From positions 1-63,027 of the forward strand of contig MWCL01000006.1 of the NCBI GenBank assembly GCA_002070025.1: 63,027 bases of DNA, given 5' to 3'. The stretch's first letter is position 1; each line of letters begins with the position of its first letter. This document shows positions 1 through 63,027 of the stretch, piece after piece. The notes under the pieces were generated by a model. That model had not been told where the DNA came from. It worked only from the letters and a program-made list of their open reading frames with translations, and made no database searches. The position numbers and the translations under genes are program-made. This DNA comes from Spirochaetes bacterium ADurb.Bin215 (GTDB lineage: Bacteria > Spirochaetota > Spirochaetia > Treponematales > Treponemataceae).

Positions 1-1851
1 GGCGCCCGCACCGGTCGTGGTGCCGTCAATGGTAATGGCATTCGTGCCGGTGGAAAACGTTCCGCCGACGGTGAGGTTGCCGTTCAAGGTGATATCGTCG
101 CTCAAGGTAACATCCGCTCCGGCGCCGAGTTCGAGAGAGCTAAGTGGACCGCCTGGATTGAAAGACCCGGTCGTGCCGTTGAGCAAGAGCGTTCCACCGG
201 CTTGGGTAAAGTTGGTAGCGCCAAAGTTGCCGCCAACGGTAACGGTACCGGCTCCTGCCGTCCAGGCGCCCGCACCGGTTATGTCTCCGGTAACAGTAAC
301 GTCATTCGCGCCGGAGGAAAGAGTTCCGGTAAGGGTGAGGTCGCCGTTCACGGTGAGGTTCGCACCGTGAGTAAGTGTTCCCCCGGTCACATCCAAGTTC
401 CCTGAAAGAGTCGCCGGGTTTGCAAGGGTGAGATCGCCTGAATTGGTAATGTCGGTAAATGCCGTTCCGTTCAGCGTAACCGTGCCGCTAGTCTGGATCG
501 CGCCGTCAGGATCATCTGCAATAGTAAGTACTGTCCCTGTACCGTTCAATATTGCAGGACCGCCGGAAACAGTAAGCGTTGTGATAGTACTAGTACCCCC
601 CGCATTGATGGTCCCGGTTGAAATGGCAACCTCTCCGCCACCTGTTATTGAACCGGCAGTAACCGTATTTACGCCTACCGCGATCGTGCCATCGTTTGTG
701 ATAGCACCTGAAACGCTAAGGTCTCCGTTGAGGGTGAGCGTTGACCCTGCGTTCACGGTCAGGTTTCCCGCAATGGAAAGCCCTCCTCCCGCAGTCCATG
801 AAGAAGCCGATACTTCGAGATTGTTATAGCCCGAAAGCGCAGGAATCGTTCCGCCCCCGGCCGAATAACGGAAGGTGCCGCTGTTGTTGTCCGATATATT
901 GATTGATCCGGCAGAAGTTATTTCGATGACCGATTGATTATCAAGAACGCCGTTCACGGTAAGGGCTGCATTCAACGTAAGCGTGCCGGAGGTTACCGTG
1001 AGGTTATTTATGGTAGACGCGCCGGCAAGAAGGGGCGGGGTTCCCGCGTTGGTTATTTCAACATTGTCCACTTCCGACGGCGGTTCGATGGATGTATTTC
1101 CCGCCCAGGACCAGTTTGTCGGATCGTCCCAGTCTCCCGTTGCGCCGGTCCAGGTCATGGTTCGGGCGTAGCACACGTAACTTGCATCGGTTATGTCCGT
1201 ATTGTCAAATGCTACTTCGTTTCCCGCGCGGTCGGTGAAGTTTCCGGTGAACGCGATATCCCCGCCGGGAAGTCCGGTTGCCGTGTATGTGGCTGACGCT
1301 GCTGTCGTGGTTAAACCCGCCGTGGCCTCTCCAACTACGGACGTTACATCAAGTGTGTATATGTCTTCATTGGAGGTGAGTTCCACTGTTATGGTATCGC
1401 CGCTTGTCGCTATGGTTCCGCTGCCCCGGCTGGATTGTATTCCGAGGGCCGAGATCGTCGGGAACGTGCGGTCAAGATATATGGTTTCTATAGGGCTGTC
1501 GCCGGATTCAACCGCGCCGGTCAAGTGCCGTGCGGTTATGTTATAGGTTCCATCCGTTGCCGCGGGATACAGGGCCTCGTTAACCGGAATGACATAGGTT
1601 GTCACTCCGCCGATAACTGCTGCGGAGGTAAGCGGTCCCATGCCGTTCGCATAGAGCCGTACCACACCGGCTACCGGGTCCGAAGGAAAGGTTACGGTTA
1701 TATCGAATCCGGCGGTGTATTCCGCCGCACTTATGTAGGGGTCCACGGCAATGGATACCGAATCGGGAGTTATCTGCGCCGCCATACCGGCAGGAACAAG
1801 CAACATGAGTATTATTAATGGAATAGAATTGCGACATCCGGAGAATTTCAT
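1..1851 (-). CDS. Secreted repeat-rich surface protein, partial (C-terminus beyond window)
   Basis: An open frame of 617 codons starts at ATG 1851 and leaves the window without a stop. An AGGAG site lies 5 nt upstream. Residues 1-25 form a signal peptide ending GMAA. A region of about 200 residues with Ig-like, Thr/Val-rich beta character follows. Around residue 232 there is a W-T-G-x3-G-D-W-x3-TNW motif of the type that precedes repeat stretches in large bacterial adhesins. From about residue 265 the protein is low-complexity beta-helix-like sequence with phrases such as LTVNGDLTLTG and GTVTVGGNFG. An 88-residue (264 bp) tandem unit is visible because the 15-mer at 1-15 recurs at 265-279. 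It is probably exported and anchored or autotransported. The export domain would be outside the window. No specific function can be assigned. Confidence 0.85.
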   Translation of the reverse strand, partial: MKFSGCRNSIPLIILMLLVPAGMAAQITPDSVSIAVDPYISAAEYTAGFDITVTFPSDPVAGVVRLYANGMGPLTSAAVIGGVTTYVIPVNEALYPAATDGTYNITARHLTGAVESGDSPIETIYLDRTFPTISALGIQSSRGSGTIATSGDTITVELTSNEDIYTLDVTSVVGEATAGLTTTAASATYTATGLPGGDIAFTGNFTDRAGNEVAFDNTDITDASYVCYARTMTWTGATGDWDDPTNWSWAGNTSIEPPSEVDNVEITNAGTPPLLAGASTINNLTVTSGTLTLNAALTVNGVLDNQSVIEITSAGSINISDNNSGTFRYSAGGGTIPALSGYNNLEVSASSWTAGGGLSIAGNLTVNAGSTLTLNGDLSVSGAITNDGTIAVGVNTVTAGSITGGGEVAISTGTINAGGTSTITTLTVSGGPAILNGTGTVLTIADDPDGAIQTSGTVTLNGTAFTDITNSGDLTLANPATLSGNLDVTGGTLTHGANLTVNGDLTLTGTLSSGANDVTVTGDITGAGAWTAGAGTVTVGGNFGATNFTQAGGTLLLNGTTGSFNPGGPLSSLELGAGADVTLSDDITLNGNLTVGGTFSTGTNAITIDGTTTGAGA

Positions 1852-1867
1852 CGGCGCTCCTGGTTTA

Positions 1868-1926
1868 ATTGTATTCCTCTTGGCGGTAAAATCCAAATCA
1901 AAATCCGGTGAAAGGACACTTCACCG
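1868..1926 (-). promoter_or_regulatory. Possible terminator hairpin and promoter between NusG-II gene and surface protein gene
   Basis: On the minus strand an inverted repeat CGGTGAA / TTCACCG (1926-1906, 7 bp, 7-nt loop) is followed by GATTTTG, which could be a weak terminator for the upstream operon. Farther on, a TACAAT box (1873-1868) lies about 17 nt upstream of the surface-protein ATG. The matching -35 is poor, so the promoter is only suggested. Confidence 0.35.
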
Positions 1927-1973
1927 CTTCAATTATCGGCACGGGACGGGTGAAAAATGCGAATTTTTTGACT

Positions 1974-2351
1974 CTAGTGGCCTATGGCGTCCAGGGCAGA
2001 GGGATCGTGGCCGTCGATTCTGATGAGGACGCGGTTGGGGAGGCAGGCGGACCAGGTACCGGGCCGGGAAATGGGCGGCGACGCAATGCAGGTGCGGTTG
2101 GGACAGGGAGAGTCGGTTATACGGGCAGCCCCGTTTTCCAGCACGACATGAGTCATCCCGAGCGGGCCGGGAATGTCGGTCTCGACGGAACTGTCCGCCG
2201 GATACATCCAGCGGCCGTCCGGCGACTCTATGATGAGAACCGGGGACGCCGAATTGCCCGAATATACCTGAATTCCCAGAAAAACCGCGGCGGCGAGCGC
2301 CGCGGCAATGAGGAGGACGTCAATAAAACGTACATCCCTGGGGAGGTTCAT
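1974..2351 (-). CDS. NusG domain II-containing protein
   Basis: 125 residues. One N-terminal membrane segment (about residues 10-30) is followed by an extracytoplasmic domain ending with [11 protein letters not shown], the signature of the NusG_II family of small bacterial envelope proteins. Two cysteine-containing loops (DSPCPNRTC) precede it. Despite its name the family lacks the RNA polymerase-binding NGN domain, so a role in transcription is not implied. Its biochemical function is not established. The start overlaps the stop of the serine acetyltransferase gene as ATGA (2351-2348), so the two are translationally coupled. Confidence 0.75.
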
Positions 2352-3205
2352 ACTACACAGTTGTAAATTTTGCTTTTCGGGGCCACGGACGCCGTAATCC
2401 AGGTGTTTCCGCCGATTATGCTTCCTTCACCGATAACGGTTTTCCCGCCGAGAATGGTCGCCCCGGCGTAAATGGTCACGTTATCTTCTATAGTTGGATG
2501 GCGCTTGCGGTCGGCATAATCTTTCTTTACGCTGAGCGCGCCGAGCGTTACGCCCTGATAAATTTTCACGTGACGCCCGATTACACAGGTTTCCCCAATA
2601 ACGACTCCAGTTCCGTGATCGATAAAACATTCTTCGCCGATTGTGGCGCCGGGGTGGATATCGATCCCGGTTCTTCCATGTACATATTCGCTCATGATGC
2701 GGGGTACGATGGGTACGCCTTTTGTATGCAGGAAGTGCGCGACCCGGTGCACCATGAGCGCTTCAACGCCCGGATAGGAAAGGATTACTTCTTCCGTGCT
2801 GCGGGCTGCGGGATCTCCCTCCAGGGCCGCGTTCGCGTCGGTGCAGGAGAGGCGCCGGAGTTCCGGGATCTCGTCGATCAGAGCCAGAATAATTTGCTCT
2901 GAATACTTGTAGCAGCCGGTTCCGTCCCGCTGTTCCTTAGTGCATATATACTTGATTGCCTTGAGCACTTCGTTGGTCAGATTACGGACAATCCGGTGGA
3001 GACGTTCGCCGGTCACAAAGCGCAGGGTGTCCGTGTCGAGAACAAAGTCTTCCCGGATGCCGGGAAAAATGACGTTTTCTATGTCCGTCAGTACGGCAAT
3101 GACGCTTGCCCGATTGGGAAAGTTGTGCGAGTCCGCCAGATTGATGCCCCCGAGGTTTGAGTAACTTTCGAGGATCCTGTCGATGCGTGTGTCGAGACTT
3201 CTCAC
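2348..3205 (-). CDS. cysE: Serine O-acetyltransferase
   Basis: 285 residues. The enzyme makes O-acetylserine from serine and acetyl-CoA, the committed step of cysteine synthesis, in the cytoplasm. The C-terminal half shows left-handed beta-helix hexapeptides ([43 protein letters not shown]) typical of the CysE/EpsC family. The catalytic-type His lies in DIHPGA and IDHGTG. The N-terminal 150 residues are the helical serine acetyltransferase domain. The length fits the longer EpsC-like group. It overlaps the patatin gene upstream and the NusG-II gene downstream by 4 nt each, so the three form one operon. Confidence 0.85.
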
Positions 3206-4101
3206 GGTCTGCTCCTTTTCCGCTCACGTTGTGCGAGAACGATACGGGCACTATACCCGGAAATTCCTTGTGAGAAAAAGCCCTCCAGGACGTTTTTCTG
3301 ATCCGTCGCGGCAGTATGCCCAAAATTCACCTGTTCCAGCGGTTTTTCAAAATCGAAGGGCTGGCGGTCATTGTCCGCGAAAATCGCCGCCGTGGGATAA
3401 TCCCGCCTTTGCAGGCGTTTCTGGCGGACGGCGCAGTCCATGGCCCGCAGCAGGATGTCGAATACGGACTTTCGGCGGGCTTCGGGGAACCGGTTGAAGT
3501 CGTCGAGGTAGACCGCGAGAACATTCCGGTAGCCCTTCTTTCGCGCTATCCACACCGGTGTGTTGTGGGTCATGAATCCGTCGGCAAGGAGGCGGGTATC
3601 CTGCCGGACGGGGGAGAATACGCCGGGGAATGATGCCGAAGCGCGTGCCGCCAGAGCTACGTTACCGCTGTCCAGAAGCACTTCGTCGCCGGTAATGAGG
3701 TCCGTCGCGTTGCAGGCAAAGGGTATCGGAAGTCTGTCGAACGTCGCATTTCCGGTACGTTCCGCAAGCAGATCGAACATTTTCTGACCGGAGTCCATGC
3801 CGTCGGCTGTAAAAAGGTTGACGAGGCCCTTCCCGAACTGAAATACCCGATTGATGGGGCCGTGAAACACCGAACGGGCCGTTTCTCCAATGATGTCCGA
3901 AACGTCGAACGGCGGGGACAGGAAGTCGCGCATTTCACGGGTTGAAACCCCGGATGCGTACAGTGCGCCGATCACTGCGCCCATGGAGCAGCCAACGATG
4001 AGAGACGGCGCGGGAACACCATATTCTTCAAGCGCTTCGAGTACGCCAATGTGTGCCAGTCCGCGAGCGCCGCCGCCGGACAAGACAAGAGCCCATTTCA
4101 T
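3202..4101 (-). CDS. Patatin-like phospholipase family protein
   Basis: 299 residues from ATG 4101, giving [20 protein letters not shown]. This carries the oxyanion-hole glycine motif (GGGARG) and, at GCSMGA, the GxSxG nucleophile elbow of patatins. The catalytic Asp is expected in ADGFMTHN. Such proteins hydrolyse acyl lipids. The physiological substrate is unknown. A longer frame opens at 4206, but the extra 35 residues are unlike the family and contain no conserved motif. ATG 4101 has no Shine-Dalgarno site. Instead a TATAGT box ends 6 nt before it, so the message may be leaderless. It is first gene of the three-gene operon with cysE and the NusG-II gene. Confidence 0.82.
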
Positions 4102-4107
4102 GGGTAT

Positions 4108-4136
4108 ACTATAGTGACAAGTTTCCTCTTTGGCTA
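4108..4136 (-). promoter_or_regulatory. Promoter of patatin operon, possibly giving a leaderless mRNA
   Basis: Read on the minus strand, TAGCCA (4136-4131), a 17-nt spacer and TATAGT (4113-4108) lie 6 nt before the ATG at 4101. Confidence 0.5.
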
Positions 4137-4171
4137 TCCCGCGCTTTTTTCCCGATCCGCCGGGCAATCGC

Positions 4172-4200
4172 TTGACAAATCCGGTGCTCTTTGATACGTT
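4172..4200 (+). promoter_or_regulatory. Promoter of the tRNA-Thr/rpmG transcript
   Basis: TTGACA (4172-4177), a 17-nt spacer and TACGTT (4195-4200). Transcription would start about 34 nt before tRNA-Thr. Confidence 0.6.
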
Positions 4201-4240
4201 AGCCAAGCATCTTTGCCACTTTGATGCGCAATCTTGTAAT

Positions 4241-4313
4241 GCTCCTGTAGCTCAGTCGGCAGAGCGCAACCATGGTAAGGTTGAGGTCAGCGGTTCGATC
4301 CCGCTCGGGAGCT
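4241..4313 (+). tRNA. tRNA-Thr (anticodon GGT)
   Basis: A 73-nt cloverleaf. The acceptor GCTCCTG pairs with CGGGAGC (one T-G pair). The D stem is GCTC/GAGC. The anticodon stem CAACC/GGTTG carries loop ATGGTAA with anticodon GGT. The T stem AGCGG/CCGCT has loop TTCGATC. The CCA end is not encoded. Confidence 0.95.
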
Positions 4314-4353
4314 CTTTTACTATCATTTTTTTACCGAAGATAAGGGGACTATA

Positions 4354-4524
4354 ATGGCTAAAAAAACTGCCGTAGAAATCATCGCGTTGCAGTGCTCGGA
4401 ATGCAAACGAAAGAACTATACAACCAAGAAGAACCGGAAAAATACCCAGGGAAAACTTGAACTGAACAAGTATTGTCCGTTTGACCGCAAGCATACGCTG
4501 CACAAGGAAACAAAGGTCAAGTAA
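4354..4524 (+). CDS. rpmG: 50S ribosomal protein L33
   Basis: 56 residues ([17 protein letters not shown]...), a large-subunit protein near the tRNA exit region. It lies between tRNA-Thr and tRNA-Trp, the common bacterial order tRNA - rpmG - tRNA-Trp - secE - nusG. The first zinc pair C14-C17 is present. The second reads CPFD, so only one of its two cysteines remains and three of the four ligands of the zinc-binding form are left. A GGGG tract about 7 nt upstream of the start may serve as the ribosome site. Confidence 0.92.
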
Positions 4525-4539
4525 TTTTCCGGAGGAAGG

Positions 4540-4557
4540 CTCCCTGGCGGGAGTTTT
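4540..4557 (+). terminator. Short hairpin after rpmG
   Basis: CTCCC-TGGC-GGGAG (4540-4553) followed by TTTT. The stem is only 5 bp, so it is more likely a processing or attenuation point than a full terminator before tRNA-Trp. Confidence 0.4.
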
Positions 4558-4602
4558 CCCGGGAAGCCCGGAGCGCTTTGGAAAAGGCTTTCCCGGTTTC
4601 CC

Positions 4603-4675
4603 AGGTCAGTAGCTCTAATGGTAGAGCGTCGGTCTCCAAAACCGAATGTTGCGGGTTCGAGTCCTGCCTGGCCTG
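4603..4675 (+). tRNA. tRNA-Trp (anticodon CCA)
   Basis: A 73-nt cloverleaf. The acceptor AGGTCAG pairs with CTGGCCT (one T-G pair), with discriminator G. The anticodon stem TCGGT/ACCGA has loop CTCCAAA with anticodon CCA. The T loop is TTCGAGT. The CCA end is not encoded. Confidence 0.95.
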
Positions 4676-4776
4676 TTTTAGCCGGATGGCCGCGCGGGCG
4701 GCCTTCCCGGTAAGCCTGTCGCTGGTGCGTTTGTTCAGGCTTGCGCAGAAAAACTATAGGTAATAGGTGGACTGGT

Positions 4777-4956
4777 ATGTCGAAAATCGTCCAGTTTGGA
4801 AAAGACTGTGTCGGCGAACTCCGCAAGGTTGTCTGGCCGACCCGCGAAGATGTAATCTCATCCGTCAAGGTAGTTGTGGTTTCAACAATTATCATCGCAT
4901 TTCTTTTGGGTTTTCTTGACGCTGTACTCATGGCCGGTGTAAACCTTGTTTTCTAG
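4777..4956 (+). CDS. secE: Preprotein translocase subunit SecE
   Basis: 59 residues, the short one-membrane-segment form of SecE (E. coli has 127 residues and three segments). The cytoplasmic amphipathic helix with ELRKVVWPTREDV is the hallmark. One transmembrane helix follows (about residues 30-52). It clamps SecY in the SecYEG channel. ATG 4777 begins the conserved part, with a GGTGG ribosome site upstream. nusG follows after 9 nt. Confidence 0.92.
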   Translation: MSKIVQFGKDCVGELRKVVWPTREDVISSVKVVVVSTIIIAFLLGFLDAVLMAGVNLVF

Positions 4957-4965
4957 GCGTTTATA

Positions 4966-5523
4966 ATGGCAAAAGGCTGGTACATTCTGCATACCTATTC
5001 GGGGTATGAGAATAAAATAGAAAAAACAATTCGTTCCCTCATCGAGAATGGTGATCTTTCGGCTGAAATCCTCCTTGACATCAAAGTTCCTCTTGAAGAA
5101 GTTGTAGAGGTTAAAGACGGAAAAAAGCGGAATGTAACCAAGAAATTTCTTCCCGGGTACATCCTGGTGGAAATGGATTTACCCGATCTCGGTTGGAAGG
5201 CAACCTGTTCCGTAATCCGCAAGATACAGGGTGTTACCGGTTTTGTCGGAACGCCCGGCGGTGTGAAGCCGCAGCCCATCAGTTCCGATGAAGCGAAAGC
5301 AATTCTGCAGAAGGCCGGCGAAATCAAGGGAGAAAAAGCTCCCCGGGTCAAACAGTCCTTTTCTGTCGGCGAATCGGTCAAGATTATCGACGGTCCCTTT
5401 GATTCGTTTACTGGAACCATTGAGGAAGTCAATCTTGAACGAAACAAACTCAAGGTAATGGTAGGTATTTTCGGCCGGGCAACTCCGGTTGAAGTTGATC
5501 TGTTACAGGTTGAGAAAGTCTAA
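4966..5523 (+). CDS. nusG: Transcription termination/antitermination factor NusG
   Basis: 185 residues, the universal elongation factor that binds the RNA polymerase clamp and, by its KOW domain, couples to Rho or ribosomal S10. The NGN domain (about 1-115) begins WYILHTYSGYENKIE and includes the LPGYILVEM strand. The KOW domain (about 128-165) contains FTGTIEEVNLERNKLKVMV. It lies directly after secE, as in most bacteria. Confidence 0.96.
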   Translation: MAKGWYILHTYSGYENKIEKTIRSLIENGDLSAEILLDIKVPLEEVVEVKDGKKRNVTKKFLPGYILVEMDLPDLGWKATCSVIRKIQGVTGFVGTPGGVKPQPISSDEAKAILQKAGEIKGEKAPRVKQSFSVGESVKIIDGPFDSFTGTIEEVNLERNKLKVMVGIFGRATPVEVDLLQVEKV

Positions 5524-5535
5524 CATGCAAGATAG

Positions 5536-5558
5536 GTGAATAAACCCCGTTTATTCAC
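5536..5558 (+). terminator. Hairpin after nusG
   Basis: A perfect inverted repeat, GTGAATAAA-CCCCG-TTTATTCAC (9 bp stem), followed by TTGTTCTT. It may attenuate transcription between secE-nusG and the rplK operon. Confidence 0.5.
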
Positions 5559-5582
5559 TTGTTCTTACATATGGGAGGGGTT

Positions 5583-5617
5583 GGAATCCGTAAAGGATTT
5601 CCACAGCCGTGTTACGG
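5583..5617 (+). promoter_or_regulatory. Structured leader of rplK
   Basis: Two small stems, GGAATCC/GGATTTCC with one bulge (5583-5602) and CCGT/ACGG (5607-5617), precede the rplK start. In other bacteria L1 represses rplKA by binding such a leader. This role is inferred from position only. Confidence 0.35.
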
Positions 5618-5650
5618 ATGTGCCCCGCTATTACCAGATAGGAGAACACT

Positions 5651-6082
5651 ATGGCAAAGAAGAAGATCACGACGCTGATCAAGCTCCAGTGCCCGGCGGG
5701 AAAGGCAACACCTGCACCGCCCGTTGGTCCTGCGCTTGGCCCTCATGGCGTCAGTGCTCCCCAGTTTGTGCAGCAGTTCAATGACCGCACAAAGTCCATG
5801 GAACCGGGATTGATCATTCCGGTTGTCATCTCGGTGTATTCGGACAAGACGTTTACGTTTATCCTGAAAACGCCGCCCGCTGCCGTGCTCATCAAGAAGG
5901 CATGCGGCATCGAGAAGGGAGCCGGCAACTCGGTTACCGACAAGGTCGCCGTGCTTTCCAAGGCAAAGCTCGAGGAAATCGCAAAAGTCAAGATGCCCGA
6001 TATCAATGCCAATGATATTGAAGCCGCAAAAAAGATTGTTGCCGGTACCGCTCGCAGCATGGGTGTAGAGGTGGAGCGCTAA
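5651..6082 (+). CDS. rplK: 50S ribosomal protein L11
   Basis: 143 residues. It binds the GTPase-associated centre of 23S rRNA, where factors and thiopeptides act. The N-terminal proline-rich segment [13 protein letters not shown] and the C-terminal rRNA-binding domain ([12 protein letters not shown]) are both present at normal length. An AGGAG site lies 7 nt upstream. It ends one nt before rplA. Confidence 0.97.
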
Positions 6083-6083
6083 T

Positions 6084-6764
6084 ATGAAACACGGAAAAAA
6101 TTATCGCGAAGCACTCAAGAAGTATGACGCAACCCGGCAGTATGACCTTCAGCAGGCTCTCGAAGTGGTAAAGGAAATCAAGTTTGCCAAGTTCGATGAA
6201 ACCGTTGAAGTGCATGTCAACCTGAAGCTCGGCAAGAGCCAGACGGTCCGCGACACGGTTGTGCTCCCGAATCAGTTCCGGGGTGAAAAGAAAGTACTCG
6301 TATTCTGCAAGGAAGACCGGGTACAGGAAGCTCTGGATGCCGGAGCCGCATTTGCCGGCGCCGATGAATACATCGAAAAGGTTAAGGGCGGCTGGCTCGA
6401 TTTCGACATTGCCGTTGCTACCCCCGACATGATGAAAGACGTTGGCCGTCTCGGTATGGTTCTTGGACGCAAGGGTCTCATGCCCAATCCCAAGACCGGT
6501 ACCGTAACCAACGATATCGCCGCCGCGATCAACGAGCTCAAGAAGGGCCGTGTGGAGTTCCGCGCCGACAAGACCGGGGTTATTCACCTCCCGGTTGGCA
6601 AGGTTTCCATGGATGCGGACAAGATTGCCGGAAATATTGAAGCGTTCCTTGCCGAAATGATGCGCAAGAAACCGACTGACGCCAAGGCTGACTTCGTGCA
6701 GTCTGTCTCGGTCAGTTCCAGTATGGGCCCCGGTGTCTGGGTAGCCTATAAGGCAGGAGAGTAA
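6084..6764 (+). CDS. rplA: 50S ribosomal protein L1
   Basis: 226 residues, the L1-stalk protein that helps release deacylated tRNA from the E site. The family segment GRLGMVLGRKGLMPNPKTGTV is present almost complete, and the end SSSMGPGVWV is typical. The length is normal. In several bacteria L1 also represses its own operon by binding the rplK leader. Confidence 0.97.
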   Translation: MKHGKNYREALKKYDATRQYDLQQALEVVKEIKFAKFDETVEVHVNLKLGKSQTVRDTVVLPNQFRGEKKVLVFCKEDRVQEALDAGAAFAGADEYIEKVKGGWLDFDIAVATPDMMKDVGRLGMVLGRKGLMPNPKTGTVTNDIAAAINELKKGRVEFRADKTGVIHLPVGKVSMDADKIAGNIEAFLAEMMRKKPTDAKADFVQSVSVSSSMGPGVWVAYKAGE

Positions 6765-6766
6765 TC

Positions 6767-7273
6767 ATGGCAATAATTGCAAAGAAAGAACAGGCGGCCA
6801 AGACCGCCGCCATTGCGGATATCAAGGCTCGTTTCGAGTCTGTCCAGGATTACATTTTTACCGAATACCGCGGGCTTACCGTCAGCCAGATCACCGATCT
6901 GCGGAACAAGCTTCGCGAGAATGGTTGTACGTACAAGGTTGTGAAAAACAATTTTGCACGCATAGCCTTCGAAGAAATGAAATCCGCGGATGTGTCCTCA
7001 TTTCTGATTGGACCTACGGCTATTGCGCTTTCCGAGAAGGAACCCAATACCGTTGCAAAGATTCTTTTTGAATTCGCCAAGGAAGCTCCCGCGCTCGTTG
7101 TAAAGGGCGCGCTTGTTGACGGCGAAATCTATGATGCGGCTAAGATCGAGCAGTTTTCAAAACTTCCCGGACGAAACGATCTTATCGCAATGCTTATGTC
7201 GACAATGCAGGCTGCTACATCCAAGTTTGTACGTACGCTGCAGGCTGTTGCCGATCAGAAAGCGGAAGCATAA
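6767..7273 (+). CDS. rplJ: 50S ribosomal protein L10
   Basis: 168 residues, the base of the L7/L12 stalk. The N-terminal rRNA-binding half has the phrases FTEYRGLTVSQITDLR and CTYKVVKNNFARIA. The C-terminal helix that carries L7/L12 dimers ends FVRTLQAVADQK. It starts 2 nt after rplA. An unusually long structured gap follows before rplL. Confidence 0.96.
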   Translation: MAIIAKKEQAAKTAAIADIKARFESVQDYIFTEYRGLTVSQITDLRNKLRENGCTYKVVKNNFARIAFEEMKSADVSSFLIGPTAIALSEKEPNTVAKILFEFAKEAPALVVKGALVDGEIYDAAKIEQFSKLPGRNDLIAMLMSTMQAATSKFVRTLQAVADQKAEA

Positions 7274-7415
7274 CTCGGTCATGGTCCAGGCTTCGTAGGA
7301 ACGCGAGTTCCCCGAGCTGTCGTCCTGGCCATGCGTAATAACTGCTCCGGCAAACAGATGTGCGTACGGAGCGCGGTTCAGTTGAACCGGAATGAAAACT
7401 CAAGGAGAAGATAAT
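7274..7415 (+). promoter_or_regulatory. Structured rplJ-rplL intergenic region
   Basis: 142 nt holding several stems. CATGG(T)CCAGG / CCTGGCCATG (7280-7290 with 7324-7333) encloses GGAAC-GCGA-GTTCC, a GNRA-loop hairpin at 7298-7311. GCTCCG/CGGAGC pairs 7344-7349 with 7367-7372. A perfect 16-nt palindrome CGGTTCAGTTGAACCG lies at 7374-7389, just before the rplL ribosome site. CTCGG 7274-7278 could instead pair with CCGAG 7312-7316. Processing or L10-L12 feedback is possible. Confidence 0.5.
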
Positions 7416-7799
7416 ATGGCAGCTTTAACTAATGAACAGATTCTGGATGCGATCGCGGAAATGACCATCGTGGAAATTTCCGAACTCGTAAAGGCAATGG
7501 AAGAGAAGTTCGGCGTAACCGCTGCGGCTCCCGTGGCTGTTGCAGCCGGCGGAGCAGCTCCCGGTGCTGCTGCTGAAGAGCAGACCGAATTCACCGTTAC
7601 CCTCAAGGGCCTTTCTGCCGACGACAAGAAGATTTCCGTTATCAAGGAAGTCCGCACCGTTACCGGCCTCGGTCTCAAGGAAGCAAAAGATCTCGTTGAA
7701 GGCGCTCCCAAGCCCCTCAAGGAAAATGTTTCCAAGGATGAAGCCAACAAGATCAAGGAATCCATCACCGCTGCCGGTGGTGTGGTAGAGATTGCCTGA
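7416..7799 (+). CDS. rplL: 50S ribosomal protein L7/L12
   Basis: 127 residues, the multi-copy acidic stalk protein that recruits EF-Tu, EF-G and IF2. The N-terminal dimer domain is followed by an Ala/Gly-rich hinge (about residues 36-55). The C-terminal domain contains [20 protein letters not shown] and ends AGGVVEIA. A strong AGGAG site is present. The upstream gap suggests separate control of L12 dosage. Confidence 0.97.
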
Positions 7800-7810
7800 T
7801 TTTGAAACCG

Positions 7811-7831
7811 GTCCGGCCCCGGCGGCCGGAC
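7811..7831 (+). promoter_or_regulatory. GC-rich hairpin after rplL
   Basis: A perfect 8-bp stem GTCCGGCC-CCGGC-GGCCGGAC without a T tract. It could be an mRNA processing site protecting the rplL end. Confidence 0.4.
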
Positions 7832-7854
7832 ACTCGCATCGCAGTTTTTTCCCG

Positions 7855-7889
7855 AAGGGCTCCTGCCAGTTTTTGGCGGGACCCTTTTT
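7855..7889 (+). terminator. Attenuator between rplL and rpoB
   Basis: AAGGG(C)TCCTGCCA, loop GTTTT and TGGCGGGA-CCCTT followed by TTT. The stem is 13 bp with one bulged C and one T-G pair. A partial terminator at this place is known in other bacteria, where it sets the lower expression of rpoBC relative to the ribosomal genes. Confidence 0.7.
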
Positions 7890-7959
7890 GCAGTCTTCAG
7901 GGTGCAGAAAGCCGTTTTGTAACCCGTCATGTGTTTATACCGTTTTTAGGGGGTAAGGG

Positions 7960-11460
<3,501 letters not shown>

Positions 11461-11471
11461 AAGGAACAGAT

Positions 11472-14400
11472 ATGAGAGATATTCAGGATTTTGACAGTCT
11501 GACAATAAAACTTGCCTCTCCGGAGACCATCCGCGCATGGTCGTATGGAGAGGTCAAGAAGCCTGAAACGATCAACTACCGTACGCTTCGTCCCGAAAAG
11601 GACGGATTATTCTGCGAACGTATTTTCGGAACGACGAAGGAATGGGAATGCTATTGCGGAAAGTTCAAATCCATCCGGTACAAGGGTGTTATTTGCGACC
11701 GCTGCGGTGTTGAAGTAACCCATTTCAAGGTTCGCCGCGAGCGCATGGGCCATATCGAGCTCGCCGCTCCGGTTTCCCATATCTGGTATTACCGATCGGT
11801 GCCGAGCCGCATTGGGCTTCTTCTTGATCTTCAGGTTATCGCGCTCCGGTCAGTACTCTACTACGAAAAATACATCGTTATCGAACCGGGTGATACCGAC
11901 CTTAAAAAGAACCAACTCCTCACCGAGGAAGAATACCACGAGGCCATGGAGCGCTACGGCGGCCCCTTTACCGCCGGTATGGGCGCCGAGGCGATCAAGA
12001 CACTGCTCGAGAACCTCAATCTTGACGAACTTGCCACCGAGCTGCGCACCAAGATGATCGAAAAGGGCGCGAAGAGCGACAAGCGTCTGCTCAAGCGCAT
12101 CGAGATCGTGGAAAACTTCCGCGCCTCGACAAACAAGCCTGCCTGGATGATTCTCGATGTAATCCCGGTTATTCCGCCGGAACTGCGGCCCATGGTCCAG
12201 CTTGACGGAGGCCGTTTCGCCACGAGCGATCTCAACGACCTCTACCGCCGGGTTATCAACCGGAACAACCGTCTCAAGCGGCTCATGAGCCTGAACGCTC
12301 CCGACATCATCATTCGCAACGAAAAGCGCATGCTGCAGGAAGCGGTGGACGCCCTGTTCGACAACTCCAAGCGCAAGCGCGTTATCAAGGGTGCGTCGAA
12401 CCGGCCCCTCAAGTCCATTTCGGACATGCTCAAGGGAAAGCAGGGGCGTTTCCGCCAGAACCTGCTCGGAAAGCGTGTTGACTACTCCGGACGTTCCGTA
12501 ATCGTCGTCGGTCCCGAGCTCAAGCTCTGGCAGTGCGGACTCCCCACCAAGATGGCGCTCGAGCTGTTCAAGCCCTTTATCATGAAGCGTCTGGTGGACA
12601 AGGATGTTGTCTACAATATCAAGAAAGCAAAGCTCCTTGTTGAGCAGGAATCTCCCGAAGTATTCGCCATTCTGGACGAAGTGGTAAGCGAGCATCCGGT
12701 TATGCTTAACCGCGCACCCACGCTTCACCGCCTCGGAATCCAGGCCTTCGAGCCGGTTCTCGTAGAGGGCAAGGCCATCAAGCTGCACCCCCTCGTATGT
12801 CGCGCGTTCAATGCCGACTTCGACGGTGACCAGATGGCCGTTCATGTGCCTCTTACCCAGGCGGCTCAGATGGAATGCTGGAACCTCATGCTTTCAAGCC
12901 GGAACCTCCTCGACCCCGCGAACGGAAAGTCCATTGTGTATCCCTCGCAGGACATGGTTCTCGGTCTGTACTATCTGACCAAGATCAAGCCCGAAGGAAA
13001 GGGAACCGGTCATCGTTTTACCGATGTAAACGAGGTCATGATGGCGGCTGAAGCCGGGTCAATTGGCTGGCAGTCGCTCATCACGGTAACCTATCGCGGC
13101 GCTCTGGTGGAAACAACCGCCGGCCGCCTGGCCTTTAACGAGGCCATGCCGGACAAGGTCCCCTTTACCAATGTCACCCTGGACGACAAACAGATTCGCA
13201 AGCTCATTGAGGAAGTGCACCTTGCCCAGGGTCCCTGGCTTACCGTCCAGATGCTCGACGCCCTCAAGGCAACGGGGTACAAATACGCGACCTTCTTCGG
13301 TGCGACCCTCAGTATGGATGACATTCTCGTTCCTCCGGAAAAAACGGACATGATCGAGAGCGCCAACAAGGAAGTCGCGTCCATCCACAAAAAGTACCAG
13401 CAGGGACATATAACCCAGGATGAACGGTATAACCGTGTTGTTGAGGTATGGTCAAAGACCAACGAAGAGCTCACCAACATCATGATGAAGACGCTCGAGA
13501 ACGACAAGGCCGGTTTCAATACTATCTATATGATGGCAACCTCCGGTGCGCGCGGTAGCCGCAACCAGATTCGTCAGCTTGCCGGTATGCGTGGTCTTAT
13601 GGCCAAGCCGAACGGCGACATTATCGAGCTTCCCATCCGGTCGAACTTCAAGGAAGGTCTTACCGTTATCGAATTCTTCATTTCCACGAACGGTGCCCGC
13701 AAGGGTCTCGCCGATACTGCGCTTAAAACCGCGGACGCCGGATACCTTACCCGTCGTCTTGTTGATATCGCGCAGGATGTGGTTGTAAATGAGGAAGATT
13801 GCGGAACCATCAATGGTATCGAGTACACTGCCATCAAGGATGGCGATGAAATCGTCGAGATGCTTTCCGACCGCATTCGCGGACGCTACACGCTTGAGCG
13901 GGTCGTGCATCCCATTACCGGCGACATCATTATCGATGTAAACGAATACATAACTGACGATAAGGCGGTTGAGATTGAGGCCGCCGGTGTTGAATCGGTA
14001 AAACTGCGTACCGTTCTTACCTGTGAATCCAAGCATGGTGTGTGCGTCAAGTGTTACGGACGAAACCTCGCCCAGAACAAGATTATCGAGATCGGGGAAG
14101 CCGTCGGTATTATCGCGGCCCAGTCAATCGGACAGCCGGGTACTCAGCTTACCATGCGTACGTTCCACGTTGGTGGTACTGCTACCAAGATCAGCGAAGA
14201 AAACCGCATCGTTCTCAAGTTCCCGGTAATCATCAAGGAAATAACCGGTGCGAGCGTCATGCTCGACAATGGGAACCTCCTGTTTACCCGCAAGGGTCTC
14301 ATCGTTGCCAACAAGGTGATCCGCCAATTTGACATTGCGCCGAAAGACAAGGTGCTAGTCGAAGACGGCCACCGCGTACTCAAGGATGAACCGTTGTATG

Positions 14401-15701
14401 TCAGCGGCGGCAAGGAAGTTCTTTCCACCGACATCGCCTACGTAGTAGTCCGCAAAGACAAGATATACCTCGTTAGCCATGACCAGAAACTCAAAATTCG
14501 TAACGGTTCCGAGATTGTAGTCAAGGAAGGCGACTTTGTTGACGCCAACGAGTCAATCGCGTTCTTCGATCCGTTCTCCGAACCGATAATCTGCGAATAC
14601 AACGGTTATGTTCACTATGAAGACATTATTCCGGGCAGTACCCTGAGCGAAGAACTTGACGAGGAAACCGGACGTGTTGAAAAACGTATCAGCGAGTTCC
14701 AGCTTGATACCAAACAGCCCCGCATACTCATTACCGACGAGTCCGGTAACACCATCGGTTCCTATTATCTGCCGGGTGGATCCTATCTTCTGGTGGATGA
14801 AAAGACTCCGATCAAGGCCGGTACCATTATCGCCAAGATGCTCAAGGAATCGGCAAAAACCAAGGATATTACCGGTGGTCTTCCCCGGGTTTCCGAGCTC
14901 TTTGAAGCCCGAAAGCCCAAAAATCCGGCTGTTCTTGCGCAGATTTCCGGTATTGTATCCTTCAAGGGAATTCTCAAGGGCAAGCGCGTGGTTATCGTTC
15001 GCGACCAGTATGGAAAGGAATTCAAGCACTTCGTTCCCATGGGCAAGCGCTTGCTCGTCCGCGACGGGGATACGGTTGAATCCGGAGAACAGCTTTGCGA
15101 CGGCGCGCTCAGCCCGCACGACATTCTTTCGATATCCGGTGAAAATGCCCTGCAGAACTACCTTATGGATGAAATCCAGCAGGTGTACCGTCTCCAGGGT
15201 GTTGCGATCAACGACAAACATATTGGTGTTATCGTTCGCCAGATGCTCCGGAAGGTCGAGATTGTCGCGGTAGGAGATACCCGTTTTATCTATGGACAGC
15301 AGATCGACAAGTATAAATTCCATGAGGAAAATAACCGGGTTATGAGCGAAGGTGGACAGCCCGCCATTGCCCGGCCCATGTTCCAGGGAATTACCAAGGC
15401 ATCGCTGAACATTGATTCGTTCATCTCCGCGGCCTCTTTCCAGGAAACAACCAGGGTTCTCACGAACGCGGCGATTGCCGGCGTAAGCGACAGCCTCCGG
15501 GGTCTCAAGGAAAACGTCATCATCGGACATCTTATTCCCGCGGGTACCGGCATGCGCCAATACCGCAACGTCAAGCTCTTTGACAAGGAGAACGTTGACC
15601 TGGATATCCAGATGAACGAGATTATCGAGCGGCGCAAACTCGAAAAAGCGGCAGAAACCGTAGAAGATGACGGATATCTCGATACTGACGAGAATGAATG
15701 A
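11472..15701 (+). CDS. rpoC: DNA-directed RNA polymerase subunit beta prime
   Basis: 1409 residues. The N-terminal zinc-binding segment has [20 protein letters not shown] (about residues 58-77). The active-site motif [12 protein letters not shown] starts at residue 447, with Asp449, Asp451 and Asp453 holding the catalytic Mg. The trigger-loop region and the second four-Cys zinc site ([17 protein letters not shown]) are present. Length matches the form without large insertions in the trigger loop. It ends just before a new promoter for rpsL. Confidence 0.98.
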
Positions 15702-15711
15702 GTCTGTCGCA

Positions 15712-15741
15712 TTGACAGGATTGTACGTTAGCGGGTAGTAT
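15712..15741 (+). promoter_or_regulatory. Promoter of rpsL-rpsG
   Basis: TTGACA (15712-15717), an 18-nt spacer and TAGTAT (15736-15741). An inverted repeat GCGGGT/ACCCGC (15731-15736 with 15745-15750) surrounds the -10 box and could bind a regulator or fold at the transcript start. Confidence 0.6.
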
Positions 15742-15802
15742 CAAACCCGCTTGAGTTTCAAACATCCGGTAGTGCTGGCCGGCAATAATAGGAGAATAGG
15801 CA

Positions 15803-16177
15803 GTGCCTACAATAAACCAACTTATCAAACAGGGGCGGAAGCGCATTGTATACGGAACAAAGAGTCCGGCGCTTCAGTCCTGCCCGCAGCGGCGCGGTGT
15901 ATGTACCCGTGTCATGACGGTTACCCCCAAGAAGCCGAACTCGGCGCTTCGCAAGGTTGCCCGTGTGCGTCTCAGTAACGGTATCGAGGTTTCGGCCTAC
16001 ATACCGGGTATTGGACACAACCTGCAGGAACACTCGGTTGTTCTCATTCGTGGTGGACGTGTAAAGGATCTTCCCGGTGTTCGGTATCATATCGTTCGCG
16101 GATCAAAAGATACTCTCGGCGTCGCAGACCGCAAGAGAAGTCGTTCCAAATACGGTGCCAAGCGGCCCAAGGCATAA
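15803..16177 (+). CDS. rpsL: 30S ribosomal protein S12
   Basis: 124 residues from GTG 15803 ([14 protein letters not shown]). It sits in the decoding centre. The loop [17 protein letters not shown] keeps the Lys that is changed in many streptomycin-resistant mutants, so the sensitive-type residue is present. A GGAG site precedes the GTG. rpsG follows after 12 nt. Confidence 0.97.
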
Positions 16178-16189
16178 GGAGCAGGTTCA

Positions 16190-16660
16190 ATGGGAAGAAA
16201 AATGAAATCTATTGACCGGCAGCCCGCGCCGGACGCCAAGTATCACAGCGTTGTCATTTCCAAATTTGTCAGCCGCATGATGCTTGACGGCAAGAAGTCC
16301 ACCAGCATGCGTATCGTGTACGATGCCATGGACAAAATCAAGGCGAAAACTGAAAAAGAGCCCCTTGAGGTATTCCTCAAGGCTCTTGATAACGTAAAGC
16401 CCCTTGTTGAAGTTAAAAGCCGCCGTGTTGGTGGTGCTACCTACCAGGTGCCGATAGAAATCCGCGACTCACGCCGCGAAGCTCTTGGCATGCGCTGGGT
16501 TATCAATGCCGCCCGCTCACGCAGCGGCCACGAAATGGCCGAGCGTCTCGCCGCGGAACTGGTTGATGCCTTCAATTCTACGGGAACAGCCTTCAAGAAG
16601 AAGGAAGATACCCACAGAATGGCCGAAGCAAACAAGGCGTTTGCCCACTACAGGTGGTAA
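16190..16660 (+). CDS. rpsG: 30S ribosomal protein S7
   Basis: 156 residues, a primary 16S rRNA head-binding protein. Typical phrases are [18 protein letters not shown] and [11 protein letters not shown]. The last codons (Trp-stop, TGGTAA) lie inside a 16-bp hairpin that begins at 16656. In many bacteria fusA follows here. In this genome it does not, and a repeat element, a terminator and a structured region separate rpsG from tuf. Confidence 0.97.
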
Positions 16661-16784
16661 TTTTATCGACCCTCGGTCGATAAAATTACCCAGGGAGTTT
16701 GGCATTGCCAAACTCCACGTGGTTTGAATTGACCTTCGGTCAATTTTACCCAGGAGTTTCCGCAGAGCGGAAACTCCACATGGT
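16651..16784 (+). repeat. Tandem two-hairpin repeat units at the rpsG 3' end
   Basis: Four near-perfect hairpins lie in a row. H1 is GGTAATTTTATCGACC-CTC-mirror (16656-16690, 16 bp). H2 is GGAGTTTGGC-ATT-mirror (16694-16716, 10 bp). H3 is AATTGACC-TTC-mirror (16727-16745, 8 bp). H4 is GGAGTTTCCGC-AGA-mirror (16753-16777, 11 bp). H1+H2 and H3+H4 are two degenerate copies of one unit. The sequence CAxRTGGT, which is the end of rpsG at 16651, recurs at 16716 and 16777 after each unit. The stop codon of rpsG is inside H1. Confidence 0.8.
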
Positions 16785-16806
16785 AGAAATCGATTGAGCA
16801 AACGAA

Positions 16807-16843
16807 AAAGGGAGGATTCCGGAAGGAATTCTTCCTTTTTTTT
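16807..16843 (+). terminator. Rho-independent terminator of rpsL-rpsG
   Basis: A 14-bp stem AAAGGGAGGATTCC / GGAATTCTTCCTTT with two G-T pairs, loop GGAA, followed by five further Ts (16839-16843). Confidence 0.88.
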
Positions 16844-16873
16844 GTCATAGGCGGTACCGTGAAGGTATTGCAC

Positions 16874-16902
16874 TTGACTAAAATCGCGTTAACGTGTAAA
16901 AC
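16874..16902 (+). promoter_or_regulatory. Candidate promoter upstream of the tuf leader
   Basis: TTGACT (16874-16879), a 17-nt spacer and TAAAAC (16897-16902). The -35 is strong and the -10 is moderate. It would produce a leader of about 500 nt before tuf, or a separate small RNA. Confidence 0.5.
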
Positions 16903-17164
16903 TTCATGTACTTTGAAATGACCATCTTCATGATGCGGTCATTTCGGTGTTCTTTGAGAGTCCAGGGCGCGACCGTAAAGCCGTCGGGAAACCGGCTGGC
17001 AGGAAACGCGCAGCCCTTGGTATCGTCTTCAGCCGTCGTTGACGGATGGATATATACAACAGGTATCAGGGGTATGGATCGGCAGCATTGCTGTCGTGCG
17101 GGATGGCTTGCCGTCCTGTCTTCCTCTGGATACCAAACCAGTCATCAGAACGAAGAGTTTTTTT
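16903..17164 (+). ncRNA. Candidate structured noncoding RNA or tuf leader
   Basis: No convincing protein frame is present. Dense complementarity is seen. GAAATGACC/GGTCATTTC pairs at the start of the region (about 16914-16944). CCAGGGC-GCG pairs with CGC-GC-GCCC-TGG around a GAAA-loop hairpin. GGTATC-AGGGG pairs with CCTCT-G-GATACC and encloses CGGCAGC-ATT-GCTGTCG and GGGATGG-CTTG-CCGTCCT type stems. A run of seven T (17158-17164) closes the region but is not directly preceded by a stem. The sequence does not match RNase P RNA, tmRNA, SRP RNA or a riboswitch that I know. From 17165 to 17404 nothing clear is seen beyond a weak stem GGG-T-AGTTC/GAACT-CCC (17189-17215). Confidence 0.4.
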
Positions 17165-17404
17165 GATGATGATCAGGTGGTTCCGGCCGGGTAGTTCGAA
17201 AACCTATGAACTCCCACGTCTATGAAAAGTGTTGCCCTTCCGAGTTTGGCACGCGTACCAGTCTGATGAATCACGAATAATTCCCGCGTTGTTGATTACT
17301 GTAGTATATACTCGTTCAAATAAACCTGACTGTCCGGATGGGCGTCAGTTTATGATAATGCGAGAAAATTTTATTACTTGCCTATAATCTTTCAGGAGGA
17401 TCAA

Positions 17405-18592
17405 ATGGCAAAGGAAAAGTTCGAACGAACTAAACCTCACATGAACGTTGGAACCATCGGTCACGTTGACCATGGTAAAACCACTCTTTCTGCTGCGATT
17501 ACTGCTCATTGTGCAAAAAAGTTTGGTGACAAGCTGCTCAAGTACGATGAAATTGATAACGCACCGGAAGAAAAAGCCCGCGGTATTACCATTAATACCC
17601 GCCACATGGAGTATCAGTCAGACAGGCGTCACTACGCTCACATCGACTGTCCCGGTCACGCCGACTATATCAAGAACATGATCACCGGTGCGGCCCAGAT
17701 GGACGGTGCGATCCTTGTAGTTTCCGCTCCCGACTCCGTTATGCCCCAGACCCGCGAGCACATTCTGCTTGCCCGCCAGGTAGGTGTACCCAAGATGATC
17801 GTATTCCTCAACAAGATCGATCTTCTTGACGATCCCGACCTCATGGAGCTCGTAGAAGAAGAAGTACGCGACGTTCTTGAAGAATACGGCTTCGACCGCG
17901 AAACCCCGATCATCAAGGGATCTGCGTTCAACGCACTCGCAGACGGCGCCAGCGCCGACGATACCAAGTGTATCGACGAGCTCCTCAGTACAATGGATAA
18001 CTACTTCGATGATCCCGAACGTGCTTCCGACAAGCCCTTCCTTATGCCGATTGAAGACATCTTCACCATTTCCGGCCGTGGAACCGTTGTTACCGGTCGT
18101 ATCGAACGCGGTATCGTCAATCTCAACGAAGAAATTGAAATCATTGGTATCAAGGATACCAAGAAGACTGTCATAACTGGTATCGAAATGTTCAACAAGC
18201 TGCTCGATCAGGGTGTGGCCGGTGATAACGTTGGTCTTCTTCTTCGTGGTGTTGACAAGAAGGAAGTTGAACGCGGTCAGGTTCTCGCCAAGCCCGGTTC
18301 GATTACTCCCCACACCAAGTTTGAAGCTCAGATCTACGTTCTTTCCAAGGATGAAGGTGGACGTCACAGTCCGTTCTTCTCCGGATACCGCCCGCAGTTC
18401 TACTTCCGGACAACTGACATTACCGGAACCATTACGCTTCCTGACGGAGTTGACATGGTCAAGCCCGGTGACAACACCAAGATCATTGGTGAGCTGATTA
18501 ACCCTATCGCCATGGAAAAGGGACTCAAGCTTGCTGTTCGTGAAGGTGGTCGCACCGTTGCCTCCGGTCAGGTAACCGAGATCATTGCGTAA
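17405..18592 (+). CDS. tuf: Elongation factor Tu
   Basis: 395 residues. It is the GTPase that brings aminoacyl-tRNA to the ribosome. The G motifs are [21 protein letters not shown] and NKID (residues about 18-26, 80-91, 135-138). Domains II and III follow at normal length. ATG 17405 is preceded by AGGAGG with 5-nt spacing. An earlier in-frame start at 17378 would add residues not found in the family. It leads the S10 gene set and a hairpin pair separates it from rpsJ. Confidence 0.98.
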
Positions 18593-18614
18593 CATTGCAA
18601 CAAGGCGTACTAGC

Positions 18615-18666
18615 GAAATTGGGCTGTAAAGCCCTTTCGAGTGGAATCCGCGAGAGCGGATTCCAC
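18615..18666 (+). repeat. Hairpin pair between tuf and rpsJ
   Basis: GAAA(TT)GGGCT-GTAA-AGCCCTTTC (18615-18638) is directly followed by a perfect 11-bp stem GTGGAATCCGC-GAGA-GCGGATTCCAC (18641-18666). The second stem shares the core CCGC.AGAGCGG with hairpin H4 after rpsG, so it looks like the same element family. No T tract follows, so it is not a terminator. Confidence 0.65.
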
Positions 18667-18685
18667 CGCTTTGTCTGGAGGAAAA

Positions 18686-18994
18686 ATGACTAAGGAAAAA
18701 ATTCGCGTAAAACTTCGCGGATTCGATGTTGAACTGATTGATCAGAGTTCCAAGGCAATTGTACAGACGGTGCAAAAAGCCGGTGCCAGGGTTTCGGGTC
18801 CCATCCCGCTTCCTACCCGCATCAACAAGGTAACCGTTCTTCGTTCACCGCACGTTAACAAGAAGTCGCGCGAACAGTTTGAAATGCGCACGCACAAGCG
18901 TCTTATTGATATTATCGAGCCCTCCGCGGAAGTTATGGATTCGCTCATGAAACTTGAGCTTCCCGCCGGTGTGGATGTCGAGATTAAGCAGTAG
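18686..18994 (+). CDS. rpsJ: 30S ribosomal protein S10
   Basis: 102 residues. It sits in the 30S head and is also NusE, the partner of NusG and NusB in antitermination. Typical motifs are [10 protein letters not shown] and [20 protein letters not shown] 18686 follows GGAGGAAAA. An in-frame start at 18641 would begin inside the hairpin and is rejected. Confidence 0.97.
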
Positions 18995-19055
18995 CAATAC
19001 AGGGTAGACGGTCCCCCGGATCAGGGGATGACGTACCTCAAGGAGTGTGACCAGA

Positions 19056-19682
19056 ATGACAGGTCTGATAGCAAAGAAAATCGGCATGACCCAGGTTTTT
19101 GACGAAAGCGGTGATCTGATCCCGGTAACCGTGATCCGCGTCGAGCCCAACACGGTTGTGTCCCTTAAAAACGAGGAAAAGAACGGCTACAACGCGGTAG
19201 TGCTTGGTCTTGATGATATCAAGGCTGAACGCGCTACGAAACCGTATGCCGGACAATTCCCTGAAGGGGTAAGCCCCAAGCGCCATCTCAAGGAATTCCG
19301 TGATTTCGACAAGGAAGTATCCGTTGGCGACCAGATTGGTCTGGAAGTATTTGATGATATCCGCTTTGTGGATGTTACTGCGACTTCCAAGGGAAAAGGT
19401 TTCCAGGGTGTTATGAAGCGCTGGGGTTTCCATGGTGGTCGTGCTACGCACGGTTCCAAGTTTCACCGCGAACCCGGTGGTACCGGACAGAATACCTATC
19501 CCGGACGGACCTTTAAAAACAGAAAGATGCCTGGCCGCATGGGCCGTGAGCGCGTGACTGTACAGAATCTCAGGATCCAGAAAGTAGATCCGGAGTTGAA
19601 GGTTGTAATGGTACGCGGAGCAGTTCCCGGTCACAAGGACTGTACGCTGATCATCAAGTCCGCAGTCAAGAAAGAATTCTAA
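19056..19682 (+). CDS. rplC: 50S ribosomal protein L3
   Basis: 208 residues, an early 50S assembly protein near the peptidyl transferase centre. It begins MTGLIAKKIGMTQVFDE, and the central loop has KRWGFHGGRATHGSKFHREP, with the Gln nearby (GTGQNTYPG) that is often methylated in the family. ATG 19056 is 10 nt from AGGAG. A GTG at 19047 is too close to that site. Confidence 0.97.
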   Translation: MTGLIAKKIGMTQVFDESGDLIPVTVIRVEPNTVVSLKNEEKNGYNAVVLGLDDIKAERATKPYAGQFPEGVSPKRHLKEFRDFDKEVSVGDQIGLEVFDDIRFVDVTATSKGKGFQGVMKRWGFHGGRATHGSKFHREPGGTGQNTYPGRTFKNRKMPGRMGRERVTVQNLRIQKVDPELKVVMVRGAVPGHKDCTLIIKSAVKKEF

Positions 19683-19697
19683 CGACAGGAGAAGACG

Positions 19698-20336
19698 ATG
19701 GAAAAGAAAGTCTATTCGGTCGATGGCAAGGAACTGAGGACAATAAATCTCGATGATAACGTATTTGGCCTTCCGGTCAACGAAGACGTGATCTACTACG
19801 CCATCAACAATGAATTAGCGAATCTGCGCGTCGGAACCGCTTGTACCAAGGGCCGAGCAGAAGTTAACGGTTCGAATGCCAAACCGTACAAGCAGAAGGG
19901 TACCGGTCGTGCCCGCCGTGGTGACAAGAAGTCTCCGATTCTTGTCGGCGGTGGTGTCATATTCGGGCCCAAGCCGCGTGATTATAGTTATGCTTTGCCG
20001 AAAAAAGTAAAACGGCTGGCAATGAAGACCATCCTTAGCCTCAAGGCCCAGGATGATCGTCTGACAATAGTTGAAGATTTTACCGTTGAAAGCGGCAAGA
20101 CCAAGGATCTCGCGAAGATTCTCGGAGTTCTTGCCAAAGGCGAACGGACCGTTATCGTTCTCAAGGACGACGACGCGAAAATCAAGCAGGCCGGACGCAA
20201 TATTCCGACCCTTTCCTTCCTTTCCTATAACCGGCTGCGTGCGCATGACCTGTACTATGGACGGAAGGTGCTGATGCTTGAATCCGCCGCGAAGAACCTG
20301 GCCGACTTCTACGGAACTAACGAGGGGGCCGAGTGA
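19698..20336 (+). CDS. rplD: 50S ribosomal protein L4
   Basis: 212 residues. It lines the peptide exit tunnel. The tunnel loop contains [17 protein letters not shown]. In some bacteria L4 also represses the S10 operon. Nothing seen here shows that. Its stop overlaps the rplW start as TGATG. Confidence 0.97.
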
Positions 20337-20620
20337 TGATCTACGAAAGCATCCTCATTGAGCCGGTATTATCGGAAAAATCCAATGAGCTTCGCGAGCA
20401 GGGTAAATACGTTTTTCGTGTTGATCCCCGGGCAAGCAAGATTGAGATAAAGGAAGCGGTACGCCGCCTTTTTGATGTAAAGGTTGTTAAGTGTACCGTT
20501 GTGAACGTTAGAGGAAAGATGAAGCGGGTGCGTGGTCGCCCGGGTCTGACATCCAGCTGGAAAAAAGCCATTGTACGGCTTGCACCCGGCGAGACTATCA
20601 AGGTGTTCGAAGGCGTATAA
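20336..20620 (+). CDS. rplW: 50S ribosomal protein L23
   Basis: 94 residues. It forms the tunnel-exit docking site for trigger factor and SRP. It begins [16 protein letters not shown] and has the basic extension GKMKRVRGRPG. The ATG at 20336 shares its A with the rplD stop. A GTG one codon earlier is possible but less likely. Confidence 0.95.
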   Translation: MIYESILIEPVLSEKSNELREQGKYVFRVDPRASKIEIKEAVRRLFDVKVVKCTVVNVRGKMKRVRGRPGLTSSWKKAIVRLAPGETIKVFEGV

Positions 20621-20655
20621 CGCTTTCGAGTCCGCGTTAAAGAAGGGGAAACCAA

Positions 20656-21477
20656 ATGGCTCTTAAAGTATACAAGCCTATTACCGCGGGAACCAGAGGA
20701 CGCATTGACCTGCGCAAGGACGAACTGACCGCCGATAAGCCGGAGAAAGGGCTTACCAGCGGCAAAAAATCCCGTGGTGGTCGCGACTCCAATGGCCGGA
20801 TCTCGGTCCGGCATCAGGGTGGCGGTCACAAGCAGCGTTATCGCGATATTGATTTCAAGCGCAATAAGTACGGAATTCCGGGAACGGTTAATACCATCGA
20901 GTATGATCCGAACAGAAGCGCCAATATCGCCCTCGTGTTCTATGCTGACGGTGAGAAGCGGTACATTATCGCTCCCAAGGGACTGACAGTTGGTCAGAAA
21001 GTAATGAGCGGTGAAAACGCTGCTCTCGAAGTTGCGAACGCGCTTCCGCTTGAGATCATTCCGGTCGGTTTTACGGTGCATAACATTGAACTTACCATCG
21101 GAAAGGGCGGGCAGATGGCTCGTTCTGCCGGAGCGAGCGCGCTCGTTGCCGCGAAAGATGGCGATTACGTAACGGTAAAACTTCCTTCCGGTGAAATACG
21201 TATGGTACACAAGCGCTGTTACGCAACCATCGGTGAAGTTGGAAACGAAGATCACATGAACACTGCCCTCGGTAAGGCGGGACGTTCACGCTGGAAGGGC
21301 ATCAGGCCGACTGTTCGTGGTATGTCCATGAACCCGGTTGATCACCCCCTTGGTGGTGGTGAAGGTCGTGGAAAGGGTCGTAACCCGGTTACACCCTGGG
21401 GACAGCCCTGTCGCGGCTACAAGACCCGGAAGAAACGGAAAGTTTCGAGCAACTTTATTGTTTCGAGACGAAAGTAA
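20656..21477 (+). CDS. rplB: 50S ribosomal protein L2
   Basis: 273 residues. It is needed for subunit association and peptidyl transferase assembly. The C-terminal segment has [20 protein letters not shown] including the universally conserved His, and ends with the basic tail [10 protein letters not shown]. Spacing to rpsS is 12 nt. Confidence 0.98.
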
Positions 21478-21489
21478 CAGGGGGAAACC

Positions 21490-21771
21490 GTGTCAAGATC
21501 TGTCAAAAAGGGTCCTTTCATAGAAAAGAGCCTGTACAAGAAAGTATTGGAAATGAACAAGGCGACTGACCGGAAGATGATCAAATCATATTCCCGTTGC
21601 TCGACTATCATCCCTGAAATGGTAGGTAATACCATCTCTGTTTATAATGGAAAATCGTGGATTCCGGTGTACATCACCGAAAACCTCGTTGGCCATAAAC
21701 TTGGCGAATTTGCTCCTACCCGCCTTTTCCGCGGGCATGCAGGTTCAGACAAGAAAACAGGTAAGAGATAA
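21490..21771 (+). CDS. rpsS: 30S ribosomal protein S19
   Basis: 93 residues from GTG 21490 ([19 protein letters not shown]). A head protein that contacts the A-site finger. It has the motif [20 protein letters not shown] and ends KKTGKR. A GGGGGAAA site precedes the GTG. Confidence 0.97.
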
Positions 21772-21783
21772 CAGGTGGATATG

Positions 21784-22140
21784 ATGGCTGAAAAAAGCGG
21801 ATATATAGCCACTTCGAAATTCCTCATCGCGTCTCCCACCAAGGTTCGTCCTGTGGCTGATGTGGTGAAGCGGAAATCGTATACCGAGGCAATGGCAATT
21901 CTCGAGAACATGCCCCACAAGGGTGCCCGTCTCCTGAAAAAGACTGTGAAGTCTGCTGCGTCCAATGCCCTGGATCTGAACAAGAAGCTTGATGAAGATG
22001 CTCTTTTTGTCAAGGAAATACGAATCGACGAAGGCCCGCGCCTCAAAAGATTGTGGTGCCGCGGTCGCGGTCGTGCAGACATGCTGCTCAAGCGCATGTG
22101 CCATATAACCGTAATCGTTGACGAAAAGGCGGGGGAGTAA
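21784..22140 (+). CDS. rplV: 50S ribosomal protein L22
   Basis: 118 residues. It forms part of the exit-tunnel constriction. It includes [12 protein letters not shown] and the hairpin-loop region [20 protein letters not shown]. Starts at 21775 (GTG), 21781 and 21784 are in frame. 21784 has the best distance (5 nt) to AGGTGG. Confidence 0.95.
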
Positions 22141-22141
22141 C

Positions 22142-22879
22142 GTGGGACAGAAAGTAAATCCGATCGGACTCCGGTTGGGCATTAACAAGACATGGACATC
22201 TCGCTGGTATGCGGATCCCCGTGAATACGCGGACCTGCTCCATGAGGATCTCAAGATCCGGAAGATGATCAAGAACCTGCCCGAGTGCAAGAATGCCGAT
22301 ATTGCGGAAGTTGAAATTGTTCGCCATCCGCAGCGTGTTACCATCGTAATTCACACCGCACGGCCGGGCGTGATTATCGGGGTAAAGGGCGCGAATATCG
22401 AGCAGATTGGTGCCATTCTTCAGAAGAACCTTTCAAAGAAGGTTCAGATCAAGATAAAGGAAATCAAGAGGTCCGAAGTAAACGCTTCCCTCATTTCCCA
22501 GAATGTCGCGCGCCAGCTCTCGACCCGCGGTTCGTTCCGCCGGGCACTCAAGATGGCCTGTTCTTCAGCAATGAAGGCCGGTGCTCAGGGCGTAAAGGTT
22601 CGTGTTTCCGGTCGTCTCGGCGGCGCGGAAATGTCCCGTACAGAAGAGCAGAAAGATGGCCGCGTGCCGCTCCATACGCTCCGTGCGGATATTGATTATG
22701 GATTCACCGAAGCCCACACCACGTACGGAACAATCGGCGTGAAGGTTTGGGTGTATAACGGAATGATGTACGGTCATGAACAGAAAGAGGATGCAGGTGC
22801 GCTCCTCAAGAAGCAGCGGCGGGAACGCCCTGAACGTACAGATCGTTCCAATCGTGCAGCACCTGCTGGAAGGAGTTAA
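22142..22879 (+). CDS. rpsC: 30S ribosomal protein S3
   Basis: 245 residues from GTG 22142 ([16 protein letters not shown]). It lies at the mRNA entry tunnel. The KH domain has [15 protein letters not shown], and the C-terminal domain has [14 protein letters not shown]. The tail is basic. The start is 1 nt after the rplV stop, with its ribosome site GGGGGAG inside rplV. Confidence 0.97.
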
Positions 22880-22882
22880 GGT

Positions 22883-23302
22883 ATGGCTCTTAGCCCTAAG
22901 AGAGTTAAACACAGAAAGGTCCAGCGCGGGAGAAACAAGGGTAATGCAACAAGAGGCAACAACATCGATTTCGGTGATTTTGCGCTCGTGTCGCTTGAGC
23001 CCTTCTGGTTGACAGCTCGCCAGCTCGAAGCCGCCCGTGTTGCCCTGAACCGTCGTGTAAAGCGCGGCGGAAAGCTTTGGGTACGCGTGTTCCCCGACAA
23101 GCCGTATTCCAAGAAGCCGGCTGAAACCCGCATGGGAAAAGGAAAAGGAGCACCCGATCACTGGGTAGCTGTAGTCAAACCGGGAACCATCATTTTCGAA
23201 ATGAGCGGTGTCGGCCGTGATCTTGCCGCAGAAGCGATGCATCTTGCCGGAAGCAAACTTCCGTTCAAGACAAAGTTCGCCGAGCGCAATATTGTGGAAT
23301 AA
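22883..23302 (+). CDS. rplP: 50S ribosomal protein L16
   Basis: 139 residues. It helps position A-site tRNA. It begins [20 protein letters not shown]. The loop around residue 80 has [24 protein letters not shown] is 6 nt upstream. rpmC follows after 12 nt. Confidence 0.97.
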
Positions 23303-23314
23303 GGGAGGCGTGAA

Positions 23315-23521
23315 ATGAAGAAGAAAGAATCAAAGAATCTGTCGTTCGCCGAACTTGTTTCAAAGCGCGACGAGCTTACCAGGAAGTACATGGATCTCAG
23401 GTTCCAGATGGTTATTGGACACATTGACAATCCGTTACAGAAGCGCAACATGCGCCGCGAAATCGCGGTAGTGAATACGCTCATCCGGCAGCATGAACTT
23501 GCCGGACAGGGAACCAAGTAG
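23315..23521 (+). CDS. rpmC: 50S ribosomal protein L29
   Basis: 68 residues. A small helical protein at the tunnel exit beside L23. The C-terminal helix has [17 protein letters not shown], a family pattern. Start has GGAGG upstream. Confidence 0.92.
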
Positions 23522-23532
23522 GAGCGAGGCCT

Positions 23533-23805
23533 GTGGAAGATCAAGTTTTGCAGAAAAAAGACGGGAGCCGTGAGTTTGTTGGTATCGTAACCAGCGACAA
23601 GATGGATAAAACCATCGTTGTTAAAGTTACCACCAAGAAGCTGCATCCGCTGTACAAGAAGTACGTTTCCCGCAGCAAGAAATACAAGGCACATGACGAG
23701 AAGAACGACGCCGGAATCGGCGATACCGTTCGCATCAGGGAAGCACGGCCGATCAGTAAAGAAAAACACTGGCGGCTTGTGGATATCGTAACCCGGGCAA
23801 AATAA
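23533..23805 (+). CDS. rpsQ: 30S ribosomal protein S17
   Basis: 90 residues from GTG 23533. An OB-fold protein that binds 16S rRNA early. [20 protein letters not shown] and the [20 protein letters not shown] strand are characteristic. The N-terminal 16 residues ([15 protein letters not shown]) form a short extension relative to E. coli. Confidence 0.95.
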
Positions 23806-23820
23806 GCGAGGTTCAGAACA

Positions 23821-24189
23821 ATGATTCAGATGCAATCAAGATTGAATGTTGCCGATAACTCGGGTGCGAAACTCGTTGAGTGTATCAAGGTGCCCGGCGG
23901 TTCACACCGCAGGTATGCCAGTATCGGTGATGTTATTGTCGTAGCCGTCAAAGACGCGCTTCCGACATCTACTATCAAGAAGGGTTCAGTGGAAAAAGCG
24001 GTTATCGTCCGCATTTCCAAGGAATATCGTCGCCCCGACGGAACCTATATCCGCTTTGATGACAACGCTTGCGTTATCATCGATGCGAACAAGAATCCCA
24101 AGGGCAAGCGCATTTTCGGACCTGTGGCCCGCGAACTTCGTGACATGGATTACATGAAGATCGTATCGCTGGCTCCGGAAGTTCTGTAA
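23821..24189 (+). CDS. rplN: 50S ribosomal protein L14
   Basis: 122 residues, at the subunit interface. It begins [20 protein letters not shown] and ends [18 protein letters not shown], matching family length and boundaries. Confidence 0.98.
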
Positions 24190-24201
24190 GGAGATTGAGT
24201 G

Positions 24202-24516
24202 ATGGATACAAAATTCAAGATCCGGAAGGACGACACGGTTGAGCTTATTGCCGGCAAAGACAAGGGAAAGCGCGGTGCTGTAGTTCGCGTGATCCGCGAC
24301 AAGGACCGTGTAATAGTCGCCGGTGTAAATCTTGTTAAAAAGGCCATGCGGAAGAAAAGTCAGCAGGATCGCGGCGGAATCGTCGAGATTGAAGCTCCGA
24401 TTCACATTTCCAATGTCATGATTGTGTGCAAGAAATGCGGGCCGACAAGAATTGGATACAAAATTGACGGCAGCAAGAAAATCCGTGTATGCCGCAAGTG
24501 TGGGGAAGCACTGTGA
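24202..24516 (+). CDS. rplX: 50S ribosomal protein L24
   Basis: 104 residues. An assembly initiator with an N-terminal KOW motif ([20 protein letters not shown]). The C-terminal part has two CxxC pairs (VCKKCG and VCRKCG), the zinc-ribbon form of L24 found in some bacterial lineages and absent from E. coli L24. The TGA stop overlaps the rplE ATG. Confidence 0.95.
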
Positions 24517-25067
24517 TGAGTAAGTATGTACCTCGGCTTAAGAAAGTCTATGAAGAAAAATTCGCCCCCGAGCTCTTCAAGGAGCTTGGATACAAGTCGG
24601 TCATGCAGATACCCAGAATCTCCAAGATTGTGGTAAGCATGGGCGTTGGCGAAGCTCTCGCAAACAAGAAACTTCTTGATGCCGCAGCAACTGATCTCGG
24701 TTTGATTACCGGTCAGAAGGCTGTGAAAACAAAGGCAAAAAAGAGTATAGCGAACTTCAAGCTTCGTCAGGGCAATGAAGTGGGCGTGATGGTAACACTC
24801 CGCGGAGCAATGATGTACGAGTTCTTCGACAGATTTGTCAATGTGGCGTTGCCGCGCGTAAAGGATTTTCGTGGAATCAATCCAAACGGATTCGATGGCC
24901 ACGGAAACTATTCATTGGGTATCACTGAACAGATTATTTTTCCGGAAATTGACTTCGACAAGATCGAACGCGTTGTCGGGTTGAATATCAATGTGGTAAC
25001 TACTGCCAAAACTGATGCGGAGGCGAAAGCGCTCCTCAGTAAGTTTGGTATGCCCTTCAGAAAGTAA
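24516..25067 (+). CDS. rplE: 50S ribosomal protein L5
   Basis: 183 residues. It binds 5S rRNA and bridges to the 30S head. Family phrases are [16 protein letters not shown] and [23 protein letters not shown] 24516 overlaps the rplX stop (TGATG) and suggests coupled translation. Confidence 0.97.
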
Positions 25068-25078
25068 GTGAGGAGTTC

Positions 25079-25264
25079 ATGGCTACAACAGCGATGATTA
25101 TTAAGGCCAGCCGCACACCGAAATATTCCACCAGAAAATATAACCGGTGCAGGGTATGCGGCAGACCACGTGGATATCTCCGGAAATACGAGATGTGTCG
25201 TGTTTGTTTTCGGAAGTTGGCTAGTGAAGGTCTGATACCAGGCGTCACCAAGTCGAGCTGGTAG
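25079..25264 (+). CDS. rpsN: 30S ribosomal protein S14, zinc-binding (type Z) form
   Basis: 61 residues, the short S14 form with zinc ligands C24, C27, C40 and C43 (RCRVCG and MCRVCF). It contributes to the 30S head. The E. coli form is about 100 residues without the cysteines. It ends [17 protein letters not shown] lies 4-9 nt upstream. Confidence 0.97.
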
Positions 25265-25279
25265 TAGGGAGGACAATAG

Positions 25280-25678
25280 ATGAGCGTTTCAGATCCCATA
25301 GCAGACATGCTAACCAAGGTCCGGAATGCGGCAATGGCCCGCCATGAAAAAGTGGACATTCCCGCCTCCAAACTGAAGCTTGAAATCGTGAAGATTCTTA
25401 AGACCGAAGGGTTTATCAAGAACTTCAAGAAAGTTAATCAGGACGGAAGCAACTGCATTCGTGTATTCCTGAAATATGATGATCAGAATGCGTCGGTTAT
25501 CCATGGAATCCAGAAGGTTTCCACTCCGGGTCGCCGCAAATATGCCGGATATAAGGATCTTCCCCGTATTTACAACGGGTACGGAACCCTTATTGTTTCG
25601 ACTTCAATGGGTGTAACCACCGGAAAGAAAGCGCTTGAAAAGCAGATCGGTGGGGAGCTTATTTGTACCGTTTGGTAA
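25280..25678 (+). CDS. rpsH: 30S ribosomal protein S8
   Basis: 132 residues. It binds helix 21 of 16S rRNA and in E. coli represses the spc operon. It begins [17 protein letters not shown] and ends with [20 protein letters not shown] and a basic-aromatic tail. Confidence 0.97.
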
Positions 25679-25690
25679 CAGGAGGGACGT

Positions 25691-26230
25691 ATGTCTAGAG
25701 TAGGTAAACTTCCCGTTGCCATACCGGCGGGAGTCAAGGTGACAGTCGGCAGCGGAAAATTCGAGGTTGAAGGCCCCAAGGGCAAGCTCAGCCAGGATTA
25801 TGATCCCGTTGTTGAAATCAAGGTTGAAGGTGATACTGCCGTTGTAAACCGCAAGAACGACTCCAAAAAAGCACGTTCCTGCCATGGTTTGTACCGGAAC
25901 CTCCTGAACAACATGGTTCTGGGCGTTACAAACGGTTTTACCAAGACACTGATCATTACCGGTGTCGGTTTTCGCGCTGAAGTCAAGGACAAACTGCTTG
26001 TCATGAACCTCGGATATTCGACCGATTTTATCGCATCGATTCCGGAAGGCCTTACGGTTACGGCCGAAAGCCAGAACAAGGTTGTGATATCCGGTATCCG
26101 CAAGGATCAGGTTGGTGAGTTCGCCGCCGAGATTCGCAAGCTTCGTGGACCCGAACCCTACAAGGGAAAGGGTATTCGCTACGAAACCGAAGTTATCAAA
26201 CGGAAAGTCGGTAAGTCCGGCGTTAAATAA
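25691..26230 (+). CDS. rplF: 50S ribosomal protein L6
   Basis: 179 residues with two related domains. It lies near the sarcin-ricin loop. It begins [19 protein letters not shown], and the C-terminal motif [15 protein letters not shown] is the family signature. Confidence 0.97.
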
Positions 26231-26242
26231 GGGTGTAGTGAT

Positions 26243-26605
26243 ATGTTCAAGAAGCTTAATGACAAAGACAGAAAGAGACTTAAAAGAAAGATTCACATAC
26301 GGAAGAATCTCAGCGGAACCGCTGAGCGTCCCCGCATGACCGTCAGTCGCAGTAATTGCAATCTTTCGGTGCAGGTAATTGATGATGTTGCCGCTAAAAC
26401 AATTGCGGCGGTCTCAACATACGAAAAGGATTTTTCTTCGCTCAAGCCGAATACCGAAACCGCAAAGAAGATTGGCGAAGAAATCGGTCGCCGGCTCAAG
26501 GAAAAGAAGGTTACTACCGTAGTGTTCGACCGCAACGGTTATCTTTACCATGGCGTGGTCAAGGCCATTGCCGACGGCGCACGCAGCACCGGGATTGATT
26601 TCTAG
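26243..26605 (+). CDS. rplR: 50S ribosomal protein L18
   Basis: 120 residues. It binds 5S rRNA. The N-terminal basic arm ([20 protein letters not shown]) and the C-terminal [20 protein letters not shown] are diagnostic. Confidence 0.97.
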
Positions 26606-26613
26606 GAGAGGCT

Positions 26614-27129
26614 ATGGAACAGCAGAATAATTATAACAGGGAACGTGAGCCTAAAGAGTTTGTCGAGAAACTGGTCAAACTCAACCGGACAGCGAAAGTT
26701 GTCAAGGGCGGGCGCCGCTTTTCCTTCTCCGCACTGACTGTTGTTGGTGACCAGAAGGGAAAAGTTGGTTACGGGTTCGGAAAGGCGAACGATGTGTCCG
26801 AAGCAATCCGGAAGAGCATCGAAAAAGCAAAGAAGAACATGATCATCGTTCCGATCAAGAATGGAACTATTCCGCATGAGATTCAGGCCGAATTCAAGAG
26901 TTCTGTCGTGCTCCTCAAGCCGGCATGTTCCGGTACCGGTATTATTGCCGGTGGCCCGGTCCGTGCCGTGCTCGAAGTTGCCGGTGCAACCGACGTACTT
27001 TCAAAGTCGCTCGGGTCAAGCAGCCAGGTTAACGTGGTACGCGCAACTTTTGAGGCAATCAAGGGACTGATGAGCGCGCGGAGCATCGCAAAAAACAGGG
27101 GTAAAGCCCTGAAGGACTTGTGGGGTTAA
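26614..27129 (+). CDS. rpsE: 30S ribosomal protein S5
   Basis: 171 residues. It lies on the 30S solvent side and influences decoding accuracy. The double-stranded RNA-binding-like domain has [18 protein letters not shown] and [36 protein letters not shown] follows. Confidence 0.97.
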
Positions 27130-27133
27130 CGCA

Positions 27134-27319
27134 ATGGCAAAAAAAATCAGTGTAAAACTCGTTCGCAGCACCATCAGCCAGAAGCCGAAAGTTGCCGCGA
27201 CAGTTCGCTCCCTGGGTCTTAAGAAGATTAACTCAACAGTTGAACATGAGGCTACCGATCCGATTCTCGGAATGGTTGCCGCCGTGTCGCACCTTGTTGA
27301 AGTCAAGGAGATCAACTAA
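27134..27319 (+). CDS. rpmD: 50S ribosomal protein L30
   Basis: 61 residues. A small ferredoxin-like 50S protein ([20 protein letters not shown]). It is present in this lineage although some bacteria lack it. Its stop overlaps the rplO ATG (TAATG). Confidence 0.95.
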
Positions 27320-27771
27320 TGTCCGATTTTGATTTGCACGCTCCGGAAGGAGCCAATAAAAAGAAACGCATAGTTGGACGCGGTTCGTCTTCCGGTCGCG
27401 GTACCACCGCCGGCCGGGGAAACAAGGGACAGCAGTCCCGTTCCGGCGGCAAGACCTATGTGGGTTTTGAAGGCGGACAGATGCCCCTCTATCGGCGTAT
27501 CGCCAAGCGGGGATTCTCCAATTACTGGTTCCGCAAAGACTATGAGGTTTTCAATCTTTCTGATATTGAAACGAGATTCCAGGATGGTGAAACCGTCAAC
27601 AAGGAATCGCTGATCCTCAAAGGCCTTCTCAAGAAGGCTTCCGCACTGGTCAAGGTTCTCGGCGACGGGGATCTTACCAAAAAGCTTACTGTTTCTGTGG
27701 ACAAGGTTTCTGCTTCTGCGAAGGAGAAAATCGAAAAAGCCGGTGGAACGGTAGTTCTGGGCGCCGAATAA
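27319..27771 (+). CDS. rplO: 50S ribosomal protein L15
   Basis: 150 residues, a late 50S assembly protein. The Gly-rich arm [20 protein letters not shown] and the [18 protein letters not shown] segment are diagnostic. ATG 27319 shares one nt with the rpmD stop. Confidence 0.97.
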
Positions 27772-27791
27772 TCGGGAGCGGGTGAAGAGAC

Positions 27792-29108
27792 ATGGCAAAC
27801 AATGCTTTTACAAATATGTTCAGAATCAAGGAGCTTCGTGAGCGCATCCTGTTTACGATAGCTGTTCTCGCGGTTTTTCGCCTTGGCTCGGTATTGACCA
27901 TCCCCGGCATTGATCCCAAAGCCCTTACCGACTTCTTCAAGTCGCAGGTTCGCGGAAACGCCTTTGTGGATTACATGGACTTCTTTGCCGGTGGAGCATT
28001 TTCGAACTTCTCGGTATTCATGCTTGGTGTTATGCCGTACATCTCCACCCAGATTTTGATGCAGCTCGCGCTCATCATTTTCCCGAGCTTGAAAAAAGTT
28101 GCCGAAGAAGACGGCGGACGGAAGAAAATCCAGTCCTGGACACGGATTGCAACAATCGGTGTCGCCCTTATCCAGTCATATGCGGTTACCGTGTACGCCG
28201 CCGGAATTCCCGGAGCGATCGTTATTGACCGCGTTGCGTACACCCTTATCGCAATGCTGACCGTAACCACCGGTACCATGATTACCGTCTGGCTCGGTGA
28301 GCAGATCACAAACCGCGGAATCGGAAATGGTATTTCCATGCTGATTTTCGCCGGTATCGTGGCCCGGCTTCCCAGCGCGTCATGGGAACTGGTTCGCATG
28401 GTTCAGACCGGAGACATCAATCCGGTTTTCGTAATAGTGGCGTTCTTAATGTTCGTCGGGATTATCGGCCTTGTTGTGTATGAACAGCAGGGACAGCGGA
28501 AGATTCCGGTTCATTATGCAAAACGGGTTATTGGAAGAAAAATGTATGGCGGACAGAATACGTATATTCCGTTCAAGATTAACCCTTCCGGGGTTATTCC
28601 CGTCATTTTCGCTTCCTCGTTCCTGACATTCCCCTTGCAGATTGCAAGCAGTATCGGCCCGAACGTCAAATGGCTCAACAGTGTGGCTACTTTTCTGCGG
28701 CCGCACGGAATTTGGTATAACGTCTTTTATATCATTCTCATTGTCTTCTTTGCGTATTTCTATACACAGGTAACCCTGAACCCCACGGAAATCGCCAAGC
28801 AGATACGGGAAAACGGCGGCTCGATACCCGGTATCAGAACGGACAAGACGGAAGATTACATGCAGCGGATTCTGAATCGGCTCATACTTCCCGGTTCGCT
28901 GTATCTCGCGGCAATCGCGGTATTACCAACGATTATCCAGAACCTTTTCGGCTTTCCCCAGTCAATTTCCATGTTGATGGGTGGAACGTCACTGTTGATC
29001 CTTGTAGGCGTTGATCTTGACACCATGAGTCAGATCGAAGCTCAGCTCAAGATGCATCATCATGAAGGACTGGTTAAGAAGGGAAAACTCAGGTCACGCA
29101 ACCTGTAG
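27792..29108 (+). CDS. secY: Protein translocase subunit SecY
   Basis: 438 residues with ten predicted membrane segments. It forms the SecYEG channel. Family marks are GSVLTIPGIDPKAL near the start, the plug region after it, and LNPTEIAKQIRENGGSIPGI in the cytoplasmic C5 loop. In many bacteria adk, map and infA follow. Here rpmJ follows after 51 nt. Confidence 0.98.
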   Translation: MANNAFTNMFRIKELRERILFTIAVLAVFRLGSVLTIPGIDPKALTDFFKSQVRGNAFVDYMDFFAGGAFSNFSVFMLGVMPYISTQILMQLALIIFPSLKKVAEEDGGRKKIQSWTRIATIGVALIQSYAVTVYAAGIPGAIVIDRVAYTLIAMLTVTTGTMITVWLGEQITNRGIGNGISMLIFAGIVARLPSASWELVRMVQTGDINPVFVIVAFLMFVGIIGLVVYEQQGQRKIPVHYAKRVIGRKMYGGQNTYIPFKINPSGVIPVIFASSFLTFPLQIASSIGPNVKWLNSVATFLRPHGIWYNVFYIILIVFFAYFYTQVTLNPTEIAKQIRENGGSIPGIRTDKTEDYMQRILNRLILPGSLYLAAIAVLPTIIQNLFGFPQSISMLMGGTSLLILVGVDLDTMSQIEAQLKMHHHEGLVKKGKLRSRNL

Positions 29109-29159
29109 AACAAGATATGAAGAACCGGTACAATAAACGGTTACTTCAGGGGGTTTATA

Positions 29160-29273
29160 ATGAAGGTTAGAACGAGCGTAAAGCCCATATGTGATAAATG
29201 TAAGGTAATTCGTCGGCGCGGAGTCGTTCGTATTATCTGCATCAATCCCAAGCACAAGCAGCGCCAGGGCTGA
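29160..29273 (+). CDS. rpmJ: 50S ribosomal protein L36
   Basis: 37 residues from ATG 29160 to TGA 29273: [20 protein letters not shown] and on to HKQRQG. The zinc-binding form with ligands C11, C14, C27 and H32. It is a small protein of the 50S, near the domain II/V junction. A GGGGG tract precedes the start. Confidence 0.95.
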
Positions 29274-29287
29274 TGGAGGAATAGAGA

Positions 29288-29653
29288 ATGGCTCGAATTG
29301 TGGGAGTCGACCTCCCTAACAAACATGTCAATATTGCATTGACCTACATCTATGGAATTGGCCGGTCCTCTGCGGATGCAATTTGCGAAAAAGCAAAGAT
29401 TGATCCCAACCGGATGATTAATGATCTTGATCAGGATGAACTTGCGGCCATACGTGCGCTTCTTGATTCAGAGTACAAGGTTGAGGGACGCCTCAGGACC
29501 GAGATCGGTCTCAATATCAAGCGTCTTATGGATATTGGCTGTTACCGGGGCCTCCGGCACAGAAAAGGTCTTCCTGTCCGTGGACAGCGAACACGGACCA
29601 ATTCTCGCACGCGCAAGGGTAAGAAAAAGACCGTTGCCGGCAAGAAGAAGTAA
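29288..29653 (+). CDS. rpsM: 30S ribosomal protein S13
   Basis: 121 residues. A head protein contacting P-site tRNA. It begins [39 protein letters not shown] and the basic tail are diagnostic. Confidence 0.97.
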
Positions 29654-29678
29654 ACTTTAGGTTGGAGGAACAATTAAC

Positions 29679-30059
29679 GTGGCAACCGTAAAAAAACGGA
29701 AAGAAAAGAAAAGCGTTTACGAAGGTAATGTCTACATCCAGGCTACATTCAACAATACTATCGTAACGATTACCGACCTTAAGGGAAATGCCATTGCATG
29801 GGCATCTTCCGGCGGGCTTGGTTTTAATGGTGCTAAGAAGTCAACGCCGTTCGCGGCCCAGACTGTTGCTGAAACTGCAGTTCAGAAGGCCCTCACCTAT
29901 GGTCTTCGCGAAGTGCATGTATTTGTAAAGGGACCCGGTGTCGGACGTGAATCCGCTGTTCGCTCTCTCGGAGCGCTCGGCTTGAAGGTTCGGTCCATCA
30001 GTGATGTTACCCCGATTCCCCATAACGGCTGCCGTCCCCGCAAGACCCGGCGTATCTGA
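29679..30059 (+). CDS. rpsK: 30S ribosomal protein S11
   Basis: 126 residues from GTG 29679 with GGAGGAA upstream. It sits on the platform near the E site. [16 protein letters not shown] and [16 protein letters not shown] are family signatures. Confidence 0.97.
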
Positions 30060-30073
30060 CAGAGGAGAGAGAA

Positions 30074-30709
30074 ATGGCTAGATATACAGGACCCCTTTGC
30101 CGGCTTTGCCGGGCGGAGCAAAAGAAACTGTTTCTCAAGGGAGACCGGTGCAAGTCGGACAAGTGTCCGATCAACCGCAAGCGGGCAATGCCCGGGAAGG
30201 ATCCCAAGGCGAGAACTGGAAAGCGCTCTGACTACGGAGTACAGCTCAGGGAAAAACAGAAACTCAAGAGGATGTACGGTATGCTCGAGAAGCAGTTCCG
30301 TATTTTCTTTGACCGCGCGCTGCGCATGTCCGGTATTACCGGCGAAAATCTTATCGGTCTGCTTGAACGCCGGCTCGATAATGTTGTTTACCGGATGCAC
30401 TTTGCCGTTAACCGCAACCAGGCGCGGCAGATTGTACAGCATGGGCATATCCTCGTAAACGGCAAGCACGTTAACATACCCAGCTATCTGGTAAAAGCAG
30501 GAGACGTTATCGAAGTAAAGGAAAACAGCAAAAAACTTGGTGTAGTCAAGGATGCGATGAAGGAACTTTCAAAGTCCGGAACCTATCCCTGGCTCAATGT
30601 TGATGCTGATGCCCTCAAAGGAACCTTTGTTTCCATACCGCACCGCGCGGATGTAACCGATAACATCGACATCAAAGAACAGCTCGTGGTCGAGCTCTAT
30701 TCCAAATAA
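30074..30709 (+). CDS. rpsD: 30S ribosomal protein S4, zinc-binding form
   Basis: 211 residues. It nucleates 30S assembly. The N-terminal zinc site uses C9, C12, C26 and C31, which E. coli S4 has only in part. The S4 RNA-binding domain has [20 protein letters not shown]. It lies between rpsK and rpoA, the usual alpha-operon position. Confidence 0.97.
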
Positions 30710-30720
30710 GAGGAGTTCGA

Positions 30721-31776
30721 ATGGCCCGAAAAAATCTGCTAAAAGGATTCAAGAAGCCGAAGGGACTTACCTTCGAACAGGACGAAGCAAATCCTGGGTA
30801 CGGAAAGTTCGTGGCTTATCCTTTCGAAACCGGTTTTGGAACAACCGTTGGAAATACCCTGCGGAGAGTTTTGCTCTCCTCAATCCAGGGTTATGCCATT
30901 TCCGCCGTCAAGATCAATTCTTACGACGCGGATGGTGTACCCCACATAATTTCCAGCGAGTTTGAAACAATCCCGCATATTGTTGAGGATACTCTGGAGG
31001 TGCTGAACAATCTTAAACAGATTCGTTTGCGCCTTCCCGAGGATGTAGAACAGGATACCTTCCTCTTTGAATTCAAGGGCCCGGTAACCGTAACGAGCGA
31101 CATGTTCGCCCGCGACGAACAGCTGGAAATTACCAGCAAACCGGCGCATGTGTTCACCATGATGGATGGCGGCCATGTTGAATTCGAAATTCAGGTTGAT
31201 TACGGACGCGGGTATGTTCCTGCCGAAGTAAACGAACGGTACATAGAAATCGTGGGAACCATACCGATGGATGCAATTTATTCACCGGTTGTAAAGGTAA
31301 AATACGAAATCGAGCCGTGCCGTGTGGGCCAGCGCAATGACTACGACAAACTGATTCTGGAAATTTGGACCGACGGAACCATTGAGCCCGAAAATGCGCT
31401 TGCCGAAGCGGCCAAGATAACCAAGGATCATTTTTCAATCTTTGTAAACTTTAATGAAAATGAAGTTGACAAGGATGACGATTATGACGAGGAAGATGAA
31501 CGGGTACGGCAGCTGCTGAACACCCCGGTGGAAGAGCTCGAGCTTTCTGTCCGGTCATCAAACTGTCTCAAGAACGCAAATATACGGACGATTGGCGAGC
31601 TTACCAAAAAAACCGAGGACGACATTGCCAAGACACGAAACTTTGGCAAGAAGAGTCTCCAGGAAATCAGGGAAAAACTGCTTGAATGGAATCTCGGTCT
31701 CGGCATGACTGACTACAGTCATTTGAAAAACTCGATCAAGTTGCCCAAGCAGAAGGAAGAAACAGATGAAGCATAA
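30721..31776 (+). CDS. rpoA: DNA-directed RNA polymerase subunit alpha
   Basis: 351 residues. The N-terminal assembly domain has [18 protein letters not shown]. An acidic linker ([14 protein letters not shown]) leads to the C-terminal domain with [20 protein letters not shown], the helix-hairpin-helix that binds UP elements and activators. It overlaps rplQ by 11 nt. Confidence 0.98.
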
Positions 31777-32404
31777 AAACGGCTTTAATCCGCTTTCGCG
31801 AACCGCATCGCATCGCCGTGCCATGCATCGCAATATGGTTACCTCTCTTTTCAAATATGAGCGTGTTACAACAACAAAAGCCAAAGCGCTTGAAGTACGG
31901 AGAACCGCTGAAAAGCTCATTACCCGCAGCAAGGTTGACACCGTTCATAACCGCCGCCAGGCAGCGAAGTATGTACAGGACAAGGCAATTCTCGCCAAGC
32001 TCTTTACCGAAATCGGACCCCGCATGAAAGACCGCGCTGGTGGATACACCCGCGTTCTCAAACTCGGTTTCCGTGAGGGTGACGCAGCGGAAGTTGCAAT
32101 CCTCGAACTGGTAGACTACAAGCTTGAGGTGGAAGGCGACAAGGGCGAAAAGAAGGCCAAAAAGGCGCCGGCCAAGGCAGCTGAAGAAAAGAAACCGGCG
32201 ACGAAGAAGCCCGACGCAGACAAGAAGCCAGCGGTCAAGAAGCCTGCGGCGAAAAAGACTGCGGAAGACAAGGCCCCCGCTGAAAAGAAGGCTCCAGCTG
32301 CAAAAAAACCGGCAGCCAAAAAGGCTGACGGAGAAAGCAAAGCCGCCGAACAAAAAGATGCTGAAGCTCCGGCAGAAAAAGCATCCGGAAGCACGGAGGA
32401 GTAA
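31766..32404 (+). CDS. rplQ: 50S ribosomal protein L17 with long Lys/Ala/Pro-rich tail
   Basis: 212 residues. The first about 122 are ordinary L17 ([20 protein letters not shown] and [19 protein letters not shown]), a protein near the tunnel exit. From about residue 125 there is an 85-residue tail of Lys, Ala, Pro and Glu, in repeats such as KKPAAKK, similar in make-up to histone H1 tails. Most L17 proteins stop near residue 120-130. The tail is probably disordered. The start lies inside rpoA, so the two are translationally coupled. Confidence 0.96.
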
Positions 32405-32407
32405 ACC

Positions 32408-32584
32408 ATGTCTAAAGCACATCGTGGAAAAGGTATTCGCGGCAATCCGAATCACGGACGCGGCGTTTGTCCGGTATGCAAGCGTGAAGGTGTTAAAATT
32501 TTGTATGAGCAGGAAGTTGACGGCGCAAAAGCTGTTATCTGTAAAACCTGCAAGGCAAAGCTCAAGAACGCAAAGAGCGCCTGA
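32408..32584 (+). CDS. Small basic zinc-ribbon protein, unrecognised
   Basis: 58 residues from ATG 32408, 3 nt after the rplQ stop, with GGAGG at the rplQ end as ribosome site. The sequence starts MSKAHRGKGIRGNPNHGRG and contains two pairs, C21-x2-C24 and C45-x2-C48, spaced as in zinc ribbons, with a basic end (KTCKAKLKNAKSA). Codon usage resembles the ribosomal genes and a strong terminator follows. I do not recognise the family. Size, charge, zinc pairs and position at the end of the ribosomal cluster suggest a ribosome-associated or rRNA-binding role, which is an inference. Confidence 0.8.
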   Translation: MSKAHRGKGIRGNPNHGRGVCPVCKREGVKILYEQEVDGAKAVICKTCKAKLKNAKSA

Positions 32585-32613
32585 TCGGGCGGGATAGCAC
32601 GTAACCGCTTATG

Positions 32614-32641
32614 AAAACCGTCCCTAACCGGACGGTTTTTT
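32614..32641 (+). terminator. Terminator of the ribosomal supercluster
   Basis: AAAACCGTCC-CTAACC-GGACGGTTTT, a 10-bp stem with T tract to 32641. Confidence 0.9.
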
Positions 32642-32652
32642 ATTGCGATAAC

Positions 32653-32681
32653 TGGACAATGGCGAAGCTATACCATATTAT
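32653..32681 (+). promoter_or_regulatory. Promoter of the liv operon
   Basis: TGGACA (32653-32658), a 17-nt spacer and TATTAT (32676-32681), directly after the terminator. Confidence 0.65.
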
Positions 32682-32715
32682 TAGTAAGATTTGTAGAAAT
32701 ACAGAAGGAGTTTAT

Positions 32716-33861
32716 ATGAAAAGGATTACACTCAGTATTTTGGCTGTTGCAGCTGCAGTATGTGTTGTACTCGCATTCGGCGCCTGTTCCGGATCAGAAT
32801 CCGATACAATCAAGATTGGCGGCCTTTATCCGCTTTCCGGACCTGTCGCGGTCTATGGTGTAGAAGCAAAAAATGGTGTTGAACTTGCCATTGAAGAAAT
32901 TAATACCGCAGGCGGAATCGACGGGAAAATGGTTAGCCTCATCGCTGAAGACGATGAAGGAAATCCCGAGAAAACCGTTAACGCCTACAAAAAGCTTACC
33001 GCCAAAGACGGCGTGAAGATGATCATCGGTTCACTTACCTCCGGCTGTACACAGGCGATTACCTCGCTTGCACAGGCGCAGAAAGTTGTTGTTGTGGCTC
33101 CTGCCGCAACCATGGCGAGCATTACCGACGCAGGAGATTATATTTTCCGCGTCTGCTTTATTGACCCCTTCCAGGGAACCGTTGGTGCTAAATTTTCCGC
33201 TGAAAATCTCGGCAAGAAGCGCGCCGCTGTTCTCTACGATGTAGGCAACGATTATTCTGTTGGACTCTATGAAAACTTCAAGATAGCGTTTGAAGCAGCC
33301 GGCGGCACCATGGTCGCCGAAGAATCGTACAACACCGGCGACAAGGACTTTAACGCTCAGCTTACAAAGATCAAGAACGCTGATCCCGACGTTGTCTATC
33401 TTCCCGATTACTATAGCACTGTAGCGCTCATTGCACGCCAGCTTCGCGCTCAGGGTATTACCGTACCCATTGTAGGTGCAGACGGATGGGGCGGAATTAC
33501 CGAGAATGCCGGTGATGAAGTTTTGAACGGATTCTATTCCGATCACTACGCGGCAGACTCCACGGACGCCAAGGTTATCGAATTTGTTTCCAAGTACAAG
33601 ACAAAGTACAGTGCTACCCCGACCGCGTTCGCCGCGCTTGGGTATGATGCGATGTATGTTATCAAGGACGCTATCGTCGCTGCCGGAACAACCGATATTG
33701 CCAAGGTACGGGATGCGATCAACGCGACTTCGGGAAGCTATGTAACCGGAAATCTTACCTTCGATGCAAAACGGAATCCGACCAAATCGGCTGTTATGCT
33801 CGAGATCGTAAAGAAAGACGGTGCTCTTACCCCGGTATACAAGGCAACCGTTAATCCCTGA
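32716..33861 (+). CDS. livJ: Branched-chain amino acid ABC transporter, substrate-binding lipoprotein
   Basis: 381 residues from ATG 32716 (GGAG 6 nt upstream). A lipoprotein signal peptide with lipobox FGAC at about residues 21-24 anchors it to a membrane. The mature part is a type 1 periplasmic binding fold (IKIGGLYPLSGPVAVYG, then MIIGSLTSGCTQAI). It delivers Leu/Ile/Val or a related amino acid or amide to the LivHM permease. The exact ligand cannot be told from sequence. Confidence 0.9.
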   Translation: MKRITLSILAVAAAVCVVLAFGACSGSESDTIKIGGLYPLSGPVAVYGVEAKNGVELAIEEINTAGGIDGKMVSLIAEDDEGNPEKTVNAYKKLTAKDGVKMIIGSLTSGCTQAITSLAQAQKVVVVAPAATMASITDAGDYIFRVCFIDPFQGTVGAKFSAENLGKKRAAVLYDVGNDYSVGLYENFKIAFEAAGGTMVAEESYNTGDKDFNAQLTKIKNADPDVVYLPDYYSTVALIARQLRAQGITVPIVGADGWGGITENAGDEVLNGFYSDHYAADSTDAKVIEFVSKYKTKYSATPTAFAALGYDAMYVIKDAIVAAGTTDIAKVRDAINATSGSYVTGNLTFDAKRNPTKSAVMLEIVKKDGALTPVYKATVNP

Positions 33862-33904
33862 TCCGGGATTCGTACTGTACATTGACGCGCGGAGGTTGGT
33901 TCTT

Positions 33905-34795
33905 TTGACTATTTTTATACAGCAGCTTGTAAACGGGCTCTCACTCGGGAGCATATATGCGCTCATCGCGCTTGGTTATACGATGGTGTATGGAATCGTC
34001 AAATTGATCAACTTCGCGCATGGCGAAATCCTGATGGTCGGAGCGTACACGGCATATTACGTGTTGCGTACCGTGGGCGCTTCACCACTCGGGCTCGCCC
34101 TTGCTTTTGCCGCGGCAATGATCGTGTGCGGGATTACCGGTATTACCATTGAACGGTTTGCCTACCGCCCCCTACGGTCTTCACCGCGTCTGAATTCTCT
34201 CATAACAGCGATCGCGATGTCGTTGATTTTGCAAAATGGTGTTCGTGTTCTTCCCTTCGCGGGACCGAATCCTCGTCAGTTTCCTACAATGGATACCATT
34301 ATGGTTCCATTTGGCGCGGTTTCTGTTTCCAACATCCAGATTATTGTCATAACCGTTTCCATCGTACTCATGCTTATCCTCAACTACATTATCAACTGGA
34401 CAAAAACCGGTAAAGCCATGCGAGCAGTTTCTTTTGACATGCAGGCAGCGAGCCTCATGGGAATTTCTGTAAATCGTATAATTGCGTTTACCTTTGCGCT
34501 TGGATCGGTTCTTGCCGCTGCAGGCGGTATTCTTTACGCGACTGCGTATCCCCAGATTGAACCGACCATGGGCGCAATGCCCGGTCTCAAAGCCTTTGTT
34601 GCTGCTGTACTTGGCGGGATAGGTTCAGTTCCCGGAGCAATGCTCGGCGGATACATCCTTGGTGTCGCCGAAACCATGACCAAGGGATTTTTGTCTTCCC
34701 AGTTCGCCGATGCCATATCATTTTCAATCCTGATATTGATTCTTCTGGTCAAACCTACCGGTATTATGGGCCAGAAAACGCGAGTTAAAGTATGA
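33905..34795 (+). CDS. livH: Branched-chain amino acid ABC transporter permease LivH
   Basis: 296 residues from TTG 33905, chosen because GGAGG lies 9 nt upstream and the protein then begins with the family segment TIFIQQLVNGLSLGSIYALI. An ATG at 33821 overlaps livJ by 41 nt and is less likely. About eight membrane segments. GYTMVYGIVKLINFAHGEI is the LivH signature. It pairs with LivM in the inner membrane. Confidence 0.9.
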   Translation: MTIFIQQLVNGLSLGSIYALIALGYTMVYGIVKLINFAHGEILMVGAYTAYYVLRTVGASPLGLALAFAAAMIVCGITGITIERFAYRPLRSSPRLNSLITAIAMSLILQNGVRVLPFAGPNPRQFPTMDTIMVPFGAVSVSNIQIIVITVSIVLMLILNYIINWTKTGKAMRAVSFDMQAASLMGISVNRIIAFTFALGSVLAAAGGILYATAYPQIEPTMGAMPGLKAFVAAVLGGIGSVPGAMLGGYILGVAETMTKGFLSSQFADAISFSILILILLVKPTGIMGQKTRVKV

Positions 34796-35781
34796 TGCCG
34801 GAAAGAAAACTTTCAAACTTGATCCTGTTGGCGGTTCTTGCGGTTGTTATCGTATTTGTTCCCGCCTTGCTCATTTCTGTCGGGGTACTTGATGCGTATA
34901 CAGCGCAAATTTTGACCATTGCCGGTATAAACGCCATGATGGCCATAAGCGTTAACGTAATCTGCGGTCTGACCGGGCAGCTGTCTCTGGGGCAGGCCGG
35001 ATTCATGGCCATAGGCGCTTATGTCTGCATCTGGCTTGCCCAGACTGTCGGTGTTCCGCTTCCGTTCGCGATATTCGTATCGGGGATTGTCGCGGCATTT
35101 TCGGGCTTCCTGATCGGGTTCCCTACGCTCAAGCTTTCCGGCGACTATCTTGCCATTGTAACGCTCGGGTTCGGGGAAATACTTCGGGTTATCTTTGTCA
35201 ATTTTAAAAGCTTTACGGGTGGTGCGAACGGAAAGCGATTCACGACCATTCTCGCCGCACGCGCTGATTATGCCTGGATTGTGATAATCGGGAGCCTCGT
35301 TCTGGTAGTCGTGTTCCTTCAGAACTTTTTCCGATCCACGTACGGCCGGGCCATTCTTTCGGTACGCGAAGATGAAATTGCTGCACGCTCGAACGGGATC
35401 AATGCGTTCAAATACAAGATGGCGGGATTCGTGATTGCCGCCTTTATCGCCGGAATCGCGGGCGGTCTCTATGCTCCCTTTATCGGATTTATCAAGCCTG
35501 ACCTTGCTTCCTTTAACCGAAGCATAGAATATCTCATTTATTCGGTGCTCGGCGGTCTTGGAAGCGTAACCGGTTCCATTCTCGCAGCGTACATCCTTAC
35601 CTATCTGCAGGAATTCCTGCGTTTCCTCCAGGATTACCGTCTGTTGTTCTATCCGGTGATTTTGATACTGGTTATGCTGTTCAGGCCGCAGGGAATGCTT
35701 GGAACCCGTGAGGTTTCTTTCGTCGGTATATGGAACCGTCTTAAAACATTGAGGAGAGAGGCCAATGAGCAAAAAAACTGA
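34792..35781 (+). CDS. livM: Branched-chain amino acid ABC transporter permease LivM
   Basis: 329 residues. About ten hydrophobic segments. ICGLTGQLSLGQAGFMAIGA and LSGDYLAIVTLGFGEILRV are LivM signatures. The start overlaps livH as ATGA. livG begins inside its 3' end. Confidence 0.92.
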   Translation: MMPERKLSNLILLAVLAVVIVFVPALLISVGVLDAYTAQILTIAGINAMMAISVNVICGLTGQLSLGQAGFMAIGAYVCIWLAQTVGVPLPFAIFVSGIVAAFSGFLIGFPTLKLSGDYLAIVTLGFGEILRVIFVNFKSFTGGANGKRFTTILAARADYAWIVIIGSLVLVVVFLQNFFRSTYGRAILSVREDEIAARSNGINAFKYKMAGFVIAAFIAGIAGGLYAPFIGFIKPDLASFNRSIEYLIYSVLGGLGSVTGSILAAYILTYLQEFLRFLQDYRLLFYPVILILVMLFRPQGMLGTREVSFVGIWNRLKTLRREANEQKN

Positions 35782-36601
35782 AGCTGCCAAGAAAGCCTGC
35801 CGTCTTTCCGATGTATTGATGACGGTTGATGATATTTCGATTGTGTTCGGAGGGCTCCGTGCGGTTAGCGAATTCTCCTGTACACTTAAACAAGGTGAAC
35901 TTGTGGGTCTCATCGGTCCGAACGGTGCCGGAAAAACGACGGTATTCAATATGCTTTCGGGCATTTATACTCCCACGGAAGGAACGATCTGTTATACCGA
36001 CGCCCGAAACCGAGTCCATCCGGTCCATGCGAAAAAGCCCCATCAACTGTCAAAGTTGGGAATAGCGAGGACATTTCAGAATATCCGTCTTTTCGGGAAT
36101 CTCACCGTTGAAGATAATGTCCTTATTGCCATGCACGCCCAGCGCAAGATAACGCCTTTGTCGGCGTTGTTCCGTACCCCGGCATATTACCGGGACGAAC
36201 AGGAAAAGCGCACACGGGTTCGTGAGCTTCTGACTCTGTTCAAAATTGAATCCAGGATACATGAACTTGCCCGAAATCTTCCGTACGGTGAGCAACGCAA
36301 ACTGGAAATAGTACGCGCGCTTTCCACCAATCCGCAACTTTTGCTTCTTGATGAACCGGCCGCCGGTATGAATCCCCAGGAGACACAGGAGTTGATGGAG
36401 CTGATCCGGTTTATCCGGCGGGAATTCAATCTGACCATTCTGCTCATTGAACATGATATGCGGCTTGTCATGGGTATTTGTGAACGGCTCATGGTTCTCG
36501 ATTACGGCAGGACCATCGCCGAGGGCCTCCCCGGAGAAATTCAAAAAGATCCGGCGGTAATCAAGGCATACCTGGGAGAGGAGGCCGTATCCGATGCTTA
36601 G
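35765..36601 (+). CDS. livG: Branched-chain amino acid ABC transporter ATPase LivG
   Basis: 278 residues. Walker A GPNGAGKTT (about 58-66). Walker B LLLLDEPAAGMNP with the LivG-type extension. The signature region LPYGEQRKLEIVRAL deviates slightly from LSGGQ, as usual in LivG. It carries an N-terminal extension of about 18 residues. It overlaps livM by 17 nt and livF by 8 nt. Confidence 0.93.
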   Translation: MSKKTEAAKKACRLSDVLMTVDDISIVFGGLRAVSEFSCTLKQGELVGLIGPNGAGKTTVFNMLSGIYTPTEGTICYTDARNRVHPVHAKKPHQLSKLGIARTFQNIRLFGNLTVEDNVLIAMHAQRKITPLSALFRTPAYYRDEQEKRTRVRELLTLFKIESRIHELARNLPYGEQRKLEIVRALSTNPQLLLLDEPAAGMNPQETQELMELIRFIRREFNLTILLIEHDMRLVMGICERLMVLDYGRTIAEGLPGEIQKDPAVIKAYLGEEAVSDA

Positions 36602-37298
36602 TGTTAAAGACCTGGTTGTGCATTACGGCGCGATTCGTGCGATACGCGGTATTTCATTTGAAGTAAACCGTGGAGAGATAATCACCCTCATCGGTTCCAA
36701 CGGCGCAGGGAAAACATCTACCCTCCACGCGGTATCCAATATTCTGAAAAAGACGTCCGGATCGGTTTACTTTAATGACACTGATATAACCATTGCTCCC
36801 CCGAGCGATATCGTCCGGTCAGGATTGGTCCAATCTCCCGAGGGTCGGCGTGTTTTTGCCGATCTGAGCGTCCGGGACAATCTTGAAATGGGTGCTTATA
36901 CCCGAAAGGACCGGCCGGGAATTGCGCGGGACATGGACAAGGTTTTTTCGCTTTTCCCCCGCCTCAAAGAACGCTACAAGCAGGATGCCGGAACGCTTTC
37001 AGGCGGTGAGCAGCAGATGCTTGCGATCGGCCGTGCCCTCATGGCAAATCCCGTACTCCTTTTACTGGATGAACCCTCAATGGGTCTTGCCCCGATTCTG
37101 GTTGATGAAATATTCAGTATAATCGAAACTATAAACCGGGAAGGCACAACAATACTTCTTGTTGAACAGAACGCGTTCAAGGCGCTGCGTATCGCGAACC
37201 GCGCATACATCCTTGAGACCGGAGAAATTGTCAAAACGGGAACCGGTGCCGACCTGCTCGCAGATGACTCGGTGAAAAAAGCCTATCTAGGCGGTTAG
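36594..37298 (+). CDS. livF: Branched-chain amino acid ABC transporter ATPase LivF
   Basis: 234 residues. Walker A GSNGAGKTS, signature LSGGEQQMLAIGRAL and Walker B LLLLDEPSMGLAP. Forms the ATPase pair with LivG and ends the transporter gene set. Confidence 0.94.
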   Translation: MLSVKDLVVHYGAIRAIRGISFEVNRGEIITLIGSNGAGKTSTLHAVSNILKKTSGSVYFNDTDITIAPPSDIVRSGLVQSPEGRRVFADLSVRDNLEMGAYTRKDRPGIARDMDKVFSLFPRLKERYKQDAGTLSGGEQQMLAIGRALMANPVLLLLDEPSMGLAPILVDEIFSIIETINREGTTILLVEQNAFKALRIANRAYILETGEIVKTGTGADLLADDSVKKAYLGG

Positions 37299-37316
37299 CA
37301 TACCAGGAGGTTGCGT

Positions 37317-37955
37317 ATGAACGTTTCGTATGTCATGACAAAGGATCCCCTCTACATACATCCTGAGATGTCCGTGCAGGAAGCCCGTGCCCTCATGAAA
37401 AAGGAAAAAGTAGGCCGCTTCCCGGTGCTGGACAAGGAAAACCGCCTGGTCGGCATCGTTACGGAACGGGATTTGGTTAATGCAAGTCCCTCTCCGGCCA
37501 CTACCCTGGACATGTACGAAATGAGCTATCTCCTGTCAAAGCTCAAGGTTGAGAAAGTGATGCAGAAAAAGGTGATTACGGTGGACCAAGACGTGGTCAT
37601 CGAAGAGGCTGCACGCATTATGGTCGACAACAATATCAGCGCGCTTCCGGTCATGCACGGAGACGCATTGGTCGGAATCGTATCGGACGGCGATCTGTAC
37701 CGTCTCTTTACCAATCTTTTCGGCGCGCGCAAGGAAGGGGTCCGTCTTACCATGATCCTGCCGGACAAACCGGGGGAGCTTTTCCAGATTTCTCGCGAAA
37801 TTGCAGAACGCAACGGAAACATCATTACCCTGGTGGTCATAGACGGTCCGGATGAGCAAAGCCGGATGTGCATCATCAAGGTTGCGGGCATTTCCCCGGA
37901 CGAGCTGATTGCGGCAGTCAAACCGTATGTAACGGAAATAGTGGAAGTTCGTTAA
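37317..37955 (+). CDS. CBS-pair and ACT domain protein (AcuB-like)
   Basis: 212 residues from ATG 37317 with AGGAGG 6 nt upstream, 18 nt after livF, so probably in the same operon. Two CBS motifs occupy about residues 1-60 (VMTKDPLYIHPEMSVQEA) and 78-135 (VMQKKVITVDQDVVIEEA). The C-terminal 65 residues look like an ACT domain (LTMILPDKPGELFQISREIA). CBS domains bind adenosyl ligands and ACT domains bind amino acids. A sensor linking amino acid or energy state to transport is inferred from context. Its stop overlaps the convergent RSH gene stop in TTAA. Confidence 0.85.
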   Translation: MNVSYVMTKDPLYIHPEMSVQEARALMKKEKVGRFPVLDKENRLVGIVTERDLVNASPSPATTLDMYEMSYLLSKLKVEKVMQKKVITVDQDVVIEEAARIMVDNNISALPVMHGDALVGIVSDGDLYRLFTNLFGARKEGVRLTMILPDKPGELFQISREIAERNGNIITLVVIDGPDEQSRMCIIKVAGISPDELIAAVKPYVTEIVEVR

Positions 37956-39751
37956 CCTTTTTGACCCGTTGTTTTTTTACGCTTTGGTTTCTCATCTTCT
38001 TCCGTTTTTTCCCATTCAACCGAAATGGTCCGGTTCCCGATGTCGGGTATCCGGTTTACGTTCGTACAGTCCTTGCGGTGAATAATAATTCCACGACCCC
38101 GTGAAACATATCCCGTGATGGGTTCAGGCGGGACCGGTTTGCAACACAGGGCAAACTTGATCATGAAATTTGTGGTGTCGCCTACCCGGATCCGCAGAAC
38201 CGCGCTGTCGAATTCACGTTCCGGCGGCGCTGCCTGGCCGAGTATGCCCTTGTGATGCGTATGCTGTTCTCCGGATTTGTGATCGGATTTTTGTTCATGT
38301 TTGTCCGTTTCACCTGCCGGGTCGTTTGCCTGGAGCCAGGCGCGGATTTTTTGGCGCGCTTTTGCCGTGTGTACGTTATTGTACTGGTTCCAGGTAGGAT
38401 GCGCCTGGGGATGGGTAATAACTTCCACGACCTGGGTGTTCTTCAGTGTGTAGGAAAGCGGGACAATTGCGCCGTCAGCTTTTGCTCCTACAATTTTTTC
38501 ACCGATGGCGGAATGGATGTGATAGGCGAAATCGATTGGTGTGGAACCGGCCGGTAGTTCTTTAATGTCGCCTTTTGGAGTAAAGACGTAGATTGAATCT
38601 CCGAGGATGTCGCTCTTTATCCTCGCGAGGAAATCTTCGTCCGAAAAGCGGTTTTTGGACAATTCCCGCAGCTGGTTTATCACCGACAGGTTGTTGGCGT
38701 TGACGGGTTCTTTCGAAGATCCCCGCTTGTACAACCAGTGGCTTGCGACACCGTTTTCCGCAATTGAATGCATCTCATGGGTCCGGATCTGGATTTCCAG
38801 GTGTTTGCCCTCATAACAGAGTACGGATGTATGAAGACTCTGATAGCCATTGGGTTTTGGCATGGCTATGTAGTCCTTGAAACGGCCGTCAAGTGGTTTC
38901 CAGATTGTATGAACCAGTCCGAGCAGTGTGTAGCATTCGGCTACGGTTCCGCAGAGTATACGGATTGCAAGCAAATCGTACAGTTCATCCACCGCCTTGT
39001 TCCGGCGTTTCATTTTCTGGTAAATCGACCAAAAATGCTTGGCTCGTGAGTGAACGGTAACGGTGATGTCCGCGTCTTTTGCTGCCCGTTGTATTTCCTT
39101 TTCCGCTTTGTCCAAAAATGAGGCACGTTCCGCCTTTTTTTCAGATACAAGCGTCTTTATCTGGTCAAATACCTCGCGATTGAGATATTTGAGGCTAAGA
39201 TCTTCAAGTTCGTCCTTGATTGAATACATACCGAGACGGTTGGCAAGCGGCGCCCAAATGTCGATGGTTTCCTGCGCTATGGTTTTTTGTTGTTCTCTGG
39301 GAAAATTCTTCAGGCTGCGCATTTTGTCCAGACGATCTGCCAGGCGGACAAGGATAATCCGGATGTCATCCACCATTGCGAAGAACATTTTCCGGATGCT
39401 CTCCGCCTGGGCAATGGTTTTATTTTTCAGATTGAGTCCGGAAATGCGCGAGGTTCCTTCTACAAGGCGGTATACACTGTCCCCGAACTGTTGCTTCACT
39501 TCGTCAGGGCTCAGTTCCAGATCCTCGAGCGAACCATGAAGAAATGCGCAAACAATACTGTCCGAATCGAGTTGGAGTGTGGCAAGGGTGCGGGCTACAC
39601 GCAGGGGATGTTCCATGAAATCTTCACCGCATGTACGGCATATTTCCTTTTTTTTATTGGTCATGAAGTTCCACGCGGCCCGTATGGCCGCCTGGTCGTC
39701 GGCTGAGTAGTGGGGAAAATCGTTGAAAAAAGATTCAAGCAGATTCTTCAT
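37952..39751 (-). CDS. RelA/SpoT family (p)ppGpp synthetase with degenerate hydrolase domain
   Basis: 599 residues. Domain order is HD-type hydrolase (about 20-180), synthetase (about 230-340), TGS (about 395-455) and the conserved-cysteine RIS domain (about 515-580). The terminal ACT domain of full-length RSH proteins (usually above 700 residues) is missing. The synthetase motif GRFKDYIAMPKPNGYQSLHT and EIQIRTHEMH are intact. The hydrolase motif LHD is LHG (H72-G73) and ADRLHNM is ADRLDKM (K143 in place of Asn), so two metal or catalytic residues are lost. I infer a synthetase with weak or no hydrolase activity. The ATG overlaps the prmC stop (ATGA), so it is cotranscribed with prmC. Confidence 0.9.
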   Translation of the reverse strand: MKNLLESFFNDFPHYSADDQAAIRAAWNFMTNKKKEICRTCGEDFMEHPLRVARTLATLQLDSDSIVCAFLHGSLEDLELSPDEVKQQFGDSVYRLVEGTSRISGLNLKNKTIAQAESIRKMFFAMVDDIRIILVRLADRLDKMRSLKNFPREQQKTIAQETIDIWAPLANRLGMYSIKDELEDLSLKYLNREVFDQIKTLVSEKKAERASFLDKAEKEIQRAAKDADITVTVHSRAKHFWSIYQKMKRRNKAVDELYDLLAIRILCGTVAECYTLLGLVHTIWKPLDGRFKDYIAMPKPNGYQSLHTSVLCYEGKHLEIQIRTHEMHSIAENGVASHWLYKRGSSKEPVNANNLSVINQLRELSKNRFSDEDFLARIKSDILGDSIYVFTPKGDIKELPAGSTPIDFAYHIHSAIGEKIVGAKADGAIVPLSYTLKNTQVVEVITHPQAHPTWNQYNNVHTAKARQKIRAWLQANDPAGETDKHEQKSDHKSGEQHTHHKGILGQAAPPEREFDSAVLRIRVGDTTNFMIKFALCCKPVPPEPITGYVSRGRGIIIHRKDCTNVNRIPDIGNRTISVEWEKTEEDEKPKRKKTTGQKG

Positions 39752-40632
39752 GGTTTCACTCCTTCCACAACACGATCCTGTCCGGCAAGATCCGGATGTA
39801 CTACTATACCAGCAAACCCGTGTTGTTTTAAATACTCTGCAGCGTCTTTGGCGTTATACTCACCCGTTTCAATAAGGAGCGTTCCTCCCGGGTTGAGCAT
39901 TGTTGCGGCATGATCCGTGAGTACACGGACCAGGTCAAGTCCGTCGGTCCCGCCGTCAAGGGCAAGAAGGGGTTCCCCTCTGCCGTCTTTGAGCAAATCA
40001 CGGGCAATGCCGGCCGGAACATAGGGCGGATTGGAGACGATCAGTGAATACCGGCCATCGGGAACGGCGGAAGACGGGGGAAGTCCGGTACGCAAATCAT
40101 GGTCAAGGAAACGGATGTTCCGTGCCGGATCAAGGAGGGTCCGCGCGTTTTGACGCGCTACGGCAAGTGCCCCGGGTGAAATATCGAAAGCGGTTATTTC
40201 GCAATTACCGGCCGTAGCGGCAAGTGCAATTGCAACGCAGCCCGAACCGGTACAGGCATCGAGCACATGAACCGGGCTTTGTGTGGAATTGCCAATGACG
40301 GAAAGGGCTCGTTCTACAAGAATTTCAGTGTCCGCCCGGGGGATGAGGACGGCGGGAGAAACGGCAAAGTCCATTCCCCAGAATTCCTTGATTCCGGTAA
40401 TGTACGCGACCGGTTCGCCGGTCAACCTGCGGGCAATAAATGAGTGAAATTGGTCGGACCATTCATCGGCGGAATAGTCGGGATGCGCCATCAGGACAGC
40501 GCGGGACAGACCGCTTGCGCAGGAGAGAAGGAGATATGCGTCGAGCGCGGGCGTGGTGGAAACCGGGCATCCGCCCGCTGTTGCGTGTTCGAGTTGTTTA
40601 CGGGCATTGATGAGTTCTTCCTGTACAGTCAT
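39748..40632 (-). CDS. prmC: Peptide chain release factor N5-glutamine methyltransferase
   Basis: 294 residues. The enzyme methylates the Gln of the GGQ motif of release factors 1 and 2. The N-terminal helical substrate domain is followed by the SAM-binding motif VLDACTGSGCVAIALA and the diagnostic NPPYVP. Its usual neighbour prfA is 1.9 kb upstream, separated by a cellulase gene on the other strand. There is no Shine-Dalgarno site. A TACAGT box ends 6 nt before the ATG. Confidence 0.92.
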   Translation of the reverse strand: MTVQEELINARKQLEHATAGGCPVSTTPALDAYLLLSCASGLSRAVLMAHPDYSADEWSDQFHSFIARRLTGEPVAYITGIKEFWGMDFAVSPAVLIPRADTEILVERALSVIGNSTQSPVHVLDACTGSGCVAIALAATAGNCEITAFDISPGALAVARQNARTLLDPARNIRFLDHDLRTGLPPSSAVPDGRYSLIVSNPPYVPAGIARDLLKDGRGEPLLALDGGTDGLDLVRVLTDHAATMLNPGGTLLIETGEYNAKDAAEYLKQHGFAGIVVHPDLAGQDRVVEGVKP

Positions 40633-40638
40633 GAAACA

Positions 40639-40644
40639 ACTGTA
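40639..40644 (-). promoter_or_regulatory. Candidate -10 box of prmC-RSH operon
   Basis: TACAGT on the minus strand (40644-40639) ends 6 nt before the prmC ATG. The -35 region is weak. Confidence 0.4.
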
Positions 40645-40749
40645 GCAGGTTTCCGGTGAAAAAATCTATTCCGGAGAACTTTCTTGTGGCGGGAAAAACG
40701 TTCCTGTAGTAGAATAATAGGTGAAATTGGAAACAAATAGGAGCTCGAT

Positions 40750-42444
40750 ATGAAACATATTTTTTCTGACACCCTGTTACCATTGATGATGGTTTTCTGC
40801 ATGGTGTTTGGTGTTCTGGTCGTATCGGCGGAAGAAGCACCCCATCTTGAGAATCTTGCCCTTGTTCGGCCTTCAGACGGAGGTGCCCTGCGGATTCTCG
40901 AAGTTGAAGGGCGCAGTCAGCTATGCGATTCTTCCGGTAATCCGGTTCAGCTTCGGGGCATGAGTACGCATGGTCTCCAGTGGTATCCGCAGATTCTCAA
41001 CGACAATGCGTTCCGGGCGCTTTCACGGGACTGGGGCTCCAATGTTATTCGTCTTGCCATGTATGTTACCGAAAACGGGTACGGGGTGGATCCCGGTGTT
41101 CGTGAACAGGTGGTACAAGGTATCCGTCTCGCGATGAAGCATGACATGTACGTTATTGTCGACTGGCATGTATTGTCGCCGGGAAATCCAGCCGCGAGTG
41201 AATACGCTGGCGCTATGGATTTTTTCCGGAGTCTTTCCCGGGAGTTCCCGAATAATCCGTATATTCTCTATGAACTGTGCAATGAACCGAATGGTAACGA
41301 GCCCGGTGTGTCAAATGACGAGGAAGGCTGGGAAACGGTTAAGCAGTACGCGGAACCCATCATAGCCATGCTCCGGGCGGCGGGTAACGCCAATGTCGTC
41401 ATCGTGGGGAATCCCAACTGGAGCCAACGTCCCGACTTGTGCGCGCAGAATTCGATTGCTGATGGCAATACCATGTATGCGTTCCATTTTTATTCAGGAA
41501 CCCACAAAGAGAATGAATATGTATGGAGTAACGTGGAATCTGCGCTTGAAGCGGGGATCGCGTTGTTCTGTACCGAGTGGGGCACAAGCAGTGCCAGCGG
41601 AGACGGCGGACCCTTTCTGGAAGAAGCCGACCCCTGGATCAGTTTCATGAACCGGAACGATATCAGTTGGTGTAACTGGTCGCTTACCAACAAGAATGAA
41701 TCATCGGGAGCGTTTATCCCGTACAAGAATGGTCTGTCGGAACCAACCGCGCTTGATCCGGGTCGGGGCAACGTGTGGCCGGCGGAAAAGCTCAGCGTAT
41801 CGGGAGAATATGTCCGTGCCCGTATAAAGGGTATTCCCTACCTGCCGATTGAGCGTCCGGAGGAAGCCGTAATTACCCATGCGGAAGAAGGTTATCCGGA
41901 TTTGCCGTGTACCTTTGAAGACGATACCCGGCAGGGATGGGGATGGTTTGCGAACTCCGGTGTTTTGTCGCGGCTTTCGGTTGAAACAGTGCGCGGATCC
42001 AAAGCGCTTTCCTGGTATGCCGAGTATGCCACAATTGATCTTCAGGACAAGTGGGCGGACGCTCCGCGTCTGTTGTGTTCCAATATCGGTATCTACCGCG
42101 AGGACAAGCGGTATGTCGCGTTTGATCTCTATCTTGAGCCGCAGCGGGCAACCCGGGGCGGGCTCTCCGTCATTCTTGCCATGGCGCCTCCTTCTCTGGG
42201 CTACTGGGCGCAGGCGGCTGAACCGGTTCCGGTTCAGTTCGCCGGACAGGACGTGACTGAGCGGGGCGCTGACGGCAGGTATCATGTTCGGGCAGTCTTT
42301 GATCTGGACAAGCTCCGTGACGGCAAGGAGCTCGGTCCGGAAGATTTGATCCGGGACCTCACGATTGTTGTGGTGAACAATGGCAGCGATTTTGCCGGGC
42401 GTATGTACCTCGACAACGTGGAACTGCTTTCCGGCGGGGAGTAA
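40750..42444 (+). CDS. Secreted endoglucanase (GH5) with C-terminal carbohydrate-binding module
   Basis: 564 residues. A signal peptide (1-27, ending VVSA) is followed by a GH5 subfamily 2-like catalytic domain (about 45-340). It carries the acid/base E179 in LCNEPNG and the nucleophile E276 in FCTEWGTSS. Other marks are RGMSTHGLQWYP, RLAMYV and VDWHVL. From about residue 385 TFEDDTRQGWGWFANSGV resembles family 17/28 cellulose-binding modules. It would cleave beta-1,4-glucan outside the cell. ATG 40750 has AGGAG 6 nt upstream. It lies alone on the plus strand between prfA and prmC. Confidence 0.92.
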   Translation: MKHIFSDTLLPLMMVFCMVFGVLVVSAEEAPHLENLALVRPSDGGALRILEVEGRSQLCDSSGNPVQLRGMSTHGLQWYPQILNDNAFRALSRDWGSNVIRLAMYVTENGYGVDPGVREQVVQGIRLAMKHDMYVIVDWHVLSPGNPAASEYAGAMDFFRSLSREFPNNPYILYELCNEPNGNEPGVSNDEEGWETVKQYAEPIIAMLRAAGNANVVIVGNPNWSQRPDLCAQNSIADGNTMYAFHFYSGTHKENEYVWSNVESALEAGIALFCTEWGTSSASGDGGPFLEEADPWISFMNRNDISWCNWSLTNKNESSGAFIPYKNGLSEPTALDPGRGNVWPAEKLSVSGEYVRARIKGIPYLPIERPEEAVITHAEEGYPDLPCTFEDDTRQGWGWFANSGVLSRLSVETVRGSKALSWYAEYATIDLQDKWADAPRLLCSNIGIYREDKRYVAFDLYLEPQRATRGGLSVILAMAPPSLGYWAQAAEPVPVQFAGQDVTERGADGRYHVRAVFDLDKLRDGKELGPEDLIRDLTIVVVNNGSDFAGRMYLDNVELLSGGE

Positions 42445-42479
42445 CAACCGCGGGATACCAATTGCAGACTTGAAATGAC

Positions 42480-42516
42480 AACGCGCGCGGAATGTACTTC
42501 TGTGCGCGTTTTTTTT
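42480..42516 (+). terminator. Terminator of the cellulase gene
   Basis: AACGCGCGC / GTGCGCGTT, a 9-bp stem with one G-T pair, followed by six Ts that overlap the last codon of the convergent prfA. Confidence 0.8.
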
Positions 42517-43588
42517 ATTCTTCGTGAGCCGAGCTCAGCTGCTCTTCGCGCGCGGCGATGTAGAGAGCCTCGATCAGTTCACCAACTTCTCCCTGCATGA
42601 CAAGGTCCAGCTTGTACAGGGTCAGGTTGATCCGGTGATCGGTAACGCGGTTTTGGGGAAAGTTGTAGGTTCGTATGCGTTCGGAACGGTCTCCGGTGCC
42701 AACCTGGCTTTTCCGGTTTGCGGCACGCTCCGAGGCTTTCTTTTCCTCTTCAAGATCAAAGAGGCGTGAGCGCAACACGCGCATCGCTTTTGCCTTGTTC
42801 TTGATCTGGCTTTTTTCGTCCTGGCAGATAACTACGAGACCGGTTGGCAGATGGGTGAGGCGAACCGCCGAGTCGGTGGTATTAACGCACTGGCCGCCGG
42901 GGCCTCCAGCGCGCATGACATCGATACGGAGATCTTCCTGCTTTATGTCAATCTCGGTTTCTTCCGCTTCGGGAAGAACGGCAACGGTCACCGCGCTTGT
43001 GTGAATGCGGCCGGAACCTTCCGTTTCAGGAACCCGCTGTACCCGGTGCACACCCGATTCATAGCGGAGACTGCCGTATACATACTTTCCGGAAATTGAA
43101 AAACTGATTTCCTTGAATCCGCCGAGTCCGGTTTCGTTTACCGAAAGCACTTCATGCTTCCAGTTTTTCTTCTCTGCATACCGTACGTACATGCGGAAAA
43201 GATCGGCGGCAAAGAGCGCCGCTTCTTCTCCTCCGGTTCCGCCGCGGATTTCCATGATGATGTTTTTCTCTTCCAGCGGATCAGGCGGAATCAGCAGTAC
43301 CTTGAGCTGTTTCTCCGAGTCTTCGAACCGTTGTTCAAGTTCGTGAAGCTCTTCTTTTGCCATAGCCTTCATTTCCGCATCATCGGTTTCATGAATGAGC
43401 TCGCGGGTGTCGGCAAGCGCCTTCTCGGTTTCGCAATAGCGCGAGTATTCATCCATGAGAGCCGAAAGATGTGCGTGCTCGCGCATGATGTCCCTGTACT
43501 TCTTTTGATCCCGTATGATATCCGGATCCTGTATTTCCGTTTCCAGTTCTGTAAAGCGCAGTCTGAGCCGCTGTAATTTGTCGTGCAT
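42515..43588 (-). CDS. prfA: Peptide chain release factor 1
   Basis: 357 residues from ATG 43588 with AGGAT 7 nt upstream. It reads UAA and UAG stop codons. The codon-recognition PxT motif is PET in [15 protein letters not shown], and the hydrolysis motif is GGQ in [15 protein letters not shown], the substrate of PrmC. The length and both domains match RF1. The frame extends upstream to 43777, but the added residues are not family-like. Confidence 0.95.
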
Positions 43589-43643
43589 GATTTCTATCCT
43601 CGTGATTTGTCCGGTAGTAGTGTGAAACGCCGCGGTGCTGAAG

Positions 43644-44225
43644 CTAGGTGTTTTTAAGTTGCGGCGTCTTCCGTTCCGGTTTGAAAAAGCCGAAGAGACT
43701 TCCGCATAATCCGCCGGCAAGATGGGCAAACTGCGAAATATCGTCTCCCTTGAATGCTTGCTGGATTTCCTGGCCAAGGTAGAGGATTACGATGAGTATA
43801 AAGGTCAGAGGGACATCCCGTTTTCCGTGATTGGTAAAAGAAGCGAGCAGAATCATCATGAAGACCACACCGGACGCACCCAGAAGGGGATGTGGAAAAA
43901 AACAGGCATTGAGTACTCCCGTTACGAATCCGGTCACAATGATCATGAGGAACATGGTAAGCGATCCGTACGTTTCCTCGAGCATGGGACCGAGGAGCAG
44001 GATGTACGCGAGGTTGGACATGAGATGGCTCCAGTCCGCGTGTCCCGCGATATGGGTAAAAAGACGGAGATACGTAAGCGGATCGACCAGATTGAACGAA
44101 GCGGTATCGGGAGCCGTAAAGAAGGCCCGTGTAAGGCCGGGAAGCACCCATTGGTCCAGCAATACTATCAGTGCGCAGAAGAACGAGAACGTCAGTGTTG
44201 TCGGGGCATTATATTTAATCTTCAT
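43644..44225 (-). CDS. Rhomboid family intramembrane serine protease
   Basis: 193 residues from ATG 44225, which lies inside the 3' end of the exonuclease gene (11-nt overlap). Six hydrophobic segments. The active Ser is in LLGASGVVF (GxSG), the catalytic His in [10 protein letters not shown], and the HxxxN motif is [10 protein letters not shown]. It cleaves membrane-embedded proteins. The substrate is unknown. A longer frame to 44357 is the exonuclease region in another frame. Confidence 0.87.
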
Positions 44226-44991
44226 AGCTGATCCTGACGGGGCAATGATCGGAGCCGTACACATCCTTGAGTATGACCGACTCGCGTACTCGGGGTAAAA
44301 AAGCCGGGTTGACGCAGGTATAGTCAATACGCCAGCCGATATTCTTTTCCCGGGCATGAAACCGGTAGCTCCACCAGGTGTACTGGTCCGGCTCTACGCA
44401 AAAGTGACGAAAGGTATCGACATACCCGGCACCAATAAACTCGTCCATCCAGGCCCGTTCTTCCGGCAAATAGCCGGGATTGTTTTCGTTTGCCCTGGGG
44501 TTTGCCAGATCTATGGGTTTGTGGGCAATATTATAATCACCGCAAAGAATGAAGTTTTTGCCGTCCGCCGCAAGCTTGCCGCAGGTTTCCATGATCGCCG
44601 CGCAAAAATCGAGCTTGTAGGGAAGCCGGGCGCCTTCCGCCTGTGAGTTTGGGAAATACGCGGATATGATGGTAACCGAGTCGAACTCGGCCATTACGAT
44701 GCGGCCTTCGTCGTCAAACTCGGGGTATCCGAGCGTCCGGATGTTCAGGGGTTCTTTCTTGCTGTAAATGGCAGTTCCCGAATAGCCGGCCTTTTTTGCC
44801 GAACTCCACCAGGATTGCCATGTTCCCGAGGGGAGCGACGGGTTCGCCAAAAGCTCGGAAACCTGACCCTTGTGCGCCTTTGTTTCCTGCAGGCACAGTA
44901 CATCCGGGGATTCCGTATTGAGCCACTCGAGCAAACCTTTTTTTTCGGCGGCGCGGATGCCGTTAACGTTCCAGGAAACCACTGATGTCAT
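44215..44991 (-). CDS. xth: Exodeoxyribonuclease III
   Basis: 258 residues. AP endonuclease/3'-5' exonuclease of base-excision repair. Motifs are SWNVNGIRAAEKKGL, LCLQETKA (catalytic Glu), CGDYNIAHKPID and GSDHCPV (catalytic Asp-His). It starts at ATG 44991, where homology begins, but has no ribosome site. A CATTAT box ends 6 nt upstream. An ATG at 45012 would add seven residues. Divergent from clpS. Confidence 0.92.
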   Translation of the reverse strand: MTSVVSWNVNGIRAAEKKGLLEWLNTESPDVLCLQETKAHKGQVSELLANPSLPSGTWQSWWSSAKKAGYSGTAIYSKKEPLNIRTLGYPEFDDEGRIVMAEFDSVTIISAYFPNSQAEGARLPYKLDFCAAIMETCGKLAADGKNFILCGDYNIAHKPIDLANPRANENNPGYLPEERAWMDEFIGAGYVDTFRHFCVEPDQYTWWSYRFHAREKNIGWRIDYTCVNPAFLPRVRESVILKDVYGSDHCPVRISYED

Positions 44992-44997
44992 GAGGGT

Positions 44998-45027
44998 ATA
45001 ATGCCATGGCATACCGGTGTGTTTCAA
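44998..45027 (-). promoter_or_regulatory. Promoter of xth, possibly leaderless
   Basis: On the minus strand TTGAAA (45027-45022), an 18-nt spacer and CATTAT (45003-44998), 6 nt before the ATG. Confidence 0.5.
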
Positions 45028-45039
45028 GTCATTTTAATG

Positions 45040-45068
45040 TTGTTTCCCCGCGTGTTTTGCGGTATTTT
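45040..45068 (+). promoter_or_regulatory. Promoter of clpS-clpA-aat, possibly leaderless
   Basis: TTGTTT (45040-45045), a 17-nt spacer and TATTTT (45063-45068), 6 nt before the clpS ATG. No Shine-Dalgarno sequence is found between. Confidence 0.5.
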
Positions 45069-45074
45069 ATAGTA

Positions 45075-45380
45075 ATGGCGGAACAAACGAAGACAGACGG
45101 TAAAACGGCGGTATATGAGGATTTTAGTGAACCAGAATTGTTCCGTGTCGTGCTGCTGAATGATGATTTTACCACGAAAGATTTTGTTGTGGCGGTTTTG
45201 ATCGCGATTTTCCACAAGAAGCAGGAAGAAGCTGTCGTGATCATGGAAGATGTACACCGCAAGGGACGCGGTGTTGTGGGGACCTATACCCACGATATAG
45301 CGGCTACCCGCTGTCTGCAGGTGCATGAAGCCGCACGAAGCAGCGGTTTTCCGCTCAGATGTGTAATGGAGCCAGTGTGA
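45075..45380 (+). CDS. clpS: ATP-dependent Clp protease adaptor ClpS
   Basis: 101 residues from ATG 45075. It binds N-terminal Leu, Phe, Trp or Tyr of N-degron substrates and hands them to ClpA. The core FRVVLLNDDFTTKDFVV includes the NDD residues that bind the N-terminal amino group. DVHRKGRGVVGTYTHDIA is the ClpA-facing region. The earlier frame start at 45006 lies upstream of the promoter. It overlaps clpA by 4 nt. Confidence 0.94.
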   Translation: MAEQTKTDGKTAVYEDFSEPELFRVVLLNDDFTTKDFVVAVLIAIFHKKQEEAVVIMEDVHRKGRGVVGTYTHDIAATRCLQVHEAARSSGFPLRCVMEPV

Positions 45381-47866
45381 AAATACGAATCAGTACTGTG
45401 GTTCAGAAGGTCCTGGATCAGGCCTGGGCCGACGCGAGAACCCGCGGACATGAATATGTTACTCCCGAGCACATACTGCTCGCCGTGCTGGATCATCCTC
45501 CCGCGCTGCGTTTGCTTTCGCTCTGCGGAGCGGATATTGCCTATATCCATGACAGCGTGGATGAGTATCTCCGCAAAAACATGCCGGTACTCACCGGGAA
45601 AGAACCGCTCCAGACGGTCGGTTTTCAGAATGTTTTCCAGCGTGCCCTGTATCATTGCGAAAGCGCCGAAAAAGCGGTGCTGGAAATCGGGGATGTTCTG
45701 GTAAGCCTGATAGACGAACACAAGAATTATTGCTCGTACTATATGCGGCGCGGCGGTCTCGATCGTCTCGTGCTCCTTGAAGTAATCAGCCATGGCGGAA
45801 TGGAAACCGATAGCACTTCCGCCGAGGAACCACCAGCAGATTTGTTTGATGAAGGTATATCCGAGGATCCGAATCTTGCCGGTGAAGAACCGTTTATTTC
45901 CGGAATGGACGTCCTTTCCCGGCATATTGAAAAAGAGCGTCGATCCCGTATGGAACGAGGTGATTCTCCGGGTAGTGATCCGGATGACGATATCTCCGAT
46001 GATCCGTCCGCCTCACGACAAAAACCCGCCCGGCGGAGCATGCTCGAGCGGTACACGGTGGAACTCACGGCACTTGCCCGCGAAGGCAAGCTTGAACCGC
46101 TTATCGGACGCGAGGAAGAGCTGGAGCGGACGGTCCAGGTACTGTGCCGCCGGATGAAAAACAATCCCGTGCATGTCGGAGATGCCGGCGTGGGTAAAAC
46201 CGCCATAACCGAGGGCCTCGCCCAGCGGATCGCGAGCAAAGAGGTTCCCCAGCTCTTGTGGGATTATGAACTCTACAGCCTCGATATGGGGGCTCTTGTT
46301 GCCGGAACAAAATTCCGTGGTGATTTCGAGGACCGCATCAAGAAAGTCATGGATGAGTTGCTCAAGAAGGACAAGTGCATTCTGTTCATAGACGAAATTC
46401 ACACCATAATCGGCGCCGGTTCCACCGGTGGGGGAACACTTGACGCGTCAAACCTCATGAAGCCGGTATTGGCGTCGGGTAAAATCCGGTGTATCGGTTC
46501 GACAACCTACGAAGAGTATTCCAAATACTTCGAGAAGGATCATGCCCTGTCCCGGCGGTTCCAGAAGATAGACATTACCGAGCCTTCCGAAAAGGATACG
46601 GTATCGATTCTTTCAGGACTCAAAAAACGCTACGAAGAGTTTCACGGGGTTGTATATACCGATGAAGCAATTGAACAGGCGGTACATCTTTCAGCACAGT
46701 TTATAAACGACCGCCGTCTTCCGGATAAAGCCATCGATGTTATTGACGAAGCCGGTGCACGGGTCCGGATACATGCAGGAACCCCCGTTCCTCATGCCGC
46801 TGATGGAGAACTTGACCGCGACTCCCTTCCCGTGGTTGACCGCCCCTTTATTGAAACGGTGATAGCAAAGATTGCCCGTATACCCGAGCGAACCGTATCC
46901 TCCGACGAAACGGATCGTCTCCGGGAGCTCGAACCGGTGCTGCTCAAGAGCATTTACGGCCAGAACGAGGCGGTGAACAGGGTGGTAACGGCGGTCAAAC
47001 GGTCACGCGCCGGATTTCGCTCGCCGGGAAAACCGGTCGCCAACTTCCTCTTTGTGGGACCCACCGGCGTCGGCAAGACCGAGCTCGCCCGAACCCTTGC
47101 ACAGGTGCTCGGCATCGCGCTTCACCGCTTTGACATGAGTGAATACCAGGAAAAGCACGCGGTGAGCCGTCTCATCGGTTCTCCTCCCGGCTATGTCGGA
47201 TTCGACGAGGGAGGTCTGTTAACCGACGCAATCCGGAAAACACCCCACGCGGTGCTTCTCCTGGATGAGATTGAAAAGGCCCATCAGGACATATTCAACA
47301 TTCTCCTGCAGATAATGGACTACGCTACGCTTACCGACAATCAGGGACGTCAGGCCGATTTCCGGAACGTGATTCTGATTATGACGAGCAACGCGGGCGC
47401 GCGGGACATGAATCGTCCTGCCATCGGTTTCGGCGGTGGAGACTACACCGACAGCGCAGTATCAGACGCGGTTGAACGGACGTTCTCTCCGGAATTCCGT
47501 AACCGGCTGGACGCGGTGGTTCCTTTCGGGCCTCTTTCCCGGAAGATCATGGAGAAAATTGTTCGCAAGGAACTTGATGCGGTAGCCCTCCGTCTCCGGG
47601 AAAAGTCCGTTGCTCTGGATGTTCGTCCGGAAGCGGTCGCTTTTCTTGCCGGACAGGGGTACTCCGTGGAATACGGTGCCCGCAACGCGGCCCGGCTTGT
47701 GGAGGAACGGATTACCAATCCTCTCGTGGATATGGTGTTGTTCGGAGAACTGTCCGGTGGCGGAACCGCGCGCTGCGATCATGATGCCGGAATTCCGGGA
47801 GAAATCAGGATTACCGTAATTCCCCGGGAAACCGAACCCATGGCGGCTCTGGCGGAAGAGGTCTGA
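45377..47866 (+). CDS. clpA: ATP-dependent Clp protease ATP-binding subunit ClpA
   Basis: 829 residues from GTG 45377, overlapping the clpS stop (GTGA), with GGAG 5 nt upstream. The N domain (about 1-140) binds ClpS. A Ser/Asp-rich linker (about 150-215) follows. D1 has Walker [10 protein letters not shown] and Walker [16 protein letters not shown]2 has GPTGVGKTE and [10 protein letters not shown]. The ClpP-docking IGF loop is seen in AIGFGGG. It unfolds substrates for ClpP, which is not in this window. The linker is longer than in E. coli ClpA (758 residues). Confidence 0.95.
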
Positions 47867-48618
47867 TGTCCGGTAAAGCGCCCCGCGTATTTGACGCGGA
47901 AACCCGCAGCGATCCCGACTTCCCCTGGCTTGAAGTTGATGAACGGTTTTCCTTTCCGGATCCCGAGGATGCCTGCGGTTCCGTTGTTGCTGTGGGCGGA
48001 AACCTTTCGCCCGGCATGATCGTTTCCGCGTATACTCAGGGAATCTTCCCATGGTTCAATGAAGATGATCCACTGTACTGGCAGTCTCCCGATCCGAGGT
48101 TTGTCATAACGCCGGAAAGCTTCCATGTTCCTTCCCGGCTTTCGCGGGTTATCCGGCAGGGAAAATTCGACATTACCGCCGACCGTGAGTTTGAACGGGT
48201 CATTACCTGGTGTTCGGCGATAACGCGGGACGATCAGGATGGATCCTGGATTACCGACGACATGGCCGAAGCCTTTATCCGGCTGCACCGGCTCGGCATT
48301 GCTCATTCTGTGGAGGCCTGGAAAGACGGCCATCTTGTTGGCGGTCTCTACGGTGTACAGATCGGTGCTGTTTTTTTTGGAGAGTCCATGTTCACTCGGG
48401 TTTCCGACGCGTCCAAGACCGCCTTTGCGGTATTCGCCGATGCGTTTTTTAACCGGATGGGAGGAGCTCTTATTGATTCACAGGTGTATACCGATCACAT
48501 TGCCCGGTTCGGCGGCATGAATATCTCACGTTCGGCCTATGTTCGTAAAATACGGGATTTTTTCGGAAACACGGACGCTTCGTCTCTATTGCGTCCGGGG
48601 CTCTGGGTGAATTTCTAG
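47866..48618 (+). CDS. aat: Leucyl/phenylalanyl-tRNA--protein transferase
   Basis: 250 residues. It adds Leu or Phe to proteins with N-terminal Arg or Lys, creating the N-degrons that ClpS recognises. GNLSPGMIVSAYTQGIFPWF and GLYGVQIGAVFFGESMF are diagnostic. It starts on the clpA stop (TGATG). Its TAG stop overlaps the convergent zinc-ribbon frame in CTAG (48615-48618). Confidence 0.95.
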   Translation: MSGKAPRVFDAETRSDPDFPWLEVDERFSFPDPEDACGSVVAVGGNLSPGMIVSAYTQGIFPWFNEDDPLYWQSPDPRFVITPESFHVPSRLSRVIRQGKFDITADREFERVITWCSAITRDDQDGSWITDDMAEAFIRLHRLGIAHSVEAWKDGHLVGGLYGVQIGAVFFGESMFTRVSDASKTAFAVFADAFFNRMGGALIDSQVYTDHIARFGGMNISRSAYVRKIRDFFGNTDASSLLRPGLWVNF

Positions 48619-48856
48619 TCGTTTTCCGTGATTTTTTTCAGCGCTTCCTTGTGCCACGTATCCAGCAACCACAACACATTTTGATCAACCAGTTTGAGCG
48701 GAACACCGCAGTCCCTGCAGCGGAAACGGCCGTCATCGCCGAGGTGTTCTTTCGCGCATGCTATACAGTACGTTTTCCGGCATTCGGGACAGGTCCCGGC
48801 GGGAAGATCGTCCGGCGGTTGAGCCCTGAGCCTGAGCGACCCCAGCAGTGTATTTT
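48615..48856 (-). pseudogene. Zinc-ribbon C-terminal part of the TPR protein, shifted out of frame
   Basis: From the A4 run (48856-48853 on the minus strand) the -1 frame stays open to TAG 48617-48615 and reads NTLLGSLRLRAQPPDDLPAG then CPEC, CIAC and CRDC pairs, ending TWHKEALKKITEND. Six cysteines in three CxxC pairs are strong evidence of a real zinc-binding domain. One extra A in the run would join it to the upstream TPR frame. So it is either a frameshift mutation, a sequence error, or programmed slippage. It has no convincing start of its own. Confidence 0.7.
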
Positions 48857-51121
48857 GTTGGTTCCCGCATCTTGTATTTCCTTGAGCAACGCTTCTGCCT
48901 TGTCTGTACGTCCGGCTTTCACCAAGCGCTCGGCAAGGCTTCGTGCCTTGTCCAGTTTTCCGGTTACAAGATATACGCCGCTCAGTTCGTACAGGAGGGT
49001 CGGATTTTCGGGGAACTCCTGAAGGCCCTGGAGAAGCGCCACCTCGGCCCGGGCGTATTCACCTTTCTTCCCGGCGAGGACACTAACCAGCTGGTACATT
49101 CGTTCGTTGGAAGCACCTTCAAAAGCGCGGGCCAAAAGATCGTCGGCTTCATTTAAAAGGTCCCGTTCGAGACAGTTGGCGGCACAGTCGGTCAGTATTT
49201 CAGGATCATGCGGCCGGCGGTGCAGGGCACGCCGGTACCATTCGTCGGCCTCATCAAGACGTTCGTCTTCCACGAGAAGGTTCGCCGCAGCATGAAGCGT
49301 TTCGGGATCTTCTCCGGAAAGAAGTGGTAAAACCGAATCAAGATTGCCACGGCGCCGTTCAATTTCCGCGTAATTGATCAGTACGGGCAGTTCCCGGGGG
49401 AGAATGCTTCGTGCCCGGGTTATTGCCCGGAGAGCGCCGTCGGTATCTCCGTCACGGAGGGAAACCAGCGCGGCAAGATTATGCACCCACCCGTTATCCG
49501 GGTCTTTTTCCAGTGCGATTTGCAATTCGTCCGTACAGGATGCGCCTGCGTTGAATTTCATTTCCGCGAGGCGGAAGCGGTAGAGGCCGTACTCCGGTTC
49601 AAGCTGTATCGCCTTTTCAACAGCCTTGACCGCTTTGTCCGTCATTCCGTCCGACTGAAGTATCATGGCATGGAGATACCAGACCGCCGAGTCCTTTGTG
49701 CGTTTGCGCACTGCTTCCGCCAGTTGGTCCCGCGCTTTCTCCATATCGCCGGTTGCGTACAGATACTTGCCGGTAAGCGCCGGCAGTTCCGGATCGTCTT
49801 TTTTGGTTTCCGCAAGAAGGGCAAGGCACTGGTCAAGATCGTCGTATTCACCGTTATTGAGAAAAAGATGTGCGGCTTCTTTGAGCGCTTTGGCGGCCTT
49901 TGTGTTTTCATCGGCAAGATGCCATTCCTTGCCGGCATTGAAAAAAAACAGTCCCTGGCCACGGTTAATCGTCCCGGCACGGTAGTATGCCTGCGCGGCG
50001 CTGCTATGATCCCCCTTCCAGGCAAGCAGGTGCCCTTCAAGGCTGGAAAGAAACGCGGACTCCTGGATAACGTGCCGGTCCATTGTTTCAAGGTGCTTTT
50101 CAAGATCACCCCAGCGGTTTTCAAGATAGTAGAGGCCGGCTATTTCCGCATGAACTTCCGGAGATGCTGGATTCTGCTCAAGCGCTTTGTTGAAAAAATC
50201 ACCTGCAGATTGATACAAGCGCTGGGCCAGATGTATCTGACCGGCCAGGAGCAGCTCATCATGCTGCGGTTGTCTCTTTTTCCAGATCTTTCTGAGTTCA
50301 AGAAACGCCGGTACGTACTGGCCCATCGCGTACCATGTTTCCGCAAGACGGATCCGCGCCTGTTCCGGAATATGGAGATACTGATTCCATCGTGTGTACA
50401 GGGTTTCCACTTCCATTGAGCGTGATTCAACGGAAAGCGCATTCAGCGAAATGGTTGCCTGCGGGCATGAATCCCAGGTTTGCGCTGCAAAGGCGAGTTT
50501 GCCCGGCGCCTGGATGGTGTCGTCAGAACATTCTGCGACCCAAACATCGTTCACAATAAGGGTGATGCTGGTATCGTGGGCTATGATGCGCAACGAATAG
50601 ACACGATCGCTTTCAAGGTACGGCGGTATTTCTTCATTTTTATCGGTCAGTGGTTGCCGGGAGGAACGTTCTGTCTCTGTCCAGCCGAGAACGGGCAGGG
50701 GAGTGTTGTTGACCACTGCGTCCAGACGAATGAATCCCCTGTCCGAAATTTGAACGCTGTAAAAGATTGAATCTGATATGAGACGGAAAAGAATACCTGC
50801 AGCGGCCGTACCTGCCGCCGTGTCCGTTGTGTCCGCGGAATTTTCGCTCCGGTTTTCCGGGAACTCAAAAAGTGCTTCAAGAACAAAATCACGGTATCGA
50901 TACCGGGGATTGACCGTCCAGGCAAAGAGATTCCTGCGTTTGAGATGCAATTGCAGTGAATTGTCTGAAAAACTGGCGGTATAGGAATCCCCGGATTCTT
51001 CGCAAAACCGGGCGGTTTTCGACCGTGTAAAGTCCGCGAGCCAGAATTCTTCAACGATTTCTTCAGGATCGACCGGTAGTTGCGAATTTTTACCGAATAA
51101 ACGTTTCAGAAATCCAAACAT
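48761..51121 (-). CDS. TPR-repeat protein with N-terminal LamG-like domain (frameshifted C-terminus)
   Basis: 786 residues as read. About 1-30 is a short cytoplasmic-type start (MFGFLKRLFGKNSQ). About 30-240 is beta-rich and similar to concanavalin/laminin-G-like folds (FVLEALFEFPE, AGILFRLISDSIFYSVQISD). About 250-755 holds a dozen or more TPR-like helical repeats. The last about 28 residues after DAGTNK are out-of-frame read-through of a zinc-ribbon domain, so the natural protein is probably about 840 residues. A likely scaffold, with function unknown. No Shine-Dalgarno site is present. A TAAATT box ends 9 nt before the ATG. Confidence 0.85.
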   Translation of the reverse strand: MFGFLKRLFGKNSQLPVDPEEIVEEFWLADFTRSKTARFCEESGDSYTASFSDNSLQLHLKRRNLFAWTVNPRYRYRDFVLEALFEFPENRSENSADTTDTAAGTAAAGILFRLISDSIFYSVQISDRGFIRLDAVVNNTPLPVLGWTETERSSRQPLTDKNEEIPPYLESDRVYSLRIIAHDTSITLIVNDVWVAECSDDTIQAPGKLAFAAQTWDSCPQATISLNALSVESRSMEVETLYTRWNQYLHIPEQARIRLAETWYAMGQYVPAFLELRKIWKKRQPQHDELLLAGQIHLAQRLYQSAGDFFNKALEQNPASPEVHAEIAGLYYLENRWGDLEKHLETMDRHVIQESAFLSSLEGHLLAWKGDHSSAAQAYYRAGTINRGQGLFFFNAGKEWHLADENTKAAKALKEAAHLFLNNGEYDDLDQCLALLAETKKDDPELPALTGKYLYATGDMEKARDQLAEAVRKRTKDSAVWYLHAMILQSDGMTDKAVKAVEKAIQLEPEYGLYRFRLAEMKFNAGASCTDELQIALEKDPDNGWVHNLAALVSLRDGDTDGALRAITRARSILPRELPVLINYAEIERRRGNLDSVLPLLSGEDPETLHAAANLLVEDERLDEADEWYRRALHRRPHDPEILTDCAANCLERDLLNEADDLLARAFEGASNERMYQLVSVLAGKKGEYARAEVALLQGLQEFPENPTLLYELSGVYLVTGKLDKARSLAERLVKAGRTDKAEALLKEIQDAGTNKIHCWGRSGSGLNRRTIFPPGPVPNAGKRTV

Positions 51122-51130
51122 ACGAACGCA

Positions 51131-51159
51131 AATTTACCTGAAAATTCGCCCTCTGTCTA
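51131..51159 (-). promoter_or_regulatory. Promoter of the TPR gene
   Basis: On the minus strand TAGACA (51159-51154), a 17-nt spacer and TAAATT (51136-51131). The start point would fall within a few nt of the ATG. Confidence 0.5.
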
Positions 51160-51318
51160 TGGAATCCGTGTTTGAAACGATTGACGGAGGGGATTGGAGT
51201 ACTGCTATCAAAATTGTTGAAAAAAAACACCTAATTTGTTGCAAAAAGAAACAAAAAGCCTTCCCTTTTCCCGAACCCTTTATTACACTTATAGTAACAC
51301 CAACTACCAGGAGTTTTT

Positions 51319-52680
51319 ATGGCATTTCCCCCGAAATTTATCTGGGGCGCGGCTACCGCGTCATATCAAATAGAAGGCGCATGGAATGAGGACGGCCGAA
51401 GTCCTTCCGTTTGGGATGTATTTTCCCAGACACCCGGAAAAACCTATAATGGAGATACCGGAAACACCGCGTGCGACCATTATCACCGGTACAAGGAAGA
51501 CGTCGCGATCATGAAGGATCTTTCCCTCCCGGCGTACCGCTTTTCCGTGGCCTGGCCGCGGGTTATACCGACCGGACGGGGCGCGGTGAACCAGAAGGGA
51601 CTGGATTTCTATTCACGTCTTGTTGACGAGCTCCTTTCCGCCGGTGTTGACCCCTGGGTAACGCTGTATCACTGGGATTTGCCCCAGATTCTGCAGCAGC
51701 AGGGCGGCTGGATGAACCCGTCCATTTCGGATGCGTTTGCCGAATATACCCGGGCCGTTGTCGATACGCTCGGAGACCGGGTGTCAAACTGGATGACCTT
51801 CAATGAACCGCAATGTTTTGTGGGTCTTGGACTGATTAACGGACACCATGCGCCGGGATATTTGCTCCCCCAGACGGATGTGGCCAAAGCCGCGCACCAT
51901 TCCATGGTCGCGCATGGTAAAGCGGTCGACATCCTGCGCGCAAAGGGCGGCTCAAAGTATACCATCGGGTATGTTCCTACTACACAGGCCATGATTCCCG
52001 CAACGGAAACACCCGACAATATCGAGCTTGCCCGCAAGGCGATGTTCAGCCATACTCCGGCCCGGGAATTGTTCTGGACCATCTCCCTCTTTTCCGATCC
52101 GGTGTATCTCGGAAAATATCCCGACGATATCCTCGAGATAATCGAAAAAGACTTGCCCAAAAACTGGCAGGACGATATGGCGCTCATTTCCCGTGATCTC
52201 GATTTCTTCGGGATCAATCTGTACAGTGGCAAAATAATCGGCACTGACACACAAGGTGTACCGTGTGTCCTTCCCGATGCACCCGGAAAGCCGCAGACCG
52301 CGCTCAAGTGGAATGTTGAGGACGAAACCCTCCGTTGGGGAACCCGGTTCATGTATGAACGCTACAAGAAACCTGTCATCGTTACCGAGAACGGGCTTGC
52401 GAACAGCGACTGGGTCCATATGGACGGCAAGGTGCACGATCCTTCCCGTATCGACTTTACCCGCCGCTATCTTCTCGGGTTGGAAAAGGCCATTGATGAA
52501 GGTGTTGATATTGCCGGGTACTTTCACTGGAGCCTGATGGACAACTTTGAATGGGCGGAAGGCTACAAGGAACGGTTCGGACTTGTTCATGTGGACTTCA
52601 CTACATTCAAGCGCACAATAAAAGACTCTGCCTGGTGGTACCGGGATGTGATTCTTTCGAATGGTGCCTCGTTGCACTGA
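51319..52680 (+). CDS. Beta-glucosidase (GH1)
   Basis: 453 residues from ATG 51319 with AGGAG upstream. It has no signal peptide, so it is cytoplasmic. It begins FPPKFIWGAATASYQIEGAW, the GH1 N-terminal signature. The acid/base Glu is in TFNEPQC and the nucleophile Glu in VTENGLAN. YFHWSLMDNFEWAEGY forms the substrate pocket. It hydrolyses cellobiose-type beta-glucosides and could act on products of the GH5 enzyme after uptake. A TATAGT box at 51290-51295 may belong to its promoter. Confidence 0.95.
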   Translation: MAFPPKFIWGAATASYQIEGAWNEDGRSPSVWDVFSQTPGKTYNGDTGNTACDHYHRYKEDVAIMKDLSLPAYRFSVAWPRVIPTGRGAVNQKGLDFYSRLVDELLSAGVDPWVTLYHWDLPQILQQQGGWMNPSISDAFAEYTRAVVDTLGDRVSNWMTFNEPQCFVGLGLINGHHAPGYLLPQTDVAKAAHHSMVAHGKAVDILRAKGGSKYTIGYVPTTQAMIPATETPDNIELARKAMFSHTPARELFWTISLFSDPVYLGKYPDDILEIIEKDLPKNWQDDMALISRDLDFFGINLYSGKIIGTDTQGVPCVLPDAPGKPQTALKWNVEDETLRWGTRFMYERYKKPVIVTENGLANSDWVHMDGKVHDPSRIDFTRRYLLGLEKAIDEGVDIAGYFHWSLMDNFEWAEGYKERFGLVHVDFTTFKRTIKDSAWWYRDVILSNGASLH

Positions 52681-52695
52681 TGGGTTTTCTTCAAT

Positions 52696-52730
52696 AAAAA
52701 AAGACCGCGCAATGTGCGCGGTCTTTTTTT
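52696..52730. terminator. Bidirectional terminator between GH1 gene and groL
   Basis: A7, GACCGCGC, loop AATGT, GCGCGGTC, T7. The symmetry lets it serve the plus-strand GH1 gene and the minus-strand groL. Confidence 0.92.
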
Positions 52731-52749
52731 GCATGGTGACTATGCAGTT

Positions 52750-54516
<1,767 letters not shown>

Positions 54517-54539
54517 TCAAATTCAGGTGGCTACGGTAT

Positions 54540-54568
54540 AAAATACAGAAAAAGTCGGGAAACGGCAA
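54540..54568 (-). promoter_or_regulatory. Candidate promoter of groL
   Basis: On the minus strand TTGCCG (54568-54563), a 17-nt spacer and TATTTT (54545-54540), about 78 nt before the ATG. Confidence 0.45.
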
Positions 54569-54599
54569 CGATTTTTTGAAATTTTCGGGGGAGGAACGT

Positions 54600-55589
54600 A
54601 TGACGAGAACACCAATACGATGGGGCATTGTCGCGACCGGGGGCATCGCGGAAAAATTCTGCGAGGCCTGCGCCTTTGAAGCGGCTCGTACCGGAAAGAG
54701 TGCGTTATACGCCGTCGCCTCCCGTTCACTGGAAAAGGCCGAGGCGTTCGCCTCTCCGCGGGGCATACCGCATGCGTACGGATCCTACGACGAACTCTTT
54801 GCCGACCCGTCTGTTGATGCCGTCTATATTGCGACACCACACAACCTCCATGCGGAGCTTTCCATTCAGGCGCTCAGAGCCGGCAAGGCGGTACTTTGCG
54901 AGAAGCCTGTCAGTATCAAAGCGAAAGACTTTTATCCCGTTATTGATACAGCCCGTGCGGAAGGCCGGTTTTTCATGGAAGCCATGTGGATGAAATTCAA
55001 TCCCGCAGTGAACAAAGCCCTATCCTGGGTAAAAGAAGGAAAAATAGGCACGCTCAAATTTATCCGCTGTGATTTTTTCCTGAACAAGACCTATGATCCC
55101 GCAAGCCGTCTTTTTGATCCCGTACTCGGCGGCGGCGCGCTTCTCGATGTAGGAATCTATCCGGTCACGGCTGCTACCATTTTTGCGGGGAAAAAAAAGC
55201 CCGACCACCTTGAATCGTACCTGGAACGGGATGCATCCGGGGTAGACCGGTATAACCGCATGCAGTTCAAATATGATTCGGGGCTTACCGCAGAGCTTTC
55301 AAGCGCGATTACCCTGCACGGAATCGGCGAGATGCGTCAGCTGGTCCTTATCGGCGAGACCGGGGCCATCGTTCTGCCCCTGTTCTGGATGGCCGAGGAA
55401 GCGCGCCTTCTTTCCGGAGACGGCGAAATGCTTGAAACCTTCAGTGCGCCGTTTGACTGCAACGGCTACGAGTATGAAATACGTGAGGTTGAGCGGTGTA
55501 TGGCGCAGGGTCTGACCGAAAGCCCTGTACAAACATGGGATGATTCCATTATGGTAATGGAAATCCTTGATGCCGTCCGGCGGATTTGA
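54600..55589 (+). CDS. Gfo/Idh/MocA family NAD(P)-dependent oxidoreductase
   Basis: 329 residues from ATG 54600 with GGGGGAGG upstream. The N-terminal Rossmann fold begins RWGIVATGGIAEKF. VLCEKPVS carries the family EKP motif with the catalytic-type Lys. GGGALLDVGIYPV starts the C-terminal sheet domain. Such enzymes oxidise sugars, inositols or dihydrodiols. The substrate is not evident. The aromatic-amino-acid gene aroF/G-type follows after 30 nt and may be cotranscribed. Confidence 0.88.
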   Translation: MTRTPIRWGIVATGGIAEKFCEACAFEAARTGKSALYAVASRSLEKAEAFASPRGIPHAYGSYDELFADPSVDAVYIATPHNLHAELSIQALRAGKAVLCEKPVSIKAKDFYPVIDTARAEGRFFMEAMWMKFNPAVNKALSWVKEGKIGTLKFIRCDFFLNKTYDPASRLFDPVLGGGALLDVGIYPVTAATIFAGKKKPDHLESYLERDASGVDRYNRMQFKYDSGLTAELSSAITLHGIGEMRQLVLIGETGAIVLPLFWMAEEARLLSGDGEMLETFSAPFDCNGYEYEIREVERCMAQGLTESPVQTWDDSIMVMEILDAVRRI

Positions 55590-55619
55590 AAAATCGACTT
55601 GAAAAATGGATGATAACCG

Positions 55620-56732
55620 ATGAACGATACCACGATACGCGACGTACGCATTCTTGAGTCCCAGGCCCTGCTTTCCCCCGATGAAATGGCGGAACAGTAT
55701 CCGGTAACGGAAGCTGCGGCTAATACGGTCATGATGGGCCGTGAAGAAGTGCAGCGGATTCTCCGCCGGGAGGATGACCGCTTTTTGGTCATTGTCGGCC
55801 CCTGCTCCATTCATGACGTTGACTCGGCCATTGAATACGCAACCCGTCTCGCCGAACTCAGAAAGAAGTACGCCGATCGTATGTGCATAGTCATGCGGGT
55901 GTATTTCGAAAAACCGCGTACCACGGTTGGTTGGCGCGGCCTGATCATGGATCCGGGGCTCGATCAGACCTCCGACATTCCGCGCGGGCTCCGGCTGGCA
56001 CGCGAAATTCTCGTCAAGGTAAACGAGCTCGGCCTTCCCTGCGGTTCCGAAATGCTCGATCCCATCGTTCCCCAGTATACGTCCGACCTTGTGAGCTGGG
56101 CGTCCATCGGCGCGCGGACGACCGAAAGCCAGACGCACCGTGAAATGGCGTCCGGGCTCTCCATGCCGGTCGGCTTCAAGAACGCGACGGACGGCGATGT
56201 ACAGATTGCAGTGAACGCGATTCTTTCCTCCCGTCAGTCTCATTCCTTTATCGGCATAACCCGTGAAGGTTCGGCCTGTGTCCTGCAGACGCTCGGAAAT
56301 CCCGACAGTCATCTCATTCTCCGGGGTGGAAAGAAGGGTACCAATTATGACCGGGATTCGGTTGAGAACGCGGTGTCCCTGCTCAAGAAGGCGGGGGTCC
56401 GGCCGTCCATCATTGTGGATTGTTCTCATGGAAATTCCCAGAAAATGCCCGAGAACCAGATTGGTGTGCTCATGGAGATTATCCGCCTGCGCAACGACGC
56501 GGACGCACCGCTGCGCCCGCTGTGCGGCTGCATGATAGAAAGCTTTCTTGAAACCGGTTGTCAGCCCATTTCGGCGGATCCCGCGGACCTTAAAAAGGGT
56601 TTGTCCATAACCGATCCCTGTCTTGGATGGGACATGACGGTCAGTGCCCTGGCCGAGGCCTACAAGCTTCTGGGTGAAACCTTTCATTCGGTACCGGTTC
56701 CCGCACAAAAAAAGGACGGATCCTCCGTATGA
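55620..56732 (+). CDS. 3-deoxy-7-phosphoheptulonate synthase (class I, AroFGH type)
   Basis: 370 residues. It condenses phosphoenolpyruvate and erythrose 4-phosphate, the first shikimate-pathway step. Family marks are IVGPCSIHD, MRVYFEKPRTTVGWRGL, IGARTTESQTHREMASGL, ILRGGKKGTNYD and IVDCSHGNSQK. The class I length is typical. Which aromatic amino acid inhibits it cannot be told. It overlaps rnhA by 4 nt. Confidence 0.94.
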   Translation: MNDTTIRDVRILESQALLSPDEMAEQYPVTEAAANTVMMGREEVQRILRREDDRFLVIVGPCSIHDVDSAIEYATRLAELRKKYADRMCIVMRVYFEKPRTTVGWRGLIMDPGLDQTSDIPRGLRLAREILVKVNELGLPCGSEMLDPIVPQYTSDLVSWASIGARTTESQTHREMASGLSMPVGFKNATDGDVQIAVNAILSSRQSHSFIGITREGSACVLQTLGNPDSHLILRGGKKGTNYDRDSVENAVSLLKKAGVRPSIIVDCSHGNSQKMPENQIGVLMEIIRLRNDADAPLRPLCGCMIESFLETGCQPISADPADLKKGLSITDPCLGWDMTVSALAEAYKLLGETFHSVPVPAQKKDGSSV

Positions 56733-57211
56733 GCGGTATAACCGTATATTCGGACGGCGGCTGTTCCGGAAACCCGGGTCCCGGCGGTTGGGGGTATGTC
56801 ATCGTGGAAGGCGAGTGCGATCATTCGGGTTCCGCTGTTGACCCTTCCTGTGAACACCAGGGCTCCGGCGGAGAACGGAATACTACCAATAACCGCATGG
56901 AGCTGACCGCGGTCATCAAGGCGCTCGGGTCAATCGAATCTTCTCCGCAATGGAAAAATCTCCACGTGCAGGTATATACCGATTCCCAGTATGTTCAAAA
57001 AGGGATAACCCAGTGGATTACCGGCTGGAAACGGAACGGGTGGCGGACGGCGTCAAAAGATCCGGTGAAAAACAAGGATTTGTGGATGCAGCTCGACGAG
57101 CTTGTTTCGCGTCTTTCTGTTGAGTGGAAATGGGTAAAGGGTCATGCCGGAATTCATTACAACGAAGTATGTGATCAACTGACGCAGCACGAGATTGCCC
57201 TGCACCGGTAA
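56729..57211 (+). CDS. rnhA: Ribonuclease HI
   Basis: 160 residues. It cleaves RNA in RNA-DNA hybrids. The acidic active site is recognisable in YSDGGCSGNPGPGG (Asp), NNRMELTAVI (Glu), YTDSQYV (Asp) and the VKGHAGIHYNEVCD segment. About 20 extra residues (DPSCEHQGSGGERN part) lengthen the loop between the first strands. ATG overlaps the DAHP synthase stop (ATGA). Confidence 0.94.
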   Translation: MSGITVYSDGGCSGNPGPGGWGYVIVEGECDHSGSAVDPSCEHQGSGGERNTTNNRMELTAVIKALGSIESSPQWKNLHVQVYTDSQYVQKGITQWITGWKRNGWRTASKDPVKNKDLWMQLDELVSRLSVEWKWVKGHAGIHYNEVCDQLTQHEIALHR

Positions 57212-57215
57212 CCGG

Positions 57216-57440
57216 CTACAGGGACATGCCTTCCAGTGTCTTTTTCAGGGCAGCCAGTTCTTCTTCGGTTAGCGTTATGCCTTTACCCATTTTCTCATGA
57301 TCCGGTGACCAGCTTCGTATATCGAATTTTGCCGGTCTCCCGCCCCAGGATACCTTGTTGAGCTCGATGGTCCATCCGGACTTGGCCGTCGCCAGCACGC
57401 CAAACCGCTCGGTGATTTCAAAGGAAAAGTCGTCTGCCAT
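57216..57440 (-). CDS. PC4/YdbC family single-stranded DNA-binding protein
   Basis: 74 residues from ATG 57440 (GGAGG 7 nt upstream). WTIELNKVSWGGRPAKFDIR matches the bacterial YdbC-type PC4 coactivator fold, which binds single-stranded nucleic acid as a dimer. KGITLTEEELAALKKTL is the C-terminal helix. Role in the cell uncertain. It converges on rnhA with 4 nt between stops. Confidence 0.82.
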   Translation of the reverse strand: MADDFSFEITERFGVLATAKSGWTIELNKVSWGGRPAKFDIRSWSPDHEKMGKGITLTEEELAALKKTLEGMSL

Positions 57441-57504
57441 CGCAAAAACCTCCATTTGAGATACCGCAAGTATACCACAGGGGAAAAATTTCTTGTAAGA
57501 AAAC

Positions 57505-57534
57505 TTGATTGGGTGTACCCTGTACACTGATAAA
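57505..57534 (+). promoter_or_regulatory. Promoter with palindromic operator
   Basis: TTGATT (57505-57510), an 18-nt spacer and GATAAA (57529-57534). The spacer holds a perfect inverted repeat GTGTAC-CCT-GTACAC (57513-57527), well placed for a repressor. Confidence 0.55.
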
Positions 57535-57549
57535 GTTATGGAGGTTCCG

Positions 57550-58788
57550 ATGAATAAACGAAAAATCCTGCTCGCTGCAGGGTGTACCGTTCTTGTGTTG
57601 TTTGCGTTCATTTCCTGTAAAACCGCCCCAAAACCCGAGGCTGAGGCGCCGGAAGCTGACGTTCAGGCAACGGTTGTTCAGGATCAGGAACTGAAGGAAA
57701 TAGATGCTGTACTCAAGGCGCTTGTTGACCGCACAGAATCGCTTCGTGCATCCTGTGAACAATACCGCGTTGGTTCCTATTATCCTGACGACTGGACCGC
57801 GGCGGAGACACTGCGCAATAATGGACAAGCCGCTGTGTCCCGTGTTGTTGAAACATCCGATGACGGTGCTTCGTTCATTACCGCGGATGATTACGATGTA
57901 GCGACCGTGGCCTATACCGAGGCGGCGTCCCTGTACGAAAAGATCCTTTCGGAAGGTCTTGACCGTCTCGCCCTGGACCTGGGAGCCGAGCTGGCCCGTG
58001 AGCGTGAAGCCGCGATTGCCGCCGGTGCCCGTTCCTATTTCCCTGAACAGTTTAACCAGGCTGAATTAGCGGAGAACGCGGCAAGGGCATCATTTGAAGC
58101 GGATGATATCAAGGCGAGTTATGATTCGGCACAGCTGGCCCTGCTGCGGTATAAAACACTTCAGCGTGGTATGGAAGCTCTTGCGCTGAAGAAAGTTATC
58201 GATGACAACGGTTTTGTTCCCTATGCACCTGATGCGTATGAACAGGCCGGTGTAAAGTATAACGAAGCGGCGAATGCGTATGGAACCGCGGATGCTGCTG
58301 CGCTTGAAGCCGCGGACCAGTCGGTGATGCTGTATGGTACGGTAAAAAATGCCGGATATCAGGCGCTATCTTCAGACATGAAAACAAAGGCCGAACAGGT
58401 TCGGGAAATGTGTGATTCCATAAAAGCGTCTCGCTCCATGGCCGCCGCCTATGCAGATGCGAACGGATCATATACCCGCGGCGATGCGTTCGGCAAAGCC
58501 GATGACTGGGAATCCGCCTACAATGCCTATGCTGATTCCGCCGTGCTCTTTACTGACGTTTTCCAGCAGGCAAGTCTCAAAAAGAATGCTGCCGACGCCG
58601 CAATGGAAGCTGCGCGCAACCGGCAGGAATACAGTTCTGAATTGGCCCGGAAAGCGGATGAAATTGTTCCGCTCCCCGAAGATGCCGAAGGCTTCTCGGA
58701 TGAACCGGAAGAAACGGTGCTCTCCGGCGATACACCGCCCGAGACTGATGCAGCGGATGATAGCGACGTATCCGGGGAGGAAGAATGA
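57550..58788 (+). CDS. Lipoprotein with YFP-type alpha-helical repeats
   Basis: 412 residues from ATG 57550 (GGAGG 6 nt upstream). The lipobox FISC gives lipidated Cys23. The mature part is Ala/Glu-rich helix with repeated blocks starting SYYPDDW (76), SYFPEQF (162) and GFVPYAPDAY (221). Each is followed by A..A......F..D...A...A..AL. The C-terminal 50 residues are acidic and disordered (SGDTPPETDAADDSD). It overlaps the next gene, which carries the same block. Function unknown. A periplasmic or cell-wall-associated role is inferred from its partner's LysM domain. Confidence 0.82.
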   Translation: MNKRKILLAAGCTVLVLFAFISCKTAPKPEAEAPEADVQATVVQDQELKEIDAVLKALVDRTESLRASCEQYRVGSYYPDDWTAAETLRNNGQAAVSRVVETSDDGASFITADDYDVATVAYTEAASLYEKILSEGLDRLALDLGAELAREREAAIAAGARSYFPEQFNQAELAENAARASFEADDIKASYDSAQLALLRYKTLQRGMEALALKKVIDDNGFVPYAPDAYEQAGVKYNEAANAYGTADAAALEAADQSVMLYGTVKNAGYQALSSDMKTKAEQVREMCDSIKASRSMAAAYADANGSYTRGDAFGKADDWESAYNAYADSAVLFTDVFQQASLKKNAADAAMEAARNRQEYSSELARKADEIVPLPEDAEGFSDEPEETVLSGDTPPETDAADDSDVSGEEE

Positions 58789-59492
58789 TGAAAAAAGTAC
58801 TGCTTCTCACAATACTATTCTGTGCGGTAGCGTATGCGGGTTTTGCCGCCACTACCTGGGACAACAACGAGTTTCAGCGAAAAAGCCGCTCCCTATCCCT
58901 GCAGGCTGAAGAAGCCTACGATGAAGGCGATTACGACGCAGCCGTGGAATATGCCCGTGAAGCCGAAGAAAACGCCCGGCTGTCTGCGGAATATATTGAA
59001 AAGATGTTGGCTCGCGCCGATGCCGAGAAAAAACTTCTCGAAGCGCGTACCCGGTATGCCTGGGCTGAACAGACAAATGCCGACCGGTACTTCCCTGCGG
59101 CAATGAAAGAAGCATCGGCGTATATTTCACAAGCAGAGGGAAGCTTTGCTGACGAAGACTGGACGGGAACGCAATCCGCTGCCGAAAAGGCTCTCCAGGC
59201 GCTTTCGTCAGTCCGTGAAATTGTGCCGCTTCCGTCACAATATATTGTAGATAAATGGGATGCCACACGCGATTGCTTCTGGAACATCGCGAAAAACCCG
59301 GCAATTTACGGCGATCCCTTCATGTGGGAAAAGCTGTATGAGGCAAACCGGAAAGCGCTCAAGCGTCCGGGAAATCCTCATTTGATAATGCCGGGCATGA
59401 CAGTTGAAATCCCGAGCATTGAGGGCGAGTACCGCGAAGGAATCTATGATCCTGGCGTGGAATATGAACCCTTTAAGAAGAATGACGAATAA
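58788..59492 (+). CDS. Secreted LysM domain protein sharing the YFP repeat
   Basis: 234 residues from ATG 58788 (GGAGG 7 nt upstream, with ATG 58785 also possible). The signal peptide ends near AGFAA (18-22). A helical block at about 28-140 contains RYFPAAM (100-106) and the same spacing of Ala, Phe and Asp as in the upstream lipoprotein. The C-terminal about 150-206 is LysM-like (FWNIAKNPAIYGDPFMWEKL and LIMPGMTVEIP), which would bind peptidoglycan. The segment REIVPLPSQYIVDKW parallels DEIVPLPED in the partner. Confidence 0.82.
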   Translation: MKKVLLLTILFCAVAYAGFAATTWDNNEFQRKSRSLSLQAEEAYDEGDYDAAVEYAREAEENARLSAEYIEKMLARADAEKKLLEARTRYAWAEQTNADRYFPAAMKEASAYISQAEGSFADEDWTGTQSAAEKALQALSSVREIVPLPSQYIVDKWDATRDCFWNIAKNPAIYGDPFMWEKLYEANRKALKRPGNPHLIMPGMTVEIPSIEGEYREGIYDPGVEYEPFKKNDE

Positions 59493-59505
59493 TTGAGCCG
59501 AGTGC

Positions 59506-60087
59506 TTAGATCGGGGTGTCCGTGGAAACGGATACCCCTTTTTTTTGCAGGTAAAGAAAAAGCGCAGAAAGCATCAGTGCATGGGTGTGGTTTCCGTGTC
59601 CCATTTTGTCGATGGCCTCACCGACCGGCAATTGCGATAATGTGATGTATTCATCGTCATCCGGGGCAGGTGTATGCGTGTTCACGAGGTCCTCGGCGAG
59701 AAAAACATGGCAGTGATTGCTCATGATCGCGGGATTCGGTGAAAGGGTGGCGAGGTGTGTTACGGTTTCCGCCTTGTATCCCGTTTCCTCCAGCAGTTCC
59801 CGTTTTGCCGAATCGGCAGGGCTTTCTCCGGCATCCATTACACCACCGGGAAATTCAATCGACTCTGTCGCTGTTCCGTGCCGCCATTGGGTTACCATCA
59901 GAAAATGATCTGTGTTCTCCACCCGGAGTACCGGGATTACAATTACCCAGTCACTTGCTTCGAGAGTATAGAAGTTATGCTCGGAACCAACCGGGGATTT
60001 GCTGGTTATTTCAGCGATATCAAAGACCCGGGTGGAAAAAACTTTCCGCTTTGAGAGTGGTTGCCACGTTATCCGGCCTGAGAGCAT
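59506..60087 (-). CDS. Nudix hydrolase, ADP-ribose pyrophosphatase-like
   Basis: 193 residues. The Nudix box is GGVMDAGESPADSAKRELLE ETG, with the metal-binding Glu residues intact. The preceding strand VTQWRHGTATESIEFPGG is typical of ADP-sugar pyrophosphatases. AGGAG lies upstream of ATG 60087. The last about 13 codons lie over the terminator hairpin of the convergent LysM gene. Confidence 0.88.
   Translation of the reverse strand: MLSGRITWQPLSKRKVFSTRVFDIAEITSKSPVGSEHNFYTLEASDWVIVIPVLRVENTDHFLMVTQWRHGTATESIEFPGGVMDAGESPADSAKRELLEETGYKAETVTHLATLSPNPAIMSNHCHVFLAEDLVNTHTPAPDDDEYITLSQLPVGEAIDKMGHGNHTHALMLSALFLYLQKKGVSVSTDTPI
59513..59546 (+). terminator. Terminator of the lipoprotein-LysM operon, inside the Nudix CDS
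   Basis: GGGGTGTCCGT-GGAA-ACGGATACCCC (11 bp, one G-T pair) followed by T8. The T tract is read on the other strand as Lys-Lys-Gly codons of the Nudix gene. Confidence 0.9.
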
Positions 60088-60163
60088 GGGTTTTCTCCTT
60101 TGACAGAAATGGTTTCAGGACGTATCCTTTAAGTGATGATACACGAAAACAAGGAGGTTCGGT

Positions 60164-60985
60164 ATGGCAATAATAACGATTTCCCGACAAATTGCGTCCT
60201 TTGGTGATGAAATAGCGGAAAAGCTTGCCGAACAATTGGGCTATACATTCATAACCCGGCAGGTTCTCGAGGCAGAACTTGTCAAGCACGGACTGACCGA
60301 AGACAAGTTGTCAAAGTATGACGAAAAGAAACCGGGATTTTGGGCTTCACTCGCGCGTGATCGTGATGAGTATTTCGATTATCTGCGTGAAGCGGTGTAT
60401 TGGCACGCGAGAAACGGGAACTGTATTTTTATCGGTCGCGGCGGTTTCGCCATACTGAAGGATGTTCCCGGCTGCTATGCGGTTCGTCTTGTTGCGTCGG
60501 ATTCTGTGCGTCTTGAGCGGATAATGAAAGAGTTTTCCTGGCCGGAGAAAAAAGCCCGGGCTCTGATGGATGAAAGCGATGCTAACCGGGACGGCTTCCA
60601 CAAGTGTTTTTTTAACACCGATCACGATGATCCCTGCAGTTACGATCTTGTGTTGAATACCGACCGGATAAACCCGGAAACGGGAGCTGCGGTTATCAGC
60701 GACGCATGCAAAACGACTGTATCCGATAAAAGCGCCAAAGAAGGACTTAGGCAGATCGGCGAACGGCTCGAGGCCCAGAAAATTGTGAATCACATTGTTT
60801 TTGATCTGCAAATTCCGGTCCATTTTCTCGAAGCGACGGTCAAGGACGAGATAATAACGCTCCACGGAATTGCCGATTCGTCGGCGGTTATTGAGCGGGT
60901 TCTCGATGTAGCGCGTTCTCTTGTTCCGGGAAAGGAAATAACATCAGGTATAAGTCTCGTACATGATTATAAAGCGTATCCCTGA
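60164..60985 (+). CDS. Cytidylate kinase-like protein with C-terminal BON-like domain
   Basis: 273 residues from ATG 60164 with AGGAGG upstream. About 1-190 resembles the cytidylate kinase-like family (MAIITISRQIASFGDEIAEK, IGRGGFAIL, DxxR-type lid). The usual GxxGxGK Walker A is replaced by SRQIASFGDE, as is common in this family. The last about 70 residues (DEIITLHGIADSSAVIERVL) look like a BON domain, which usually binds phospholipid or envelope components. Substrate unknown. Confidence 0.8.
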   Translation: MAIITISRQIASFGDEIAEKLAEQLGYTFITRQVLEAELVKHGLTEDKLSKYDEKKPGFWASLARDRDEYFDYLREAVYWHARNGNCIFIGRGGFAILKDVPGCYAVRLVASDSVRLERIMKEFSWPEKKARALMDESDANRDGFHKCFFNTDHDDPCSYDLVLNTDRINPETGAAVISDACKTTVSDKSAKEGLRQIGERLEAQKIVNHIVFDLQIPVHFLEATVKDEIITLHGIADSSAVIERVLDVARSLVPGKEITSGISLVHDYKAYP

Positions 60986-61010
60986 TGAATCAGATCGCCT
61001 TGCCGGCTGC

Positions 61011-61775
61011 CTAAGGTTTTGAAAGCTTTTTCCCCTGGACAAAGAAGAGGAATGCTTTTTCAAACGAAAGTAGGAAAATGGTGGCTCCGCTGACATATTC
61101 CAGAACCTGGAATAGCGGTGCGGTCGTCGCCGGAAGAAACAGTCGGACTACTTCAAGTACATAGAGCACCATGGTTGTAGCGATGGTGATCTTTCCTCCC
61201 CAGGTTGACGACAGGGGCAGCGGTTTTTTCAGAATGATGAATACCAGCATGCCCAGGGCCTGGAGAAAGAGCCGGAAAAAAATGATGTAGAAGAACCAGC
61301 GGGGTACAATCTGGTTCGCGAAAAACACAATAGAAAGAACCGCCAATAAACTGTAATCACTGATTGAATCGAGCATTTGGCCGATCCGGGTAATCTGCTT
61401 TCGTCTTCGGGCGATTTGACCGTCAAAAGAATCCGTCAAGAACACCAGAATCAGCATGATTGGTAGAATTGTCCTGATTTCTACTATTTCGCGGTTTCCC
61501 AGAAGAAAGGCAATAGACGGTAACGCGCTGATTCGAAGGAGGGTTATCCGGTTGGCCGTGTTTATTTTGGTAAGGGTTGAATCTGTCGAGATATTGTAGA
61601 ATTCCTTGCGGAAGCCGACGAGAAACAGATACAGGGCGATATGTAGTACAAGACTGGATGCGCCGTATGCCATGATTGTGGCAAAGTCGACATTGTTCAC
61701 TGTTCCGAGAATTCCGATAAAGCATAGCTGAATGAGCAGATATAATGCTACAGTCCTGAAGATGCTTTTCTTCAT
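61011..61775 (-). CDS. CDP-alcohol phosphatidyltransferase family protein
   Basis: 254 residues, about seven membrane segments. The CDP-alcohol motif D-x2-DG-x2-AR-x8-G-x3-D-x3-D is complete in TDSFDGQIARR and GQMLDSISD. The N-terminal extension with two extra membrane segments distinguishes it from PgsA. It transfers a phosphatidyl group from CDP-diacylglycerol, or the reverse type with a CDP-head group. The acceptor is unknown. It is divergent from a second family member, with a TATACT box 7 nt before the ATG and no ribosome site. Confidence 0.85.
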   Translation of the reverse strand: MKKSIFRTVALYLLIQLCFIGILGTVNNVDFATIMAYGASSLVLHIALYLFLVGFRKEFYNISTDSTLTKINTANRITLLRISALPSIAFLLGNREIVEIRTILPIMLILVFLTDSFDGQIARRRKQITRIGQMLDSISDYSLLAVLSIVFFANQIVPRWFFYIIFFRLFLQALGMLVFIILKKPLPLSSTWGGKITIATTMVLYVLEVVRLFLPATTAPLFQVLEYVSGATIFLLSFEKAFLFFVQGKKLSKP

Positions 61776-61782
61776 AGGTAAT

Positions 61783-61819
61783 AGTATAGCTTGACACTTT
61801 CTTTGTCAAATACGATAGT
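61783..61819. promoter_or_regulatory. Divergent promoters sharing an inverted repeat
   Basis: TTGACA (61791-61796) with a 17-nt spacer and GATAGT (61814-61819) drives the plus gene, whose ATG follows 6 nt later. The mirror TGTCAA (61804-61809) can act as the -35 of the minus gene with TATACT (61788-61783), at a short 15-nt spacing. Both -35 boxes form one dyad. Confidence 0.6.
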
Positions 61820-61825
61820 AGACAC

Positions 61826-62416
61826 ATGAGTTCGGCTAATGCGTTTACCGCGGTCCGGATTATTCTGGCTCCGCTTTTTTTTATTCTGTTCTTTTTGCCT
61901 GAGCAAACCGGTTTCGGTTTACAGGCCTCGGTCTTTATTCTTGTACCCCTGTTTCTTTTTATGGAATACACTGATTATCTGGACGGATTTTTTGCAAGAA
62001 AGTATGACGAAGTAAGCGATTTCGGGAAGCTTTTTGACCCGTTTGCCGATGTGCTTGCGAATATGACCGTTCTGCTTGTTTTTGTATTGGCCGGATATCT
62101 CCCCGCTATTCTTTTCCTGATTATTCTATATCGCGAGATGGGGATCATGTTTATCCGGATGCTTTCAATCAGGAAAGGCGTTGTTATCGCTGCCCGGAAA
62201 GGCGGGAAAACAAAAACGGTTCTCTACATTGTATCGGCAGGATTTTCTCTGGCAATTGAATCTCTTGCCCGGCTTGATCTTTCTACCGGTATATCAGAGC
62301 AATTGCTGGTGCGGATAAATCTTTCTTTATATATACTGGCTGTAATTGTGTCCGTGCTTTCTTTTGTGGAATATTTCAGGTACTTTGTTTCAATTAACAA
62401 GGGTTCACAGTACTAA
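61826..62416 (+). CDS. CDP-alcohol phosphatidyltransferase, PgsA-like
   Basis: 196 residues, about five membrane segments. It begins SSANAFTAVRIILAPLFFIL, a PgsA-like start. The full motif is in YTDYLDGFFARKYDEVSDFG and KLFDPFADVLANM. The likely product is phosphatidylglycerol phosphate, but other head groups are possible. No Shine-Dalgarno site precedes the ATG. The promoter -10 ends 6 nt upstream. Confidence 0.87.
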   Translation: MSSANAFTAVRIILAPLFFILFFLPEQTGFGLQASVFILVPLFLFMEYTDYLDGFFARKYDEVSDFGKLFDPFADVLANMTVLLVFVLAGYLPAILFLIILYREMGIMFIRMLSIRKGVVIAARKGGKTKTVLYIVSAGFSLAIESLARLDLSTGISEQLLVRINLSLYILAVIVSVLSFVEYFRYFVSINKGSQY

Positions 62417-62446
62417 TCGATTTATCAAGTTTTTTCTTGCTTTCGC

Positions 62447-62476
62447 TTGACTAACGCCTGACGGATGGTGTATAAA
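62447..62476 (+). promoter_or_regulatory. rRNA promoter P1
   Basis: TTGACT (62447-62452), an 18-nt spacer and TATAAA (62471-62476). An inverted repeat CGTTTTCA/TGAAAACG (62505-62512 with 62523-62530) lies in the early transcript. Confidence 0.65.
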
Positions 62477-62605
62477 ACCCTTGTTGATTGATTTGCTTTT
62501 ATGACGTTTTCATACATATGTTTGAAAACGATGATAAATATTGCGTGTTCTTGTTACTCGGTTGTTTTACTTGCGAAAAAAGCCGCAAAAATTACGAGAT
62601 TCTAC

Positions 62606-62635
62606 TTGACACAAACAAAAAGGCTGTGATACAGT
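62606..62635 (+). promoter_or_regulatory. rRNA promoter P2
   Basis: TTGACA (62606-62611), an 18-nt spacer and TACAGT (62630-62635), about 330 nt before mature 16S. Confidence 0.7.
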
Positions 62636-62963
62636 CGATTCACTTGCCGCCGGGCCAAAACAGCCGGCTGGCGCAAACGGCGGGAAGCGTGAAAATGCGC
62701 TTTCAAAGCCATGATGATCTTTGAAAATAAAGGGAAGGGAAAGAAGGAAAGCCGCAGACGCTTTTGAAGTTGAAAGACTGAAGAAGTGACTGCGCGCAGC
62801 AAGGTTATACATTTGAACCCGCAAGGGAGAGAATGTGAACGCAAGCAATCGAAGAATGAGAACCCGTGAGTTTGGCTAACGCCAACCTCACAAATTCCTT
62901 TAATAGAATTAAAGGGATTAGGCTCTAATGAGATTTCAGAGGTCTTCGGACCTTTGAGAATAT
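62636..62963 (+). other. rRNA 5' leader with three hairpins
   Basis: The leader has a purine-rich first half (62725-62760) without clear signals. Near 16S three stems follow: GTGAGTTTGGC-TAAC-GCCAACCTCAC with one mismatch (62866-62891), AATTCCTTTAAT-AGA-ATTAAAGGGATT (62893-62919) and CAGAGGTC-TTCG-GACCTTTG (62937-62956). These probably serve processing or antitermination. No protein-coding gene is supported. Confidence 0.6.
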
Positions 62964-63027
62964 ATCATGGAGAGTTTGATCCTGGCTCAGAACGAACGCT
63001 GGCGGCGCGTCTTAAGCATGCAAGTCG
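62964..63027 (+). rRNA. rrs: 16S ribosomal RNA, 5' end only
   Basis: AGAGTTTGATCCTGGCTCAG (62971-62990) is the universal 16S start region, corresponding to E. coli position 8. ACGAACGCTGGCGGCGCGTC then TTAAGCATGCAAGTCG is the form seen in Treponema-like spirochaetes. The 5' end is placed by counting back 7 nt. The gene continues beyond the window. Confidence 0.95.

Follow-up and report, generated by a model that had tools for sequence, protein, structure and literature searches.

The stretch of DNA analysed here (hereafter the window) spans 63,027 nt, positions 1 to 63,027 of the forward strand of contig MWCL01000006.1 in assembly GCA_002070025.1, and belongs to Spirochaetes bacterium ADurb.Bin215, which is classified by GTDB as Bacteria; Spirochaetota; Spirochaetia; Treponematales; Treponemataceae. 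It contains an alpha operon that ends in a small open reading frame of 58 codons (Table 1). The encoded protein, MSKAHRGKGIRGNPNHGRGVCPVCKREGVKILYEQEVDGAKAVICKTCKAKLKNAKSA, has a mass of 6.2 kDa and a pI of 9.98, with 14 lysine and arginine residues vs 4 aspartate and glutamate residues, and CxxC occurs in it twice, at residues 21-24 and at residues 45-48. Its reading frame starts exactly 3 nt after the rplQ stop codon, and a probable ribosome-binding site within the 3' end of rplQ is spaced 8 nt from the ATG. The hairpin that closes the operon consists of 11 pairs with a 6-nt loop and a U-run, and folds with an energy of -21 kcal/mol (z = -6.0); a simple terminator scan did not call it, probably since the stem absorbs the U-run. 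A first-pass annotation of the letters alone had described a basic, 58-residue gene with two CxxC pairs, 3 nt behind rplQ and ahead of a terminator, and our analysis agreed with it on each of these points. The neighbouring bL17 has a C-terminal extension, rich in Lys, Ala and Pro and about 85 residues long (window positions 32140-32404), which is shorter in the Treponema pallidum copy.

Table 1. Features of the window discussed in the text.
Feature	Coordinates	Strand	Basis
uL24, separate gene	24199-24516		
rpsM, alpha operon	29288-29653		ORF reading
rpsK, alpha operon	29679-30059		ORF reading
rpsD, alpha operon	30074-30709		ORF reading
rpoA, alpha operon	30721-31776	+	ORF reading
rplQ (bL17), directly upstream neighbour of the 58-residue gene	31766-32404	+	ORF reading
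GGAGG, probable ribosome-binding site, within rplQ 3' end	32395-32399	+	read from sequence
Gene for the 58-residue protein, spirochaete family without earlier description	32408-32584	+	ORF reading, alignments, AlphaFold2 models
Intrinsic terminator hairpin closing the operon, 3' of the 58-residue gene	32613-32640	+	folding energy

Relatives sharing 53-82% identity over almost the full length were recovered from 35 of the 39 related genomes searched, the window's own genome excluded. Median dN/dS was 0.17 (43 pairs with dS < 1.2), and nucleotide diversity was threefold higher at third than at second codon positions (0.60 vs 0.20). The presence of relatives in 35 genomes, the low dN/dS and the third-position excess together exclude a chance reading frame; the ORF is a real gene under strong purifying selection.

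Distribution of the family and its gene neighbourhood

A profile search of spirochaetes had been suggested by the first-pass annotation, which regarded the protein as possibly lineage-specific and recognised no family for it. Using a broad profile of the family (A2) on a sample of 248 genomes of the class that had passed a 90% completeness filter, we detected the family in 190 of these near-complete genomes and in 80 of 99 genera, almost always as one copy per genome. Every match listed from a phylum-wide sample fell inside the same class or closer, and no clear member was present in 56 genomes from other classes of the phylum, where the three best weak matches were other ribbons, one of them (L216) the C-terminus of uL24. 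A scan with one genome per species yielded at least 181 confirmed relatives, and the best 80 of these at least 181 carried spirochaete titles or plain 'bacterium' titles of metagenome-assembled genomes (MAGs). Neither Pfam nor NCBIfam returned a family at or above any curated cut-off. Within the phylum, these sequence searches confine the family to the class Spirochaetia, and the reference libraries searched do not contain it, in line with the first-pass annotation, which had recognised no family and considered a lineage-specific protein. Within the class, the gene was found in no sampled genome of Borrelia (family f7) and was also missing from scattered other genera of the 248-genome sample. 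A hidden copy devoid of cysteines behind rplQ in Borrelia was ruled out, with rny lying directly next to rplQ there.

The gene immediately upstream was rplQ for 100 of 121 distinct family genes, with spacers mostly of 0-23 nt or small overlaps, and a terminator-like hairpin occurred at most 90 nt downstream in 82 of the 99 rplQ-linked relatives with sufficient flanking sequence vs 29 of 99 shuffled controls. The alpha operon of the window's order thus ends with the 58-residue gene. Universal adjacency to rplQ was considered and rejected: it appeared in 120 of 122 loci of a sample biased to close relatives, and the figure became 100 of 121 with deeper families included. In 18 genomes from deeper families of the class, the neighbours read included no rplQ, and unrelated genes stood there instead. 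Since these copies stand elsewhere, the rplQ link is a trait of the order and not of the family, and it is insufficient alone as proof of function. The first-pass annotation had named absence downstream of rplQ in relatives as an outcome that would refute its ribosomal reading; such absence holds in the deeper families, whereas the adjacency is kept within the window's order. At four loci of deeper families (L251, L257, L267 and L077), the gene recurrently lies just before that of a multi-pass membrane protein resembling an M48-type peptidase.

Conservation, predicted fold and comparison with ribosomal proteins

Among 111 distinct members, seven positions never varied (M1, K3, R6, G7, C21, K30 and K46). 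The N-terminal basic tail, residues 1-20, reads MSKAHRGKG...GRG and contains two further near-invariant positions, R18 (110/111) and K8 (102/111). Behind it, the ribbon cysteines occupy positions 21, 24, 45 and 48. Structural prediction, another check that the first-pass annotation had proposed, gave two AlphaFold2 models (mean pLDDT 82) with a predicted beta-hairpin at residues 29-37/40-45 and a predicted C-terminal helix at residues 46-57, where the first cysteine pair precedes the hairpin and the second lies where the hairpin ends and the helix begins. Sequence comparison with the PDB gave no solved structure matching the protein, and no fold search gave a specific match (the best Foldseek E was 0.8, and the best VIA-align Z, 4.3, belonged to a FYVE domain). 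LUC7 and Rad50 gave weak sequence matches and were set aside, as these covered fragments only. Some members in Treponema and in Spirochaetaceae MAGs (L033, L034, L052 and L074) have long Ala/Pro/Glu-rich C-terminal tails, the longest of about 115 additional residues.

Three of the four cysteines are lost together in part of the family. C24, C45 and C48 have disappeared jointly, with C21 kept, in six distinct sequences and in the lineage of family f22; the lineages concerned are T. pallidum and its genus and families f17, f14 and f22. In these members CPVC is replaced by CPVTG, and ICKxCKA by ISKxGRA or a similar motif. Both uL24 and bL28 likewise occur in cysteine-bearing and cysteine-less forms in genomes of the class. 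Makarova and colleagues reportedly described, in 2001, repeated cysteine loss among known zinc-binding ribosomal proteins, and if the 58-residue protein is ribosomal its repeated joint loss would be one more case of zinc-ribbon decay among such proteins. At the loci compared (L228 and L249 for uL24; L165, L169 and L170 for the 58-residue family; L203 and L207 for bL28), cysteines have been lost from uL24 and the 58-residue protein in the genus of T. pallidum, where bL28 retains its full set of four; families f14 and f17 show the loss in each of the three proteins.

Of the ribosomal ribbons compared, the C-terminal ribbon of uL24 was the best profile match. The two share CxxC/CxxC pairs around a hairpin of similar length, and both exist in cysteine-bearing and cysteine-less versions in the phylum; they differ in that uL24 has a KOW domain before its ribbon, where the 58-residue protein has its 20-residue basic tail. 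The 58-residue protein may have originated as a paralogue of this ribbon that gained a new N-terminal tail, an origin that we put forward tentatively and that is compatible with a ribosomal function. Profile-profile comparison (hhalign) gave a score of 25.3 and a probability of 76%, against scores of at most 14.8 and probabilities below 3% for bL28, bL36, bL38 and the uS4 N-terminus. None of 150 column shuffles with the cysteines fixed reached this score (mean 11.7, best 18.8), and the uL24 ribbon among the weak matches from other classes points the same way. However, unrelated ribbons (L215, L217, L219 and L220) scored equally well or better in the profile search, 3 of 150 shuffles reached the score of a comparison restricted to cysteine-less forms, and the uL24 family PF17136 gave no Pfam match for the protein. 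A split-off uL24 C-terminus was rejected, as the window's uL24 retains its own ribbon. We regard the relationship, which is based on profile similarity, as a lead in which a duplication of the ribbon is conceivable.

Other known ribosomal proteins were tried and rejected. The small ribosomal protein bL28 has a CxxC...CxxC motif that is likewise lost in some lineages, but its cysteine pairs flank the basic loop, whereas the basic stretch of the 58-residue protein is N-terminal; a replacement for bL28 or a divergent copy of it was dismissed on an hhalign probability below 1%, with a separate bL28 in the same genome, and the protein fell below the Pfam cut-off of the bL28 family PF00830. Profile comparisons for a relative of bL36 or of the zinc-bearing N-terminus of uS4 were negative, and bL36 and uS4 are both present in the window.

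A parallel in kind is bL38. The ribosome structure of Borrelia burgdorferi revealed this previously unannotated protein as bb0162 (PMC10618245). We located its gene in a Borrelia genome (L131:8432-8599), with 8fmw chain Ai as the confirming match, and found relatives in 232 of the 248 class genomes sampled, among them the genome of the window. Despite this class-wide presence, bL38 has no Pfam match and stood unannotated before the Borrelia structure. Like the 58-residue protein, the bL38 of Borrelia and Flavobacterium is small, basic and lineage-restricted, and it had no annotation before a ribosome structure showed it (PMC10618245). It is, however, a different family without profile similarity (probability about 2%); since both proteins occur in the same genomes they are not the same, which rejects orthology, and Borrelia itself has bL38 and lacks the 58-residue gene. 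The sole solved spirochaete ribosome found in our searches was that of B. burgdorferi. Because Borrelia lacks the gene, this structure cannot display the 58-residue protein, and for the same reason the Borrelia ribosome is unfit as a stand-in for that of treponemes.

The Treponema pallidum member and the likely function

One genome of the same family has the gene order rpsK-rpoA-rplQ-family gene-grpE-dnaK, and we take it to be that of T. pallidum. In that species TP0213 is L17 and TP0216 is DnaK (PMC5015957), and this matching order identifies the family member as TP0214. By sequence and gene order TP0214 is a direct orthologue of the window's protein, although it lacks three of the four cysteines found there. 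In a 2016 proteome TP0214, labelled 'uncharacterized protein, 7 kDa', ranked first among all detected proteins with a spectral abundance of 19.6, ahead of the ribosomal proteins L34 (13.1), S18 (12.5) and L17 (9.4) (PMC5015957). A later report repeats this top rank, treats TP0214 as a miniprotein of unknown function, and includes it among 68 such miniproteins screened for antimicrobial potential (PMC9200625). A deeper proteome from 2023 places it outside the highly abundant set and names it a candidate antimicrobial peptide (PMC10600179). The two proteomes thus disagree on its abundance, and spectral counts are unreliable for proteins this tiny. The TP0214 transcript is listed at 310 and 830 in the two conditions, with rabbits exceeding culture by log2 1.28, and all genes of the ribosomal operon shifted in the same direction; the authors set the end of that operon at TPANIC_0213 (PMC8525777).

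Our preferred explanation, to which we assign a probability of about 0.6, makes the 58-residue protein a structural component of the ribosome that is specific to one lineage, the class Spirochaetia. Its compact body, sitting on the surface of the ribosome, would be the CxxC/CxxC ribbon, in which a short helix caps a beta-hairpin, and its invariant basic tail would thread into a groove of the rRNA; in the window's order, the protein would be produced together with bL17 as the product of the final gene of the alpha operon. Ribosome binding, the subunit, zinc binding and rRNA contact are inferred, and several observations favour the ribosomal reading. The family is present in most of the class, almost always in single copy, its gene closes the alpha operon across the window's order, and its basic tail is invariant. 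The joint loss of three cysteines parallels the cysteine switches of uL24 and bL28 in the class, and TP0214 contributes its top rank in 2016 and a transcript change shared with the ribosomal operon. Set against these are the absence from Borrelia and other lineages, the unrelated neighbours in the deeper families, the 2023 proteome and the lack of a fold match between the protein and solved ribosomal proteins. Since Borrelia and several other lineages do without the gene, the protein is dispensable to a spirochaete ribosome. The databases and literature searched held no ribosome structure or ribosomal proteome from a spirochaete bearing the gene (including no ribosome structure from T. pallidum), and a search of a paper on spirochaete signatures found no mention of the protein (PMC3726837). 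The suggestion of the first-pass annotation, a ribosomal or ribosome-assembly protein, has accordingly gained indirect support from the operon end, the conservation, the basic tail, the cysteine loss and the TP0214 data, with membership of the ribosome itself still an interpretation of these.

The main competitor, which we consider appreciably less probable, is a non-stoichiometric ribosome-associated factor, acting in assembly, hibernation or translation and bound to rRNA through its basic tail and ribbon. The same operon, charge and conservation data fit such a factor too, its patchy absence in the class would suit an accessory role, and so would the lower abundance of TP0214 in 2023. The first rank of the same protein in 2016 argues for a structural component instead, as do the short basic tail, conserved to an extreme degree, and the joint cysteine loss, both typical of structural ribosomal proteins. 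Because the operon also includes rpoA, two genes upstream, we weighed a role in RNA polymerase, as a small subunit or a regulator; this enzyme is known to have small zinc proteins. Yet the rpoA link exists only where rplQ is linked too, and the deeper families have no recognised RNA polymerase gene among the neighbours read, which makes this an improbable reading. Least credible is a secreted antimicrobial miniprotein, since the listing of Tp0214 in a miniprotein screen (PMC9200625) and as an antimicrobial-peptide candidate (PMC10600179) may be accounted for by small size and basic charge alone, no signal sequence is apparent in the protein, and its gene sits in a ribosomal-gene operon and occurs in most of the class, including many MAGs from varied habitats.

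More probably than not, the family constitutes a hitherto unnamed bacterial ribosomal protein that most Spirochaetia possess and Borrelia and some others lack, that exists in cysteine-bearing and cysteine-poor forms, and that counts TP0214 as a member. If this is true, a whole bacterial class, including the agent of syphilis, would have an extra ribosome protein, and TP0214, top-ranked in one proteome and proposed as an antimicrobial peptide, would gain a concrete and testable role.
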